64,000 bases of DNA. Source: Parvibaculum sp. (GTDB lineage Bacteria; Pseudomonadota; Alphaproteobacteria; Parvibaculales; Parvibaculaceae). A program made the translations under genes and the position numbers. Of this stretch, positions 1 to 64,000 are shown piece by piece. The DNA is taken from NCBI GenBank assembly GCA_002694985.1, contig NZNS01000005.1, positions 186,001-250,000 of the forward strand, in the 5' to 3' direction. How positions within the stretch are numbered: the stretch's first letter is position 1; the number at the start of each line of letters is the position of its first letter. The notes beneath the pieces are model-generated. The model searched no databases, was not told the DNA's origin, and saw only the letters and a list, made by a program, of their open reading frames with translations.

Positions 1-461
1 CGGCCATCTCGCCCTTCAACGCCTTCATGATCCTGACCGGCATCGAAACGCTGCCGCTGCGCATGCAGAAGCACTGCGACAACGCACTCAAGGTGGCGAA
101 ATTCCTGAAGAGCCACCCCAAGGTCTCATCGGTGTCCTATTCCGGCCTCGAAGACGACCCGTCCCATGCGCTGATGAAGAAATATTCGCCCAAGGGCGGG
201 GGTGCCCTCCTCACCTTCAGCCTCAAGGACGGTTATGACGCGGGCGTGAAGATCGTGAGCAAGGTCCAACTGCTCAGCCATCTCGCCAATCTCGGCGATA
301 CGCGCAGCCTCATCATCCACCCGGCCTCGACGACACATCGTCAGTTGACGGATGAACAGAAAAAGGCTGCTGGCGCGGGCCCCGATGTTGTCCGCCTCTC
401 CGTTGGCATCGAGGATGCTGACGACATCATCGCCGACCTCGACCAGGCCCTGAAGGCGTAA
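1..461 (+). CDS. metY: O-acetylhomoserine sulfhydrylase, C-terminal part (truncated by window edge)
   Basis: This is a partial gene. The reading frame is open from base 3 and the start lies upstream of the window. The family is the PLP-dependent Cys/Met metabolism fold, which makes homocysteine from O-acetylhomoserine and sulfide in methionine synthesis. The visible part has the family's C-terminal signatures: AISPFNAFMILTGIETL near the left edge, then LGDTRSLIIHPASTTH, and a closing VRLSVGIEDADDIIADL. The PLP lysine is outside the window. Related gamma-synthases share this tail, but the HPASTTH form with a long insertion before it fits MetY best. The next gene, ctaA, converges on it. Confidence 0.88.
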   Translation, partial: AISPFNAFMILTGIETLPLRMQKHCDNALKVAKFLKSHPKVSSVSYSGLEDDPSHALMKKYSPKGGGALLTFSLKDGYDAGVKIVSKVQLLSHLANLGDTRSLIIHPASTTHRQLTDEQKKAAGAGPDVVRLSVGIEDADDIIADLDQALKA

Positions 462-485
462 GGGCGGTTTTCAAACATTCTGTCA

Positions 486-506
486 CCCCCGGGCTCGCCC
501 CGGGGG
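486..506. repeat. Perfect GC-rich hairpin of a dispersed type
   Basis: Arms CCCCCGGG (486-493) and CCCGGGGG (499-506) surround a 5-nt loop. It lies 25 bases after the metY stop codon. No T-run follows, so it is more likely a dispersed intergenic repeat than a terminator. A related CCCCGGGGG string follows the large inverted repeat that ends at 48704. Confidence 0.6.
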
Positions 507-584
507 TCCAGAAGTCGCCATCGGGCGGCGTCCCTCTTCGCACGACACTTACGTGCGCCCCCCCGTCAATCCCTCACCCCAATC

Positions 585-614
585 CGTCATTGCGAGCAAA
601 GCGAAGCAATCCAG
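585..614 (+). repeat. Half-copy of the TCATTGCGAG...GAAGCAATCCAG dispersed repeat
   Basis: CGTCATTGCGAG (585-596) is followed by GAAGCAATCCAG (603-614). The same words recur at 48211 and 48601, where they form inverted repeats. Here the closing arm (CTCGCAATGACG) is missing, so this copy looks truncated. It is non-coding and lies between convergent metY and ctaA. Confidence 0.7.
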
Positions 615-688
615 AGCCGCGGGCACGGGCTCGGTCATCTGGACCACCCTCCCCCTGTGGAGTGAGACGCGGTTCGCGCAAGCGAGCG

Positions 689-711
689 AAAAGGTCCGGT
701 GGACCTTTTTT
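689..711. terminator. Bidirectional terminator between metY and ctaA
   Basis: AAAAGGTCC (689-697), loop GGT, then GGACCTTTT (701-709) with further T. The AT flanks give a U-run in both directions, so it can serve metY on the plus strand and ctaA on the minus strand. The GC core is only 5 bp. Confidence 0.6.
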
Positions 712-733
712 AGCCTCGAACGCCCTGAGCCCC

Positions 734-1768
734 CTACTTCGCCAGCCTGTGCGCGTGCCAGACCGCAATCCCGAACACGATCATCGCCCCGCCCTGATGC
801 GCCGCGCCAAGCGGGATCGGCACCACCCAGAGTAACGTCCATATACCGAGGGCGGCCTGCGCAACAACCGCTGCAAAGAGCAGGTTCGCCGTCACCGCCG
901 CTTCCGTCTTGCGCGCGCGCCAGGCATGCCACGCCGTCAGCGCGAGCAGCAGATAGGCCATCACCCGGTGCTGGAACTGCACGGTCAGATGGCTCTCGAA
1001 GAAATTGTGCCAGACGGGTTTCATCGCAAGGAGCCCGTCGGGAACCAGCGCACCCGCCATCAGCGGCCAGGTATTGTAGATAAGCCCGGCCCTGATCCCC
1101 GCCACGAAGGCGCCGAGGATCGTCTGCACAAAGACAAGCACGAGAAGCGCCAGCGCCGCTTTCGACAACCCGCTCAGGAACCGAGAGCCCCGTCCATGCA
1201 GCATGTCGAGCGCCGTCCAGATCAGCGCGCCATAGATCAGCGTCGCAAGGCCGAGATGTGCGGCAAGCCGGTACTGGCTTACCTCCGTCCGGTCCACGAG
1301 CCCGCTCTTCACCATCCACCAGCCGAGCACGCCCTGCATGCCGCCCAGCACGAAAAGGAAGACCAGCCGCGGCACCATCGCGCGCTCGATGCGGCCCGCC
1401 AGCGCGAACCAGAGAAACGGCACGAGAAAGGCGAAGCCGATCAGCCGTCCGAGTAACCGATGGCTCCACTCCCACCAGTAGATCGTCTTGAACTCGTCGA
1501 GCGACATGCCCTTGTTGACGAGCTGGTATTGCGGGATCTGGCGATAGAGCTCGAACTCTTCCTGCCAGTGTTGCTCGCTCATGGGCGGCAGCGCACCTGT
1601 CACGGGCTTCCATTCGGTAATCGACAGCCCGCTCTCGGTGAGCCGTGTCAGGCCGCCCACCACCACCATGATGAAGACGAGCGCGGCAACGCCGAAGAGC
1701 CACCACGCTATGGCGCGGCGGTTCGCATCGGCCCTCTCGACCGCGTTGATCTGTGGAAGAACGCTCAT
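734..1768 (-). CDS. ctaA: Heme A synthase (COX15/CtaA family)
   Basis: An inner-membrane enzyme that oxidises the C8 methyl of heme O to the formyl group of heme A for aa3-type cytochrome c oxidase. The 344-residue protein is predicted to have about eight membrane segments. The four histidines expected as heme/substrate ligands are visible at 103 (WWEWSHR), 171 (RLAAHLG), 267 (QFQHRVM) and 324 (AAHQGG). The N-terminal GGLTRLTESGLSITEWKP motif is typical of the proteobacterial (type II) form. The start codon at 1768 has only a weak ribosome site (TAAGAG). The other cox genes are not in the window. Confidence 0.95.
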   Translation of the reverse strand: MSVLPQINAVERADANRRAIAWWLFGVAALVFIMVVVGGLTRLTESGLSITEWKPVTGALPPMSEQHWQEEFELYRQIPQYQLVNKGMSLDEFKTIYWWEWSHRLLGRLIGFAFLVPFLWFALAGRIERAMVPRLVFLFVLGGMQGVLGWWMVKSGLVDRTEVSQYRLAAHLGLATLIYGALIWTALDMLHGRGSRFLSGLSKAALALLVLVFVQTILGAFVAGIRAGLIYNTWPLMAGALVPDGLLAMKPVWHNFFESHLTVQFQHRVMAYLLLALTAWHAWRARKTEAAVTANLLFAAVVAQAALGIWTLLWVVPIPLGAAHQGGAMIVFGIAVWHAHRLAK

Positions 1769-1952
1769 GGAAAACTCTTACCCCGCCCCATTGCCGAAAC
1801 CTAGTCGCACACCGCCGCGACAGGTCGCCGCGCATGCGCCCCATGCCTCATGACCCATGCGCCGCCTTCCCCGCTTTGCGCAATTCTCGCGGATGCCGTA
1901 TGGAAGGCAACCTCGAACCCAAAGCAACAACGAAGAGCCCGGAGACGGCCCC

Positions 1953-2168
1953 ATGCGCCTCGGTATCCGCACCCGCAAACTCATCGGCACGATCATCCTG
2001 CTGATCGGCCTGACGCTCTATTCATTTCTGATCATGACGATTGCGGTGAGCGGACATTTGCCGGAGCACGGCCTGGTCCAGTTCCTCTATTACATCACCG
2101 CTGGTGTAATTTGGGCATTTCCCGCCAAATACCTCATCGTCTGGATGGTCCGTCCCGACGAGGCGTAA
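1953..2168 (+). CDS. DUF2842 family small membrane protein
   Basis: A 71-residue protein with two predicted transmembrane helices separated by a short periplasmic or cytosolic loop, and a WMVRPDEA tail. The sequence resembles the alphaproteobacterial DUF2842 family, whose role is unknown. An upstream in-frame ATG at 1857 would add 32 low-complexity residues. I prefer ATG 1953 because a GGAG sits 8 bases before it and the protein then begins MRLGIRTRKLIG, with the basic residues expected ahead of the first helix. It is divergent from ctaA and convergent with the small ORF at 2262-2345. Confidence 0.75.
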   Translation: MRLGIRTRKLIGTIILLIGLTLYSFLIMTIAVSGHLPEHGLVQFLYYITAGVIWAFPAKYLIVWMVRPDEA

Positions 2169-2261
2169 AAACGGGCGCGAGCCGCACCCGATTTCCATTC
2201 ATGACGTTTTGATGACGTTCGTGTGACAGTCACCCGTCACAATGCCGTCTTTATCCCCGTT

Positions 2262-2345
2262 TCAGCCGAAGCGGCCGGTCACGAGCTTGTTCAGCGCGAA
2301 GATCACGATGAGGAAGAGGACGATCGGAAGAATCTGGCCAATCAT
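2262..2345 (-). CDS. 27-residue single-pass membrane protein downstream of tRNA-Pro
   Basis: A very short ORF found by reading the minus strand after the tRNA. It encodes 27 residues: MIGQILPIV, a strongly hydrophobic stretch to about residue 18, then the polar end NKLVTGRFG and a TGA stop. A perfect AAGGAG lies 8 bases before the ATG. The ORF starts 51 bases after the tRNA's 3' end on the same strand, so it probably shares the tRNA promoter or processed transcript. I do not recognise a named family. The strong Shine-Dalgarno and the hydrophobic-then-basic layout argue that it is real. Confidence 0.6.
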   Translation of the reverse strand: MIGQILPIVLFLIVIFALNKLVTGRFG

Positions 2346-2396
2346 GAAGCTGGCTCCTTGAGGCTCGCGGGTATCTTGCCCCTTTCGGGGCGGAAA

Positions 2397-2473
2397 TGGT
2401 CGGAGCGGCCGGATTCGAACCGACGACCCCTTGTCCCCCAGACAAGTGCGCTACCGGGCTGCGCTACGCTCCG
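2397..2473 (-). tRNA. tRNA-Pro (anticodon GGG)
   Basis: A 77-nt cloverleaf reads on the minus strand. The acceptor stem is CGGAGCG paired with CGCTCCG, the anticodon loop is CTGGGGG between CTTGT and ACAAG, and the T-arm contains GGTTCGAATCC. The 3' CCA is encoded. The anticodon GGG reads CCC proline codons. Confidence 0.97.
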
Positions 2474-2518
2474 ACTAACCGGTGTCGCCGGAAGGAGAAT
2501 CCCCTTCCAGAGGCGCGG

Positions 2519-2547
2519 AATATAGACGCCGCCTTGCATCCCGGCAA
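2519..2547 (-). promoter_or_regulatory. Sigma-70-type promoter for tRNA-Pro
   Basis: On the minus strand, -35 TTGCCG (2547-2542), a 17-bp spacer and -10 TATATT (2524-2519) lie about 45 bases before the mature tRNA 5' end. The spacing and the good -10 support it. Confidence 0.6.
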
Positions 2548-2596
2548 CGGCCCAAACCCGCATTTTTGAAGGAATTTTCGGATTTTCGAGGTTAGC

Positions 2597-3118
2597 TCAG
2601 CTTTCCTCGTCTTCGCTCTCCCACAAGGCCTCATCAATCTCGTCCTTGAGCGATATGAGGTCTTCGAGCAGCACCTCCAGGCGTTTGCGCCCGCTCGCGC
2701 TCACGGGCTTTGCGGGGGGCTCGCGCTCTTCTTGCTCCCCGCGCTCCACCGCCTCGCGCGCCAGTTCCGCAAGAGATGTGTCGACGGTGCCGCGTCCCGT
2801 CTCCGCCACGAACTTGATGCCTTGTTCGCGAAAGACTTTCTGGACGCCCTTGATCGTGTAGCCGTCATTATAGAGCAGCGTCCGCACGCCCCTCAGCAGG
2901 TCCACATCTTCGGGTCGGTAATAGCGTCGCCCGCCGCCCCGCTTAAGCGGCCGGATCTGATTGAACTTGCTCTCCCAGAACCGCAGCACGTGTTGCGGCA
3001 CGTCGAGTTCGCTCGCGACCTCGCTGATGGTCCGAAAGGCGTCGGGTGACTTTTGCACAGACAAATGAGGCCCCTGCTGGTCTTCCTCAATCCGATATGT
3101 GAACTCGGATTTGCTCAA
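2597..3118 (-). CDS. MerR-family transcriptional regulator
   Basis: A 173-residue protein with an N-terminal winged helix-turn-helix at about residues 27-95 ([25 protein letters not shown], then [30 protein letters not shown]). The C-terminal half is charged and likely helical, as in MerR dimerisation regions. No conserved cysteines of metal sensors are visible, so the signal is unknown. It follows ihfA on the same strand with an 18-base gap, the usual order in alphaproteobacteria (plsX-fabH-ihfA-merR). Confidence 0.88.
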
Positions 3119-3136
3119 GGGCGCGTCCTCGAGAGT

Positions 3137-3454
3137 TTATTCGGCGGCTGCCGACTGTCCACTGAGTGCGCTGTTGATGCGTTCCTTGAGCACATGGCTC
3201 GGACGGAAAACAAGCACTCGCCGCGGCTTGATCGGCACTTCCTCACCTGTTTTCGGATTGCGCCCCATCCGGCCGCCCTTCTTGCGAACCGAGAACGAAC
3301 CGAACGACGAAAGCTTCACAGTGTCGCCCTTGGCAAGACTGTCGGCAATCTCGGCCAGCACGAGTTCGACGAGTTCCGCGGACTCGTTTCGCGACAGACC
3401 GACTTCCTGATAGACCGCCTCGCTCAGATGAGCGCGCGTAACTGTATCCCCCAT
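3137..3454 (-). CDS. ihfA: Integration host factor subunit alpha
   Basis: A nucleoid protein that bends DNA as a heterodimer with IHF-beta. The 105-residue product has the HU/IHF fold: an N-terminal helical part ([25 protein letters not shown]) and the beta-arm with the intercalating proline in [12 protein letters not shown]. The frame is open 50 codons further upstream. I chose ATG 3454 because the protein then matches IHF-alpha length and AGAGG lies upstream. It is the third gene of the plsX-fabH-ihfA-merR run. Confidence 0.95.
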
Positions 3455-3604
3455 GGCCTCTACCTCTGAAGTTTCGTTGTGAAGCCTATTGCTCACCCGG
3501 AAACCCGTCAATATCAAAGGGATGGCAGTTTTCCCTGATACGGCAGATTCAGGATATCTCGTAATTTCAGGCAGTTCGCCGCAATTTCCCGGACAGTGTT
3601 TCAC

Positions 3605-4582
3605 CTAGAATCTGAAAAGAAGCGATCCCCAGGTGAAGCCACCGCCCATCGCCTCCAGCAATACGAGGTCGCCGCGCTTGATTCGTCCATCCTTCACCGC
3701 CGTATCCAGCGCGAGCGGAACGGAAGCCGCCGACGTATTGCCTTGCTCGCCGACCGTCATCACCACCTTTTCCGGCGGCAGCCCGATCCGTTTTGCTGTG
3801 CCGTCCAGAATGCGCTTGTTCGCCTGATGCGGGACGAACCAGTCGATGTCCTCTGCCGTTAGCCCTGTCGCCTCCAGCGATTCCTTGATCGCCTCCGCGA
3901 TATTGACGACCGCATGACGGAAGACCTCGCGGCCCTCCATGCGCACATGGCCAGTCGACTGGGTGGAGGAAGGCCCTCCGTCGACATAGAGCTTTTCCTT
4001 GTAGCGTCCGTCCGAATGAAGGTGGGCCGTGAGGATGCCACGGTCGGCATTTGTCCCCGCCCCCTGCTCTCCGGTCACAATGGCCGCGCCCGCGCCATCT
4101 CCGAACAACACGCAGGTGGTCCGGTCGGTCCAGTCGAGTAGCCGCGAGAACGTCTCGGCCCCGATCACCAGCGCTGTCTTGGACTGGCCGGTCTTGATGA
4201 AGGTATCGGCAATCGTCATGGCATAGACGAAACCCGAGCAAACGGCCTGAACATCGAAGGCCGCCCCGTGATGGAGGCCAAGCTCCGCCTGCACTGCGGT
4301 TGCGGTCGCGGGAAACGTATTATCCGGCGTGGTCGTCGCCAGAATGATGGTGTCGATCTCCTGGACGTCGATCCCCGCATCCGCAATGGCGTTGCGTGCG
4401 GCAGCGAGCGCCAGATGCGACGTCAGTTCGTCCTCCGCGGCGATGTGGCGGCTGTGGATGCCGGTACGCTCCACAATCCACTCATCGGTCGTATCGACGA
4501 TCTTCGAAATATCTTCATTCGTGACGACACGCGACGGCAGATAACTGCCGACGCCGGTAACGACGGTTCTGATAACACTCAC
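3605..4582 (-). CDS. fabH: 3-oxoacyl-ACP synthase III
   Basis: Starts fatty-acid synthesis by condensing acetyl-CoA with malonyl-ACP. The 325-residue thiolase-fold protein shows the full Cys-His-Asn triad: Cys115 (AVCSGF), His252 (PHQANKRI) and Asn282 (GNTSAAS). The N-terminal [12 protein letters not shown] motif is typical. Its start overlaps the plsX stop by 4 bases, so translation is probably coupled. Confidence 0.97.
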
Positions 4583-5658
4583 GACAGGGCTGCCTCGGAT
4601 TCTTCTATTTCATTGTTCTGTGTGCGACGGGCATTCTCGATTCCCGTCAGACGATCGACATCGGCAGAGATCTTGGCCACAAGGTCCGCCGATGCGACGT
4701 CGGCCGCTACGTCGATAGCAGCGGCAAAACCAATGGCATCCGTGCCGCCATGGCTTTTCACGACAAGACCGTTCAGCCCCAGAAAGACCGCGCCATTCGA
4801 CGCGCGCGGATCGATTTTCGTAGCCAACGCTTTAAAGGCACCGCGCGCAAAGAGATAGCCGATCTTCGACATCAGTGAGCTCTGCATCGCGCCGCGCAAG
4901 AAAGTCACTATCAGCCGGGCGGTTCCTTCGGCTGTCTTCAGCGCAATATTGCCTGTATAGCCATCGGTCACAACGACATCGACGGTGCCCTTGGAGATAT
5001 CGTCGCCTTCGATGAAACCCTGGAAGCGGATCGGCAATTTCGTTTCGCGCAGCATCTGCGCGGCTGCCTTCACCTCTTCAGTTCCCTTGACCTCCTCCTC
5101 GCCGATATTGAGAAGGCCAACGGTCGGCTGCTCTATATTGAAGATCACCCGTGCGAAGGCTTCGCCCATCGCCGCGAACTGAACGAGCTGGTAAGCATCC
5201 GCTCCAACTGTCGCACCGAGATCTAGCGCCACGCTCTCGCCACGCGCCGTTGGCCACAGCGCAGCAAGCGCGGGCCGTTCCACATTCGGGATCGTTTTCA
5301 GGATTACCTTCGCCATCGCCATCAGCGCACCGGTATTACCCGCGGAGACGGCAGCTTGGGCGCGGCCTGCCTTCACCGCGTCGATCGCCATCCACATGCT
5401 GCTCGTCTTGCGGCCGCGGCGCAGCGCCTGGCTCGGCTTGTCATCCATCGAAATGGCGACATCGGTATGAATAATTTCGCTCGCCTGCGCGACCCGGGGA
5501 TGTTTCTCAAGCAGTGGCCGGATCTGGGCTTCGTCTCCGAAAATCAGGAAACGCACATCGGGCCGACGAACCGACGCGACTTCGGCGCCACCAATAACCG
5601 TCTCCGGTCCGTGGTCGCCGCCCATCCCGTCCAGAGCTATCGTCAATCCTTGCGTCAC
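4579..5658 (-). CDS. plsX: Phosphate acyltransferase PlsX
   Basis: Converts acyl-ACP to acyl-phosphate for PlsY in phospholipid synthesis. The protein is 359 residues, close to family length. It begins [15 protein letters not shown] and carries [10 protein letters not shown] and an [18 protein letters not shown] segment, all typical. It is the first gene of the fabH-ihfA-merR run and is separated from yceD by 116 bases. The rpmF gene often seen between yceD and plsX in gammaproteobacteria is absent, as usual in alphaproteobacteria. Confidence 0.96.
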
Positions 5659-5774
5659 CCGGCTACCCCCATCGTTGATCCGGCGCCCATCGCAAACCTG
5701 GTCCGCGCGCGCCCCGAAGATACAGTCTTGCGAGTCTCAGACAATAGCCGGAAGCGACACCAAATCGCGCCAAC

Positions 5775-6338
5775 TCAAGAATTTTTCTTCAGTTTTTCCA
5801 GCGCGGCAAAGGGATTTGGCTTGCTTTCCTGAGCGTCACCCGCCTCCTCCTCCGCGGACCGCTCGAAAGCGGCACCCGGCTTGCGGGGATAAGGATCGAG
5901 TGCAAGCGCGAGCCTTTCCGCCACGGCCTCACCAACCTCCACGCCGTTACCCGTCATCGGTTCGGGCGCATCCTCGGCCTCGATATCTATTTCAATCTCA
6001 CGCTCGGTCGATTCTTCCGGTACATCCGGCACGATCATGTGCTCGGGCAAATATCGCTGGGTGAAACGTTCCTCGATTATCTCGTGTACCGGCTCCAGGG
6101 TAACGACACAGCTTTGCACCACTTCCGCTTTGAAACTCGCCTCCACTGTCAGGCCGGCTTTCTTGTAAGGCCGTACCTTCGCGGAGCCCGACAGCGCCAC
6201 GACCTCGACAATGCCGAAGCGATCAGCAAGCTCTTTCAGCACCGCTTTGTCAGCCTCGAAAGGAACATCCTTGCCGCTTGGCGGTACATCGCTCGCCGAG
6301 ACAAACAGCCTGAAATTCTGGTGCGGTCTTGGCCCCAT
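5775..6338 (-). CDS. YceD family (DUF177) protein
   Basis: A 187-residue DUF177 protein. Family members are linked to 23S rRNA accumulation and large-subunit biogenesis; the exact activity is unsettled. The diagnostic core CVVTLEPV is followed by an acidic stretch (EREIEIDIEAEDAPEP). The C-terminus ends in the common NPFAALEKLK pattern. The C-x2-C zinc pair of some homologues is not present. The start overlaps the stop of the upstream bc1 chaperone by one base (TGATG). Confidence 0.85.
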   Translation of the reverse strand: MGPRPHQNFRLFVSASDVPPSGKDVPFEADKAVLKELADRFGIVEVVALSGSAKVRPYKKAGLTVEASFKAEVVQSCVVTLEPVHEIIEERFTQRYLPEHMIVPDVPEESTEREIEIDIEAEDAPEPMTGNGVEVGEAVAERLALALDPYPRKPGAAFERSAEEEAGDAQESKPNPFAALEKLKKNS

Positions 6339-6898
6339 CAGGAAGCACCTGCAGTGGCGAGCGGCCTGGGAAGCGTAAATATCACCCGCCCCGCAATCAT
6401 TTCTTCAATGGGCTGGGCGGAAAGCTCGTCATCGGTTTCCCGAACATATCCCGCAAGGGCCGCTGCATTTGCGTCCGCCGCTGCGGAATCGGGTATCACG
6501 TTCCGCCGGAGGGCAGCCTCCAGTTTTCCGCCATCCAGATCGGCAAGCCCTTCATCATAGGCCTGCATCCGCCCATAGAAGGATGACGCAAGAGCCTTGA
6601 TCTTCTTGCCCACCGAGAGATCGCCAACGCCCATTTCGCGCAATGTCTGGTCCATATCGTCGAACATCAGGTCGAATATCTTCTGGCCAAGTTCCTTGCC
6701 TGCCTCGCCACCCGCCCGCAATCGGCGCAGCGCCAGATGGACATGCAGCGCAACCATCTCGAATCGGCCTTCCGCTGTATCCGGAACGCCCATATCGGTG
6801 TAGAAAATCGGGTTCCGGGCCTGATCCACCAGCGCCCCGTAAAGTGCATATGGTGTATCGTCTTTACGGGAACGGCCAAAAATCCTTTTCCATATCAT
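6338..6898 (-). CDS. Ubiquinol-cytochrome c chaperone (CBP3 family)
   Basis: A 186-residue helical protein of the CBP3/UQCC1 family, which assists assembly of cytochrome b in complex III. Visible hallmarks are ALYGALVDQARNP at about residues 18-30, FEMVALHVHLALRRL, and LMFDDMDQTLREMGVGDLSVGKKI. It is divergent from bamE and coupled to yceD, a conserved alphaproteobacterial arrangement. Confidence 0.9.
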   Translation of the reverse strand: MIWKRIFGRSRKDDTPYALYGALVDQARNPIFYTDMGVPDTAEGRFEMVALHVHLALRRLRAGGEAGKELGQKIFDLMFDDMDQTLREMGVGDLSVGKKIKALASSFYGRMQAYDEGLADLDGGKLEAALRRNVIPDSAAADANAAALAGYVRETDDELSAQPIEEMIAGRVIFTLPRPLATAGAS

Positions 6899-7015
6899 GG
6901 CTTCACTCCAGCCTCAGGTGGTAGGTTCTGGCCCATATTGTACATGCCGATTGAATTTACCCCGCGACAAGGGTAGGTCAACGACAGACCTTTCAGGCTC
7001 CAGGAGGCCTCTACA

Positions 7016-7522
7016 ATGACATTGTCCCGACCGCGCCGCCCTGCCCGTCTCACCTTGACAGCTATCTGTCTGGCAATGGGTACCGTCACGATGTCGGCCT
7101 GCTCGCCTCTGGTCGAGGAGCGCGGTTATATCTTCGATCCTGCGGATCTGGACAAGCTGCAAACCGGTTCTTCGAAGGAACAGGTCAGGACCGTCATGGG
7201 ATCCCCGTCGACCGTTTCTACCGTCGATGGTGAGGCTTGGTACTATATTTCGAGCAAGTTCGAAACTGTCGCCTTTTATGCACCTGAAGAAGTCGAGCGC
7301 TCAGTCGCCGCTGTCTACTTCGACAAAACCGATGTTGTCCAGCAAGTGGCTTATTACGGTCTCGAAGACGGTCAGATCGTGAATTTCGTCGATCGGAAGA
7401 CCCCGACTCGCGGCAAGGAACTTACCATCCTCGGCCAGCTCTTCGGTAATCTCGGACGCTTCAACAGTCAGGGCGCTGGAATTCCCTCGGTCGGTACAGG
7501 TGATCCAACCAACCGGCGCTAA
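7016..7522 (+). CDS. bamE: Outer-membrane assembly factor BamE (SmpA/OmlA)
   Basis: A small lipoprotein of the BAM complex that inserts beta-barrels. The product is 168 residues with an N-terminal signal and a likely acylated Cys29 (MSAC; the -3 position is Met rather than Leu, a slight departure from the lipobox). The SmpA domain follows: LDKLQTGSSKEQVRTVMGSPS, then WYYISSKFE. A perfect AGGAGG lies 9 bases before ATG 7016. The gene is monocistronic and divergent from the bc1 chaperone. Confidence 0.93.
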   Translation: MTLSRPRRPARLTLTAICLAMGTVTMSACSPLVEERGYIFDPADLDKLQTGSSKEQVRTVMGSPSTVSTVDGEAWYYISSKFETVAFYAPEEVERSVAAVYFDKTDVVQQVAYYGLEDGQIVNFVDRKTPTRGKELTILGQLFGNLGRFNSQGAGIPSVGTGDPTNRR

Positions 7523-7546
7523 CGAGCGCTATCGGAGGAGGATTTC

Positions 7547-8452
7547 TCAGTCTTCCTCCGCGCGCTTGGCGAAAGCCAGCAGATCGCATTCCAGGTCGCG
7601 AAGCACCGCGTTGGCGACACTACCGATAAGCATCCGCTTGAGCCCCGTCTGCCCTCGCGTTCCCAGAACGACGAGCGAGGGATTGAGGCGCTCGACAGCC
7701 GATTTTATGACGCCCACTGGATCGCCTTCCTCGACGATCACCTCCGGGTCCAGCTTCGCCAGCCCTTCTTCGCTCAACATATGCACCAGGGCTTTATGCG
7801 CATCATCCGCTATTGATTCCACATATTCATCGATCTTGCTCTTCTCTACATCGGCATAGCGCATAAGCCCGTCTGCGAGCGGTATGAAGGCGTGAACAAT
7901 CGCCAGCTTTTCGCAGCCCAGAAACTCCACACGGGACGCAAATTTCAATGCATCGATTGAATGTTGCGACAGGTCGACCGCGGCGAGAGCTTTCCGATAG
8001 GGAACATCCGCATCGAGATTGACCATCAAGACGGGCCTCTCGCAGGTTCGGATGACGCGTTCCACCGTCGTCCCCACGAAAACGTCGCGCAAGAGCTGCC
8101 GCCGGTGCGCGCCCATGACCAGAAGATCGGGTTTGGTTTCAGCGGCAAGCTTCGCAATCGCAACAGCGGCAAGCCCCCGCCATATCTCGATCTCGGGGGT
8201 CGCGATCTTCAGGCGATCCACCATCGGCTTCACCGTCGCCTCGATAAGATCTGCGGCGCGCGCGGCCTCGTCTTCAACGAGCGATTTCGGCTGATCGTCG
8301 TCGACGACATGCACGACCCTGACGCTCGCTCCATAGGCCGCGGCAAGCAGCAGACCTCGCGCAAGCGCCTTGTCTGAACGGCCGGACAGGTCCGTTGCTA
8401 TAAGGATACTCTTTATCCCCGACAAAACCTGGCTTTCTTCGTTAGCAGACAT
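7547..8452 (-). CDS. Tandem universal stress protein (UspA domains)
   Basis: The 301-residue protein contains two Usp domains, at about residues 12-150 and 155-298. The second carries the complete ATP-binding motif G-x2-G-x9-G-S (GTRGQTGLKRMLIGS). The first has a diverged version (GAHRRQLLRDVFVGTT), so probably only one site binds ATP. It lies 28 bases downstream of the CPA2 antiporter gene on the same strand, and the two are probably one transcript. Regulation of transport by the Usp protein is an inference. Confidence 0.92.
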   Translation of the reverse strand: MSANEESQVLSGIKSILIATDLSGRSDKALARGLLLAAAYGASVRVVHVVDDDQPKSLVEDEAARAADLIEATVKPMVDRLKIATPEIEIWRGLAAVAIAKLAAETKPDLLVMGAHRRQLLRDVFVGTTVERVIRTCERPVLMVNLDADVPYRKALAAVDLSQHSIDALKFASRVEFLGCEKLAIVHAFIPLADGLMRYADVEKSKIDEYVESIADDAHKALVHMLSEEGLAKLDPEVIVEEGDPVGVIKSAVERLNPSLVVLGTRGQTGLKRMLIGSVANAVLRDLECDLLAFAKRAEED

Positions 8453-8480
8453 GTTTGTCTCCAGATGCCATTGTCACCCC

Positions 8481-10151
8481 TTATCCGGCGGAAGCGGGGC
8501 TTGCAAAAAGCCGTTCCATTGCGCGTTCCGCGGCGTCCGCAAACGGACTAAGAGCGATATCCACGCCCTTCTCGCGAAGCACCGCAATGTCGCTCTCGCT
8601 TCGGCCAATCGCAGCGATCTGCCCGCTATAGCCGCGCCGCCGTAACGCCTCCACAAGTGTTATCCGGGGATCCTCATGCGTCAGGCCGATTTCATGCGGA
8701 GGAACAGCGATAACGACGTATTTAGTGCCGTCGACGGGGAGGGTTTCGCACATATCCGGATCCAGGAGGTCGCCATAAACCACGGTCGCGCCGCTCCCCT
8801 TCCATTGCCTTATGACATCGGGATCGAAATCGACCCCCAGTATCTTGAACCCTGCATCGGAAAAGCGGGAATAAAGCGCCCGCCCATATCGGCCGAGCCC
8901 CACAAGAAGAACATCATAACGTTCGCCCACATTGCCTTCGAGGTATTTCTCCTCGCGATGCGCAACCCGGCGCTCGAATACGCCGAGGAAACGTTCAACC
9001 CATGCATAAAGCTGCTGCGAATAGAGGATCATGTAAGTCGATAGGCCGATCGTGATGACGCCGACAAGGGTAACCAGTCCGACGGCTTCCTCATCGACAT
9101 GCCCGAGCGCCAACCCCATCGCGATGAAGATGAGAGAAAACTCGCTGATCTGCGCCACCGTCAGTCCGGCAAGAAATCCCGTCCGCTTCCGGTACCCCAT
9201 GGCCCCCATGATTGTCATGACGATCAGGGGATTTCCGATCAACACGAAAAACGAAAGCAGCAGCGCATCGCCCACCGCCGCTCCGACCACTCGCAAATCC
9301 AGATGCGCTCCGAGCGAGATGAAAAAGAAGACAAGAAGAAAATCGCGAAGGCTAGCCAGGCGTGAAGCGATGGCTTCGCGGTAAGGCGTGGTCGCAAGTG
9401 CGACCCCTGCTATGAGACCACCAAGCTCCTTGCTGAACCCCATATAGTCGCCAAGCGCGGCAAAGGCCGTCGCAAGGCCAAGGGCAAAGACGATCAGCAG
9501 CTCTGGCGCCTTCGCAATGCTCTGGAGGAGCGGGCTCGCCACCCACGAGACGATCAGCCAGAGGAGAAGGAGCGGCACAGCGCCAGCCGCAAGTCCCAGC
9601 AACGCGCCGCCGATTCCACCGCCACTCGCCGCGTCGGCGGTCAACGCCGACATCACCGCCATTGCGAGAACCACGGCAAGGTCTTGCACGATCAGAAAGC
9701 CCAGCGCGATCCTGCCGTGTAAAGCATCCAGCTCCCGTTTGTCCGAGAGCAGCTTGACGATGATGATTGTACTGGAGAAAGTCAGCGCAACCGCAACATA
9801 GATGCTCGTCAGAAGCGGCATACCGAGACCGAGGCATATCAAGAGGCCGGCGATCGACGTGAAGGCGATCTGTCCGAGGCCTGTATTCAGTGCCACCGCG
9901 CCCAGCGTCCTGACCAGGTTGAGATCGAGTTTGAGCCCTACGAGGAACAGCAGCAGGGCGACACCCAGCTCGGACAGAAGTTCCAGATGGCCGGTGGATC
10001 GGACGATGTCGAAGCCGGCTGGTCCGGCAAGCATCCCGACAACGATGAAGCTGACGATCATGGGCTGATGCAGCCGCAAACCGATAAGGCCGATCACCGA
10101 TGCAAGCATCAGGAGCATCGCCACTTCATAGAAAACGGACACCTCCAGCAC
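8481..10151 (-). CDS. CPA2 family monovalent cation:proton antiporter with RCK domain
   Basis: A 556-residue KefB/YbaL-like protein. Residues 1 to about 390 form an Na+/H+-exchanger-type membrane domain with many hydrophobic helices. A cytosolic RCK/TrkA-N Rossmann domain begins near 412 (YDVLLVGLGRYGRAL, with the acidic GVDFD end of beta-2 that suggests NAD(H) binding). No TrkA-C domain follows; the protein stops soon after the Rossmann fold. The likely substrate is K+ or Na+, but it cannot be fixed from sequence. It is followed by the Usp gene. Confidence 0.9.
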   Translation of the reverse strand: MLEVSVFYEVAMLLMLASVIGLIGLRLHQPMIVSFIVVGMLAGPAGFDIVRSTGHLELLSELGVALLLFLVGLKLDLNLVRTLGAVALNTGLGQIAFTSIAGLLICLGLGMPLLTSIYVAVALTFSSTIIIVKLLSDKRELDALHGRIALGFLIVQDLAVVLAMAVMSALTADAASGGGIGGALLGLAAGAVPLLLLWLIVSWVASPLLQSIAKAPELLIVFALGLATAFAALGDYMGFSKELGGLIAGVALATTPYREAIASRLASLRDFLLVFFFISLGAHLDLRVVGAAVGDALLLSFFVLIGNPLIVMTIMGAMGYRKRTGFLAGLTVAQISEFSLIFIAMGLALGHVDEEAVGLVTLVGVITIGLSTYMILYSQQLYAWVERFLGVFERRVAHREEKYLEGNVGERYDVLLVGLGRYGRALYSRFSDAGFKILGVDFDPDVIRQWKGSGATVVYGDLLDPDMCETLPVDGTKYVVIAVPPHEIGLTHEDPRITLVEALRRRGYSGQIAAIGRSESDIAVLREKGVDIALSPFADAAERAMERLFASPASAG

Positions 10152-10240
10152 GCAATGCCTCCTTGTTGCGATCCGGAATCAGTCTTTCGTCAAAGACCCA
10201 CAAGGTCAAATGGACGTGCCGTCGCAGCCGACAACAAAAA

Positions 10241-10267
10241 AGCCCCGCGGATCGCTCCGCGGGGGCT
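10241..10267 (-). terminator. Rho-independent terminator after hppA
   Basis: On the minus strand the stem AGCCCCCGCGGA / TCCGCGGGGCT has one bulged base and is followed directly by TTTTTT. It lies about 20 bases past the hppA stop. Confidence 0.85.
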
Positions 10268-10288
10268 CTTCATTTCGGGTCTTCGTCC

Positions 10289-12406
10289 TTACGAGTGCGC
10301 GAGCACCGCAAGAAGCAGAAGCGCCACGATGTTCGTGATCTTGATCATCGGATTGACGGCGGGACCGGCAGTATCCTTGTAGGGATCGCCGACGGTGTCT
10401 CCGGTCACAGCAGCCTTGTGAGCCTCCGAACCCTTACCGCCGAAGTTGCCGTCTTCGATGTACTTCTTCGCATTGTCCCATGCGCCGCCACCGGACGTCA
10501 TCGACAGGGCCACGAAGAGGCCCGTGATGATGACGCCGAGCAGCATCGCACCAACCGCGGAGAAGGCTGCCGATTTTCCGGCAATCGCATCCACGGCGAA
10601 GTAGAGGACGATTGGCGAAAGCACCGGCAGAAGCGACGGGATGATCATTTCCTTGATCGCCGCCTTGGTCAGCATGTCGACCGCACGCGCATAGTTGGGC
10701 TTGGATGTGCCCGCCATGATGCCCGGATCGGCCTTGAACTGACGACGCACTTCCTCAACCACGGAACCCGCGGCACGGCCGACAGCCGTCATGCCCATCG
10801 AACCGAAGAGATAAGGCAGCAAGCCACCAAGGAAGAGCCCGATCACCACAAAGGGGTTGGAGAGCGAGAAGTCCGGGCTGACACCCGCGAAGTAGCCATA
10901 GGTCTCGGAGTTGGCCGCAAAGTACTTCAGGTCTTCCGTATAGGCCGCGAAAAGCACCAACGCGCCGAGGCCCGCCGAACCGATCGCATAGCCCTTGGTA
11001 ACGGCCTTCGTCGTGTTGCCGACGGCATCGAGAGCGTCCGTCGTCTTGCGGACGTCTTCGGGCAAGTCAGCCATTTCAGCAATGCCGCCCGCATTGTCAG
11101 TCACCGGACCGAACGCGTCGAGCGCGACCACCATACCCGCAAGCGCGAGCATCGTCGTCACGGCAATGGCGATACCGAAGAGACCGGCAAGGCTGTAGGT
11201 GACGAGAATACCGACCACGATGGTAAGAGCCGGCAGCGCCGTCGCTTCCATCGAAATCGCCAGACCCTGAATCACGTTCGTGCCGTGGCCGGTCGCCGAC
11301 GAGGCGGCAATCGACTTCACCGGGCGGAAATTTACGCCCGTATAATATTCGGTGATCCAGATAATGAGGCCGGTAATGGCAAGGCCGACAATACCGCAAT
11401 AGTAGAGCGTCATGCCGGTGAAGCTCAGCTCGCCGATCGTGAAGGTCGCATCAAGCCCGATCACCCAGTCGGTGACAAAATAGAGCGCAACGAGCGAGAG
11501 CACCGCCGAGGCAATGAAGCCCTTGTAGAGTGCGCCCATGATGTTGTTGCTCTTGCCGAGACGCACGAAGAACGTGCCGATGATCGACGTGACGATGCAC
11601 GCACCGCCAATGGCCAGCGGATAAGTCATCATCGCGCCGGCTCCTTCGCCTGCGAAGAAGATCGAGGCAAGAACCATCGTCGCAACCACGGTCACGGCAT
11701 AGGTTTCGAACAGGTCCGCCGCCATGCCCGCGCAGTCGCCGACATTGTCGCCGACATTGTCTGCAATGGTCGCCGGGTTGCGGGGATCGTCTTCGGGAAT
11801 CCCTGCTTCGACCTTGCCCACGAGATCGCCGCCCACATCGGCGCCCTTCGTGAAGATGCCGCCGCCTAGACGTGCGAAGATCGAGATCAGCGAAGCACCG
11901 AAGCCAAGCGCGACAAGCGCATCGATGACTTCACGCGAGCCCGGCGCGTAGCCGAGATGAACCGTAAGCACCGAGTAGTACACGGCAACGGAGAGAAGCG
12001 CGAGGCCAGCAACCAGCATGCCCGTGACGGCACCCGACTTGAATGCCACGTTGAGACCGGCCGCAAGGCTCGTGCTCGATGCCTGCGTGGTGCGTACATT
12101 GGCGCGCACCGAGACCAGCATGCCGATATAGCCTGCAGCGCCTGAGAGCGCCGCGCCGACGAGGAAGCCGACGGCAACCTTCAACGTGAGAAGATACCAG
12201 ACCACAGCGAAAATCACCGCGCCGACGATGGCGATGGTCGTGTATTGACGCGCAAGATACGCGCTTGCGCCTTCTTGGATCGCTGCCGCGATCTCCTGCA
12301 TACGTGCATTGCCCGCGTCCAGCTTCAGCACCGAGCGCACAGCCCAGATACCGTAGAGGACAGCAAGCACGCCGCAGCCGATAATAGCCCACAAAGCAGT
12401 GCTCAT
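10289..12406 (-). CDS. hppA: K+-insensitive proton-pumping membrane pyrophosphatase
   Basis: Couples hydrolysis of pyrophosphate to proton export across the inner membrane. The 705-residue polytopic protein has the substrate-site acidic motif DNVGDNVGD at 216-224 and a matching second acidic site, [12 protein letters not shown], near 430-441. Lys467 in GNTTKA replaces the alanine of K+-dependent enzymes, so it should be potassium-insensitive and H+-transporting. AGGAA lies upstream of the ATG. The gene is monocistronic with a strong terminator. Confidence 0.97.
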
Positions 12407-12603
12407 TGTTTTTTTCCTTAGGTTCCTTCGAAGGATGACCGGCGGGAACTACCACTCTTCCCTCCAGCATTGACGCCGGAAGTCCTCCCCCCTGCCGAAT
12501 GCAGAAATCGCGCGGAAAGATGCCAAATACGCATTAGGAAAGCAACCGGCAGACGGAAACACCCCGAAGCTTAGCGAGGGCTTACCCGGAGCTTGCCCAG
12601 GGG

Positions 12604-13611
12604 TTAAAAGTGACGATATCCCAATTGCTTGAGCGGAATTGGCTGCCCTGCGCGATCCACAAGCCTCACCCCTTCGCCAGACTCTCTGACTTCACCGATT
12701 CGAGTTACGCTGACGGAGGCTTCCGCAGCGGCAGCGGCCACCTGCCGGGCCCTTTCGGGCGGAGCGGCAAAGAGGATTTCATAGTCATCTCCTCCCCCGA
12801 CGATCAGCTGCAAAAGTTCCGGTTGCCCCTCCACAGCCCTCCGCGCTGCATCCGAAAGGGGCAGCCGGTCCATTTCGATTCGCGCGCCCGTGCCGGATTG
12901 CCCGCACAAATGTCCGAGATCGGCAACGACCCCATCCGAGACGTCAAGCGAAGCACTGGCCACTCCTCTCAGCCGCGGCCCGAGCGAACAACGTGGTTCG
13001 GGCTCCCTGTAACGCCGGACGAGATGCACCGCATCTTCCCGACTCAGCTCGCCAAGCCTCGTCCTCAACACTTCCAGGCCGAGCGCTGCGTCACCCAGTG
13101 TGCCCGAGACATAGATATCGTCTCCCGGATGAGCACCGCCTCGCAAAAGCATGGTTCCTTGAGGTAACTCTCCAATGGCGGTGAGCGAAAGCGTCAGCGG
13201 GCCGCTCGTCCGGACGGTATCACCCCCCCATAGCGAAATGCCGTAGCGTTCCTGATCTTCCGCAAGACCGGCGGCAAAGCGTTTGATCCAGTCGAAACAG
13301 GTGTCGTCTGTCCATGCTGTGACAAGAAGATAACCTTTTGGCGTTGCGCCTTTTGCGGCGATATCCGAAAGATTTACCCGCAGAAGCTTCCGCGCGACAC
13401 TTTCCGGCGGATCGTCGGGCAGAAAATGCACACCGGCAACAATCGCGTCGACCGTCAGAACGGTCTCGTATCCTTCGCTCGCACGATAGAGAGCAGCATC
13501 GTCCTTCAGCGCAAAGGCCTCCGGTGCATCGGATGCAAGAGGCGCGAATATCTCTTCGATCAGCGTGAATTCACCGGGGAGCGCACCCTTAGCCTTTTCC
13601 ACCGGAGCCAT
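12604..13611 (-). CDS. thiL: Thiamine-monophosphate kinase
   Basis: Phosphorylates thiamine monophosphate to the diphosphate cofactor. The 335-residue protein has the PurM/AIR synthase-like fold: GEFTLIEEIFAPLA at the N-terminus, the metal-binding LKDDAALY, and WGGDTVRTSGPLTLSLTAIGE. The frame extends 18 codons upstream, but ATG 13611 is preceded by a good GGAG and gives the family N-terminus. It overlaps the end of nusB by 23 bases, so it is read as the last gene of the rib-nusB-thiL run. Confidence 0.95.
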   Translation of the reverse strand: MAPVEKAKGALPGEFTLIEEIFAPLASDAPEAFALKDDAALYRASEGYETVLTVDAIVAGVHFLPDDPPESVARKLLRVNLSDIAAKGATPKGYLLVTAWTDDTCFDWIKRFAAGLAEDQERYGISLWGGDTVRTSGPLTLSLTAIGELPQGTMLLRGGAHPGDDIYVSGTLGDAALGLEVLRTRLGELSREDAVHLVRRYREPEPRCSLGPRLRGVASASLDVSDGVVADLGHLCGQSGTGARIEMDRLPLSDAARRAVEGQPELLQLIVGGGDDYEILFAAPPERARQVAAAAAEASVSVTRIGEVRESGEGVRLVDRAGQPIPLKQLGYRHF

Positions 13612-14101
13612 GTTCCGCTCCTTGCGCGCTTCTGATGTTGCGTCCGAGCCTGTCAAGAACCGCATTCACAACGCCAGACTCGTCTCCCTCGAAAAAGGCA
13701 TGTGCAATATCGACATATTCGTTGATGACCACCTTGAGCGGAACATCCTTGCACCGGCGCAACTCGTAGGTCCCGCATCGGAGGATGGCTCGAAGCGTGG
13801 AATCGATCCTCGCAAGCGACCAACCCTTGGCAAGGGCGCCATCAACCTGCCGGTCAAGCTCGCGCTGTTCGCGCACGACGCCACGCACAACATCTTCGAA
13901 ATGCGCCGCATCAGCCTCCCCAACCTTGACGCCTTCAATATCCCTGCCAAGGCGATGCTCAATGAACTCATCGACGACATCGTCAAGCGGTGTGGCCGCC
14001 ACGTCCATCTGATAAAGCGCCTGTACGGCACCGAGCCGCGCGGCCGAACGAGCCTTTGGATTGAGGTTGCCGCCGGAAGCGGGCTCTGCGGGAACTGCCA
14101 T
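13589..14101 (-). CDS. nusB: Transcription antitermination factor NusB
   Basis: An RNA-binding protein that, with NusE (S10), loads antitermination complexes on rRNA boxA. The 170-residue all-helical protein shows ARLGAVQALYQMD and the C-terminal helix sequence LRCGTYELRRCKDVPLKVVINEYVDIA, a family hallmark. It lies between ribH and thiL, the standard order. Confidence 0.95.
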   Translation of the reverse strand: MAVPAEPASGGNLNPKARSAARLGAVQALYQMDVAATPLDDVVDEFIEHRLGRDIEGVKVGEADAAHFEDVVRGVVREQRELDRQVDGALAKGWSLARIDSTLRAILRCGTYELRRCKDVPLKVVINEYVDIAHAFFEGDESGVVNAVLDRLGRNIRSAQGAEHGSGGKG

Positions 14102-14126
14102 CTTCTTGGATCAACCTCGAACGGCG

Positions 14127-14582
14127 TCAGGCGCCGAAACTGCGTTTAAGGGCAATCATGTCAAGGCAGGCATCCGCTGCCCCGCCGCCCTTGTTCTTTT
14201 CACTCACTTTAGCACGTGCCCAAGCCTGGGCCTCATTTTCAACGGTCTGGATGCCGTTGCCCAGCGCGAGAGAACGACCAACTGAGATATCCATCAACGC
14301 CCGGGCGGATTCATTCGACACGATGTCGTAGTGAGTCGTCTCACCGCGAATTACACAGCCAAGCGTCACAAAACCATCAATCTTCTTCGTAAATCCGCCA
14401 TGACCCATCGCATCGAGCGCATATTTTACCGCCGTGGGAATTTCGAGGACGCCCGGCACCTGCACACGCTGCCACGTCGCACCACGCGCCTCCAGCGCCG
14501 CAATGGCGCCCCGCGCAAGCTCGTCCGCAAGCTCCTCGTAGAAGCGCGCCTCGACGATCAGGATATGCGCGTCGACTGTCAC
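14127..14582 (-). CDS. ribH: 6,7-dimethyl-8-ribityllumazine synthase
   Basis: Condenses the pyrimidine intermediate with dihydroxybutanone phosphate in the penultimate step of riboflavin synthesis. The protein is 151 residues. Family motifs are VPGVLEIPTAVKYAL, VTLGCVIRGETTHYDIV (the conserved catalytic His is in this segment) and PVSFG-equivalent ISVGRSLALGNGIQT. The start overlaps the ribBA stop by 4 bases. Confidence 0.96.
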   Translation of the reverse strand: MTVDAHILIVEARFYEELADELARGAIAALEARGATWQRVQVPGVLEIPTAVKYALDAMGHGGFTKKIDGFVTLGCVIRGETTHYDIVSNESARALMDISVGRSLALGNGIQTVENEAQAWARAKVSEKNKGGGAADACLDMIALKRSFGA

Positions 14583-15727
14583 GATGTCGTCTCCTTTACG
14601 CGAGTCTTGGAACCCGGCGTGAGCGAGCGCTGCCCGGCCACCTTGAGCCCATAGCCTTCAAGACCGACGATGCTCCGGTCCGTGTCGGAGAGCAAAATCA
14701 TGTCATGGATACCAAGGTCCAGCAAAATCTGCGCGCCGACACCATATTCGCGAAGCCGTCGCGGCATCCCCTGCTCACCACTCTCGCCCTTGCGAAGAAG
14801 CATGTCGGAAACGACCGTCGCTGTGGTGTCGCGAATAAGTACGATCACGCCGCGCCCCTCTTCGGCGATGATCTTCATCGACTCCTTCAGAATGTCCGAG
14901 CGCGGTCCCGCCGCTCCCAGAATATCGTCAAAGACATTGATCGCGTGCACACGCACGAGAACGGGATCAGGACCCGAGATGTCACCTTTCACAAGCGCAA
15001 TATGCTCGGCATATTCGACCGTATTCAGATAGACCATCATCTTGAACTCGCCGCCATAGGCGCTGTCGAGTTCGGTTTCGATGGCCCGGTGAATAAAGTT
15101 GTCGTAACGGCGCCGATAGGCAATGAGGTCCGCGATGGTCGCGATCTTGAGGCCGTGGAGCTGAGCGAACTGCACAAGATCGGGCAGGCGCGCCATTGTG
15201 CCGTCATCATTCATGATCTCGCAGATAACACCGGCGGGGTAAAGTCCCGCAAGCCGTGCAATATCCACCGCCGCTTCCGTATGACCGGCCCGAACGAGAA
15301 CACCGCCGTCGCGCGCGACAAGCGGGAAGACATGCCCTGGCGATACAATATCCGTCGCGCCCTTTGTCGGGTCGATGGCGACGGAAACCGTGTGCGCGCG
15401 ATCATGCGCAGAGATACCGGTCGAAATACCTTCTCGCGCTTCGATAGAAACCGTGAAGGCCGTCTGGTGACGCGACTGGTTGGTGGATGACATGAACTGA
15501 AGATCAAGCTGCTTCGAGCGCTCACCCGTCAGCGAAAGACAGATCAGTCCTCGGCCATACTTCGCCATAAAGTTCACGGCTTCCGGCGTGCACATCTGGG
15601 CCGGAATGACGAGGTCGCCCTCATTCTCACGCTCTTCCGCATCGACAAGAATAAACATCTTGCCATTGCGCGCGTCTTCGATGACGTCCTCAATTGGGGA
15701 GAGGTATTCCTTGTACACGGATCTCAA
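14579..15727 (-). CDS. ribBA: Dihydroxybutanone-phosphate synthase fused to a degenerate GTP cyclohydrolase II domain
   Basis: Residues 1 to about 205 form an intact RibB domain ([16 protein letters not shown] acidic loop, [14 protein letters not shown]). It should make 3,4-dihydroxy-2-butanone 4-phosphate from ribulose 5-phosphate. The remaining residues have the GTP cyclohydrolase II fold ([21 protein letters not shown]), but the three zinc-binding cysteines of active enzymes (pattern SECLTGD...LRCDCG) are lost: the region reads [17 protein letters not shown]. The domain is therefore predicted to be inactive as a cyclohydrolase, as in the RibBX class described in proteobacteria. It is coupled to ribE and ribH by 4-base overlaps. 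Confidence 0.93.
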
Positions 15728-16350
15728 TCCTTCTGAGCCAGCCGCGCGACATAACGGGCCAGCATATCGATTTCAAGATTAACGGGATCGCCCGTCTTCG
15801 CCAGCCCCCAGGTCGTGACCTGCTGAGTGTGGGGGATAATATTGACGCCAAAGCGCGTAGCTCCCGCATTGCCGCCAGGTCTCGGATCTTCCACTTCGTT
15901 GACTGTCAATGATGTACCGTTCAGCGTCACCGAACCCTTGGGCGCGATGAAGCGGGCGAGATCGTCTGGCACCTCGAAGGTGAAGCGCAGCGAGTCACCT
16001 TCCGGCTTGATGTCGACAATCCGTCCAATGCCATCCACATGTCCGCTTACGATATGGCCCCCGAGTTCATCGCCGGCCTTGAGCGCGCGCTCCAGATTGA
16101 TCCTCGTCCCCTCGCTCCAGGTGCCGAGGATCGTGCAATCGAGAGATTCCTGCGACACATCGACGGCAAACCAGTTGCCCCTGGAATCGCTTCCCTTGTC
16201 CACGACCGTCAGACAGCAGCCCGCACAGGCAATCGAAGCGCCAAGGTCGATGGTCTGCGGATCGTAAGCCGTCTCGATGGTGAAGCGCGTATCGCCCTTC
16301 TTCTCAATGGCACGAATGCGCCCGATATCGGTAATGATCCCGGTGAACAT
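15724..16350 (-). CDS. ribE: Riboflavin synthase alpha chain
   Basis: Dismutates two lumazine molecules to riboflavin. The 208-residue protein has two lumazine-binding repeats, starting MFTGIITDIG and again near residue 100 (GDELGGHIVSGHVDGIG). The first repeat contains CAGCCLTV and the second GTSLTVNEV. It sits between ribD (3-base gap) and ribBA (4-base overlap). Confidence 0.96.
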   Translation of the reverse strand: MFTGIITDIGRIRAIEKKGDTRFTIETAYDPQTIDLGASIACAGCCLTVVDKGSDSRGNWFAVDVSQESLDCTILGTWSEGTRINLERALKAGDELGGHIVSGHVDGIGRIVDIKPEGDSLRFTFEVPDDLARFIAPKGSVTLNGTSLTVNEVEDPRPGGNAGATRFGVNIIPHTQQVTTWGLAKTGDPVNLEIDMLARYVARLAQKD

Positions 16351-16353
16351 CGT

Positions 16354-17472
16354 TCAGCTCCCGCGCACGAAACTGGCAATCGTGTCACCGTCGGTGACGG
16401 CGGTTCCGCGCAGCACGAAAGCCGGCGCATCCCCGGCCTTCTTGATGCCAAGTGCTGCCACCGCAGGATAACCATCTCCGCCAATCACCTTCGGCGCCTG
16501 GAACCATTCGATACGGTCGACAAGAAGTTCCCGGATCAGCGAGGCCGCGATCCGCGCGCCTCCCTCGACCAGTACCCGCGTCACGCCACGCGCCGCAACC
16601 GCTTCCATCGCCGCGCGCATGTTCATCACGCCGCCCTCGCCCGGCTCGACATCGATCAGCGTCACGCCGCATTCCTCGAAGGCTTCGCGGCGATGTGCAT
16701 CGCCACCCGGCAGCGTCAATATCCAGACCGGTGTCTTCTTGGCGTCGCGCACGAGTCGCGAGGTAAGCGGCAGACGCAACCGTCCATCCGCCACGATACG
16801 AATGGGCGAACGCGCCTCAAGTCCTGGCAAACGGCAGGTGAGTTCCGGATCGTCCACGATGGCAGTCGCGCTGCCGACCATGATCGCATCATGTGTTGCC
16901 CGCAGCAGGTGCCCGCGGCGGCGCGCCGCTTCGCCAGTGATCCACTGGCTATGTCCCTCATGCGTTGCAGTTCGTCCATCAAGCGAACTCGCGATCTTAA
17001 GCGTCACCATCGGCCGCCGCTCGGACATGGTGAGAAAGAAGCCCTCATTAAGATAATAGGCGTCCGCGGCGCAGACATTTTCCGTCACTTCAACACCCTT
17101 CGCTTGCAGCATTGCAAAGCCTCGCCCCGCGACTTCGGGGTTGGGGTCGGCAATGGTGCCAACGACGCGCGCAATCCCCGCCTCGATTAGTGCACCGGCG
17201 CAGGGGCCCGTTTTCCCCTGATGCGAGCAGGGCTCCAGGCTCACATAGGCCGTCGCCCCTTTCGCAAGCGCTCCGGCATGGCGGAGGGCCTCCGTCTCGG
17301 CATGTGGTCGTCCGCCTGGCTGTGTCCAGCCACGCCCCACGATCCGCGGGCAGGCCTCATCCTCCCGCACGATCACACAGCCGACCGCAGGATTGGGCGC
17401 AACGCATCCCAACCCTCGCTCAGCGAGGGTCAGCGCTATTTTCATGAAACCGATATCGTGGGGCCGAACCAT
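16354..17472 (-). CDS. ribD: Bifunctional riboflavin deaminase/reductase RibD
   Basis: Carries out two successive steps of riboflavin synthesis, deamination and then NADPH-dependent side-chain reduction. The protein is 372 residues. The deaminase zinc site is complete: His57-Ala-Glu59, Cys82 (PCSHQ) and Cys91 (GPCAGAL). The reductase domain starts near 148 (RRPMVTLKIASSLDGRTA). No FMN riboswitch-like structure is evident in the 65-base gap to nrdR, so the operon seems constitutive or is driven from the nrdR/glyA promoters. Confidence 0.96.
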   Translation of the reverse strand: MVRPHDIGFMKIALTLAERGLGCVAPNPAVGCVIVREDEACPRIVGRGWTQPGGRPHAETEALRHAGALAKGATAYVSLEPCSHQGKTGPCAGALIEAGIARVVGTIADPNPEVAGRGFAMLQAKGVEVTENVCAADAYYLNEGFFLTMSERRPMVTLKIASSLDGRTATHEGHSQWITGEAARRRGHLLRATHDAIMVGSATAIVDDPELTCRLPGLEARSPIRIVADGRLRLPLTSRLVRDAKKTPVWILTLPGGDAHRREAFEECGVTLIDVEPGEGGVMNMRAAMEAVAARGVTRVLVEGGARIAASLIRELLVDRIEWFQAPKVIGGDGYPAVAALGIKKAGDAPAFVLRGTAVTDGDTIASFVRGS

Positions 17473-17537
17473 TTTTATCCCTGCCGGCGGGCTAGCCCGC
17501 GGTCCTTGAGGATCCGCGCAGCTTGCGGCCCGAAGGA

Positions 17538-18026
17538 TCAGCGGTCGTCGTCTTCCTCACGCATTGAACCGTCAAACGGTCCGCTGAGTTCGCCCAGAAA
17601 CTCCTCGAAATCCTTTGCCTCGCGGAAATTACGGTAGACCGAGGCAAAGCGCACATAGGCGACAGCGTCGAGGGAACTCAGGCCTTCCATGACCAGTTTG
17701 CCAATCATGGATGAGGGAATCTCACTCTCACCCATGCTTTCGAGCCGCCGCACAATGCCGCTCACCATACGCTCAACACGTTCCTGCTCAACCGGGCGTT
17801 TGCGCATGGCGACTTGCACGGAACGCATGAGTTTATCCCGGTCGAAGGGCACCCTGCGTCCGTTCGTCTTGATGATCGTCAGCTCGCGGAGCTGCACTCG
17901 CTCAAAGGTGGTGAACCGGCCCCCGCAGGCGGTACAGAAGCGCCGCCTGCGAATGGCCGTATTGTCTTCGGTGGGACGCGAGTCCTTCACCTGCGTATCT
18001 TCGTTACCGCAATATGGACAACGCAT
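17538..18026 (-). CDS. nrdR: Transcriptional repressor NrdR
   Basis: A nucleotide-sensing repressor of ribonucleotide reductase genes. The 162-residue protein has an N-terminal zinc ribbon with Cys3, Cys6, Cys31 and Cys34, followed by an ATP-cone domain ([21 protein letters not shown]). The C-terminal acidic tail is common in the family. It lies 47 bases downstream of glyA and precedes ribD. Confidence 0.97.
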
Positions 18027-18073
18027 GCGCTGTCAGCCCCCTCGCTATATAATCGGTTCCGCCGCAGGATGTA

Positions 18074-19390
18074 TTATTTCGGCCCGCCGTAAATCGGAAA
18101 GCGCGTACACAGCTCGACCACGCGATCGCGCACGGCTGCTTCCACATCGACATTCTTTTCATCGCCGTTCTTGGCAAGCCCGTCCAGCACTTCCGTGATG
18201 AGCTTGCCGATCTCGGCGAACTCCGCAACGCCAAAGCCGCGCGTCGTGCCTGCCGGTGTGCCGAGACGCACGCCGGAGGTAACCATCGGCTTTTCAGGGT
18301 CAAAGGGAATACCGTTCTTGTTGCACGTGATGTTTGCGCGTTCGAGCGCAGCTTCCGCCACTTTGCCGGTCAGGCTTTTTGGACGCAGATCAACCAGCAT
18401 CAGATGCGTGTCGGTACCGCCCGAGACGATGGCAAGTCCACCATCTGCAAGCGTCGAGGCAAGCGCGCGCGCATTGTCCACAACAGACTTCGCATAGGAT
18501 TTGAAGTCGGGGCGCAGCGCTTCGCCAAAGGCGACGGCTTTGCCCGCAATGACATGCATCAACGGGCCGCCCTGGATGCCGGGGAAGATCGCCGAATTGA
18601 TCTTCTTTCCGATATCCTCGTTATTCGAGAGGATCATGCCGCCGCGAGGTCCGCGCAGTGTCTTGTGCGTGGTGGTCGTCACGATGTCCGCATAAGGAAG
18701 CGGGCTGGGATGCGCACCGCCGGCGACGAGGCCTGCGAAATGCGCCATATCCACCATCAGCAGCGCGCCAACGCTATCGGCAATCTCGCGGAAGGCCTTG
18801 AAATCGATCACGCGCGGATAGGCGGAGCCGCCCGCAATGATCATCTTCGGTTCGTGCGTCTTGGCAAGACTCGCCACCTCGTCCATATCGATCAGATGGT
18901 CTTGCTGGCGTACGCCATACTGAATCGCATTGAACCATTTACCGGACTGATTGGGCGCGGCCCCGTGGGTCAGATGTCCGCCTGCGGCGAGGCTCATGCC
19001 CATGATGGTGTCGCCGGGCTTCAGCAAGGCCATCATCACGCCCTGATTAGCCTGCGAACCGGAATTTGGCTGCACGTTCACATAGGCGCAGTCGAAAAGT
19101 TTCTTTGCCCGTTCGATCGCCAGGTTTTCCGCAATATCGACGAATTCGCAGCCACCATAATAGCGTTTGCCGGGATAGCCTTCGGCGTACTTGTTGGTCA
19201 TGATCGACCCTTGCGCCTCAAGCACGGCGCGGGAGACGATATTCTCGGACGCAATCAGTTCGATCTGGGTCTGCTGCCGGTCAAGTTCGCGCTCAATGGC
19301 ATCCAGAACATCGGGGTCGCTCTCCGCAAGCCCGTCCGTGAAGAAGCCGGCGAAGGTGCCTCGCCCGGTAGCGGCATCGCTCAAAGACAT
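18074..19390 (-). CDS. glyA: Serine hydroxymethyltransferase
   Basis: PLP enzyme interconverting serine and glycine with tetrahydrofolate. The protein is 438 residues. The PLP lysine lies in [41 protein letters not shown] and GGHLTHG are also visible. The frame is open for 41 further codons, but ATG 19390 gives the normal N-terminus and has AAAGGT upstream. It heads the glyA-nrdR-rib run. Confidence 0.97.
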
Positions 19391-19875
19391 AAATCTACCT
19401 TTTCGTTTCGGTTCGAAAGCTTCCGGGGCCGCGAACCGGCAAGTCGCAAGACTGATGCATGCGCCATGGCCGTGATGCACGACCGCCCGGTTTCGATCCG
19501 CGCGTGATACCACATCTCGTCAGGCATCGCCAATTAGCCACAAATATTTGCAGAAATGCCTTTCGCCGGATCTACCTCTTCTCCCGGTCTCCGTTGAGAA
19601 ATAGCGGCTACACATTTTGCGTCAATCAAGCACTCTTGTGTGAGTATAGTTTATTCGAGAATAGAAATGATAAATTTACTTGCAACTCTAAGCTGCATCT
19701 TCATTAACGGATATTGTAGACCACTGATTAACCTTGTTTTCTTCAGGTCAAGACACGTCAGAACCAAGGTGATAATCTTGATATCCTTGATTAAAACCGC
19801 TATACCGCACGAGAAAAAGGCGCTTTTGTATCCGCGAAGGCGGCGGAATCACCCCCGGCAAGGCAAATCGTCGTA
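19391..19875. other. Gene-free 485-base region between glyA and mucR, AT-rich in its second half
   Basis: It must hold the divergent promoters of glyA and mucR. From about 19600 to 19805 the base composition falls sharply to AT-rich with several TTTATT/TAAAT/TTAAC words, unlike the rest of the window. A 78-codon frame at 19640-19876 has no ribosome site and ends inside the mucR start; I do not believe it is coding. MucR-type proteins bind AT-rich DNA, so autoregulation is a reasonable inference. Confidence 0.6.
19778..19806 (+). promoter_or_regulatory. Candidate sigma-70-type promoter of mucR
   Basis: TTGATA (19778-19783), a 17-bp spacer and TATACC (19801-19806) predict a leader of about 60 bases before the ATG at 19876. 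Confidence 0.55.
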
Positions 19876-20325
19876 ATGAACGAGACAAAAACTTCCACAC
19901 CCGCGGACACGACTGAAATTCTACGGCTGGCGACTGAAATTGTGGCAGCCTATGTAAGCAACAACGCCATGTCCGCCAATGATCTTCCCGGGATGATCCG
20001 GACTGTCCACACCACGCTTGCCAATCTCGATCACGCAGCGCCGGCGCATGAGACCGACCTGACACCCGCAGTTCCGATCAAGAAATCGGTAACGTCGGAC
20101 TACATCATCTGCCTTGAAGACGGCAAGAAACTGAAGATGTTGAAGCGCTATCTGCGCTCGCAATACGGTTTCACGCCTGAGGAGTACAGGGCGCGCTGGA
20201 ACCTGCCCCACGATTACCCGATGGTCGCTCCGAACTATGCCGCGCAGCGTTCGAAACTCGCCAAGCAGATCGGCCTTGGCCGTGTCGGCACAGCACAACC
20301 TGCGAAATCTCGTCGGAAGAAATAA
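19876..20325 (+). CDS. mucR: MucR/Ros-family transcriptional regulator without zinc-finger histidines
   Basis: A 149-residue member of the MucR/Ros family, global AT-binding repressors of envelope, motility and virulence genes in alphaproteobacteria. The DNA-binding core is clear at about residues 75-135 (ICLEDGKKLKMLKRYL, then EEYRARWNLPHDYPMVAPNY and KLAKQIGLG). The Ros zinc ligands should be Cys-x2-Cys/Asp...His...His. Cys and Asp are kept, but the two histidine positions read Tyr (KRYL) and Gln (RSQY), so zinc binding is unlikely. Zinc-less family members that still fold and bind DNA are known in rhizobia. An AAGG lies 12 bases before the ATG. Confidence 0.92.
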   Translation: MNETKTSTPADTTEILRLATEIVAAYVSNNAMSANDLPGMIRTVHTTLANLDHAAPAHETDLTPAVPIKKSVTSDYIICLEDGKKLKMLKRYLRSQYGFTPEEYRARWNLPHDYPMVAPNYAAQRSKLAKQIGLGRVGTAQPAKSRRKK

Positions 20326-20327
20326 AA

Positions 20328-20621
20328 CTAGACGACGATACCGCCCCCCGACGGATCCGGCTCGTCTCCCTCCGGTCCGCGGCCGGCGTCTTTTTGCTTG
20401 TCCAGCATGTAGCGTAACTTTCGGAGAGCCACGCGTTCAAGCTCGCTCCGCGCCGCGATGGAAGGTCCAACCACGGATACTTCCAGCCCCGTCGATACGT
20501 CGACAGCCGTCACCTTGACGCTGCTTCCGATCGGTATGTATTCGAAAATCACTTCACGGCTTTCGCCGTCCGCGCCTTGCCCTTCATGCGAAGGGCTATC
20601 GGCGTCCCGGTCAGGCGGCAC
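20328..20621 (-). CDS. Small conserved hypothetical protein downstream of hemA
   Basis: 97 residues with a compact conserved-looking core: [44 protein letters not shown]. Both ends are charged and low in complexity. It resembles small alphaproteobacterial proteins annotated DUF6898, but I am not certain. There is no signal peptide or membrane segment. The start overlaps the hemA stop by 11 bases and the stop is 2 bases from the convergent mucR stop. The overlap supports translation together with hemA. Confidence 0.7.
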
Positions 20622-21822
20622 GCCGAATCTTGTGACGCGTCCACACCTGGTCGAGCGCCGACACCAGTTCGCGCATCATCTCGTCTGTATGAACCGGGCA
20701 TGGCGTGAAACGCAGCCGCTCCGTCCCTCGCGGCACGGTGGGATAATTGATTGGCTGGACATAGATGTTGAAATCCTTCAGCAGGTCGTCGCTCACCTGC
20801 TTGCAGATAACCGGATCGCCCACCATCACCGGCACGATATGGCTCTCACACCACATCACCGGCAGCCCTGTATCGGCCATCATCTGGCGTAGCGTCTGCG
20901 CGCGTTCCTGATGCGCCTCGCGTTCGGTATTGCTCGCCTTGAGATGACGCACGGCCGCGAGAACCCCCGCAACGAGAACCGGTGCAAGCGAGGTCGAGAA
21001 GATGAAGCCTGGTGCATAGGAGCGCACAACATCGACGATATCGGACGAGGCCGCGATATAGCCCCCCATCACGCCAAAGCCCTTGGCAAGGGTCCCTTCG
21101 ATGATGTCGACCTTGTCGAGCACACCATCGCGCTCCGCGATGCCGCCGCCGCGCGGACCGTAAAGACCCACCGCATGAACTTCGTCGAGATAGGTCAGCG
21201 CGCCATATTTGCGCGCGAGGTCGCAAATCTCGCCAATCGGCGCAATATCGCCATCCATCGAATAGACGGACTCGAATGCGACGATCTTCGGCTGCTCCGG
21301 CTCGAGCGCGCTCAGCAGCTCTTCGAGATGCGCAAGGTCGTTGTGCCGCCATAGCCTCTTCGGGCCGCCACCGCGCTTGATGCCTTCGATCATGGATGCA
21401 TGGTTCATCTCGTCCGAGATGATCACGCAATCGCCAAGAATGCGCGCCAGCGTCGAAAGCGTCGCGTCGTTTGCAGCATAGCCTGAGGTAAAGAGCAGCG
21501 CCGATTCCTTCTGGTGAAGGTCGGCAATCTCATGCTCCAGTTCGACGTGATAATGCGTTGTGCCGGAAATGTTGCGCGTACCGCCGGAGCCGGCTCCCAC
21601 TTCATCGATCGCCTGATGCATCGCCTCGATGACGGCAGGGTGCTGCCCCATGCCGAGATAGTCGTTCGAGCACCAGACCACGATGTTTTTGGTGCCTTGC
21701 GGGGTGTGGAACGTCGCGCGCGGGAATGAGCCGCGATGGCGCACGATATCGGCGAAGACGCGGTACCGTCCCTCGTCCTTCACCGCGCTCAGCGCCTCTG
21801 AAAATTTGCGCTCATAATCCAT
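20611..21822 (-). CDS. hemA: 5-aminolevulinate synthase (C4 pathway)
   Basis: First step of heme synthesis by the Shemin route, glycine plus succinyl-CoA; this route marks alphaproteobacteria. The PLP alpha-oxoamine synthase is 403 residues. [31 protein letters not shown], the [15 protein letters not shown] segment and the PLP-lysine region [13 protein letters not shown] are all present. A probable promoter region of 140 bases separates it from the divergent-side neighbour at 21963. Confidence 0.97.
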
Positions 21823-21962
21823 GACGTTTCCTGTCCTTCCCCGGCTCCAGTGGGGATACCAATATTATTTATCACACAATACCCCCGGACAGCAGCAAGG
21901 TCACAAGCGAATTGTCGCATAAAGACATAGGGTTGGAGGCGTGGCGCGAGACTCAAGGCAGC

Positions 21963-22739
21963 TCACGAGGGCCAGAGGCCTCGCTCGATGAGAACCGTTT
22001 TCATCAAGGCGGGCTCGTCCGTCATCAATCCGTCCACGCCGACATCGATCAGCCGCCGCATTTCGTCGGGATCGTCGATTGTCCAGACATGCACCTGCAG
22101 CCCAAGTTCATGTGCCCGGTTCACCAGCTTCCGGTCGACAAGCGGAATTCCATACTTATTCACGGGAATCTGGGCGCAGCCTTCCGCAAATCCGCCGAAG
22201 ACAAACCCCATTGGCCCCGCCCAGCTCGAAAAGCGCAGCCGTGCCGTCGAGAGTGGCCCCATGCCGGTGCAGAGATTCGGTCCCAGTGCATCGCGGATAC
22301 CAGCCGTCCGCCGTCCCGAGAATGAATTGATACACACACGCTCGACCGCTTTCGCATCCTTCAGAAGCTGGACAAGCGGCCTCGCCGCATTGTCGCGCTT
22401 CGGATCGATATTGATCCTGAGATCCGGCCAGGCAGACAGAACCTCTGCCATCAGCGGAATGGGCTCCGTTCCCGCGATCCGTGCCTTGCGAACCTCGGCA
22501 TAGTCCATCTCCGCGATTACGCCTTGCATGTCGGTCACGCGATCGAGTTTGTCGTCATGGAAGGCGAGCAGAACGCCATCGCGTGTCGCATGCACGTCGG
22601 TCTCGATATAGCGGTAGCCGAGATCGACCGCGCCCTGAAAGGCGGGCATCGTGTTTTCCGGCCATGCGCCCGCCCCGCCGCGATGGGCAAAGGCCAGCAG
22701 TCCGTCAAATTCGAGATAGGGGAATTTCGCCGGACGCAT
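21963..22739 (-). CDS. Glycerophosphodiester phosphodiesterase
   Basis: Hydrolyses glycerophosphodiesters to glycerol 3-phosphate. The 258-residue TIM-barrel protein has the catalytic FAHRGGAGAWPENT motif at about residues 16-30 and the metal-site ETDVHATRDG. There is no signal peptide, so it is predicted to be cytosolic (UgpQ-like). It lies 22 bases downstream of the L,D-transpeptidase gene and may share its transcript. Confidence 0.92.
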   Translation of the reverse strand: MRPAKFPYLEFDGLLAFAHRGGAGAWPENTMPAFQGAVDLGYRYIETDVHATRDGVLLAFHDDKLDRVTDMQGVIAEMDYAEVRKARIAGTEPIPLMAEVLSAWPDLRINIDPKRDNAARPLVQLLKDAKAVERVCINSFSGRRTAGIRDALGPNLCTGMGPLSTARLRFSSWAGPMGFVFGGFAEGCAQIPVNKYGIPLVDRKLVNRAHELGLQVHVWTIDDPDEMRRLIDVGVDGLMTDEPALMKTVLIERGLWPS

Positions 22740-22761
22740 GTTTCGCCTGCCGCTCTGATTA

Positions 22762-24078
22762 TCAGTCGTTAAGCGCGCTCGTATTCACGCCACCGTCACG
22801 ATCGTACACGTCGTCCCGGAAATTCACGATCCCGTCCGGCGTGGCCCATGCCGTGAGATAGACGAGATAGATCGGTACCGGCTTGCCCAGTGACACGTTT
22901 TGGTAGTGCCCGGCCTTGACCATTCCTTCCACGCGCTGCTCATCCCAGCTGGCGTCGTCACCGGCCACAAGCCATGTGACGAGACCGCGCACATTCCGAA
23001 CCCGCACACAGCCCGAGCTGAAGTTTCGCTCCTGCCGCCCAAACAACGTCTTGGTGGGTGTGTCGTGCAGGAAGATTGCGTCGTTGTTCGGAAAATTGAT
23101 CTTGAGCGAGCCAAGCGAGTTCCCCGGCCCGGGATCTTGCCGGAGATAATAGGCCTCGTTCACACGCGGATTGGACCAGTCGATTTTCGCCGGGTCGAGT
23201 TCGCGGATATTGTCGCCCCAGCCCTGCATCACGCGAATGCCCTGGCGCTTGAGATAACCCGGATTGGCGCGAATTTTCGACAGCATGTCCGCCATCGCGA
23301 TGGATTTGGGCACATACCAGTATGGATTGAAGGTGATCGACGTTACCTGACTGGTGATTTCCGGCGTCTGCCGCGTCTGCCTGCCAACAATCACCCGCTC
23401 GTTGAACTCGACCGTGCCGTTGTTCACCGCCTCGACTTCCTGCCCCGCTATATTCACGAAGACATAGCGCCTCTCGATCTTCGGCATCAGTGCGGAAAGA
23501 CGGCGGATATTGATTTCGAGCTGACGGATGCGCGTGTGAACACTAACCCCCATCGCCGCAACCGTCCGCCGTCCCACAATGCCGTCAGGCTCAAGCCCGT
23601 TGCGGGTCTGGTAGCGCTTCACACCTTCCACCACGACATCGTCATAAACATAGGCATCGCCGGGCGTGGCGATCATATCGCCCGTCGCAACAAGTCGCTC
23701 CCGCACCTGCGCCACGCGCGCATCGCGCACACCGAGTTCAAGCCTCTCGCCTGCGGACACACGTGGCCATCCGCCCGATGCGGCAATATTCCGGTATCGT
23801 TCGATTGCAGCCGTCATCGCGGCGATGGATTGTTCGCTGAGGGTTGGCGTCAGTGTCCGTTGTAACGGCGCCGTCTCCTCGAAACTGTCGGGAACCGTAT
23901 TTGCTTCGGGGGCCGTATTCGTCGCCCATGGATCGACCCAGTTCGTTTGCTGCGCACCATAGGAGGTTGCCCCCTGGGCGAGCGCAGGCCCCGCCCAGGG
24001 CGACGCAAACGACAGAACCAATAACAAGGCAAATACGGCGAAACCTCGCCCGACAGAATTGAAAAACGCCTTTTTCAC
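22762..24078 (-). CDS. Murein L,D-transpeptidase (YcbB/LdtD type, YkuD domain)
   Basis: Forms 3-3 crosslinks in peptidoglycan or anchors proteins to it. From GTG 24078 the protein is 438 residues and begins MKKAFFNSVGRGFAVFAL, a textbook signal peptide ending ALAQ. A peptidoglycan-binding domain (VEGVKRYQTRNGLEPDGIVGRRTV) follows, then the YkuD catalytic domain with HDTPTKTLFGR and the catalytic cysteine in SSGCVRVRNV. Alternative ATG starts at 24159, 24177 and 24189 would add 27-37 residues before the signal peptide and have no better ribosome site. The neighbouring LdtR-like regulator supports the role. Confidence 0.88.
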   Translation of the reverse strand: MKKAFFNSVGRGFAVFALLLVLSFASPWAGPALAQGATSYGAQQTNWVDPWATNTAPEANTVPDSFEETAPLQRTLTPTLSEQSIAAMTAAIERYRNIAASGGWPRVSAGERLELGVRDARVAQVRERLVATGDMIATPGDAYVYDDVVVEGVKRYQTRNGLEPDGIVGRRTVAAMGVSVHTRIRQLEINIRRLSALMPKIERRYVFVNIAGQEVEAVNNGTVEFNERVIVGRQTRQTPEITSQVTSITFNPYWYVPKSIAMADMLSKIRANPGYLKRQGIRVMQGWGDNIRELDPAKIDWSNPRVNEAYYLRQDPGPGNSLGSLKINFPNNDAIFLHDTPTKTLFGRQERNFSSGCVRVRNVRGLVTWLVAGDDASWDEQRVEGMVKAGHYQNVSLGKPVPIYLVYLTAWATPDGIVNFRDDVYDRDGGVNTSALND

Positions 24079-24391
24079 ATAGCCCCGCAGCAATCCGCCG
24101 GAAGTCTCTCCGACACGAACACAGATTTCCAGTTTACCATTTCGGGACACCGGGTGCATCTCACCAACGCTATTCATGCAGATTGTCATGAAACATGTCG
24201 CATTCAGGGTCAGGATTTGAGGATTCTGGCCCGGAAAAGGCCGAACTTCCCGTCTTCGCAATGGAAATGCAACTACCGTGCTGCCGCCCCCTCCCCCGTC
24301 CGGAAAGGCCGGAATAAAGGAGAGATCGGAAAACACCAAAAGCCCGCGCCCTTGAAGACGCAGGCCTGGCCCTCGCGTGAGGTAACGGCGC
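24079..24391. other. Intergenic region between ldtR and the L,D-transpeptidase gene
   Basis: About 310 bases with no gene if the GTG start at 24078 is right. It holds the terminator candidate at 24338-24365, an inverted repeat TCCGG-AAAGG-CCGGA (24299-24313) and a small dyad CATG-AAA-CATG (24187-24197). Either dyad could be a regulator site for the transpeptidase promoter; nothing in the sequence decides this. Confidence 0.4.
24338..24365 (-). terminator. Possible terminator after ldtR
   Basis: On the minus strand GCCTGCG, a 10-nt loop and CGCGGGC (one G-U pair) are followed by TTTT. It begins 27 bases after the ldtR stop. Confidence 0.45.
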
Positions 24392-24904
24392 CTAGAGGCG
24401 GAAGCGGATCTGGTCGGTCCAGAAGCGTTCGAGCTTGTAGAGCGTGGCATTCGCCTGCCGCAGCTCCTCGCTCGAAATGTCGCCAACCTCGTTCAGCATC
24501 GCGCAATGCTTGTTGTAAACCTCGTCGATCGCCGCACAGATCGAGCGGCCCTTCTCCGTCAGTCTGACGCGAACCGAACGGCGGTCCGAGCGTGAACGCT
24601 GATGATGGATATAACCGGCCTCGACAAGCTTTTTCAGATTATAGGACACGTTCGAGCCGAGATAGTGGCCGCGCGTCCGAAGCTCGCCGGCAGTCATTTC
24701 GGAATCGCCGATGTTGAAAAGAAGAAGCGCCTGCACGCTGTTGATCTCTGAACAGCGGATGCGATCGAGCTCGTCCTTGATCACGTCGAGCAGCCGCCTG
24801 TGGAGACGTTCCACATAGGTCAGCGTTTCAAGATAAGCGATCTTGCGGTTGGGATCCTTCTGATCCGCAACGACCGGTTCGCTCTTAAGATTGGTCATAC
24901 CCAT
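24392..24904 (-). CDS. ldtR: MarR-family regulator, LdtR type
   Basis: 170 residues from ATG 24904 (a second ATG follows at 24898). The winged helix is visible at about residues 50-115: INSVQALLLFNIGDSEMTAGEL, HYLGSNVSYNLKKLVEAGYI, and SDRRSVRVRLTEKG. In Rhizobiales a protein of this class, LdtR, sits beside an L,D-transpeptidase gene and activates it in response to osmotic stress (established for Liberibacter and Sinorhizobium). The same pairing here is the main reason for the name. The frame extends upstream to 24970, but without a ribosome site. Confidence 0.88.
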   Translation of the reverse strand: MGMTNLKSEPVVADQKDPNRKIAYLETLTYVERLHRRLLDVIKDELDRIRCSEINSVQALLLFNIGDSEMTAGELRTRGHYLGSNVSYNLKKLVEAGYIHHQRSRSDRRSVRVRLTEKGRSICAAIDEVYNKHCAMLNEVGDISSEELRQANATLYKLERFWTDQIRFRL

Positions 24905-25042
24905 TGGGTGCCCCCAAAACCTCACGCAAAAACTCAATGACGGCACTTTCTGTGCCGCACCGCGATACAATATGCGTGAGCCCCCTAACGAGGCCTTAAG
25001 CGATCCAGCACGAATGCCGAAGCGAACCCATTATGATTAAGG

Positions 25043-25933
25043 CTATATTTCACCGCGGATGAGCTTGATGATGCCCGAGAAATCAAGCCCCTCCTCACCC
25101 GCGGCCTCCATCAGCGCATAAAGCTGCGCCGCCTGCGCCCCGAGCGGAATGGGGGTGCGTGCCGTTTTGGATGCGTCTTGCGCGAGGCGGAGATCCTTCA
25201 GCATCATCGCCGCCGAAAAGCCCGGCTGGTAATTCCGGTTCGCTGGCGATGCGGGTACCGGCCCCGGCGCCGGACAATAGGATGTCATCGACCAGCACTG
25301 GCCGGATGCCGTCGACGAGATATCGAACAGCGTCTGCGCATCAAGCCCGAGCTTCTCGCCGAGGACGAAGGCTTCCGATACGCCGATCATCGTGATGCCG
25401 AGGATCATGTTGTTGCAGACCTTGGCGACCTGCCCGTTCCCCGCCGCTCCCGCATGGAAAATGTTTTTGCCCATCTTTTCGAGAATGGGCTTTGCCTTCG
25501 CGAAGGCCTCCTCCGTCCCGCCGACCATGAAGGTGAGCGTACCCGCTTCCGCACCGCCGACACCGCCCGAAACTGGTGCGTCGATCATCGTCATGCCCGC
25601 CTGCTCCGCCGCCGCGATGGTCTCGCGCGCCGAAGGAATATCGATGGTCGAGCTGTCGATGAAGACGGTGCCTTTGCGCGCCGATGAGATCAGCCCGTCC
25701 TCGCCCATATAGACCGCGCGCACATGTTCGCCCGCCGGCAGCATGGTCACGACGAATTCGACGTCACGGGCGGCGTCGCACGCGCTTTCCGCCTTTTCCG
25801 CGCCCGCCTCGACAAGCGCCGAAACGGCCCCCGCCGCAAGATCGAACACCTTGAGCTTGTGCCCTGCCTTCACGAGGTTGCGCGCCATCGGCCCGCCCAT
25901 ATTGCCAAGCCCGATAAATCCGATCGCCGCCAT
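25043..25933 (-). CDS. mmsB: 3-hydroxyisobutyrate dehydrogenase
   Basis: Oxidises 3-hydroxyisobutyrate to methylmalonate semialdehyde in valine breakdown. The 296-residue protein has the N-terminal NAD motif GFIGLGNMGGPMARNL, the substrate-site DAPVSGGVGGAEAGTL and the catalytic lysine in GNGQVAKVCNN. Start 25933 is chosen for its strong GGGAGGAAA upstream; the open frame reaches 25963. It is the last of three valine-pathway genes. Confidence 0.94.
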   Translation of the reverse strand: MAAIGFIGLGNMGGPMARNLVKAGHKLKVFDLAAGAVSALVEAGAEKAESACDAARDVEFVVTMLPAGEHVRAVYMGEDGLISSARKGTVFIDSSTIDIPSARETIAAAEQAGMTMIDAPVSGGVGGAEAGTLTFMVGGTEEAFAKAKPILEKMGKNIFHAGAAGNGQVAKVCNNMILGITMIGVSEAFVLGEKLGLDAQTLFDISSTASGQCWSMTSYCPAPGPVPASPANRNYQPGFSAAMMLKDLRLAQDASKTARTPIPLGAQAAQLYALMEAAGEEGLDFSGIIKLIRGEI

Positions 25934-25955
25934 GCTTTCCTCCCTCGCCATCCGC

Positions 25956-26996
25956 TCAGTCAAACGTCAATTCATTATCGCCGAGCGGCGCAAAATAACT
26001 GTCCACGTCGCTGGCCGTCATGTCGGCCAGCGTTGCGGGCTTCCACTTCGGCGCCTGATCCTTGTCGATCACCACGGCGCGCACACCCTCGTAGAAATCA
26101 TGTCCCTTGATGAAGCTGTTGATAAGACGAAATTCGAGCTTCATGCATTCCTCGAATTCGAGCTTCGCCCCTTCGCGTACCTGCCGGAAGGCAACCAGCG
26201 TGGAAGTCGGCGATTTGGCCTCGATGGTTTCCGCCGTCTTCACCGCCCATTCGCCGCCATCGGCACGAAGCGAGGTGATGATCTCGGCCACCGACCCCTT
26301 CGAGAAATGCCGGGAGATATCCTCCTGCATCGAGGCAAGCGGCGCAGGGCCCTCTTCTTCCGCCACTTCCTTCAGCGCTTCGGTAAGCGGCGCACCACCC
26401 GCAATCCGGTCTTTCAGCGTCTCCAGCCGTCCCGATGGCACATAGGCATCCGCAATCCCTGCATAGATCGCATCGGCTGCCTTGAGCCGCGCGCCTGTCA
26501 GCGCCAGATAGAGCCCCGTCTCCCCAGGTGCCCTCGGCAGGAAATAGGTGCCCCCTACATCTGGAAACAGGCCGATCCCCGTTTCCGGCATGGCAAAGGT
26601 CAGCCGCTCGCTTGCGATGCGATGCGATCCGTGTGCGGATAAACCGACACCGCCGCCCATATTGATGCCATCCATCAGCGCGATGAAGGGCTTGGGGTAG
26701 CGTTTGATGAAAGTGTTGAGCCGATACTCCTCGCGCCAGAAGGTAAGAGCCAAAGGGTCGCCCGCGCGCCCCCAGTCATGCAGCACACGAATATCGCCAC
26801 CCGCACAGAACGCCTTCTCTCCTGCGCCTTCAATCATGACGCATTGGACGCGCTCGTCCGCTGCCCATTCCTGCAGTTGCGGATGAATGAGCCGCACCAT
26901 GCTGAGCGTCAGCGCGTTCAACGTCCTGGGACGGTTCAGCGTAATCACGCCCGCCGAGCCGCGCCTCTCGAACAGAACTTCAGCTTCCTCGCTCAT
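25956..26996 (-). CDS. 3-hydroxyisobutyryl-CoA hydrolase (enoyl-CoA hydratase family)
   Basis: Releases free 3-hydroxyisobutyrate from its CoA ester in valine catabolism. The 346-residue length is typical of the hydrolase subgroup and longer than simple crotonases (about 260). FCAGGDIRVLHDW forms the first oxyanion segment, and GINMGGGVGLSAHGSHR and PETGIGLFPDVGGTYFLPR are the subgroup signatures. Its place between the acyl-CoA dehydrogenase and mmsB makes the assignment firm. Confidence 0.94.
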   Translation of the reverse strand: MSEEAEVLFERRGSAGVITLNRPRTLNALTLSMVRLIHPQLQEWAADERVQCVMIEGAGEKAFCAGGDIRVLHDWGRAGDPLALTFWREEYRLNTFIKRYPKPFIALMDGINMGGGVGLSAHGSHRIASERLTFAMPETGIGLFPDVGGTYFLPRAPGETGLYLALTGARLKAADAIYAGIADAYVPSGRLETLKDRIAGGAPLTEALKEVAEEEGPAPLASMQEDISRHFSKGSVAEIITSLRADGGEWAVKTAETIEAKSPTSTLVAFRQVREGAKLEFEECMKLEFRLINSFIKGHDFYEGVRAVVIDKDQAPKWKPATLADMTASDVDSYFAPLGDNELTFD

Positions 26997-27009
26997 CGCA
27001 CTCCCGCAC

Positions 27010-28149
27010 TCACTCTTTCAGCAATTCACGCGCAATGATCATGCGCATGATCTCGTTCGTTCCCTCGAGGATCTGGTGTACACGCGCATCGCGCAAGTGC
27101 CGCTCCAGCGGAAAATCCTTGAGGTATCCATAACCACCATGGATTTGCAGCGCCTCGTTGATGACGCGAAAGCCCGCATCCGTCGCAAAGCGTTTCGCCA
27201 TCGCCGCCTTCATCGTCGCGTCGGGCGCCTTCGCATCCACCTTCGTCGCCGCGTTGTAGATCATCAGCCGCGCCGCTTCGAGTTCGGTCGCCATGTCGGC
27301 GAGCTTGAATTGCAAAGCCTGAAAATCGGCGAGCTTGCGGCCGAATTGTTCGCGCTCCCCGAGATAGGCCTTGGCGTGCTTCAGCGCCGCTTCCGCCGTC
27401 CCGAGCGAGCACGCGCCGATATTGATGCGGCCGCCATCGAGACCGGACATCGCGATCTTGAAGCCCTCGCCCTCCGCGCCGATCAGGTTTTCAACCGGCA
27501 CACGGGCATCCTCGAAAATGACCTGCGCCGTCGGCTGGCTGTTCCAGCCCATCTTCCGTTCAGGCGCACCGAAGGAAAGCCCCGGCGTCCCCTTCTCGAT
27601 CACGAGGCAGGAAACGCCCTTCGCTCCCGCCTCGCCCGTGCGCACCATGCAGACATATATGTCGGATGTGCCCGCGCCCGAGATGAACGCCTTGCTGCCG
27701 TTCAGTACGTAGTGGTCGCCATCCTTCACCGCCTTCGTCTTCAGCGATGCCGCATCCGATCCGCTCGAAGGCTCCGTCAGGCAATAGCTGGCGATCAGCT
27801 CCATCCGCGTCAGCTTCGGCAGCCATTTCTGCCGCTGCTCTTCCGTCCCGTAGCGATCGATCATCCAGGACGCCATATTGTGGATCGAGAGAAACGCCGC
27901 CGTCGATGTGCAGCCTTCCGACAGCGCCTCGAAGATCAGTGCCGCGTCGATCCGGCTCAGCGCCGACCCGCCCACATCCTCGCGCACATAAATACCCGCA
28001 AAGCCGAGTTCTGCCGCCTTGCGCAGCTTGTCCACGGGGAAGAAGGCATCCCGGTCCCATTCCGCCGCATGAGGCGCGAGTTCAGCCATTGCAAAGTTCC
28101 GCGCAACGTCCTGAAACGCCTGCTGTTCTTCCGTAAGCTCGAACCGCAT
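27010..28149 (-). CDS. Acyl-CoA dehydrogenase, probably isobutyryl-CoA dehydrogenase
   Basis: FAD enzyme. In this context it probably oxidises isobutyryl-CoA to methacrylyl-CoA. The protein is 379 residues. [20 protein letters not shown] is the FAD/substrate loop. The catalytic base should be the glutamate in [17 protein letters not shown] near the C-terminus. [24 protein letters not shown] is also typical. ATG 28149 has GGGAGG 7 bases upstream. The valine enoyl hydratase is not in this run. The substrate is inferred from the two downstream genes. Confidence 0.92.
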
Positions 28150-28253
28150 TTCTTCGCCTCCCATGCGCGCCTTGATACCAGGCCTTTTCAGCGGTGATAC
28201 TGGCCCCCCAAGACCCTGTCAACGAAACGCCCCTGAAGCATCGCGCTGCATAA

Positions 28254-29345
<1,092 letters not shown>

Positions 29346-29357
29346 AAGACCGGCCGG

Positions 29358-29816
29358 TCAGACGTCCAGCCCCGCAAGCCGAAGCGATGCCTCGCCGTGA
29401 AGCGCGGCGAGCCCGCCCGCTTTTTCCGCAAGCTCTCCAAGATCCGCCGCAAGATGCTTCCGGCGGGTTGCCGCCTTCCTGTCGCCGAGCTTGCCAAACA
29501 TCAGCTCGTAGCGGCCGGGATAATCCGCCGCGAAGGCGAGATAGGCTTCCCTGATCGCCCGCGCGCTCGATACAGCTTCGACATCGTCGATCAGCATCTC
29601 AAACCCCTCCAGCGCCACCGCCCCCAGAAGCTCGTCGAGATTTGAAAAATGCCGGTAGGGCGCGGCTTCGGAAACCCCCGCGCGCCGCGCTGCCTCCCGC
29701 ATGGTCAGCGCATGCCGCCCGCGAATATCGATCAGCGTTGCCGCCGCCTCCATCAGCCCCTGCTTCAGGTCGCCGTGATGGTAGCTCGTTTTCTGTCCCC
29801 GCATTCGCGCACGCAT
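29358..29816 (-). CDS. TetR-family regulator, short form
   Basis: 152 residues, against about 190-210 for the family. The N-terminal DNA-binding domain is complete (LMEAAATLIDIRGRHALTMREAARRAGVSEAAPYRHFSNLDELL). The ligand domain is short: YLAFAADYPGRYELMFG is recognisable, but the last two helices seem missing and the protein ends 12 bases from the hemB stop. The promoter-side dyad at 29862-29880 is a likely operator. It may be functional with a reduced sensor domain or be decaying. The ATG at 29804 is an alternative start. Confidence 0.82.
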   Translation of the reverse strand: MRARMRGQKTSYHHGDLKQGLMEAAATLIDIRGRHALTMREAARRAGVSEAAPYRHFSNLDELLGAVALEGFEMLIDDVEAVSSARAIREAYLAFAADYPGRYELMFGKLGDRKAATRRKHLAADLGELAEKAGGLAALHGEASLRLAGLDV

Positions 29817-29861
29817 GATCCGCAGTCCTTCACGTGTTCCCGCTTTGTCTCGATAATTTAC

Positions 29862-29880
29862 ATGTTATCATCGTTAACAT
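29862..29880. promoter_or_regulatory. Inverted repeat, candidate TetR operator
   Basis: ATGTTA (29862-29867), 7 bases, TAACAT (29875-29880) in an AT-rich stretch 46 bases upstream of the tetR start. The arm sequence is like known TetR-type GTTAAC operators. Confidence 0.5.
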
Positions 29881-30014
29881 ATACATCAACCTTAATATGA
29901 GAACGCTCCGTGAACGGAGCAAATCGTTCTGCCCCAGAAACGATTGGAAGGATGTGCGCGCGAAAGAAACCGAGCTCCGAAAGAAACCGGCAACAGTTTA
30001 TGGAAGAAGAAATC

Positions 30015-31163
30015 TCAAGCAGTGAACTCTTCGTGCATCCCGTCGACGCGCACGATCGTGTCGGTCACAAAACCGTTGAAGCCGGTCTGCATCCCGATCG
30101 AATAGGCTCCCATCAGCCCGAACTCGATCCAGTCCCCTTCACGGATATTTTCCGGAAGATAGAAAGGCAGCTTCAGCACATCGAGGCTGTCGCAAGTCGG
30201 CCCGAACAGACGGAACGGCCTGAGTGCTCCATCTACCGGCCCGTCCTTGCGCACCGCACGCACCGGCGGATCGAGGTCGCCATCGCGGATTTCGGAAAGA
30301 CATCCATAGATGCCGTCATTGATATAGAGGTCGTCACCCTTGCGCAGATGCACCTGCGTCAGCACCGAGCATCCTTCCGCGACAAGCGCCCGTCCCGGCT
30401 CGCCGTAGAGCGGCACGTCAATCCCGAGCTTCTGCTTCGCATCGGCAATCACATCGAAATAAGTTTGAAGCGGCGCGACATCCTGTTTGTAGCTCGCAGG
30501 AAAGCCGCCCCCCACATCGAGATATTCAAGCGGGACGCCCGCCTCGTCCGCAACCTTCTTCGCCATCCCCATGGCAACGCGAAAGGCCTCCGGGTCGAGA
30601 CATTGACTGCCGACATGAAAGGCGATCGCCGTCCGGCAGCCATAGTCCTTCGCCTTTTTCAGCAGCGCCACGGCATCGTCCGGCGACGCACCGAATTTCG
30701 CCGAGAGATCGTAGACCGCTTTTCCTTTCGGCGTGGCAATTCGCACTTCCACCGTAATGTCCGTGCCCGCAATCGAGACAAGCTTGTCCAGCTCATCTGG
30801 ATGGTCGACCACATAATCGGTGATGCCGTAGACATCCGCCGCCGCTTCGAGAGCGCCGCGCCCCTTCACCGGGTGATTGAAATAGCAATGCGCGTCGGGA
30901 AACTGCTCCGTCACCTTCGCAATCTCGGAGATCGACGCCGTATCGAAATGGTCGATCCCGCTCTCATGCAGCGCCCTCAACACATAAGGATGCGGATTGC
31001 ACTTCGTCGCATAGAGCACCGTGCCGGGAAATCCCTCGACAAAGGTCCGCGCCCTCTCCCGCAAAATATCGGGAAAGACACAGAAAACCGGATAGGACGG
31101 TTCGAGCCGGCGAATGACCTCCGCAACCGAGGGAAAACTGGGCGGATGAAATGGAGAACTCAT
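30015..31163 (-). CDS. PLP-dependent ornithine/lysine decarboxylase (alanine-racemase-fold, type III)
   Basis: Probably makes putrescine (or cadaverine). The 382-residue protein has the PLP lysine in YATKCNPHPYVLRAL at about 55-70, the FHVGSQC motif, the glycine loop DVGGGFPASY, GEPGRALVAEG and the active-site cysteine in GPTCDSLDVL. These are ornithine decarboxylase features; diaminopimelate decarboxylase has a different tail. ATG 31163 overlaps the stop of the upstream dehydrogenase by 4 bases. Confidence 0.9.
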   Translation of the reverse strand: MSSPFHPPSFPSVAEVIRRLEPSYPVFCVFPDILRERARTFVEGFPGTVLYATKCNPHPYVLRALHESGIDHFDTASISEIAKVTEQFPDAHCYFNHPVKGRGALEAAADVYGITDYVVDHPDELDKLVSIAGTDITVEVRIATPKGKAVYDLSAKFGASPDDAVALLKKAKDYGCRTAIAFHVGSQCLDPEAFRVAMGMAKKVADEAGVPLEYLDVGGGFPASYKQDVAPLQTYFDVIADAKQKLGIDVPLYGEPGRALVAEGCSVLTQVHLRKGDDLYINDGIYGCLSEIRDGDLDPPVRAVRKDGPVDGALRPFRLFGPTCDSLDVLKLPFYLPENIREGDWIEFGLMGAYSIGMQTGFNGFVTDTIVRVDGMHEEFTA

Positions 31164-32029
31164 GCTTTGTCCAATCTGGCAATCAGGCTTGAGGTATCCC
31201 ACCGTTTGCCGCCCATCGCCTGCACCTCCGAATAAAACTGATCGACCAGCGCCGTCACTGGCAGATGTGAGCCGTTCCGTCTGGCCTCGTCGAGACAGAT
31301 GGAAAGATCTTTCCGCATCCAGTCCACGGCAAAGCCGAAATCGAACTTGCCCTCAATCATCGTCTTGTAACGATTTTCCATCTGCCAGCTCTGCGCCGCA
31401 CCCTTGGAAATCGTTTCTATCACAGCCTCGGCGTCGAGCCCCGCCTGTTTGGCAAAATGGAGCCCTTCCGCCAGTCCTTCCACCAGCCCGGCGATGCAAA
31501 TCTGGTTCACCATCTTGGTCAACTGCCCTGCGCCCGAAGGGCCAATGAGCTTCGCCATCCGCGCAAAGGCGCCGATGACAGGCTTCACCGCCGCGAAGGC
31601 ATCTTCGTCTCCGCCCGCCATCACCGTCAGCACACCATTTTCCGCGCCCGCCTGGCCGCCCGAAACCGGCGCATCGATGAAGGCAATCCCGCTCCCCTTC
31701 GCTTCGCCGTAGAGTTCGCGCGCGACCGCAGCCGATGCCGTCGTGTGATCGACAAAGATAGTCCCTTTGCCCATGCCCTTGAATGCGCCGTCAGGTCCGG
31801 TTGTCACCTCGCGCAGGTCGTCATCATTGCCGACACAGGCAAAAACAATTTCTGCTCCCGCCGCCGCGGCCTTCGGTGTCGCCGCCGCGGCGCCGCCATG
31901 CTCTTTCACCCAGGCTTCAGCCTTCGTACCGGTGCGATTATAGACGATGACCTCGTGCCCCGCTTTTTTGAGATGCCCGGCCATCGGATATCCCATCACG
32001 CCCAGCCCGATAAATGCGACCTTGCTCAC
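31160..32029 (-). CDS. NAD(P)-binding beta-hydroxyacid dehydrogenase
   Basis: 289 residues of the 3-hydroxyisobutyrate/tartronate-semialdehyde reductase family. FIGLGVMGYPMAGHLKKAG is the nucleotide motif, NRTG follows beta-2 (the Arg suggests NADP preference), DAPVSGGQAGAENG is the substrate loop and GAGQLTKMVNQ holds the catalytic lysine. It differs clearly from MmsB at 25043 and is coupled to the decarboxylase gene by an ATGA overlap. The substrate is unknown; the pairing suggests something other than valine breakdown. Confidence 0.88.
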   Translation of the reverse strand: MSKVAFIGLGVMGYPMAGHLKKAGHEVIVYNRTGTKAEAWVKEHGGAAAATPKAAAAGAEIVFACVGNDDDLREVTTGPDGAFKGMGKGTIFVDHTTASAAVARELYGEAKGSGIAFIDAPVSGGQAGAENGVLTVMAGGDEDAFAAVKPVIGAFARMAKLIGPSGAGQLTKMVNQICIAGLVEGLAEGLHFAKQAGLDAEAVIETISKGAAQSWQMENRYKTMIEGKFDFGFAVDWMRKDLSICLDEARRNGSHLPVTALVDQFYSEVQAMGGKRWDTSSLIARLDKA

Positions 32030-32093
32030 CAGCAGCCTCCTCGCTTCGCTTTGTTCTCGACCGCCTGTCTAACAGGCCAGTCCCCTCAAGCGC

Positions 32094-32123
32094 AAAAAAG
32101 CCCCCGCGCGGCACGCGGAGGCG
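32094..32123 (-). terminator. Terminator after the exb operon
   Basis: On the minus strand a GC-rich hairpin (GCCTCCGCG ... CGCGGGGGC, one mismatch) is followed by TTTTTT. It begins 23 bases after the stop of the TonB-like gene. Confidence 0.7.
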
Positions 32124-32145
32124 CATTCACCCGATTGCAAAAACC

Positions 32146-32988
32146 TTACTGGATACGCCCTTCCCCGGCGATATGTCCGGTCCGGCAGAGCTGCGACGAC
32201 TGCCATGTGCATTTCGCATAATAAAGCCGCACGATATCGCCCTCGCGGGTCATGTCGTAGCAGTCCGTCGTGCCGTACTGGATGATTTTAGCGGCGTGGC
32301 ACCAGCGGTTTCCTTCAATCCACCATTTCCCGTCACCGGATTCGCTGCGTGTCGAAGACGTGCCGCGATGATAGGTCTGGAAGAAATAATGCTTGAGGAC
32401 AACATCCGTCGTTCCGTCGGGATGCAGGTCTATCGTCGTCTCGACATAACGGCTGCTACCCTGCACATCGATGCGGCCCATTTCCAGCACGAATGTCTTG
32501 CCAGTCATTTGTGTGCGGATCTGTCCGGCGCTCAGCGAGTCGCCCTTCTTGTTGAGGATCGTCTCCTCCGCGTCGCCGCCCGCCCCTCCTGCGATGCCGC
32601 CTTCCGTGCCGCCGCCAGCGCTTGCCGCCTGCTCGACGGGCTTTGGCGTCGGTTCGGGAATTTCCTCCGGCGGTGGCATCGGTTTCGCCGATTTGCGAAC
32701 TACGGTTTCCTTCTTGGGCTCAGGCTTGGGCGGTTCCGGTTTCACTTCCGGCTTCGGCTCCTCAATGGGCTTGGGCGGTGCCGCATAGCGCTCGTTCGCC
32801 GATCCCGCCGCAAGCTGAAACGTGACGGACTCGCCGCCCCCCGGTCCCGGCCCGCCGAAAATGCCGCCAAATGTGAGCAGGAACGATAGGAACAACAGCC
32901 CGTGCAGCGTGACGGACGCAATCAGGAAACCGCGCAGCCGGAAATCGCGCGGCTCCATCTCGTCCGGGCTGGCGGTTGCAACGCTCAT
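32146..32988 (-). CDS. TonB-like protein with a non-TonB C-terminal domain
   Basis: 280 residues. The N-terminus has one membrane helix (about 19-45, beginning LRGFLIASVTLHGLLFL), as in TonB. A long Pro/Glu/Lys linker (about 65-120, PKPEVKPEPPKPEPKKE) and a Gly-rich hinge follow. The C-terminal 130 residues are not a TonB_C domain: they read GQIRTQMTGKTFVLEMG, a DGTTDVV strand, GKWWIEGNRWC, TTDCYDM and four or five cysteines. The pattern resembles the periplasmic lipocalin-like GxT...W.I.G..C domain of alphaproteobacterial proteins; that resemblance is my inference. The start overlaps the exbD stop by 4 bases, so it is the fourth gene of the Exb operon. Confidence 0.82.
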   Translation of the reverse strand: MSVATASPDEMEPRDFRLRGFLIASVTLHGLLFLSFLLTFGGIFGGPGPGGGESVTFQLAAGSANERYAAPPKPIEEPKPEVKPEPPKPEPKKETVVRKSAKPMPPPEEIPEPTPKPVEQAASAGGGTEGGIAGGAGGDAEETILNKKGDSLSAGQIRTQMTGKTFVLEMGRIDVQGSSRYVETTIDLHPDGTTDVVLKHYFFQTYHRGTSSTRSESGDGKWWIEGNRWCHAAKIIQYGTTDCYDMTREGDIVRLYYAKCTWQSSQLCRTGHIAGEGRIQ

Positions 32989-33389
32989 GAGCCCCGCTCC
33001 GTCATGATTGTCACCTGCTCGACACCCGCCTCGCGCAATCCCTCCATCAGCTCAAGCACGGCGTCCGCCGGTGCATTCGCATCCGCCTTGATCGCGACGC
33101 GCTTCGTATTGGTATCCTTCAGGTGCTTTTCCATCATCACGCCCGAGAGCTTCGCATCCATCACCCTGTCGCCGAGCCAGATGAACCCGTCCGCTTCCAC
33201 AATCAGTGTCGTCGGCACATCCTTCTCGCGGTCGTTCAGAACCCCTTCCGGCAGCGCCACCGCAATGTTCTCGGATGGCTGCATCGTGCCCGCGAGCAGG
33301 AAGAAGATGAGCAGCAGGAACACCACATTGATCAGCGGCACCAGCGTCTCGAATTGCCTGCGCGGCGGCTCTTCGTCGAAATCGATCAT
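32985..33389 (-). CDS. exbD: ExbD/TolR-family protein (second copy)
   Basis: 134 residues. A cytosolic start is followed by one membrane helix (about 16-38, TLVPLINVVFLLLIFFLLAG) and a periplasmic ExbD domain. The conserved proton-conducting aspartate position of ExbD (PLIDVVF) is an asparagine here (PLINVVF), whereas the partner copy keeps Asp. Both ends overlap neighbours by 4 bases. Confidence 0.92.
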   Translation of the reverse strand: MIDFDEEPPRRQFETLVPLINVVFLLLIFFLLAGTMQPSENIAVALPEGVLNDREKDVPTTLIVEADGFIWLGDRVMDAKLSGVMMEKHLKDTNTKRVAIKADANAPADAVLELMEGLREAGVEQVTIMTERGS

Positions 33390-33793
33390 TTTGCGATCTT
33401 CTCCACGCGTGCCGTACCGACATTCTTCGCGCCCGACTGTCGTGCGGCTTCCACTGCGGCGACGAGTGCCTGTGTGCGCGACCCCTTCTCGGCGAGAATG
33501 GTGACGGTAATGTCGTTGCGCTCTCCGATGGCCGTCTTCAGTCCTTCGGGCAATGCCTTGCGTTCAATCGGCGTTCCGTCGATGGCGATGCTGCCGTCGC
33601 CGTTCAGCCAGATTTCCACCACGCGCGCATCCTTCGGCAAGTCCTCCACGCTGGGTGCGGGCGTGACCACCGACAGCGATTGCGTCTGCAAAAACGATGT
33701 CGTCAGCATGAAGAAAATGAGCAGCAGGAACACCACATCAATTAGCGGCGTCAGGCTGGCCATCCCCCGCTTCCGGGGTGGAGCTTCGAACAT
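33386..33793 (-). CDS. exbD: ExbD/TolR-family protein (first copy)
   Basis: 135 residues from ATG 33793, which has AGGAG upstream. The helix contains the conserved Asp in LTPLIDVVFLLLIFFML, needed for proton-driven work with ExbB. The periplasmic half has the usual DGSIAIDG strand. It lies 19 bases after exbB and overlaps the second exbD by 4 bases. With the Asn-bearing copy it may form a heteromeric ExbD pair. Confidence 0.93.
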   Translation of the reverse strand: MFEAPPRKRGMASLTPLIDVVFLLLIFFMLTTSFLQTQSLSVVTPAPSVEDLPKDARVVEIWLNGDGSIAIDGTPIERKALPEGLKTAIGERNDITVTILAEKGSRTQALVAAVEAARQSGAKNVGTARVEKIAK

Positions 33794-33812
33794 GCGCGAA
33801 CTCCTCAGCCCG

Positions 33813-34601
33813 TTATTGTGCCGCCCGGGACTGGGAAGACCCCGGCCTAGCATGCAGCGCCGCGATCACGCGCGATGTGCCATCCCGCATCGAGAGCCGC
33901 ACCTGGTCGACCTTGCCTTCGAAAAGGTTGAGCGCGGTGATCGCAGGCAGCGCCACGATAAGGCCAACGGCAGTCGTCAGCAGCGCCACCCAGATGCCGC
34001 CCGAAAGCAGTGCCGGATCGACCTGTGTGCCCGCCGCCTCAAGGCTCTGGAAAGCGTTGATCATGCCGATAACCGTGCCGAGCAGGCCGAGGAGCGGCGA
34101 GATATTGCCGATCACTTCGAGCCAGCGCAGATAGCGTTGCAACGAACCGAGCTCCATCGTGCCCACGCGCTGGATTTCCGCCGCCACGTCCTCGTCGCGC
34201 AGATCGCCGCGCATCTTCGCGCGAACGCCTGCCGCCATCGCGCGCGCAAGCGGCGTCTTGTGCTTTTTCAGGATTTCAAGCGAACCACCCAGATCGCCCC
34301 GCTCGATCTTGTCGACGGCCGGGTCGACAAAGCCGCGCCGGGAAAGCCCCGACGTCCAGAACTGGACGATTTTGAGCAGGATGACCGCTGCCGAAATCAC
34401 GGAAAGCACCAGCAGAATCGCGACAATGGGACCGCCCTTGTCGATCAGCGAACCGATTGAATACCAGACGTCGCCGCTTCCTCCCTGAGCGATGATGTCG
34501 GCCGCGCCGCCCGTCGTGGCGTTGGACGCGCCATCGGCGGCAGCAGAGACTCCCTCAACCGCACCATTGGCGGCATCCACACTTGTCGCTTCTTCAGGCA
34601 T
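33813..34601 (-). CDS. exbB: ExbB/TolQ/MotA-family proton channel protein
   Basis: 262 residues. Three membrane helices are expected, the last two in the conserved segment LEVIGNISPLLGLLGTVIGMINAF and GGIWVALLTTAVGLIVALPAITALNLFE. The N-terminal 45 residues are Ala/Gly-rich and low in complexity. It forms the inner-membrane motor with the ExbD proteins encoded next. It is divergent from the MarR gene at 34872; the 270-base gap holds both promoters. Confidence 0.93.
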   Translation of the reverse strand: MPEEATSVDAANGAVEGVSAAADGASNATTGGAADIIAQGGSGDVWYSIGSLIDKGGPIVAILLVLSVISAAVILLKIVQFWTSGLSRRGFVDPAVDKIERGDLGGSLEILKKHKTPLARAMAAGVRAKMRGDLRDEDVAAEIQRVGTMELGSLQRYLRWLEVIGNISPLLGLLGTVIGMINAFQSLEAAGTQVDPALLSGGIWVALLTTAVGLIVALPAITALNLFEGKVDQVRLSMRDGTSRVIAALHARPGSSQSRAAQ

Positions 34602-34711
34602 ATATTTGCTCCTCCCGGGGACGCATCCCCAACCCCTAACCCATATTTACTGTCCGTTTGCCCGGAAGCCTCCTCCCCGGTATTAACGGGTGACGACCGG
34701 CGGAGCTTTTA

Positions 34712-34726
34712 GTAAATTTTGTTTAC
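34712..34726. promoter_or_regulatory. Dyad in the exbB-marR divergent promoter region
   Basis: GTAAA-TTTTG-TTTAC (34712-34726) lies in the only AT-rich patch of this gap. It could be an operator for the MarR protein or part of a promoter. It is not a convincing Fur box. Confidence 0.35.
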
Positions 34727-34871
34727 GAAATCATCGCCGCACGGGAAAATCAAGCGCTTCGACAAAAACAGCACAGCATTTTTGTCGTTGGCCAAATTGC
34801 GCAGCGGTTCCGTCTTTATACTGTCACTCTGCGCCCTTTTTCATGACGCAGCGGGACTGAGGGAGACGATC

Positions 34872-35384
34872 GTGAAGAAAAATGCCGCAAAAGCGGTAAA
34901 ACCGGACACCGACGCACCCGATGTTTTCTCGCCGGAATATTTCCTCCGCGCGATCACGGATGTCGGCACCATGCTTGCGACGGTCTATGACCGCCGCACC
35001 GGCCTCACCCGCAACCAGACACGAATCGTCGTCGAACTTCTGGAGCGCGACGGACAGACCCAGACCGAACTCGCCAACGCGCTTCTGATCCACAAGGTTT
35101 CCGTCGGCATCTACGTCAGCGAACTGGAGCAGATGGGGCTGGTGGAGCGCCGCAACCATCCCACAGACGGGCGCGCGAAGTGCATCTATCTGACGCCGCT
35201 GCTGCATGCGAACAAGCATATCGGCCAGGATCACTATCAGCGCATCCATGCCGCCGCGATCGACGGCATCGACCGCGAGGATTACCTCACCATGCTGAAA
35301 GCAATGGAACGGATGCGCGATAATCTCATCAAACTCGACGCTTCCGAAAAGGCGGCTGAAAAAGCCGGCTCGAAAGCGGACTAG
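34872..35384 (+). CDS. MarR-family transcriptional regulator
   Basis: 170 residues from GTG 34872, preceded by GGGAG 7 bases upstream. The longer frame from 34719 runs through promoter-like sequence. Winged-helix features: LTRNQTRIVVELLERDGQTQTELANALLIHKVSVGIYVSELEQMGLVERRNHPTDGRAKCIYLT. The ligand is unknown. It is divergent from exbB and its stop overlaps the convergent flavin reductase by 4 bases. Either neighbour could be a target. Confidence 0.9.
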   Translation: MKKNAAKAVKPDTDAPDVFSPEYFLRAITDVGTMLATVYDRRTGLTRNQTRIVVELLERDGQTQTELANALLIHKVSVGIYVSELEQMGLVERRNHPTDGRAKCIYLTPLLHANKHIGQDHYQRIHAAAIDGIDREDYLTMLKAMERMRDNLIKLDASEKAAEKAGSKAD

Positions 35385-35896
35385 CCGACAGGCGGCAGAT
35401 AGTTGTAGCCGCCCCGGTGATAGAGCAGCGGCCGTCCGTCATCGGTATAATCGAATTTCACCACCCGCCCGATCATGATCACATGGTCGCCTGCGTCGTG
35501 CCGTGCGTCGATCTCGCATTCAAAATGCGCCAGTGCTTCCTTGAGCGTGGGGATGCCGCTGCTGCCCTCAAGGACTTCGATGCCTTCCAGGCAGTGATCC
35601 CCCTTCATCGCCAGACGCGACGACATTTCCGTATGCTCCTCGCGAAGCACGTTCACCGTGAAATGCGTCGCCTTCACGAAGACATCCAGCGTGTCGGATT
35701 TCTTGTCGAGACACCACAGTACCAGCGGCGGGTCGAGCGAGACGGAGGAAAAGGAATTGACCGTGATCCCGATCGGGTCTTTGCCCGTTTCGCGCGTCGT
35801 CACCACGGCAACGCCCGTCGTGAAGCAGCCAAGCGCATTGCGGAACTTCCGCACGTCATGCGCGCCGCCTTCTTTCACCATCGTTTCGGCCGTCAT
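35381..35896 (-). CDS. Flavin reductase family protein
   Basis: 171 residues of the FMN-binding split-barrel flavin:NAD(P)H reductase family, the small partners of two-component monooxygenases. FRNALGCFTTGVAVVTT, GITVNSFSSVSLDPPLVLWCL, HFTVNVL and the GRVVKFDYTDDGRPLLYHRGGY end are standard. No oxygenase partner is in the window. I chose ATG 35896, with AAGGAG upstream; ATGs at 35917 and 35881 are possible. Confidence 0.92.
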   Translation of the reverse strand: MTAETMVKEGGAHDVRKFRNALGCFTTGVAVVTTRETGKDPIGITVNSFSSVSLDPPLVLWCLDKKSDTLDVFVKATHFTVNVLREEHTEMSSRLAMKGDHCLEGIEVLEGSSGIPTLKEALAHFECEIDARHDAGDHVIMIGRVVKFDYTDDGRPLLYHRGGYNYLPPVG

Positions 35897-36060
35897 CTGA
35901 TGCTGAACTCCTTGCATTCGCCCTGTTTTGGCGAAATCGCGCCTGCGGCATTCCGCCGGGTCAACAAACTCTTAATTTTATTCAGCTTTCGGGTGTAAGC
36001 CACCCACAAGCCATCGCGCAACACCATCCCGCGCAAAGCCGCTGTCTTTCACGCAAAACG

Positions 36061-36088
36061 TCTTGGTTAAACCGGCTGTTAAGACGCC
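36061..36088. promoter_or_regulatory. Inverted repeat upstream of motA
   Basis: CGTCTT (36061-36066) pairs with AAGACG (36083-36088), with inner TTAA/TTAA words between them. It lies about 85 bases before the motA start. It is a candidate regulator site or short stem with no direct evidence of function. Confidence 0.35.
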
Positions 36089-36171
36089 ACCCGCAACAAT
36101 GCAGCAAGAAATGGGGCGGGCTCGCTGATTGTCGGCAGCCGCGGATAACCTGCAAGAAAGCGCTTGGGCAT

Positions 36172-37035
36172 ATGCGGCTGATCGTTGGCATCCTGTTGGT
36201 TCTGGTGAGTGTGTTTGGCGGCTATGCCGCTATGGGGGCTCATCTGGAGGTTCTTTGGCAACCTTTCGAGGGGGTCATTATTCTCGGTGCCGCAATGGGC
36301 GCCTTCGTTATCGCCAATCCGCCTGCGGTCCTGAAAAGCATCGGCAGCCTCTTCGGCACGCTTTTTCGCGGCCCCCGCTACGACAAGACGGCCTATCTCG
36401 AACTCCTCGGCCTCCAATATACCCTTTTCAAGCTCGCCAAGAGCAAAGGCAACCTCGCCCTCGAAGCTCATGTCGAGAACCCGTCCGACAGCACCATCTT
36501 CTCCCAGTTCCCAAAATTTTCCGGCGACCACCACGCCGTGGAATTCATGTGCGACTACCTGCGCATGATTACGCTGGGCACTGAAAATGCGCATGAACTC
36601 GAAGCGCTGATGGACGAGGAACTCGAAACGCATCATCAGGAACGCGAACGTATCGTCGGCGCTGTACAGGCACTGGCCGATGGCACGCCCGCTCTCGGCA
36701 TCGTCGCCGCCGTGCTCGGCGTTATCAAGACGATGGGCTCCATCGACCAGCCGCCGGAAGTGCTTGGCCATCTCATCGGCGGTGCTCTTGTCGGCACCTT
36801 CCTCGGTGTATTCGTGGCCTATGGCTTCTTCGCGCCGATGGCGCAGTCGCTCCGCAACATCTACGAAGCCGAATCCAAATATTACCTGTCGATGAAGGCC
36901 GGCCTCCTCGCCCACATGGCCGGTTATGCGCCTGCTGTCTCCATCGAATTCGCCCGCAAGGCGCTGATGTCGGATGTCCGTCCCACCTTCATCGAAGTGG
37001 AACAGTCGACCGCCGCGCTGCAACCCGCTGGCTGA
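36172..37035 (+). CDS. motA: Flagellar motor stator protein MotA
   Basis: Inner-membrane stator subunit that converts ion flow into flagellar rotation. The 287-residue protein has four membrane helices: two at the N-terminus and two in the conserved ALADGTPALGIVAAVLGVIKTMG and HLIGGALVGTFLGVFVAYGFFAP segments, with a large cytosolic loop between. It is 31 bases upstream of motB. No other flagellar genes are in the window. Confidence 0.96.
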   Translation: MRLIVGILLVLVSVFGGYAAMGAHLEVLWQPFEGVIILGAAMGAFVIANPPAVLKSIGSLFGTLFRGPRYDKTAYLELLGLQYTLFKLAKSKGNLALEAHVENPSDSTIFSQFPKFSGDHHAVEFMCDYLRMITLGTENAHELEALMDEELETHHQERERIVGAVQALADGTPALGIVAAVLGVIKTMGSIDQPPEVLGHLIGGALVGTFLGVFVAYGFFAPMAQSLRNIYEAESKYYLSMKAGLLAHMAGYAPAVSIEFARKALMSDVRPTFIEVEQSTAALQPAG

Positions 37036-37066
37036 TCCCGGCATTTTGAAAAGCGTGTAGCCGCAA

Positions 37067-37963
37067 ATGGCATCGAACGAACAGCCCATCATCATCAAGA
37101 AGGTCAAGAAGGTCGTCCACGGCCATCACGGCGGCGCGTGGAAGATCGCCTATGCCGACTTCGTGACCGCCATGATGGCCTTCTTCCTGCTGATGTGGCT
37201 CATCAGCATGACGACGCCGGAACAGAAACAGGGTCTCGCCGACTACTTCGCCCCCTCCAATGTCAGCCGCTCCACCAGCGGCGCGGGCGGCATCATGGGC
37301 GGCACCGCCTTCGACGAAACCGGAGCGCGCATGCCCGGCACCAAGCCCCAGGTTGTCATGACGATCTCGACGCCGGCCCAGCCGAAAAGCCCCGAGACCG
37401 CGAAAAAGGAAGCCGAGCGCACCACCGAGATGAACGAGCTGATGAAGCAGATGTCGTCGCGCGACCACCGCAATTTCCAGAGCGCCGCCGAAAGCATCCG
37501 CCAGTCGATGCGCGACAACCCGGACCTCGCCGAACTCTCGAAAAACGTCATCATCGACGAAACGCCGGAAGGCCTGCGCATCCAGATCGTCGATCAGGAC
37601 GGCCGCTCCATGTTCCCCCCGGGCAACGTCGAACCCTATGAGCGTACCCGCCTCCTGATCGAGAAGGTCGCGAAGATTCTCGTGCGCCTGCCCAACCGCA
37701 TCAGCATTTCCGGCCATACGGACGCAAACCCGGTGACCGGCCGCCCCGGCTATTCCAATTGGGAACTCACCTCGGACCGCGCCAATGCGACCCGCCGCAT
37801 TTTCGAAAATGCCGGACTGGCCAATGACCGCATCTATCAGGTCGTGGGCAAGGCGGATTCCGAGCCTCTTTTCCCCGAGGACCCCTATATGGCCTCGAAC
37901 CGGCGCCTTTCCGTGGTCCTTCTGCGCGAAGCCCCGGTTACGCCGCCCGGTTTCAGCCCCTGA
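37067..37963 (+). CDS. motB: Flagellar motor protein MotB
   Basis: 298 residues. The single N-terminal helix carries the essential proton-binding Asp (AYADFVTAMMAFFLLMWL). The C-terminal OmpA-like peptidoglycan-binding domain covers about residues 160-290 (ISISGHTDANPV and the SDRANATRRIFENAGL helix). The linker is Ser/Gly-rich. It anchors the MotA/B stator to the cell wall. Confidence 0.96.
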   Translation: MASNEQPIIIKKVKKVVHGHHGGAWKIAYADFVTAMMAFFLLMWLISMTTPEQKQGLADYFAPSNVSRSTSGAGGIMGGTAFDETGARMPGTKPQVVMTISTPAQPKSPETAKKEAERTTEMNELMKQMSSRDHRNFQSAAESIRQSMRDNPDLAELSKNVIIDETPEGLRIQIVDQDGRSMFPPGNVEPYERTRLLIEKVAKILVRLPNRISISGHTDANPVTGRPGYSNWELTSDRANATRRIFENAGLANDRIYQVVGKADSEPLFPEDPYMASNRRLSVVLLREAPVTPPGFSP

Positions 37964-38044
37964 CGTCAGCTTCCCTGCCGCGCTTGCTTTCCGCTTTTTC
38001 TGCCCTTATGTGAGTAGGGCCGTTTTCTGAGCGACAGGAAAAAG

Positions 38045-38527
38045 ATGAGCGAAAGCAATAACGTAGCGCCTCCGGGCCTTTCCGCTTCGGAAAGCTTCGA
38101 CTGGCCCGCCTGTGCCTTTGACGGCATTATCATGGCCCGCTCCCTGGCCTTCATCGCCGATTTTTTCGTTGTCTGCGTCCTGATCGTTCTGGCGTCCGCC
38201 CTTTTCGGCGTTCTCGGCGTCCTCACATTCGGGCTGCTCTGGCCGGGCGCGCTCCTTTCGCCCCTCGTCGCGCTTGCCTATTTCACGCTGACCATTGGCG
38301 GTCGCCATTCAGCCACGCCCGGCATGCGCTGGCAGGGGATTGAGCTGCGCGCATGGAACGGCCACCGCCCCGGCTATCTTCAGGCCGCCCTCCAGACGGT
38401 TCTCTTCTATGTGACAGTCACCGTCTGTACGTTTTTTGTGCTTCTCGTGCCCTTCTTCAACAAGCGCCGCCGCTGTCTCCACGACTATCTTTGCGGTACT
38501 GTTTTCGTCCGTAGCAGCTTGTTCTGA
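38045..38527 (+). CDS. RDD family membrane protein
   Basis: 160 residues with three or four hydrophobic segments. The RDD signature is seen in a modified form: RSLAFIADFFVV for the first part, and TPGMRWQGIELRAWNGHRPGYLQAALQTVL plus the final CLHDYLCGTVFV. The function of the family is poorly known (proposed transporters). The ATG follows AGGAAAAAG closely. It is monocistronic. Confidence 0.88.
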   Translation: MSESNNVAPPGLSASESFDWPACAFDGIIMARSLAFIADFFVVCVLIVLASALFGVLGVLTFGLLWPGALLSPLVALAYFTLTIGGRHSATPGMRWQGIELRAWNGHRPGYLQAALQTVLFYVTVTVCTFFVLLVPFFNKRRRCLHDYLCGTVFVRSSLF

Positions 38528-38614
38528 ACCGGGTCCACCTTCGCTAGACACTGGAAGTTCCATTCGAGGCATGACAGCCAGTAACGGTTTTGTGCCGACT
38601 AAAGAGATGCGCGC

Positions 38615-40477
38615 ATGGAGATAGACTTCGTCTGGCAGATGTGGGTGACCTACGGCTTTATTCTGGCCGCCGTCGTCCTGTTCAGTATGGAACGGATCAC
38701 GCTTGAGGTTTCCGCCCTCGCGATCCTCAGCGCGCTTCTGGTCTTCTTCTATTTCTTCCCCGTGCCCGGCGATGACGGGCGCAACCTGCTGGGGCCGACC
38801 GCGCTGCTCGCGGGTTTTGCCAATCCTGCGCTCATCGCCGTCCTCGCCCTCCTTGTCATAGGGCATGGCCTGTTCCAGACGGGAGCGCTCGATGGTCCGG
38901 CGCGCTATGTCGCCGATCTCGGCTCGACCCGGCCGGGCCTAACCATCTTTTTCACTTTCCTGCTCGTCGCCGCCATCAGCGCCTTCCTGAACAACACGCC
39001 CGTCGCCGTCATGTTCATTCCGGTGCTGGCAACGCTGGCCGGGCGCTTCGGCCAGCGCGCGCCGAAGGTCATGATGACGTTGAGCTATGTCTCGATCCTC
39101 GGCGGCATGACGACGCTGATCGGCTCCTCGACAAACCTTCTTGCCGCGGGCGTTGTTCTCACCTCGCATCTGCCGCCTATCGGCATTTTTGATTTTGTCG
39201 TGCCCGCTCTGTTTCTCGCAGCCATCGGCTTTCTCTATTCGACGCTCGCCGTGCCGTATCTCCTGCCGGATCGCGGCGGCCCCACCATCGAGCTTCAGGG
39301 AAACGCCTCAGGCGGCGGCAAGCAATATATTGCCCAGCTTGAAATCACCCCCGGCCACCCGCTTCTCGGCGTGAGCTCCACCGCCGGCCTGTTTCCACCG
39401 CTTCGCGACATGACGGTGCGCATGATCCAGCGCGGCGAGCACCCGATCCTGCCCCCCTTCGAAGACGTCACGCTCAGCGCCGGCGATGTCGTTATCGTCG
39501 CCGCCACACGCCAGACACTCACCGAGGCGCTGAAGTCCGGCTCCCGTATCTTTGAAGGCATGCTGGAAGAGCGTTTTGCCGAAGGCGCCGACACGCATGG
39601 CGGCCCGGCAAAACCCGGCGGAGAGCTCGTCCTTGCCGAAACCGTGGTCGCGCCGGGCTCGCGCATGATCGGCCAGACCATCGAGCAGATCGCTTTCCGT
39701 CACCAGACCGGCTGCATCGTCCTTGGCGTACAGCGCCGCAGCCGCATGATCCGCACTCTGCTGAACGACATTCGTCTCGAAGCGGGCGACGTTCTTCTCG
39801 TTCTCGGCAATGCCTCGAAGATTCAGGATTTGCGCCACAATCGCGACGTGTTGCTCCTCGAATGGTCTGCGACCGAACTCCCCGATCCGAAACTCGCTCA
39901 TCGTGCGCTCGCCATCTTCGGCGTCATGGTCGCCAGTGTCCTCACCGGCATCCTCCCCATCGAGATCGCGTCCATCGGCGGCGCCCTCGCCATCATCGCC
40001 TTTGGCGTCCTCAATGTCCGCCAGGCCGCCCGCGCGATCGACCGCCGCATCTTCCTCATGGTCGGTGCCATGCTCGGCGTCGCCACCGCGCTGGAGGTCA
40101 CGGGCGGTGCCCATGCCATCGCCAATGCTTCCGTCGTCATGTTCGCCGGCTATGGCGTGCCGGTCATCCTGTCGGCCTTCTTCTTCGCCATCGCCGTCAC
40201 CACCAATGTGCTGACCAACAATGCGACCGCCGTTCTCTTCACCCCCATCGCCATCAGCACCGCGACACAGCTCGGTGTCGACCCCATGATCTTCGTCTAT
40301 GCGGTCATCTTCGCCGCCAACTGCTCCTTCGCGACGCCGATGGGCTATCAGACAAACCTGCTGGTCATGGGCCCCGGCCATTATGAATTCCGGGATTTCG
40401 TGCGCGCGGGCACCCCCCTCGTCATTTTGCTCTGGTTGTCATATTCTTTCTTTGCGCCCTGGTATTATGGGCTCTGA
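38615..40477 (+). CDS. SLC13/ArsB-superfamily permease with two TrkA-C domains
   Basis: 620 residues with the layout of the YfbS/sulfate-permease-like group. The N-terminal half of the transporter has FLNNTPVAVMFIPVL and STNLLAAGVVL. Two cytosolic TrkA-C/RCK-C domains occupy about 225-400 (ITPGHPLLGVSSTAG and ETVVAPGSRMIGQTIEQIAF). The second half has TNVLTNNATAVLFTPI and TPMGYQTNLLVMGPG. The substrate is probably a divalent anion (sulfate or dicarboxylate), but sequence alone does not decide. It precedes bpt by 31 bases. Confidence 0.88.
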   Translation: MEIDFVWQMWVTYGFILAAVVLFSMERITLEVSALAILSALLVFFYFFPVPGDDGRNLLGPTALLAGFANPALIAVLALLVIGHGLFQTGALDGPARYVADLGSTRPGLTIFFTFLLVAAISAFLNNTPVAVMFIPVLATLAGRFGQRAPKVMMTLSYVSILGGMTTLIGSSTNLLAAGVVLTSHLPPIGIFDFVVPALFLAAIGFLYSTLAVPYLLPDRGGPTIELQGNASGGGKQYIAQLEITPGHPLLGVSSTAGLFPPLRDMTVRMIQRGEHPILPPFEDVTLSAGDVVIVAATRQTLTEALKSGSRIFEGMLEERFAEGADTHGGPAKPGGELVLAETVVAPGSRMIGQTIEQIAFRHQTGCIVLGVQRRSRMIRTLLNDIRLEAGDVLLVLGNASKIQDLRHNRDVLLLEWSATELPDPKLAHRALAIFGVMVASVLTGILPIEIASIGGALAIIAFGVLNVRQAARAIDRRIFLMVGAMLGVATALEVTGGAHAIANASVVMFAGYGVPVILSAFFFAIAVTTNVLTNNATAVLFTPIAISTATQLGVDPMIFVYAVIFAANCSFATPMGYQTNLLVMGPGHYEFRDFVRAGTPLVILLWLSYSFFAPWYYGL

Positions 40478-40508
40478 GGGCACAACGAAAAACCAGCGCG
40501 AGAAGACA

Positions 40509-41255
40509 GTGACGGACCAGTCCCGCATAAGGTTTCCGCAGTTCTACATTACCTCGCCGCAGCCTTGCCCCTATCTGGAGGGTCGCTACGAGAAGAAGGT
40601 GTTTACCCACCTCCTCGGCGATGAACCCGTCTCCCTCAACAACACGCTCACCCAGGCAGGCTTCCGTCGCAGTCAGAACATCGCCTATCGCCCCGCCTGC
40701 GAGGACTGTCAGGCATGCGTCTCGGTGCGTGTGCTGGTGAACGAGTTCCGCCCCGGTCGCACCTTCCGCCGCATTGTCGCTCGCAATGAAGATCTCCGGG
40801 GTCATTCGCGCGCGGCTGTCGCCACGGGCGAGCAATACGGGTTGCTGCGCCGCTATCTTGATGCGCGTCACGCCGATGGCGGCATGGCCGACATGACGGA
40901 GCATGACTATGTGGCGATGGTCGAGGACACGACGATCCAGACAGGCATCATTGAATATCGCCAGCCCGCCGCCGAACCGGGCGAGACAGGCCCTCTCATC
41001 GCCGCCGCGCTGACCGACACGCTCGAAGACGGCCTTTCGATGGTCTACAGCTTCTACGAGCCCTATGACGAAGCCCGTAGCCTCGGCACCTTCATGGTTC
41101 TGGATCATATCGAACGCGCAAGGCGTCTCGGTCTGCCTTATGTCTATCTGGGCTATTGGGTCGATGGCTCCCGCAAGATGACCTACAAGACCCGTTTCCA
41201 GCCCCTTGAAGCCCTCACGCATGGGGGCTGGCGCCGCCTGCCGCCCCCCTCCTGA
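40509..41255 (+). CDS. bpt: Aspartate/glutamate leucyltransferase
   Basis: Adds leucine to N-terminal Asp or Glu of proteins and marks them for ClpS/ClpAP degradation (N-degron pathway). The 248-residue length from GTG 40509 matches the family. PQFYITSPQPCPYLEGR with KKVFTHLLG, then RPACEDCQACVSVRV and the C-terminal GNAT-like MTYKTRFQPLEAL, are diagnostic. An ATG at 40467 would overlap the permease gene and add 14 poorly matching residues. Confidence 0.94.
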   Translation: MTDQSRIRFPQFYITSPQPCPYLEGRYEKKVFTHLLGDEPVSLNNTLTQAGFRRSQNIAYRPACEDCQACVSVRVLVNEFRPGRTFRRIVARNEDLRGHSRAAVATGEQYGLLRRYLDARHADGGMADMTEHDYVAMVEDTTIQTGIIEYRQPAAEPGETGPLIAAALTDTLEDGLSMVYSFYEPYDEARSLGTFMVLDHIERARRLGLPYVYLGYWVDGSRKMTYKTRFQPLEALTHGGWRRLPPPS

Positions 41256-41396
41256 TTCGGGGCCTGATCCGGGCCTTTCTCCCGCCGTTGCGCCTCGCGC
41301 GCGCCTGCCTATACTGGCCGCGAATTGTACCCCTTCAATCGGGGATGGGGCAGCCCGCAGAGGCACGCTCCGGGGAAGCATATCGGGGAGTCTTCA

Positions 41397-42470
41397 ATGA
41401 AACGCCGCTCGTTTTTGGCTGGCGCCGGTCTTGCCGGCATTGCCGCTGCCGCCATGCCCGCGCCCGCTATCGCGCAAGGAAAGCGCCAGCTCAAGATGGT
41501 CACCACCTGGCCGAAGAACTATCCGGGCCTGGGCGTCTCCGCCGAACGTCTCGCCAAGCGCATCGGCGAGATGACGGACGGCCAGATCGAGATCAAGGTC
41601 TTCGCCGCTAACGAGTTCGTCCCCGCCCTCGAATGTTTCGATACCGTCTCTTCCGGTGCCGCCGACATCTATCATGGCGCGGAGTATTACTGGCAGGGCA
41701 AGTCCAAGGCCTTCAACTTCTTCACCGCTGTGCCCTTCGGCATGACGGCCGCCGAAATCAACGCCTGGATCTATCATGGCGGCGGACAGGAACTCTGGGA
41801 CGATCTTTCCAGCGGCTTCAACATCAAACCCTTCATGGCCGCCAATACAGGCGTCCAGCTCCCCGGCTGGTACCGCAAGGAAATCAATTCGCTTGAGGAT
41901 CTGAAAGGCCTGTCGATCCGCATGCCCGGCCTCGGCGGTGAGGTCATGCGCCGTCTCGGTGCCGCCTCCCTCACGCTTGCAGGACCGGATATTTTCCCCG
42001 CCCTTCAGAACGGCACCATCGATGCCGCCGAATGGGTCGGACCGTGGAATGACATGGCCTTCGGCTTCTACCGCCTCGCGAAATATTACTACTGGCCGGG
42101 TTTCCACGAGCCGGGCTCGTCGCTGGCTGCAGGCTTCAATCTGCAAGTCTGGGAGTCCTTCACCCCGCAACAGCAGGCCGTGGTTCGTGCCGCCTGCGCC
42201 GCGGAAAACGACTACACGCTCGCCGAATACAACGCTCATAACGGCGCTGCCCTGAAAACCCTCGTCGAAAAACATGGCGTTCAGGTCCGCCGCTTCCCGG
42301 ACGATGTCATCGCCGCGCTGAAGAAAACCTCGCAGGAAGTGCTCGAGGACGCCGCGAAGGAAGATGCCGTCACCGGCAAGGTCTATAAGAGCTTCCGCTC
42401 CTTCCTCGACACGACAAGCGAGTGGACGCGCATCGGCGACGAAGGCTTCGTGCAGGCTCGCCGCGGCTGA
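41397..42470 (+). CDS. dctP: TRAP transporter solute-binding protein (TakP-like)
   Basis: Periplasmic receptor of a tripartite transporter. The 357-residue protein has a twin-arginine leader, MKRRSFLAGAGLAG, ending AIAQG. The mature part is close to the 2-oxoacid/lactate-type receptors: AEYYWQGKSKAFNFFTAVPFG, AEWVGPWNDMAFGFYRLAKYYYWPGFHEPG. The likely ligands are monocarboxylic 2-oxo or hydroxy acids. GGGGAG lies 6 bases before the ATG. It is first in dctP-dctQ-dctM plus an accessory gene. Confidence 0.94.
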   Translation: MKRRSFLAGAGLAGIAAAAMPAPAIAQGKRQLKMVTTWPKNYPGLGVSAERLAKRIGEMTDGQIEIKVFAANEFVPALECFDTVSSGAADIYHGAEYYWQGKSKAFNFFTAVPFGMTAAEINAWIYHGGGQELWDDLSSGFNIKPFMAANTGVQLPGWYRKEINSLEDLKGLSIRMPGLGGEVMRRLGAASLTLAGPDIFPALQNGTIDAAEWVGPWNDMAFGFYRLAKYYYWPGFHEPGSSLAAGFNLQVWESFTPQQQAVVRAACAAENDYTLAEYNAHNGAALKTLVEKHGVQVRRFPDDVIAALKKTSQEVLEDAAKEDAVTGKVYKSFRSFLDTTSEWTRIGDEGFVQARRG

Positions 42471-42472
42471 CC

Positions 42473-43015
42473 ATGATGACCACACTCACCCGCATCGCCC
42501 GCCTCATCGACGCCTTGAACGAACGCACAGGCCGCGTCTTTTCCTGGCTCGCGCTTGCAATGGTGCTCGTCCAGTTCGTCGTCGTGCTCCAGCGTTATGT
42601 TTTCGGCATCGGCTCCATCTGGGCGCAGGAATCGATCGTCTATATGCACGGCCTCTTGTTCATGGTCGTTGCGGGCTACACGCTGCTCCACAACGCCCAT
42701 GTCCGCGTCGATGTTTTCTACCGCGCCATGCCGCCCGCAACGAAAGGATGGGTCGATCTTCTCGGCACACTCTTTCTGCTCTGGCCGGTCTGCTTCCTCA
42801 TCTTCTACGTCTCCTTCCCCTATGTCGAAGCCTCCTGGGCGGTCCGAGAAGGCAGCCGCGAGACAAGCGGCATTCAGGGCGTCTATCTCCTGAAAAGCGT
42901 GATCCTCATCTTCGCCGTCCTCCTCGCCCTTCAGGGCCTTTCCACCATCATTCACGCGCTGCGCATTCTTTCCGGGGCCGAACAGCCCACGCAAGAAGCC
43001 TCGCCCATCCTCTGA
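42473..43015 (+). CDS. dctQ: TRAP transporter small permease subunit
   Basis: 180 residues with four predicted membrane helices. ALAMVLVQFVVVLQRYVFG, WAQESIVYMHGLLFMVVAGYTLLHNAHVRVDVFYR is the family core. The ATG begins 2 bases after the dctP stop, so it relies on translational coupling. The frame extends upstream within dctP, but without plausibility. Confidence 0.94.
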   Translation: MMTTLTRIARLIDALNERTGRVFSWLALAMVLVQFVVVLQRYVFGIGSIWAQESIVYMHGLLFMVVAGYTLLHNAHVRVDVFYRAMPPATKGWVDLLGTLFLLWPVCFLIFYVSFPYVEASWAVREGSRETSGIQGVYLLKSVILIFAVLLALQGLSTIIHALRILSGAEQPTQEASPIL

Positions 43016-43031
43016 AAGCGCGCCCGCCCCA

Positions 43032-44611
<1,580 letters not shown>

Positions 44612-44615
<4 letters not shown>

Positions 44616-45103
44616 ACATCGAAAATCCCGACAGCGCCGCCGCCAGAGCACGCAGCAATCTGATCCGCCTCTCCCTCGTCGCCCTCGCGATGACCGGCGT
44701 CATTCTCTTTTTTGTCGGCACGGGACGCGTCGATCTGAACGAACCGGTGGAGCTCACCGCCCGCATCACCCAGCCGACAACCTGGACCGAAAACGGACCA
44801 CTGACGCTCAATGTCGCTGTCACGCTCGCGAACAACACGGACGAGGCGATGCCGCTCTCGCTCCCCTCGCAATGCGATATTTTCCGCTGGTTTGTGGCGG
44901 ACGAAGATCACAACCTCGTCCAGTCGCAGCGCAATGACGAGCCCTGCCTCGATGTGCCGATGAAAGGCAACCTCGACGCGAAGACCTCGATCTCCGGCGA
45001 GTTCACCCTCACGCTCGATCCCACCCGCGTGATGCCCGGCGACTACATTCTCTTCCTTCGCTATTGGGATCACGAGCTCCGCGAACCGATCACCATCGAC
45101 TGA
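44612..45103 (+). CDS. Membrane-anchored accessory protein of the TRAP operon (unknown function)
   Basis: 163 residues. One N-terminal membrane helix (about 18-38) is followed by a beta-rich domain facing the periplasm. It has two cysteines (PSQCDIFRWFV and DEPCLDVPM) that could form a disulfide, and ends in an Ig-like pattern (GEFTLTLDPTRVMPGDYILFLRYWDHE). It vaguely resembles BsuPI-type inhibitor domains; that is weak. It overlaps dctM by 4 bases and is followed by a terminator, so it belongs to the TRAP operon. Its role is unknown. Confidence 0.75.
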
Positions 45104-45109
45104 ACGAAA

Positions 45110-45136
45110 AAGGCCCGGATGAAACATCCGGGCCTT
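45110..45136. terminator. Bidirectional terminator between the TRAP operon and the beta-barrel gene
   Basis: AAGGCCCGGATG, loop AAA, CATCCGGGCCTT: a perfect 12-bp stem. A-rich sequence on the left gives a U-run for the minus strand (the beta-barrel gene at 45157-45801); on the plus strand only TT follows. It serves convergent genes. Confidence 0.85.
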
Positions 45137-45156
45137 GCCGTCGAATTTATCCGCGC

Positions 45157-45801
45157 TCAGAAGCGGTAGTTCAGTCCGAGCCGTGCCGCATCGCCGACCG
45201 ACTCCGGCGAAAACCCTATACCGACAAAGGCGTTGCCCTGCGTGTCATAGTGCAGATATTCGAGCTTCGCGCTGAGCTTCTCGCCAAGCGCCATCTCCAG
45301 ACCCGCACCGGCAACCCAGCCGAGATTAAGTTCGCTGTCGCTGCCGATCGTCGCAACGGCGTAGTCCACGTTGACTGCCGCGCCACCCGCCGTACCGTAA
45401 AGGAGCATCCCTCGCTCGACTGAGCCGAAATCATAGCCAAGGCGCGCCCTGAAGGTGCCGAAGGCTTTCATCTCCGACGTACAGGTGGTGGGCGCGGCGC
45501 AAAGGCCGGTCGTCGACGAGTCATCGGCATCCACCCAGGCATAATCAGCCTCGATGCCGAACACCCAGTTACCCGTATCCATGTTGACGCCGAGCGTGCC
45601 GCCCAGCATCGCACCATCCGTGTCGTGCTTGACGCCATTGGCGCGCCAGTCTTGTTCAGTGGCGCCGTACCCCGCCGTGATACCGCCATAGATACCACCC
45701 CAGTCGTAGCTCGGTTCCGGACCGTAGGTCGCATCGGCCGAGGCCTGACCTGCGGTAAAAAGCGCTCCAAGCACCACTGAAACAGAAAGAAGCTTTCGCA
45801 T
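45157..45801 (-). CDS. Outer-membrane beta-barrel protein (OmpA-like/Omp25-31 type)
   Basis: 214 residues with a clear signal peptide (RKLLSVSVVLGALFTAGQASAD). Alternating strands follow, beginning YDWGGIYGGITAGYG and ending GDAARLGLNYRF, with the terminal Phe expected of BAM substrates. Inner features are VFGIEADYAWVD, FRARLGYDFG and GWVAGAGLEMALGEKLSAKLEYLHY, as in alphaproteobacterial Omp25/31-like porin-fold proteins. It is probably a small eight-stranded barrel. The two cysteines (LCAAPTTC) in a loop are unusual. Confidence 0.9.
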   Translation of the reverse strand: MRKLLSVSVVLGALFTAGQASADATYGPEPSYDWGGIYGGITAGYGATEQDWRANGVKHDTDGAMLGGTLGVNMDTGNWVFGIEADYAWVDADDSSTTGLCAAPTTCTSEMKAFGTFRARLGYDFGSVERGMLLYGTAGGAAVNVDYAVATIGSDSELNLGWVAGAGLEMALGEKLSAKLEYLHYDTQGNAFVGIGFSPESVGDAARLGLNYRF

Positions 45802-45937
45802 AGCATTCCCCCTAGGCTGAAAATGGTTTTGCGAAGGAAAATTACGGCGAATCGGACCGCACAGCTAGTCCTGAAAGAATGCGGATCGTGACCATGATGC
45901 CGTATTAACGTGCAGTTTGCGGGGTGGCGCTACTCAT

Positions 45938-48184
45938 TCACCCTGCCCCGAACCCGCCACCAAAGCTGTGTCCTACGGGGAAACCCTTGGGTGGCAACCG
46001 CCCCGCCTGCGCGCGCTGGCCGACCCATTCCTTAAGCCCTTCGAATGTCCGCGCCCGGCCCGAGCGGTCATAGGCGATGAGCCCCTGTTTCAGCGTGAAG
46101 GTCTTGATGTCGCCAAGCCCGCCATCCTTGTAGCGTTGCAGGCGCACACCCTTGCCGCGCGTCATCTCGTTCACTTCCTTGAGCGGGAAGATCAGCAGCT
46201 TCCGGTTCTCGCCGATCACGGCCACATGGTCGCCCTGCACCACTTCGCAGGCCACAGCTTCGTCCGTACCCGTCACATTCAGCACCTGTTTGCCCGCGCG
46301 CCGCATCGCCACGACATCGTCCTCCGGCACGATGAAGCCATTGCCCTCATGCGACGCAACGATGAGCTTCCGCCCCGGCTGATGCACGAAGAGCTCCACG
46401 ATCTCGCGGCTCTCGTCGAGATCGATCATCAGGCGCACCGGCTCGCCATGTCCGCGCCCGCCCGGCAGCTTGCTGACATCGAGCGTGTAGAAGCGTCCAT
46501 CCGTCGCAAACAGCAGCACCTTGTCCGTCGTCTCCGCATGAAGCATGAAGCGCAGGCCGTCGCCTTCCTTGAACTTGATCTCCGTGCCAGGAGCCACATG
46601 CCCCTTCATGGTGCGGATCCAGCCCTTCTTCGAGCAGACGACCGTCACCGGCTCCTTCTCGATCATCGCCTCCACGGGCACATATTCGATCGTCGGCGCA
46701 TCCGAGAAATGTGTCCGCCGCGCGCCGAGCTTCGTCTTCGGACCGAAGGTCGCCTTGACCTGCTTGATCTCCTCGGACACGCGCTCCCAGAGCTTGTTGT
46801 CCGAGCGCACAAGCGCCTTCAGCTCCTTCTGTTCCGCGGTGAGCTTCTTGTGTTCGCCGCGGATTTCCATTTCTTCAAGCTTGCGCAAGCTCCGCAAACG
46901 CATGTTGAGAATGGCTTCGGCCTGATTGTCCGTCAGCTTGAAGCGCTTCATCAGCACGGGCTTCGGCTCGTCTTCCTCACGAATGATACGGATCACTTCG
47001 TCGAGATTGAGATAGGCCTTCAAATAGCCTTCCAGAACTTCCAGCCGCTTCTCGATCTTGTCGAGGCGGAAGCGCGAGCGCCGCACCAGCACTTCCTTGC
47101 GATGTTCGAGCCAGGAGCGGAGCACCTCGCGCAGCGACATCACGCCCGGCACCTGTCCGGCGGAAAGCACATTGAGGTTCAGCGGAAAACGGCTTTCAAG
47201 TTCCGTTGCCCGGAACATGGATTCCATCAGATGCGCCGGGTCGACCGTCTTCGCCTTGGGCACCAGCACGAGGCGGATCTCCTCCGCACTCTCGTCGCGC
47301 ACATCGTCAAGCAGCGGCAGCTTTCGCGCCTGCAGGAGTTCTGCAATCTTCTCCACCAGCTTGGACTTCTGCACCTGGTAGGGAATTTCCGTGATGACGA
47401 TCTGCCAGAGCCCGCGCGGCAGTTCTTCCTTTTCCCATTTTGCGCGCACGCGGAAGCCGCCGCGTCCCGTCTCATAGGCGTCGATAATCGAGGCCCGCGG
47501 CTCAACGATAATGCCGCCCGTCGGGAAGTCCGGTCCCTGCACGAAGCTGACGAGCTTCTCCGTCCGCGCATTCGGATATTTGATGAGATGCAGCGCCGCG
47601 TCGCAAAGCTCGGCCGCATTATGCGGCGGAATGCTCGTCGCCATGCCGACCGCGATGCCCGATGCGCCATTCGCAAGCAACTGCGGAAAGGCCCCCGGCA
47701 ACACGATGGGCTCCCGGTCCTCGCCGTCATAGGTCTCGCGGAAATCGACCGTATCTTCGTCGAGCCCGTCCAGCAGTAGCGCCGCAACCGCCGTCAGCCG
47801 CGCTTCCGTGTAGCGCATGGCCGCCGCATTATCGCCGTCCACATTGCCGAAATTGCCCTGCCCGTCGACCAGCGGATAGCGCACGGAAAAATCCTGCGCG
47901 AGGCGCACCAGCGCGTCATAGACCGACTGGTCGCCATGCGGGTGATAGCGGCCGATCACGTCGCCGACCACGCGCGCGGATTTCTTGAAGCCCTGTCCCG
48001 GTTCGAGCTTCAACTGCCGCATCGCGAACAGCACGCGCCGATGCACCGGCTTCAGCCCGTCGCGCACGTCTGGCAGCGCGCGGTGCATGATGGTCGAGAG
48101 CGCATAGGCGAGATATCGCTCTTCCAGCGCCTCGCGCAGATTGATCTCGTGTTCGGGCTCGGGCGGCGTAACGGCCTTGGTCAT
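45938..48184 (-). CDS. parC: DNA topoisomerase IV subunit A
   Basis: Decatenates replicated chromosomes together with ParE. The 748-residue length is typical of alphaproteobacterial Par[35 protein letters not shown] and the active-site tyrosine in [11 protein letters not shown] are visible. The C-terminal beta-pinwheel is short ([12 protein letters not shown] blade motif). The GyrA box of gyrase (QRRGGKG) is absent, which favours ParC. It starts 27 bases from the repeat at 48211. Confidence 0.97.
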
Positions 48185-48210
48185 CTTTCTCTACTCTCAA
48201 TCCTGTCCAT

Positions 48211-48296
48211 CGTCATTGCGAGGAGCGCAGCGACGAAGCAATCCAGGGCCACAACCTGCGGACTCGCTCCGGTCATTCGACTTCTCTGCAATGACA
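48211..48296. repeat. Inverted repeat, left boundary of the GIY-YIG cassette
   Basis: CGTCATTGCGAGG (48211-48223), then GAAGCAATCCAGGG, closing with GCAATGAC (48288-48295). Outer arms GTCATTGC/GCAATGAC are perfect. The inner part is less regular than in the copy at 48601. The GIY-YIG stop codon is 4 bases further on. Confidence 0.85.
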
Positions 48297-48299
48297 CTC

Positions 48300-48587
48300 T
48301 CAAATCAGGTCATCGTGCAAATCCCGCCACTGGGGATTCATCGCTTCTATCAATTCCAGCTTCCGCCGCCGCGATCCCGCCTTGATCTGTTTCTCGCGAG
48401 CGATCGCATATTCCATTTCGTCGTGCATCTCGTACCAGACCAGCATCTTGCAGCCATGCCGCTTCGAAAACCCCGGCAACGCGCCTTCACGGTGCTCATA
48501 TATCCGCCGCTCCAGATGTGACGTCACGCCGGTATAGATTGTCCCGTTGCGCCCGCTGGCGACGATGTAGACCGCTGGCCTTTTCAT
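48300..48587 (-). CDS. GIY-YIG nuclease family protein
   Basis: 95 residues, single-domain (YhbQ/UPF0213-like). The catalytic scaffold is visible: VYIVASGRNGTIYTGVTSHLERRIYEHREG, with the Tyr pair, the conserved Arg (residue ~28) and a late Glu region (EMEYAIAREKQIK). From ATG 48587 a GAGGGGTGGG run lies directly upstream; the open frame reaches 48599. The ORF fills the space between inverted repeats ending at 48296 and starting at 48601. It is probably a nuclease; the substrate is unknown. Confidence 0.9.
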   Translation of the reverse strand: MKRPAVYIVASGRNGTIYTGVTSHLERRIYEHREGALPGFSKRHGCKMLVWYEMHDEMEYAIAREKQIKAGSRRRKLELIEAMNPQWRDLHDDLI

Positions 48588-48600
48588 CCCACCCCTCAAC

Positions 48601-48704
48601 CGTCATTGCGAGGCCCAAAGGGCTGACGCAATCCAGGGGCCGCAAGCGCCGGAGCCAACAGCCCCTGGATTGCTTCGTCGGCCTGCGGCCTCCTCGCAAT
48701 GACG
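48601..48704. repeat. 104-base inverted repeat, right boundary of the GIY-YIG cassette
   Basis: Outer arms CGTCATTGCGAGG (48601-48613) and CCTCGCAATGACG (48692-48704) are perfect over 13 bases. Inner arms CAATCCAGGGGC (48629-48640) and GCCCCTGGATTG (48661-48672) are perfect over 12 bases. In the GIY-YIG transcript it would fold into a long hairpin just before the ribosome site. Words match the copies at 585 and 48211. Confidence 0.9.
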
Positions 48705-48754
48705 ACCCCGGGGGAGCCGAGAGACTGTTTCTCAATATACCAGCGATTCGTCTC

Positions 48755-49486
48755 TCACTTCGCTCTCGCCGCCATCTTCTCCATCAGCCTGATCCGCGCA
48801 TCCGGCAGGTGCCGGTCATGGGCCGCAAAGAGATGCCGCTCCAGGAAATGCCCCGTAAGCCGCAGGCCCTCCGCCACATCCTCATTCGTTGCCATGCCCG
48901 CCTGCGCGCCGACGAGAAAGGGCGGCAGCCGGAACAGCCGGTCCTTGTAGGGTTCGCCCGCCTCGCGGCACACCGCGCCTCCGCTTTTCGGCGAGACATA
49001 GGCCAGGTCTTCGCGCACCCCCGTCGCCGCGCATTTCGTGAGATCGAGCCCGAAGCCGAGTTCCTGTAGCAGCCCCAGCTCCCAGCGCACGAAGACCGCC
49101 GGCCACACATCCTCGTCCTGCATGGTTTCGAGCAGCACCTCATAGCCGTCGAAAAGAGCCGGATGCCCTTCCCGCTCCGGCACGATGCCGCAAACGGCGC
49201 TCGCCGCGCTCAGGCCGAGCAGCGCCAGCGGATCATCCATCAGCAGGCCGGCAAGCGGGCGCACGAGTTCCACCTGATAAGTGCCGAGATGTTCGGAAAG
49301 CCGCGCGCGCCAATGCGCCGCAACCTTGTTGCCCGGCTGGAGCACGCTGCGCATCCGCCGCCCCGCGCCGCCATGCACAAGGCCAAGATGCCGCCCCTGC
49401 TCGCGCGTGAATAGTTCGAGGATCGCGCCCGTCTCGCCATGCGCGCGTGCCGACAGCACAATCCCTTCGTCACGCCAATCCATCAA
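48755..49486 (-). CDS. recO: DNA repair protein RecO
   Basis: Recombination mediator that works with RecR to load RecA on gaps. The 243-residue protein has the N-terminal OB-fold starting MDWRDEGIVLSARAHGE and the LVHGGAGRRMRSVLQPGNKV segment. The C-terminal helical domain has WELGLLQELGFGLDLTKCAATG. The second Met (49483) may be the true start. Its neighbours (era, rnc) on the same strand lie beyond the ars insertion. Confidence 0.94.
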   Translation of the reverse strand: MMDWRDEGIVLSARAHGETGAILELFTREQGRHLGLVHGGAGRRMRSVLQPGNKVAAHWRARLSEHLGTYQVELVRPLAGLLMDDPLALLGLSAASAVCGIVPEREGHPALFDGYEVLLETMQDEDVWPAVFVRWELGLLQELGFGLDLTKCAATGVREDLAYVSPKSGGAVCREAGEPYKDRLFRLPPFLVGAQAGMATNEDVAEGLRLTGHFLERHLFAAHDRHLPDARIRLMEKMAARAK

Positions 49487-49532
49487 AGACCGCCGTTCAT
49501 TCCGGCATCTCCGCTTGCTCTATACCGTTGGA

Positions 49533-49880
49533 TCAACTTTCCCCCCGCGAACAGCCGATGCAGAGCGGCGCCGCCGCATCCGTCTGAAGCCGCCTCTCCT
49601 CGATCTCTTCGCCGCAACTCAGGCAATAGCCATATTCGCCTTCCGCAATCCGTTTCAGCGCGGCCTCCACTTGCTGTATCCGCAAGTGCCGCCGCCGCTC
49701 GGTTGCCTGCGCCATGGCCTGCGCCTGCATCGCATCCATCCGCGAAAGCCGGCCGACGCTCTGCTGATCGAGCGTCACCGGCGCGCGCGACGCCGCCCCC
49801 GTCTCCGAGAGCGCGCGCAACTCCCCGATCTCCTTTTCAAGCAGCGGCTTGAACTTCGCCGCCATCCCCTCCCTCGTCAT
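49533..49880 (-). CDS. DksA/TraR-family zinc-finger protein
   Basis: 115 residues from ATG 49880, with AAGGA 8 bases upstream; the open frame to 49976 is probably not translated. An N-terminal coiled coil (FKPLLEKEIGELRALSE and RLSRMDAMQAQAMAQA) precedes the four-cysteine zinc finger (YGYCLSCGEEIEERRL...PLCIGC). It lacks the DxxDxA tip of true DksA, so it is a paralogue that may not bind RNA polymerase in the same way. It is divergent from arsR. Confidence 0.88.
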   Translation of the reverse strand: MTREGMAAKFKPLLEKEIGELRALSETGAASRAPVTLDQQSVGRLSRMDAMQAQAMAQATERRRHLRIQQVEAALKRIAEGEYGYCLSCGEEIEERRLQTDAAAPLCIGCSRGES

Positions 49881-49966
49881 ATCCGATTTCCTTTCAGGAC
49901 GGCCTCTCTCATGCCACGAACATTCTAGCCCGCTGCCCGTATCGGCGCACTTCATCCCTGAAGATC

Positions 49967-49995
49967 TTGACTTCACCAGCCCTGCCCGTTAAATG
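49967..49995 (+). promoter_or_regulatory. Promoter of the ars operon
   Basis: TTGACT (49967-49972), 17-bp spacer, TAAATG (49990-49995). The -10 element runs into the inverted repeat at 49993-50008. Confidence 0.65.
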
Positions 49996-50008
49996 CGGAT
50001 TAACGCAT
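49993..50008. promoter_or_regulatory. Candidate ArsR operator
   Basis: ATGCG-GATTAA-CGCAT, perfect 5-bp arms, extending the -10 region of the ars promoter 24-39 bases before the arsR ATG. Repressor binding here would block initiation. Confidence 0.6.
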
Positions 50009-50031
50009 AAGCGCAAAGGAACATAAGCTGA

Positions 50032-50328
50032 ATGTCCGATGTCCCGCAAATCCTCGCTGCCCTTGCCGAGCCCACCCGGCTCCGCGCCATGCAGATCGTC
50101 TGGCGCGGCGGTGAGCATTGCGTCTGCGACCTCATGTCCGCCCTCGACGCAACCCAGTCGCGTATGTCCCGCCACATGAGCGTGCTCAAGGCCGCAGGGC
50201 TGGTTACGGATCGTCGCGATGCGCAATGGGTGCGCTACCGCCGCAATCCCGACATTCCGCCCGCCATCGTCCGTATCGTCGATGCTGCCCTCGCCGCCCT
50301 CGAAAAGCCGCGCCGCCGCGCCGCCTGA
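50032..50328 (+). CDS. arsR: ArsR-family arsenic-responsive repressor
   Basis: 98 residues, a minimal winged helix. The metal-sensing pair is visible as CVCDL in the recognition helix region (EHCVCDLMSALDATQSRMSRHMSVLKAAGLV), the classical As(III)-binding CxC motif. It has its own promoter and operator and is 12 bases upstream of arsC. Confidence 0.94.
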   Translation: MSDVPQILAALAEPTRLRAMQIVWRGGEHCVCDLMSALDATQSRMSRHMSVLKAAGLVTDRRDAQWVRYRRNPDIPPAIVRIVDAALAALEKPRRRAA

Positions 50329-50340
50329 CTGGAGAAAACC

Positions 50341-50763
50341 TTGTCCATTACCATCTATCACAACCCCGCCTGCGGCACGTCGCGCAATACACTTGCCATG
50401 ATCCGGCAGAGCGGCGCGAAACCGGAAATCATCGAATATCTCGAAACACCGCCGGATGAAGAAACGCTGCGTCAGTTGATCCGGGACATGGGAATTTCGC
50501 CGCGCGACCTGCTTCGCCGCAAGGGCACGCCCTATGAAGAACTTGGCCTCGATGACCCGAAATGGAGCGACGGCGATCTCATCGGATTCATGTTGAAGCA
50601 CCCCATCCTCATCAATCGGCCGGTCGTGGTCACGCCGAAGGGAACGCGCCTTTGCCGCCCCTCGGAAGCCGTCCTCGACCTGCTCGAAAACCCGGCTATT
50701 GGTCCTTTCGTCAAGGAAGACGGTGAAGTGATCATCGACAAGGAAGGAAAGCGCCTTGTCTGA
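50341..50763 (+). CDS. arsC: Arsenate reductase (glutaredoxin type)
   Basis: Reduces arsenate to arsenite using glutathione and glutaredoxin. The 140-residue protein shows the catalytic Cys near residue 10 in [13 protein letters not shown] and the arginines in [10 protein letters not shown] and GTRLCRPSE. The start codon is TTG at 50341, the first codon giving the full N-terminus. It overlaps arsH by 8 bases. Confidence 0.95.
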
Positions 50764-51478
50764 ACCTGTCGACACTTTGCCCAATATCGACGAAGCCCTC
50801 TTGAACCCGATTGATGAGGAACGCCTTTTCGCCGCCCCGCGCGCAACGCACAAGCCGCGCATTCTCCTGCTCTACGGTTCCGTGCGCGAGCGCTCTTACA
50901 GCCGCTTTGCAACGGAGGAAGCCGCGCGCATCCTGCGCCGCCTTGGCGCCGAAACGCGCATCTTCAATCCCTCCGGCCTGCCGCTGGCCGAGGACGCGGA
51001 TGAAGACCACCCGAAGGTTCGCGAATTGCGCGATCTCGTCACCTGGTCGGAAGGCATGGTGTGGTGCTCGCCCGAGCGTCATGGCGCCATGACGGGCATC
51101 ATGAAAACCATGATCGACTGGATTCCGCTCTCCATAGGCGCTGTTCGTCCGACCCAGGGCAAGACGCTCGCCGTCATGCAGGTCAGCGGCGGCTCGCAAT
51201 CCTTCAACGCCGTCAACCAGCTTCGTGTTCTTGGCCGCTGGATGCGGCTGTTCACGATCCCGAACCAGTCCTCGGTGCCGAAAGCCTTTCTGGAGTTCGA
51301 CGAGGAGGGCCGCATGAAGCCGTCCGCGCTCTACGAGCGCATTGTCGACGTGATGGAGGAACTCATGAAGTTCACACTGCTCCTGCGCGACCGCTCGGAC
51401 TATCTGGTGGACCGTTACAGCGAGCGCAAGGAAAGCGCGGAAGAGCTGTCGCGCCGCGTCAACCAGAAGTCGATCTGA
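50756..51478 (+). CDS. arsH: Arsenical resistance protein ArsH
   Basis: NADPH-dependent FMN reductase; in several bacteria it oxidises trivalent organoarsenicals. The 240-residue flavodoxin-like protein has [23 protein letters not shown] and the signature [23 protein letters not shown], with [15 protein letters not shown]. It is the third and last gene of arsRCH. No ArsB, Acr3 or ArsJ gene is adjacent. It converges on era with a 15-base gap. Confidence 0.95.
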
Positions 51479-51493
51479 AGCCGCGCGCCTTTT

Positions 51494-52426
51494 CTACTTG
51501 TCCGGGAAGTCGAGACCCATCTCGCGGTAGCGTTCGCGGTCGTCGGACCAGTTCTCGCGCACCTTCACGAACAGGAATAGATGCACCTTCGTTTCCAGCA
51601 TCTCCTGCAATTCTTCGCGCGCGAGCTGGCCGACCGTCTTGATCGTTTGCCCGCCCTTGCCCAGCGCAATCTTCTTCTGGCTGTCCCGCTCGACGAAGAT
51701 CACCTGTTGAATGCGGATCGAGCCGTCCTTCTTCGTCTCCCAGCTTTCCGTTTCCACGGTCAGCGAATAGGGAAGCTCGTCATGGAGCCGCAGGAAGAGC
51801 TTTTCGCGCGTCACCTCCGCCGCGAGCGAGCGCAGAGGCACATCCGCCGCCTGGTCTTCGGGATAATGCCACGGTCCCTTCGGCATTTCGCCCGCGATAT
51901 AGCGCCTGAGGTCGTCAACGCCGTCGCCCGACATCGCCGAAATCATGAAGGTCCGGGTGAAAAGCCCCGTCGCGTCGAGCCGCTGCGCGAGTTTCAGCAG
52001 CTTCTCGTGGTTCGCCACATCCACCTTGTTCAGCACAAGGACTGCTTTGCGATCCTGCGCCTTCAGCCCTTCGAGGATGCGCTCCAGGTCTTCGGCCCGC
52101 TCACGCTCGGCATCGACCATCAGCAGCACGAGGTCCGCGTCCCCCGCGCCGCCCCAGGCCGCTTCCACCATCGCCTTGTCGAGCCGACGCTTCGGCTTGA
52201 AGATACCGGGGGTATCCACGAAAACGATCTGCGTGTCGCCTTCCATCGCAATGCCGCGGATGCGCGCGCGCGTCGTCTGCACCTTGTGCGTGACGATTGC
52301 CACCTTCGATCCGACGAGCTGGTTCAGCAGCGTGGATTTTCCCGCATTGGGCGCACCGATGATGGCGACAAAGCCGCAGCGGCTTGTCCCCGCTTTTTCC
52401 GTGTTCGTTTCTGACTCGTGGTTCAT
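51494..52426 (-). CDS. era: GTPase Era
   Basis: Ribosome-associated GTPase needed for 16S rRNA maturation. 310 residues from ATG 52426 (ATG 52444 is equally possible; neither has a clear ribosome site). The G1 box GAPNAGKST, G3 DTPG and G4 NKVD are intact. The C-terminal KH domain contains GKGGQTIKTVGQLAR. The start region lies on an 11-base tandem duplication (52433-52454). It follows rnc, the classic rnc-era order. Confidence 0.96.
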   Translation of the reverse strand: MNHESETNTEKAGTSRCGFVAIIGAPNAGKSTLLNQLVGSKVAIVTHKVQTTRARIRGIAMEGDTQIVFVDTPGIFKPKRRLDKAMVEAAWGGAGDADLVLLMVDAERERAEDLERILEGLKAQDRKAVLVLNKVDVANHEKLLKLAQRLDATGLFTRTFMISAMSGDGVDDLRRYIAGEMPKGPWHYPEDQAADVPLRSLAAEVTREKLFLRLHDELPYSLTVETESWETKKDGSIRIQQVIFVERDSQKKIALGKGGQTIKTVGQLAREELQEMLETKVHLFLFVKVRENWSDDRERYREMGLDFPDK

Positions 52427-52466
52427 GTGACGTTTCAATGACATTTCAATGACAGTGAGGGGTGGC

Positions 52467-53138
52467 TTATCCCCGTTCCGGCCAGGCGCCAAGCTCTTCA
52501 AGCATCGCCTGTGCGGCTGTCTGCTCGGCCTGCCGTTTCGAATTTCCACGCGCCTGCAATGGCTTGGCGCTCCCCACCCGGACCTCGACGGTAAATTCCG
52601 GGGCATGGTCCGGGCCCGTCCGGGCGATCAGTTTGTAGTTTGGCAGCGGGTGCCCCCGCGCCTGCGCCCATTCCTGCAAGGCCGTCTTTGCGTCTTGCCG
52701 GACTTTCCCTGATTTTTCAAGGAGGTAAGCCCATTCCTTCTCGATCATCCGGCGCGCCGGCTCGATGCCTCCATCGAGGTAGAGTGCCGCGATCACCGCC
52801 TCGCATACGTCACCGAGAATGGCGGTTTTCTGCCTTCCCCCGGCCTTTTCTTCTCCTGCCCCCATGACGATATGGGTGCCGAGATCGAGCCGTCCGGCCA
52901 CCTCCGCGCAGGCTTCCTTGCGTACCAACGCATTGAATCTGATGGCCAATTCGCCTTCGTCGGCCTCCGCAAAATCGCGCATCAGCCAGTCCGCGATCAC
53001 GAGCCCCAGTACCCGGTCGCCGAGAAATTCAAAGCGCTGGTAGTTCGCGCCCTCCGCGCTTGGGTGTGTCAAAGCCTGAGAAAGAAGGCCCAACTCATTG
53101 AATTTATGGCCCAATCTCTTTTCGAGTTTGGCGCTCAT
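52467..53138 (-). CDS. rnc: Ribonuclease III
   Basis: Cleaves double-stranded RNA in rRNA and mRNA processing. The 223-residue protein has the catalytic signature RFEFLGDRVLGLVIADWL and a second acidic site ILGDVCEAVIAALYLDGG. The C-terminal double-stranded-RNA-binding domain covers about 155-220 (DAKTALQEWAQARG). ATG 53138 overlaps the lepB stop by 4 bases. Confidence 0.96.
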   Translation of the reverse strand: MSAKLEKRLGHKFNELGLLSQALTHPSAEGANYQRFEFLGDRVLGLVIADWLMRDFAEADEGELAIRFNALVRKEACAEVAGRLDLGTHIVMGAGEEKAGGRQKTAILGDVCEAVIAALYLDGGIEPARRMIEKEWAYLLEKSGKVRQDAKTALQEWAQARGHPLPNYKLIARTGPDHAPEFTVEVRVGSAKPLQARGNSKRQAEQTAAQAMLEELGAWPERG

Positions 53139-53893
53139 TCTACCCATTTGCCGATCCGGTCCCAGCGGATGGCCCATGGCCATTTCCAGACTTCCCAGAA
53201 CGATGCGCTTCCATTCGCGGAGAAGAAGATGATCTCGGCCTTCCCCACAAGATTCTCGAAGGGCACATAGCCAACCACGTCGGGCACGCGGCTGTCGCTG
53301 GAGTTGTCGCGATTGTCACCCATCATGAAATAGTGGCCCTGCGGCACGACATAGACGCCCGTATTGTCCCATACGCTGTCTCTCATCATGTCGAGTGTGA
53401 TGTAGGAGACACCGTTCGGCAGCGTTTCGCGATATTGCGGGATGCGGCGCAGATTGCCAGCCGGGTCGCGATAGATGAAATCATCGACGCGCACGCGCGG
53501 CACGGCCTTGTCGTTCAGGTAGAGCACACCCGCCTTCATCTGCACGGTGTCGCCTGGTAAACCTATGACACGCTTGATGAAATCGGTGTGATTGTCGGTC
53601 GGCTGCTTGAACACCACGATATCGCCGCGCTCGGGATCGTCGCCAGCAATGCGGCCGCTGAAGAGCGGCGGCGAGAACGGCAGCGAGTGCTTTGAATAGC
53701 CATAGCTATACTTCGCAACGAAGAGGTAGTCGCCGATCAGCAGCGTGGATTCCATCGAGCTGGACGGGATGTAGAAGGGCTGGAAGAAGAAGGCCCGGAT
53801 GAACAGCGCAATCAGCAGCGCATAGGCAATCGTCCGGGCATTTTCAGCCCAGGAGCTGCCCCGCAGCTTTTTTGCGTTTTCACTCATCGCCAT
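53135..53893 (-). CDS. lepB: Signal peptidase I
   Basis: Inner-membrane protease that removes signal peptides. The 252-residue protein has one N-terminal membrane helix (about 16-36). The catalytic Ser is in IPSSSMESTLLIGD and the catalytic Lys in FIKRVIGLPGD. GDNRDNSSDSR is the C-terminal box. ATG 53893 has GGAG 8 bases upstream; the open frame continues to 53950. It sits between acpS and rnc. Confidence 0.96.
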   Translation of the reverse strand: MAMSENAKKLRGSSWAENARTIAYALLIALFIRAFFFQPFYIPSSSMESTLLIGDYLFVAKYSYGYSKHSLPFSPPLFSGRIAGDDPERGDIVVFKQPTDNHTDFIKRVIGLPGDTVQMKAGVLYLNDKAVPRVRVDDFIYRDPAGNLRRIPQYRETLPNGVSYITLDMMRDSVWDNTGVYVVPQGHYFMMGDNRDNSSDSRVPDVVGYVPFENLVGKAEIIFFSANGSASFWEVWKWPWAIRWDRIGKWVE

Positions 53894-53977
53894 CTTCCAA
53901 CTCCTGCTCACCGCCCTCGGCTTCCCCCGAAAAACGGCGGACCTTACCACAATCCGTCGCGCCGTCTCCCCTGCCGA

Positions 53978-54379
53978 TCAGCCACTCGGAACGGCCGAAA
54001 TGATCACAAAGGCCTGCGCCAGCGGGTGATCATCGGTAATCGTGAGGTGGATGACAGGCTCCATGCCTTCGGGCGTGATCTCGGTGAGCCGGATCAGCGC
54101 ACCGCCCGTCAGCGCCATGGTCGGTTGCCCGCCGCGAAGGTTCACGACCCCCATATCCCGCCAGAAAACACCACGCCGGAAGCCCGTCCCGAGCGCCTTG
54201 GAACAGGCCTCCTTGGCTGCGAAACGCTTTGCATAGGAGGCTGCCCGCATCCGCCGCGCCTCTGACTTCCGCCTCTCGACATCCGTGAAAATGCGCTCGA
54301 CGAAGCGGTCGCCAAAACGCTCCAGGGTTTTCTCGACCCGCCTGATGTCGATGAGGTCGTTGCCGATACCGATGATCAT
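53978..54379 (-). CDS. acpS: Holo-[acyl-carrier-protein] synthase
   Basis: Transfers phosphopantetheine from CoA to apo-ACP. The 133-residue protein has the two family motifs: [14 protein letters not shown] with the Mg2+ Asp, and [15 protein letters not shown]. Its start overlaps the pdxJ stop by 4 bases, the usual pdxJ-acpS coupling. Confidence 0.96.
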
Positions 54380-55164
54380 GCCTGGTCTTTCGTTTTCGTG
54401 GCCCGCGCACCACCACGGGCCTCATCCATCGCAGCACGCATCTTCCGGATGCTCGCCTCAAGGCCGATGAAGATCGCTTCTCCGATCAGGAAGTGCCCGA
54501 TATTGAGTTCGGCCAGTTCAGGCATCGCGGCAACGGGGGCGACTGTATCGAAGGTCAGGCCGTGGCCCGCATGGACCTCCAGACCGAGAGCCACGCCATC
54601 GCGCGCCGCCTTGGCAAGCCGCGCCAACTCTGCATCCCGCTTCGCGTTTTCGCGCGCAAAGGCAGCTTCGCAATAGGCGCCCGTATGCAGCTCCACCACG
54701 GGCGCGCCCAGCGATACAGCCGCTTCGAGCTGCCGCCTGTCGGCATTGATGAAGAGCGAAACGCGGATATCCGCCTCGCGGAGCCGGTCCACGATCGGCT
54801 TGAGATGATTGTGAAGCCCCGCCGCGTCGAGCCCGCCTTCGGTTGTCACTTCCTCGCGCCGTTCGGGCACGATGCAGCAGGCATGGGGCTGGTGCCGAAG
54901 CGCAATGCTCAGCATTTCCGGCGTCGCCGCCATTTCGAGGTTGAGCGGCAGCCCCACCTCGTCCTTGAGCCGCGCAATATCGCCATCGCGGATATGCCGC
55001 CGGTCCTCGCGCAGATGCGCTGTTATGCCCTCCGCGCCCGCCGCGGCGGAAAGTTTTGCCGCCCGCACCGGATCCGGGTGTTCGCCGCCACGCGCGTTAC
55101 GGATCGTCGCCACATGATCGATATTGACGCCGAGCCGCAGATATCCAGGCTCATTCCCGCTCAT
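54376..55164 (-). CDS. pdxJ: Pyridoxine 5'-phosphate synthase
   Basis: Final step of de novo vitamin B6 synthesis. The 262-residue TIM barrel has [18 protein letters not shown] at the start, [13 protein letters not shown] and a [10 protein letters not shown] segment. The frame extends 175 codons upstream inside the next gene, but ATG 55164 has GAGGAG upstream and overlaps the DUF2062 stop by 4 bases. Confidence 0.96.
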
Positions 55165-55781
55165 ATCATGTCTCCTCGCCTTGTTTCGACCGTTCCCGGC
55201 TTGCCCGCCTGCTCCGGCCCGGCTTGCTCGGTCGTGCTGCTGCGCGAGAGGACGCGCTCCGCAAGCAGCTTGCGTCTTTGCGCCTGATAGGCCTCGACCC
55301 CACTCCGCGCCAGAACATATGAAACGCATCCGAGAACGACCCCGACCGGGATTGCACCGACCGTGAGCGGCAGCAGAAGCGGCAGAACCATGTCGAAGGC
55401 ATGAGCGCGTTGCAGCGTTTCGGCGACATCGGGATTTGCCGCCACCGGCGTCCCCAGCATGTAGCGGCCTGTCTCGTAGACAACGAACCAGATCGCGGGA
55501 AATGTCAGCGGATTGCCGATAAAGGTACCGATGGCGCTCGCAATCAGGTTTCCGCGCAATACCCAGGCGATCAGCATCGCAAGCAGTATATGGAAGCCGA
55601 ACAAGGGGGTGCAGGACGAAAAGGCGCCCGCCGCAACGCCAAGCGCTATCGCATGCGGCGTACCTGAAAGCCGCCAGACACGCCGCCACCCGTACTGAAG
55701 GGTACGCTTCCAGCCCGAACGGGGCCAGAAGATCTCCCTCAGTTTCTGAATCGGATGCAGCTCTACGCGGCGGCGAAACAA
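55161..55781 (-). CDS. DUF2062 membrane protein
   Basis: 206 residues. The core is typical: [33 protein letters not shown], then [21 protein letters not shown], with three or four membrane helices. The function of the family is not established. The C-terminus is polar. It is coupled to pdxJ and follows pyrE by 14 bases. Confidence 0.88.
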
Positions 55782-55795
55782 CGATTAACGCTCCT

Positions 55796-56380
55796 TCAGG
55801 CCAGATGACGGCTTCCCGGCTTCACGGCCGGCATGGCGGCGAGTTCTTTCGGCAGCTTGTCCGCCGGATAGGCAGGAATGGCGATCTTGGCCAGCGAGAT
55901 CAGCTTCACGCCCACCTTCGCCTTCCCGCCCGAACGGTCAATCAGGCAGGCTGCCGCCACCACTCTGGCGCCCGTATTGCGGATCGATGCAATGCATTCG
56001 CGCGACGAAAGTCCCGTCGTCACGATGTCCTCGACCATCACAACGCGCATGCCCTTCTTGAGTTCAAAACCGCGCCGGAGCACGAATTCGCCGTTCTCCC
56101 GTTCCACATACATGGCAGGCACTTTCATATGCCTCGCCGTTTCATAACCGGGAATAATGCCCCCGACTGCGGGCGAAACAATGGCATCGACAGGCCCATC
56201 GACCTCTTCCGCAATTTTTTTCGCGAGCGCCTTGCATAATTTCGACGTCCGCGCCGGGTTCATGAAGACGCGGGCCTTCTGTAGAAAAACCGGGCTGTGA
56301 AGCCCGGAGGAAAGAATGAAGTGCCCGCGAAGGAGAGCCCCCGCTTTCTCGAACTCTTTCAAAACCTTTTCTTGATCCAT
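55796..56380 (-). CDS. pyrE: Orotate phosphoribosyltransferase
   Basis: Makes orotidine monophosphate in pyrimidine synthesis. The 194-residue protein has the PRPP loop [31 protein letters not shown] and the N-terminal [18 protein letters not shown]. It is in the same run as relA/spoT upstream (42-base gap). Confidence 0.96.
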
Positions 56381-56422
56381 GTCTTTTCTTCACCGGCTTC
56401 AAATATGGAAACGAGCCGCCCT

Positions 56423-58567
56423 CTAACGTCGCGGACGGATGACTGTGTTGACGCAGGAAAGTCCGTTCAGTGCAGACATGATGCGCGTCAGATGTTTCAG
56501 GTCTCTCACATCGAGGTCGATCTGGATGTCGTAGAAATCCATGTCGCGCTGCGCGAGCGAAAGATTTGAGATGTTGCTGCCATAGTCGGCAATCAACGTG
56601 GCGATATGTCCGAGGGAGCCCACCTCGTTTTTCGCAGTCACACGGAGACGCGCCGGAAAGGTCTGCGGATGCTCGGGGTCGATATCCCAGGTTGCGTCGA
56701 TCCAGCGCATCGTCTCGCCGTCGAACTCTTCGAGCGCGGGCGCATCGATCGGATAGATCGTGATTCCCTCGCCCGGCATCATGATGCCCACAATGCGCTC
56801 CCCCGGCAGCGGGAACATCTCGGGCGCAAAGCTGATGACCAGCCCCGCCGCGCGGCCCGTTACACGCACCGCACTGTCGTTACCATCCTTGCCGTTGCCC
56901 CTGACCGGCCTCTTGCGCCCGTTTTTCGGCTGCTCTGCGGGGTAAACCGTCTGCAACACCTGATGCGCGCTCAGCGTTCCATCACCCACGGCTGCCATCA
57001 GCTCGTCGAGGTCGGACTTGCGAAGCGGACCCAATGCGCGTTCCAGGATCGTGTCGCTTCCGTCCTTGCCCGCCGCCTCGAATGCCCCTTTCAGAATCTG
57101 CCGTCCGAGACGGCTGAACTCTGCCTGCTTCGTCGCGCGGATCGAGCGGCGGATCGCAGAACGTGCCTTGCCTGTCGCCACGAAGGCTTCCCAGGCGGGA
57201 GAAGGCCTTTGGGCTTGTGAGCGAATGATCTCGACCTCATCGCCATTTTCGAGCTTCGTGCGCAGCGGCATGTGGCGTCCGTTGATCTTGCAGCCGACGC
57301 AGGTGTCGCCAATATCGGTATGCACTGCATAGGCAAAATCGATAGGCGTCGCACCGCGCGGCAGCGTGATCAGAAGCCCCTTCGGCGAAAAACAGAAAAC
57401 CTGATCGGAATACATCTGGAGCTTCGTGTGCTCCAGGAACTCTTCCGGCGAGGCTCCGTGTTCCAGCATCTCGATCAGCTGGCGCAGCCAGTGGAACGTG
57501 GCAGCAAATTCGCCCGACGCATCCGCGCCCGGACCTTCCTTGTAGATCCAGTGTGCGGCAATACCGTACTCGGCAATTTCGTGCATCTTCCGTGTGCGAA
57601 CCTGCACTTCGGCGCGCTTCTTCTCCGGTCCGATCATCGTCGTGTGGATCGAGCGATAACCGTTCGCCTTCGGCGTCGAGATGTAATCCTTGAAACGGCC
57701 CGGCACCATTCGCCAGTTGGTATGAAGAACGCCAACGGCAGTATAGCAATCCGGCACATCGTCCACGATCACGCGGAAGCCGAAAATATCGGAAAGCTGT
57801 TCAAGCGAAATGGCGCGCCGCTCCATCTTGCGCCACATCGAATAGGGACGCTTCTCACGGCCCAGCACTTCGCAGGAAAGTCCGGTTTCTTCGAGCTTCG
57901 CCTGGATTTCTTTCGCGATTTTCTTGACCGAGTCGCCACTTGCCTCGCGGAACTCGTTGAGCCGCTTTATCAGGGCTTCGCGCGCTTCGGGATTGAGCTC
58001 CTTGAAGGCAAGATCTTCCAGCTCTTCGCGGATTTCCTGGATCCCCATGCGGCCAGCCAGCGGCGCATAGATTTCCATCGTCTCAAGCGCGATGCGCTGA
58101 CGCTTTTCCGCCGATGAAATGAAATGCAGCGTCCGCATATTGTGAAGTCGGTCGGCAAGCTTCACGAGCAATACGCGGATATCGTTCGACATCGCGAGCA
58201 GGAACTTGCGGAAGTTCTCCGCTTGCTTGGAACGTTCCGAGGTGAGCTCGATCCGGGTGAGCTTGGTCACCCCATCGACCAGCCCTGCGACCTGTGAGCC
58301 AAAAAGCTTCGTCAGTTCGTCCATCGTCGAGCCCGTATCCTCGATCGTATCGTGCAGCAGCGCTGTCACGATGGTCGCGGTATCGAGCTTGAGGTCGGTC
58401 AGAATGCCGGCCACTTCGATGGGATGGGAAAAATAGGGATCGCCGCTGGCGCGCTTCTGGCTGCCATGCTGCTTCATGGCATAGACATAGGCACGGTTGA
58501 TCAGGGCCTCGTCCGCTTTCGGATCGTAGCCGAGCACGCGGTCGACGAGCTCATACTGACGCAACAT
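56423..58567 (-). CDS. rsh: Bifunctional (p)ppGpp synthetase/hydrolase
   Basis: 714 residues; stringent-response enzyme. The hydrolase HD site is complete (SHPIEVAG, ALLHDTIEDTGST). The synthetase region has FGFRVIVDDVPDCYTAVGVLH and TPKANGYRSIHTTMIG. A TGS domain (PKGLLITLPRGATPIDFAYAVHTDIG), then zinc-finger/ACT regions follow, ending in an ACT (DIQIDLDVRDLKHLTRIMSAL). As in most alphaproteobacteria it is probably the only long RSH protein. A terminator separates it from rpoZ upstream. Confidence 0.96.
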   Translation of the reverse strand: MLRQYELVDRVLGYDPKADEALINRAYVYAMKQHGSQKRASGDPYFSHPIEVAGILTDLKLDTATIVTALLHDTIEDTGSTMDELTKLFGSQVAGLVDGVTKLTRIELTSERSKQAENFRKFLLAMSNDIRVLLVKLADRLHNMRTLHFISSAEKRQRIALETMEIYAPLAGRMGIQEIREELEDLAFKELNPEAREALIKRLNEFREASGDSVKKIAKEIQAKLEETGLSCEVLGREKRPYSMWRKMERRAISLEQLSDIFGFRVIVDDVPDCYTAVGVLHTNWRMVPGRFKDYISTPKANGYRSIHTTMIGPEKKRAEVQVRTRKMHEIAEYGIAAHWIYKEGPGADASGEFAATFHWLRQLIEMLEHGASPEEFLEHTKLQMYSDQVFCFSPKGLLITLPRGATPIDFAYAVHTDIGDTCVGCKINGRHMPLRTKLENGDEVEIIRSQAQRPSPAWEAFVATGKARSAIRRSIRATKQAEFSRLGRQILKGAFEAAGKDGSDTILERALGPLRKSDLDELMAAVGDGTLSAHQVLQTVYPAEQPKNGRKRPVRGNGKDGNDSAVRVTGRAAGLVISFAPEMFPLPGERIVGIMMPGEGITIYPIDAPALEEFDGETMRWIDATWDIDPEHPQTFPARLRVTAKNEVGSLGHIATLIADYGSNISNLSLAQRDMDFYDIQIDLDVRDLKHLTRIMSALNGLSCVNTVIRPRR

Positions 58568-58643
58568 GCCTGAAATTCTCCGTCGTCCTCTCTTGCAAAC
58601 TTCCTAACGTGTCTCACGGGAAACGCCTCGCTCAAACGAAAAA

Positions 58644-58673
58644 CGCCGCCCCTCACCTTGCGGCCGGGCGGCG
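58644..58673 (-). terminator. Terminator after rpoZ
   Basis: On the minus strand CGCCGCCC and GGGCGGCG pair perfectly (8 bp) and TTTTT follows. It is 58 bases past the rpoZ stop. Confidence 0.8.
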
Positions 58674-58730
58674 CTTAAACCGAATGACGTCTGGGCCTGA
58701 GGCCGTCTAATCGGCCTTGCTCGCCCTGGC

Positions 58731-59156
58731 TCAGTCTTCCCCGTCCATTTCGTCCGCATCTGCCGATTTCTGCTGCGGTGAGTCGATCTGGGTCTGGATC
58801 GCACGAAGAAGATCTTCCTCGCTCATTCGTTCACCGCTGTCTTCTGCGGAACCGAATGTATCCTGAACCTCGGCAGCCGCCTCACCGGACATGAGAAGCT
58901 GCATGTTCTCGATTTCCGGCTCTTCCGTTTCGACGCGGCTCTGCAAGCTGCCGATAAGGTCTTCGCGGAGATCTTCCGGCGTAATCGTCTTTTCCGCTAT
59001 CTCGCGGAGCGCCACGACAGGGTTCTTGTCGTTGTCGCGGTCAACGGTCAGTTCCGCGCCAGCCGACATGGCACGCGCGCGGTGCGCCGAGAGCAGAACC
59101 AGCTCAAATCGGTTGGGCACCTTGTCGACGCAATCTTCAACGGTCACGCGGGCCAT
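58731..59156 (-). CDS. rpoZ: RNA polymerase omega subunit
   Basis: Assembly subunit of RNA polymerase. 141 residues from ATG 59156 with GGAG upstream; the upstream open frame is not convincing. The conserved N-terminus reads [27 protein letters not shown] and [14 protein letters not shown]. The long acidic C-terminal tail is typical of alphaproteobacteria. Confidence 0.95.
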
Positions 59157-59258
59157 TTGAAACTCCGGTATGCAGGATAGTGATTTGGCCTGTATGTAGG
59201 GGTTGAGGCCACATAAAGCAAGCCAGAACAGGCTCTTACGGCCCAAACTGCGACGATT

Positions 59259-59801
59259 TCAGCCTTTATGGGGCCGGATCGCCCGCACTTCGGCTTCGGG
59301 CAGCGCGTCAATCAGTTCCCCGACGCTCTTCCCCGTTACCGGATGACGCCAGTCGGGCGCCACATCGCGAAGCGGGATGAGAACAAAGGCTCGTGCCGCA
59401 ATTCCGGGATGGGGAAGCGCAAGCGGCAGGGGGCCGGCCCCGGCATCGACGCCTCGGGGTCCTTCCGCAGGCACCACTTCACCCCGAAAATCGAGAAGAT
59501 CTAGATCGAGCGGTCGCGGTGCCCAACGCTCCCGCCGAACACGCCCGAACAAGGCCTCTATCCGGTGCAGCTTGTCGAGCAGTACCTGGGGCGGATCGGC
59601 GGCCTCGATCAAAGCCACAGAATTCACGTAATCCGGCTGTATGTAACCTGCCAGCGCCGGTGTCTGGTAAAACGGCGCGACCGACACAACTTTGACACCG
59701 AAGCCCGGCATCATCGCCAGCGCGGCGCGCAATGTCGCCGCGGGCGGTCCCTCTACGCTCGGTTGGTTGCCGCCGAGAGCCACCAGAATCCGGTCAGACA
59801 T
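59259..59801 (-). CDS. folK: 2-amino-4-hydroxy-6-hydroxymethyldihydropteridine pyrophosphokinase
   Basis: Folate pathway kinase. The 180-residue protein has ILVALGGNQ at the start, PALAGYIQPDYVNSVA, and RERWAPRPLDLDLLDF, which is the RxxWxPRxLDLDLL active-site motif. It lies about 100 bases upstream of rpoZ on the same strand. Divergent on the other side is the NYN gene. Confidence 0.96.
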   Translation of the reverse strand: MSDRILVALGGNQPSVEGPPAATLRAALAMMPGFGVKVVSVAPFYQTPALAGYIQPDYVNSVALIEAADPPQVLLDKLHRIEALFGRVRRERWAPRPLDLDLLDFRGEVVPAEGPRGVDAGAGPLPLALPHPGIAARAFVLIPLRDVAPDWRHPVTGKSVGELIDALPEAEVRAIRPHKG

Positions 59802-59969
59802 GACGGTCTCGCATGGTTTCCCGAATGCACAACCTGGGGGGCCCCTTAACTTGCGGAATCATGATCTTCGGTCATATTCCTCTTTTACCGTTTCAGCTCA
59901 CCGGACCTGAACCCGTATTTTTTGCCGGTATTTGTTGTTGTAAGGGCCCTTGGGCCCGGGAGTTCATGA

Positions 59970-60602
59970 ATGATCTTTTATCCGCACGAGCGTGTCGCTC
60001 TATTCATTGACGGTGCAAATCTTTATTCGGCTGCCCGCGGTCTCGGCTTCGATATCGACTACAGGCGTCTCCTCAGCCATTTTCGCGAAAAGGGTACGCT
60101 TGTCCGCGCCTTTTACTACACCGCCCTCCTTGAGGATCAGGAATATTCGCCGCTGCGCCCCCTTATCGACTGGCTCGACTACAACGGCTATGCCGTCGTT
60201 ACCAAGCCTGCGAAGGAATTCACCGATGCAAATGGCCGCCGCCGCATCAAGGGAAATATGGATATCGAGCTCGCCATCGACGCGCTCGAAATCGCCGACA
60301 AGCTCGACCATCTGGTTCTGTTCTCCGGCGATGGAGATTTCCGCCGCCTCGTGGACGCGGTCCAGCGGCGCGGCAAACGCGTGACGGTCGTCTCGACCAT
60401 GCGCAGCCAGCCCCCCATGATTGCGGACGAACTCCGCCGCCAGGCCGATCAGTTTATCGACCTTGAAACGCTCCGCGACATCGTCGGCCGCAGCCATTCG
60501 GACCGCCCCGCCGCCTCGCCCGTCCGCAATGACGGCGACGGCTATTATGACGACGAGGACGAAGACGAGGATGACGACCTCGGGCAGCCAACACGTGCCT
60601 GA
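59970..60602 (+). CDS. NYN-domain protein (LabA/DUF88 family)
   Basis: 210 residues. The PIN-like NYN nuclease fold has its acidic residues in place: ALFIDGANLY (first Asp), KGNMDIELAIDAL (Asp/Glu), and LFSGDGDFRRLVDAVQRRGKRV (Asp-Gly-Asp). It is thus expected to be a metal-dependent RNase, as proposed for the family. The last 30 residues are extremely acidic (DDEDEDEDDD), possibly a nucleic-acid mimic or interaction tail. It overlaps the uracil-DNA glycosylase gene by 32 bases. Confidence 0.92.
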   Translation: MIFYPHERVALFIDGANLYSAARGLGFDIDYRRLLSHFREKGTLVRAFYYTALLEDQEYSPLRPLIDWLDYNGYAVVTKPAKEFTDANGRRRIKGNMDIELAIDALEIADKLDHLVLFSGDGDFRRLVDAVQRRGKRVTVVSTMRSQPPMIADELRRQADQFIDLETLRDIVGRSHSDRPAASPVRNDGDGYYDDEDEDEDDDLGQPTRA

Positions 60603-61257
60603 TCGCGCCTCTCTCACCTCTTTCGAAGCCGAAGCACCGCTCGACTGCCCGCTTTGTCCCCGGCTTGTCGCCTATCGCGAGGCGAACCAGGCCGCCCATC
60701 CCGACTGGTTCAATGCACCCGTCCCGTCTTTCGGCACCGAGAAGGCGCGCCTGCTGATTGTCGGTCTGGCGCCGGGCGTTCAGGGAGCGAACCGCACGGG
60801 CCGCCCCTTCACGGGCGATTTCGCGGGCGACCTGCTTTACGGAACACTTCTCGAATTTGGCTTTGCCCGTGGCACCTATGATGCGCGTCCCGATGACGGG
60901 CTCGAACTCATCGATACGATGATCACCAACGCCGTGCGCTGCGTGCCGCCACAGAACAAGCCAACGCCCGCCGAAGCGAAGACCTGCCTCGGGTTTTTCA
61001 AGGCGCGCATTGCTGCGCTACCGAACCTGGAAGTTATCCTCGCGCTTGGCCGCATCGCGCATGATGCGGTTCTCTCCGCGCAGGGGATGAAGAAAAGCAC
61101 CGCCGCCTTCGGTCACGGCGCGCAGCATGATCTGGGCTCGGGCCTTCGTCTCTTCGACAGTTATCACTGCTCGCGCTACAACACGAATACGCGCCGCCTC
61201 ACACCGGAAATGTTCCACGATGTCTTTCGTGCCGTACGCGCACATATCGGCGATTGA
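60571..61257 (+). CDS. Uracil-DNA glycosylase, family 5 (UDGb) type
   Basis: 228 residues from ATG 60571 (GTG 60595 is an alternative). The iron-sulfur type N-terminus has CPLCPRL. Motif A reads GLAPGVQGANRTGRPFTGD, which has Ala/Gly where the family-4 Glu would be, as in UDGb. RCVPPQNKP and ACLG-type cysteines and the final SYHCSRYNTNTRRL complete it. It removes uracil and related damaged bases from DNA. It is read from within the NYN gene. Confidence 0.92.
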   Translation: MTTSGSQHVPDRASLTSFEAEAPLDCPLCPRLVAYREANQAAHPDWFNAPVPSFGTEKARLLIVGLAPGVQGANRTGRPFTGDFAGDLLYGTLLEFGFARGTYDARPDDGLELIDTMITNAVRCVPPQNKPTPAEAKTCLGFFKARIAALPNLEVILALGRIAHDAVLSAQGMKKSTAAFGHGAQHDLGSGLRLFDSYHCSRYNTNTRRLTPEMFHDVFRAVRAHIGD

Positions 61258-61263
61258 AGAACC

Positions 61264-61938
61264 CTAGCTGTAGCGCTCTTCCTTCCACGGATCAGCTTCG
61301 TTGTGATAGCCGTTCTGTTCCCAGAAGCCAGGCTTGTCGACATCGCTGAACTCGATCGTCCGAAGCCACTTCGCACTCTTCCAGAAATACCACTTCGGCA
61401 CTACGGCGCGTACAGGCCCGCCATGCTCGCGGGTCAGCGGCTTGCCCTCCCAGCTATGCGCAATGATGACGTCCGGCTCCTCGAAGACCTCCCGCCGGAT
61501 ATTGGTAGTGTAGCCGTCATGGGCATGAAAGATCACATGACGCGCTTCGGGACGCGGCTGCACGAGTTCAAGGATTGTCCGCGCCGCCACGCCATCCCAG
61601 CGATTGTCGTAAAGGCTCCAGGTCGTGACGCAGTGAATGTCGCTCGTGAATTGCGACTGCGGCAGCTTGAGAAAATCCTCGAAATTCCAGCTGGCAGGAT
61701 TGGCAACAAGCCCCGTGACCTCAAGCGACCATTCCTGCTTCGGAATATCGGGTTGGATGCCGAGGTCGAGCACCGGCCATTTCTTGACGAGGTTCTGTCC
61801 GGGCGGCAGGCGGCGCGCATGGGCCTCGTCCAGCGCGCCGGTAAGATGCCGGCCTTCCGCCGCCGTCTTCTGCTTGGTGCGGATCAGCTTTTCCTTGATC
61901 CGTCCGATCAGGCCTTCGCCGCTTCCGTCCTCGCTCAT
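61264..61938 (-). CDS. Sulfite-oxidase-like molybdopterin oxidoreductase
   Basis: 224 residues of the small soluble YuiH-like subgroup. The Mo-ligand cysteine is in FTSDIHCVTTWSLYDNRW. HDGYTTNIR and LTREHGGPVRAVVPKWYFWKSAKWLRTIEF are family signatures. There is no signal peptide, so it is predicted to be cytosolic. Its substrate is unknown. It starts 8 bases after smpB, possibly on the same transcript. Confidence 0.92.
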   Translation of the reverse strand: MSEDGSGEGLIGRIKEKLIRTKQKTAAEGRHLTGALDEAHARRLPPGQNLVKKWPVLDLGIQPDIPKQEWSLEVTGLVANPASWNFEDFLKLPQSQFTSDIHCVTTWSLYDNRWDGVAARTILELVQPRPEARHVIFHAHDGYTTNIRREVFEEPDVIIAHSWEGKPLTREHGGPVRAVVPKWYFWKSAKWLRTIEFSDVDKPGFWEQNGYHNEADPWKEERYS

Positions 61939-61946
61939 GGCTCTCC

Positions 61947-62444
61947 TCAGCCTTTTTCCCTGAGCAGTCGTGCCTTGTCGCGCTCCCAGCTCCGTTCCTT
62001 CAGCGTCTCGCGCTTGTCGGCGAGCTTCTTGCCCTGCGCGAGCCCGATCTCGACCTTAACGAGGCCCTGATCGTTAAAATACATCCGCAACGGCACAATG
62101 GTCATGCCCTGCCGCTGAACGGCCGCGATCAGCTTGTCGATCTCGCGCCTGTGCAGGAGGAGTTTGCGGGGCCGCCGCGTCTCGTGATTGAACTGATTGG
62201 CCTGCAGATAGACGGGGATATAGGCGTTCACGAGCATGATCTCGCCGTCGCGCGTCGCCTGGGCATAAGCCTCGTTGAGACTGCCTTGCCCCACGCGCAA
62301 AGACTTCACCTCGCTGCCCTTGAGCTCGATGCCGGCTTCGAAAGTCTCGCCTATGCTGTAGTTGAAGCGCGCCTTGCGGTTATCCGCAATGATCTTCTGG
62401 CCATCCACGGCCTTCCGTTTGGCGCCACCACTCTTGGAGGACAT
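61947..62444 (-). CDS. smpB: SsrA-binding protein SmpB
   Basis: Binds tmRNA and carries it to stalled ribosomes. The 165-residue protein has [29 protein letters not shown] and the C-terminal basic tail [18 protein letters not shown]. The tmRNA gene itself was not found near it. It lies 39 bases downstream of dapA. Confidence 0.96.
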
Positions 62445-62483
62445 TGCTCTCCGATTTCTAGCTCGCCACCGATCTCTGGCGCG

Positions 62484-63359
62484 TCAATTAAGCAGGCCAG
62501 CATGCTGCATGGCGCTGCGCACTTTTTCCTCGGTTCCCGAACTGGCCGGCACCAGCGGCAGCCGCAGCTCATTCTCGCAGAACCCCAGCAGATGGGCCGC
62601 ATACTTGGCAGGCGCCGGGTTCGGGTCGAGGAACAGCGCCGTGTGAAGCGGCATCAGCCGGTCCTGAATTTCAAGCGCCTTTGCGAAGTCCCCCGCAAGC
62701 GTCGCTTTCTGGAATTCCGCACAAAGCGCCGGCGCAATATTCGCCGTGACGGAAATGCAGCCCACGCCGCCATGCGCATTGAACCCGAGCGCGGTCGCAT
62801 CCTCGCCCGAAAGCTGACAAAATTCTGCACCCATCATTTGGCGTTGCTGGCTCACTCGCGCAAGGTTCGCCGTCGCATCCTTCACGCCCACGATATTCTT
62901 CAACGCAAAGAGCCGCGTCATGGTTTCAAGCGAAATATCCACGATGGTTCGCCCGGGGATATTGTAGAGGATGATCGGAATATCGACCGCGTCGTTCACC
63001 GCCTTGAAGTGCTGGTAGATGCCTTCCTGCGAGGGCTTGTTGTAATAGCCGGTCACGCTGAGCACGGCATCCGCGCCCGCCTCCTTGGCAAAGGCCGTCA
63101 GCTCGATCGCCTCCACAGTGTTGTTGGACCCCGCCCCGGCGATCACGGGCACGCGGCCCCGCGCCGTTTCGATGCAGAGTTCCACAACGCGCTTATGCTC
63201 GTCATGGGAAAGTGTGGGCGATTCACCCGTCGTCCCGCAGGGAACAAGGCCGTGCGTGCCCTGCTCGATCTGCCATTCCACCAGTTTGACGAACGCAGCC
63301 TCATCCACCTTGCCGTCCTTGAACGGTGTAATGAGTGCGACGAACGATCCCTTGAACAT
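62484..63359 (-). CDS. dapA: 4-hydroxy-tetrahydrodipicolinate synthase
   Basis: First committed step of lysine/diaminopimelate synthesis. 291 residues from ATG 63359, the family length. [14 protein letters not shown], the catalytic Tyr in [12 protein letters not shown], and the Schiff-base lysine in [12 protein letters not shown] are visible. The dapA-smpB order is common in alphaproteobacteria. The lytic transglycosylase gene is divergent. Confidence 0.96.
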
Positions 63360-63626
63360 GGCTTTAGGCTCCGTTTCCCCGATTTGCGCGGATGGGGTGC
63401 TCCCGAAGGCGCGCAAGATAACCATAAGCGGCAAACCCGGCAAGAAACCGCCGGTTCCGGCGCATATGGCCTATTGCGGCGCGTGTTAGCACATGAGTAG
63501 ACTCAATGGTGGATTATCTGAGCGTTGCAGCGTTTCACGCCAGATTTACCGCGCTATTGACGAACCCAAGGCCCCCCGCCGGGCTGGCCCGAGAGCGGTT
63601 CGGAAACTTTGTATCGGGTTTGCGCC

Positions 63627-64000
63627 TTGCGGACTGATTCCAGCTTCAGACTTCCTCGCCTCGCGGCTGCCATGGTGGCTGCGGTCTTTTTCGCTTGCGC
63701 AGTTTCCGCAGCGGCTTCCGCCGCGCTGCCGCTGCCTCGTCCCGGGGGCACCCAACTCCAGGCGGCAAGCGCATCGGAGCCCCTCCTCGCGGCTCCCCAG
63801 GCCCCGACCGCCACAGCGGGAACCTTCTCCGGTCTGAGCGCAGCGGACATGATGGCCGCCCGCGCCGCCTTCAATGAGGTCGACCGCGGCAACTGGGTTT
63901 CGGCAAACCGTTTCCGCTCCCAGATAAGCGACCCGACGGCTGCAAAGCTCATCGTCTGGACACGGCTTCTCTCCGACTCCAGTACAGCGACCTTTGCCGA
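63627..64000 (+). CDS. slt: Soluble lytic murein transglycosylase, N-terminal part (truncated by window edge)
   Basis: The frame is open to the window end. From TTG 63627 the protein would begin LRTDSSFRLPRLAAA and continue into a signal peptide ending about ASAALPL. The first ATG in frame (63672) leaves no basic residues ahead of the hydrophobic core, so I prefer the TTG; the start is uncertain. After a Pro/Ala-rich region, FSGLSAADMMAARAAFNEVDRGNW and KLIVWTRLLS resemble the superhelical N-terminal domain of Slt. The catalytic domain is outside the window. Its place divergent from dapA is common in this group. Confidence 0.75.
   Translation, partial: MRTDSSFRLPRLAAAMVAAVFFACAVSAAASAALPLPRPGGTQLQAASASEPLLAAPQAPTATAGTFSGLSAADMMAARAAFNEVDRGNWVSANRFRSQISDPTAAKLIVWTRLLSDSSTATFA

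Follow-up and report, generated by a model that had tools for sequence, protein, structure and literature searches.

A 95-amino-acid GIY-YIG nuclease gene between recO and parC of a Parvibaculum sp. was originally predicted to be framed by inverted repeats and to form a self-contained unit with them. We asked whether gene and repeats indeed belong together, in this genome and elsewhere, and what the enzyme might do to the repeats. The window is the whole stretch of DNA analysed (64,000 nucleotides), and its repeats were assigned, with those of the genus, to seven types (T1–T7) by our own rules. The features are:

45938–48184, minus strand: parC, flanking gene (family model 898.8 bits, cut-off 628.9)
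48212–48245, plus strand: T1 REP (CGTC-type, ATTGCGAG...GCAATCCA) on the gene's downstream side
48270–48296, minus strand: degenerate inverted partner of the left REP, seen by eye, below the detector
48300–48587, minus strand: GIY-YIG nuclease gene, 95 aa, ATG start (ORF list, Pfam, alignment, predicted fold)
48602–48635, plus strand: T1 REP adjoining the start codon, inner half of a head-to-head dimer
48666–48703, minus strand: T1 REP, outer half of the start-side dimer
48755–49486, minus strand: recO, flanking gene (family model 125.9 bits, cut-off 48.7)
482–510, plus strand: T3 REP, of the type flanking another GIY-YIG gene of the same genome (L001)
586–613, plus strand: complete T1 REP monomer (GTC...CCA), no gene

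The recO–parC locus and its repeats

The GIY-YIG gene is intergenic, with recO on one side and parC on the other, and each neighbour is a single open frame. Domain match, conserved residues and fold all place its product in the GIY-YIG superfamily. In a profile search it scored 53.2 bits against Pfam PF01541 (cut-off 22.6; score taken on the longer TTG-started frame 48300–48599), and Y18, G20, R28, H32, E65 and N84, which we take to be the catalytic residues of the fold, were invariant in 20 aligned sequences. The AlphaFold2 model was confident (pLDDT 94.5) and closest to UPF0213, Slx1 and UvrC GIY-YIG domains, the small UPF0213 proteins (PDB 1zg2, 1ywl) being the closest solved folds. By a simple count method, dN/dS was 0.07–0.22 in 25 of 28 T1 gene pairs, the other three being saturated; judged by these ratios, the gene is under strong purifying selection.

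Gene and framing repeats are present as predicted, and the gap from start codon to right repeat is 13 bp; the gap from stop codon to left repeat is 3 bp, not 4. The right inverted repeat (48601–48704) consists of two REPs head to head. That left and right repeats are related was borne out, as two stretches of the outer REP match parts of 48210–48248 as perfect inverted copies, over 16/16 bases (spaced 464 bases apart) and 18/18 bases (414 bases). The copy described as truncated at 585–614 turned out to be a complete monomer. In DNA folding, the right dimer reached −36.9 kcal/mol (z −6.8) and the degenerate left pair a z of −1.6, and folding was weak in two of three single T1 copies of the window (z −1.35, −3.41, −0.53).

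With up to one mismatch, the word GTCATTGCGAG occurs eight times in the window (four exact), against 2.45 expected, and 0 of 100 shuffles contained as many. A general REP detector marked nine places in the window, five of them convincing by eye, and none in the reversed window. Strict T1 copies number 14 in the window genome and up to 86 in the genus. The window genome holds a second GIY-YIG gene between repeats of a differing type, GTCACCCCCGGG...CCCGGGGGTCCA, as well as a pair of GIY-YIG genes, the second partial, followed by REPs of a third type. Among 35 T2 copies, one variable stem position was G-C in 28, A-T in 7 and mixed in none, with a search pattern that allowed mixing, so base pairing has been kept. 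The listed head-to-head T1 dimers of the genus often join a short-loop and a long-loop copy (heterodimers).

These repeats resemble the CGTC-tagged REPs described by Di Nocera, De Gregorio and Rocco in 2013 (PMC3733652; here and below, statements on this paper refer to its available parts). Both have a GTC tag, a stem starting with A (usually AT) and a CCA tail, and head-to-head dimers, heterodimers and an alpha-proteobacterial bias are also common to both. Specifically, T1 shows the (C/T)GTC tag, stem, CCA tail, head-to-head dimers and genomic repetition of that superfamily. It differs in its hairpin: CGTC REPs have an 8–9 bp stem and a 4–5 nt loop, whereas in each of the four T1 copies of the window an outer stem of 5 bp encloses a long loop of 12–22 nt, which often pairs with itself. 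Other types, with GC-rich stems, look closer to the 8–9 bp stem by eye, and odd loops are described in CGTC REPs of Bradyrhizobium (PMC3733652). The same source has REPs mostly intergenic and often downstream of genes, and counts dRS3 of Neisseria as a member of the superfamily.

Association of gene and repeats within the genus

PF01541 matches, UvrC among them, were present in all 27 same-genus genomes sampled, and 100 stretches taken from these gave 105 GIY-YIG frames. No frame scored between 99.6 and 119.8 bits, and a cut placed in this gap, at 110 bits, separated 60 close kin of the window gene, found in 20 of the 27 genomes, from 45 other small frames, which are more distant, include fragments and are here taken to be UPF0213-like. 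UvrC-looking matches, judged by a long open frame, were left out (among them one 373-aa frame near a contig start; the 616-aa frame G009:C132 was kept), as were G009:C124 (22.3 bits) and the contig-end fragment G005:C34:1-72; the L182 stretch gave no match. Control ORFs were chosen mechanically (at least 120 aa, non-overlapping).

A REP lay within 100 bp on both sides of 53 of the 60 kin, as against 2 of the 45 other GIY-YIG frames, of which one, scoring 99.6 bits, has a broken end and the other is a fragment. Of the control ORFs, 341 lay over 700 bp away from every GIY-YIG gene, and among these none had REPs on both sides and 17 had one on either side; with direct neighbours of GIY-YIG genes included, 10 of 519 control ORFs had two-sided REPs. 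The detector found 236 REPs in real DNA versus 7 in reversed DNA, and a stricter definition left two-sided REPs in 33/60 kin, 1/43 other frames and 4/519 control ORFs. As the 60 kin are related and occupy 30 sites, they are not 60 independent cases. Genes of this type do stand closer to the repeats than random genes, and chance placement beside REPs was rejected on the contrast of 53/60 with 0/341. Among the remaining kin, L087, L092, L096, L109 and L142 had a REP on one side only (L092 with a decayed copy opposite, by eye), L127 had none by the detector and a variant pair by eye, and L181 had none nearby.

In the commonest form of the unit, GTC points outward on each side, so that the gene stands where the spacer of a REP dimer would be. 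Upstream there was a single forward REP in 34 of 54 kin and downstream a single inverted REP in 40 of 57; exactly one REP per side was found in 25 of 60, of which 22 had the inverted, outward-GTC form. Spacing was narrow, with a median of 19 bp from REP to ATG (14–23 bp in 42/54) and of 8 bp from stop to REP, and the 53 genes with both REPs formed units of 362–473 bp. Given this fairly steady spacing between REP and ATG, the hairpin may also control translation, as originally suggested. We regard the locus as probably a compact REPtron-like unit of about 400 bp, in which a GIY-YIG gene lies between inverted CGTC-type REPs. The self-contained unit of the original prediction is supported by the two-sided REPs of the kin, by the 30 sites and by loci outside the genus, described below.

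Some loci show further features. At L181 / L006 (G000 C7:588653-589078), GIY-YIG genes stand in tandem, the second partial, with no upstream REP and a REP pair after the second, which looks like a decaying unit. At L093 (G000 C7:515967-526101), a T3 and a T5 unit lie ∼1.6 kb apart, and the gene between them looks FAD-linked-oxidase-like, judged by its start peptide. At L096, L097 and L109, the GIY-YIG C terminus seems to run into the flanking REP, with a GPGT or DPGT tail.

recO and parC lay on one stretch in 24 genus genomes. The gene stood between them in three (the window genome, G011 and G020) and was absent in 21, where the gap measured 39 to 294 bp; by eye, some of these gaps are empty, one holds a T1 dimer and several hold T2 or ATCCCGG-type dimers. 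In G024 the gene adjoins a partial recO at a contig end, and in G014 and G008 the unit lies, by coordinates, beyond parC. In other species (L028, L029, L042), the recO–parC gap is filled by a further repeated element (CCCCGCCCCGAA ... GGGGAGGGTGGGAAG).

The count of 30 sites is approximate, since sites were joined when one flank matched. Some sites carry differing types between species, and one holds T2, T3, T5 and T7 units in different species, a pattern that fits repeated arrival at favoured places. The T1 clade occupies only two site clusters in the genus, in the recO–parC neighbourhood where positions were checked, a distribution easier to reconcile with inheritance plus local moves than with frequent jumps. 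In the recO–parC comparison of genus genomes, divergence between species was too great for a target-site duplication or a clean end of the insertion to be read, and we therefore infer movement.

Pairing of enzyme clade and repeat type

On a tree of the 60 kin, the seven repeat types require 12 changes, compared with a shuffled mean of 40.2 (0/200 shuffles as low). The eight T1 genes, including L127, whose T1 label was given by hand from the flank text, fall together on one side of a branch with support 100/98. On a wide tree of 140 proteins from the matches listed, T1 versus other types requires 4 changes (39 when shuffled), and taxonomic class requires 15 versus 20 when shuffled (three classes, 61 rows). 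As repeat type is more tightly clustered than class, the enzyme is matched better by repeat type than by organism. By and large, a given enzyme clade is accompanied by a repeat type of its own.

This pairing has a counterpart in the protein. The window protein has G71 and R75, whereas W71 and W75 are found in most relatives whose repeats are of other types. Among the matches listed, 46 of 47 rows with T1 (ATTGCGAG) repeats carry glycine at residue 71; in the 89 rows with other types, this residue is tryptophan in 87 (the exceptions being one Y and one truncated row) and residue 75 is tryptophan in 85. In the wide set of listed matches, 9 of 39 T1 labels came from looser core words; without them, G71 was found in 29/30. 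Because independent switches are few (four on the tree), the rule is a strong correlation rather than proof. Repeat choice may be set by the short loop of residues 70–75, a suggestion that we make tentatively and as part of the broadest reading given below.

For copy numbers, T1, T2 and T3 were counted in the 27 genus genomes and flanking copies were subtracted. Genomes with the respective enzyme clade carried more copies than those without it for T1 (median 29.5 vs 17, p 0.02), T2 (35 vs 8.5, p 0.0009) and T3 (7 vs 1, p 0.008), and none of six cross-comparisons between a clade and another type's copies fell below 0.05 (p 0.054 to 0.77). Outside the genus, we chose 50 of at least 80 loci by label, 25 of G71 type and 25 others. 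Among these listed matches, the T1 median was 57 in G71-type genomes and 0 in the others; more than four T1 copies were present in 23/25 of the former, any copy in 6/25 of the latter, and the contrast had a p of 3e-6 with four copies subtracted. The ATTCC type was reversed among the same matches (7/25 versus 20/25, p 0.003).

Repeats are also abundant in some genomes that have no close kin of the gene (G042, with 44 T1 copies; G018, with 29 T1 and 26 T2 copies) or no T1 enzyme (G017, 44 T1 copies), and 106 T1 copies in G072, a genome reached via a W71-type locus, are unexplained. These genomes speak against a strict one-to-one link between enzyme and repeat. The original prediction was to be given up if repeats abounded in genomes lacking the gene and the parC–recO site was never empty; the former holds for G042 and G018, but 21 of 24 genomes have the site without the gene, so the two do not hold jointly.

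Distribution, known relatives and competing explanations

A scan of named genomes gave at least 80 loci from several phyla, with alpha-, beta-, gamma- and delta-proteobacteria, Planctomycetes, Chlorobi, Elusimicrobia and others among the matches listed. In these listed matches, a CGTC REP lay within 150 bp on at least one side at 68 of 80 loci and on both sides at 45, and 307 REPs were detected in real versus 4 in reversed DNA; of the 12 loci without a detected REP, 9 have T1-like words in their flanks. The enzyme–repeat unit is real and widespread. At L246, a truncated T1-like protein of Sphingomonas is accompanied by listed repeats of another type and is possibly a fragment beside an unrelated dimer.

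Carriers and other roles were also considered. Matches occurred in 33 of 72,556 plasmid records; as 32 of these are predicted non-mobilizable and several are chromosome-sized, there is no clear conjugative carrier. Two Neisseria gonorrhoeae records labelled plasmids (NZ_CP119140.1 and NZ_CP119142.1) measure 2.17 Mb and are chromosome-like in size. A phage origin was rejected, with one weak match (39.5% identity) in 50,697 phage records, as was a role in anti-phage defence, for which PADLOC gave no match. A homing intron was rejected because no intron was seen and the neighbours are open; the gene is intergenic and repeat-flanked, and lies in no intron, intein or cut gene as a homing endonuclease gene would.

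The closest described relatives appear to be the Ssn proteins, a family of site-specific single-stranded GIY-YIG nucleases reported in Nature Communications in 2025. The Neisseria Ssn reportedly binds a repeat of hundreds of copies, cuts it as single-stranded DNA and affects transformation, and Ssn homologues are said to have corresponding sequences. Like the window protein, Ssn is a small single-domain GIY-YIG protein. The N. gonorrhoeae homologue of the window protein, which we take to be encoded by ssn, shares 58% identity with it over 93 residues, and its gene lies between ATTCCCGC repeats; by eye, ATTCCCGC...GCGGGAAT copies stand ∼110 bp upstream and a few bp downstream, with CTA, CCA and CCG tails. 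It carries KWNRAW where the window protein has AGSRRR, and so has W/W where the window enzyme has G71 and R75 with the repeat ATTGCGAG instead. Compared at sequence level, this loop and repeat pair appears to agree with the residue 71/75 rule, as predicted. The homologue's place beside dRS3-type repeats would tie the window enzyme to these nucleases, so that it probably belongs to a class of enzymes described before. The present analysis adds CGTC REPs as probable targets, the compact unit, a controlled comparison within a genus, a survey of sites with and without the gene, and the rule for residues 71 and 75.

In RAYT/REPIN systems, too, repeats are clade-specific. There and in REPtrons, an enzyme gene is likewise flanked by its REPs, with gene-less dimers elsewhere (PMC3733652). 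The window unit is nonetheless not a REPtron of the RAYT kind: RAYT is an HUH tyrosine transposase associated with a GTAG tag, whereas the window unit combines an unrelated GIY-YIG fold with a CGTC tag. In the available parts of PMC3733652, CGTC REPs 'apparently lack a dedicated transposase', no RAYT was found with CGTC units at its sides, and CGTC REPtrons are proposed to have possibly disappeared early; no dedicated enzyme is given there, and the main text, as available, does not contain the word GIY. Titles and abstract openings, far from a full search, revealed no work linking GIY-YIG with REP or Ssn, and titles and opening abstract lines no repeats with the word TCATTGCGAG. A RAYT and a GIY-YIG protein stand unlinked in one Moraxella-clade gene list in the available part of PMC9465073, and the one mention of GIY-YIG in that of PMC12707154 is as a fused domain.

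Taken together, the pairing of clade and repeat in many bacteria points to the GIY-YIG enzyme as the missing partner of CGTC REPs. We think it likely that the enzyme recognises its cognate REP and plausible that it cleaves it as a single strand; whether unit and dimers spread themselves we consider about even. In such a mechanism, the enzyme would recognise the cognate REP when single-stranded, folded or not, as would arise in replication, repair, transformation or conjugation, and would nick it near the GTC/CCA foot. This would resemble the action of RAYT on GTAG REPs and that reported for the Neisseria Ssn on its repeat. As a consequence, the unit and REP dimers lacking the gene might spread, or recombination of repeat-bearing DNA might be controlled. 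The broadest reading, which we rate as slightly less likely than not, is that GIY-YIG nucleases of this family are the missing CGTC REP enzymes across bacteria and form a second REPtron class, built on a nuclease unrelated to RAYT, whose ∼400-bp units and gene-less dimers would spread via single-stranded intermediates.

The same enzyme could instead serve the host, as an Ssn-like nuclease acting in transformation or repair, where it would trim or block single-stranded DNA that carries the repeats, with the REPs scattered by other means and the flanking copies only regulating or insulating the gene. We take this combination seriously while finding it somewhat doubtful. The reported repeat binding and transformation effect of the Neisseria Ssn, the 58% identical homologue between such repeats, the purifying selection and the confinement of the T1 unit to two site clusters in the genus would all suit it, whereas the differing enzyme types at one site, the 60 genes at 30 sites and the gene-less dimers with the geometry of the unit can be read as mobility. 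A third explanation makes the gene cargo of repeats moved by a RAYT or another IS200-type transposase. RAYTs are indeed the proposed movers of GTAG REPs, and other transposases may act on CGTC REPs (PMC3733652, available parts), but Y1_Tnp (PF01797) was found in 1 of the 27 genomes and not in the window genome, while T1 is present in 23 and T2 in 25 of them, and that source has no RAYT flanked by CGTC units. Because Y1_Tnp is so scarce, a RAYT is unlikely as a general partner, and we consider the cargo explanation very unlikely. The originally proposed REP-like system with an enzyme class other than RAYT is supported by this scarcity and by the cognate types.

It is less credible still that CGTC REPs merely gather in short intergenic regions where a small gene happens to sit. 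REPs are mostly intergenic (PMC3733652, available parts), and 17 of 341 controls had a REP within 100 bp on either side; two-sided REPs, however, flanked 53/60 kin versus 0/341 controls and 2/45 other GIY-YIG frames, and neither the clade-matched types, the narrow spacing nor the recurrence in several phyla suits such gathering.

Gene units of REPtron shape now accompany CGTC REPs, for which no enzyme was given in 2013, in 20 of the 27 genus genomes and in named genomes of several phyla. If GIY-YIG proteins are indeed the missing CGTC REP enzymes, two unrelated enzyme classes would have reached the same REPtron design, and the family would offer a natural set of small repeat-specific nucleases with readable specificities.
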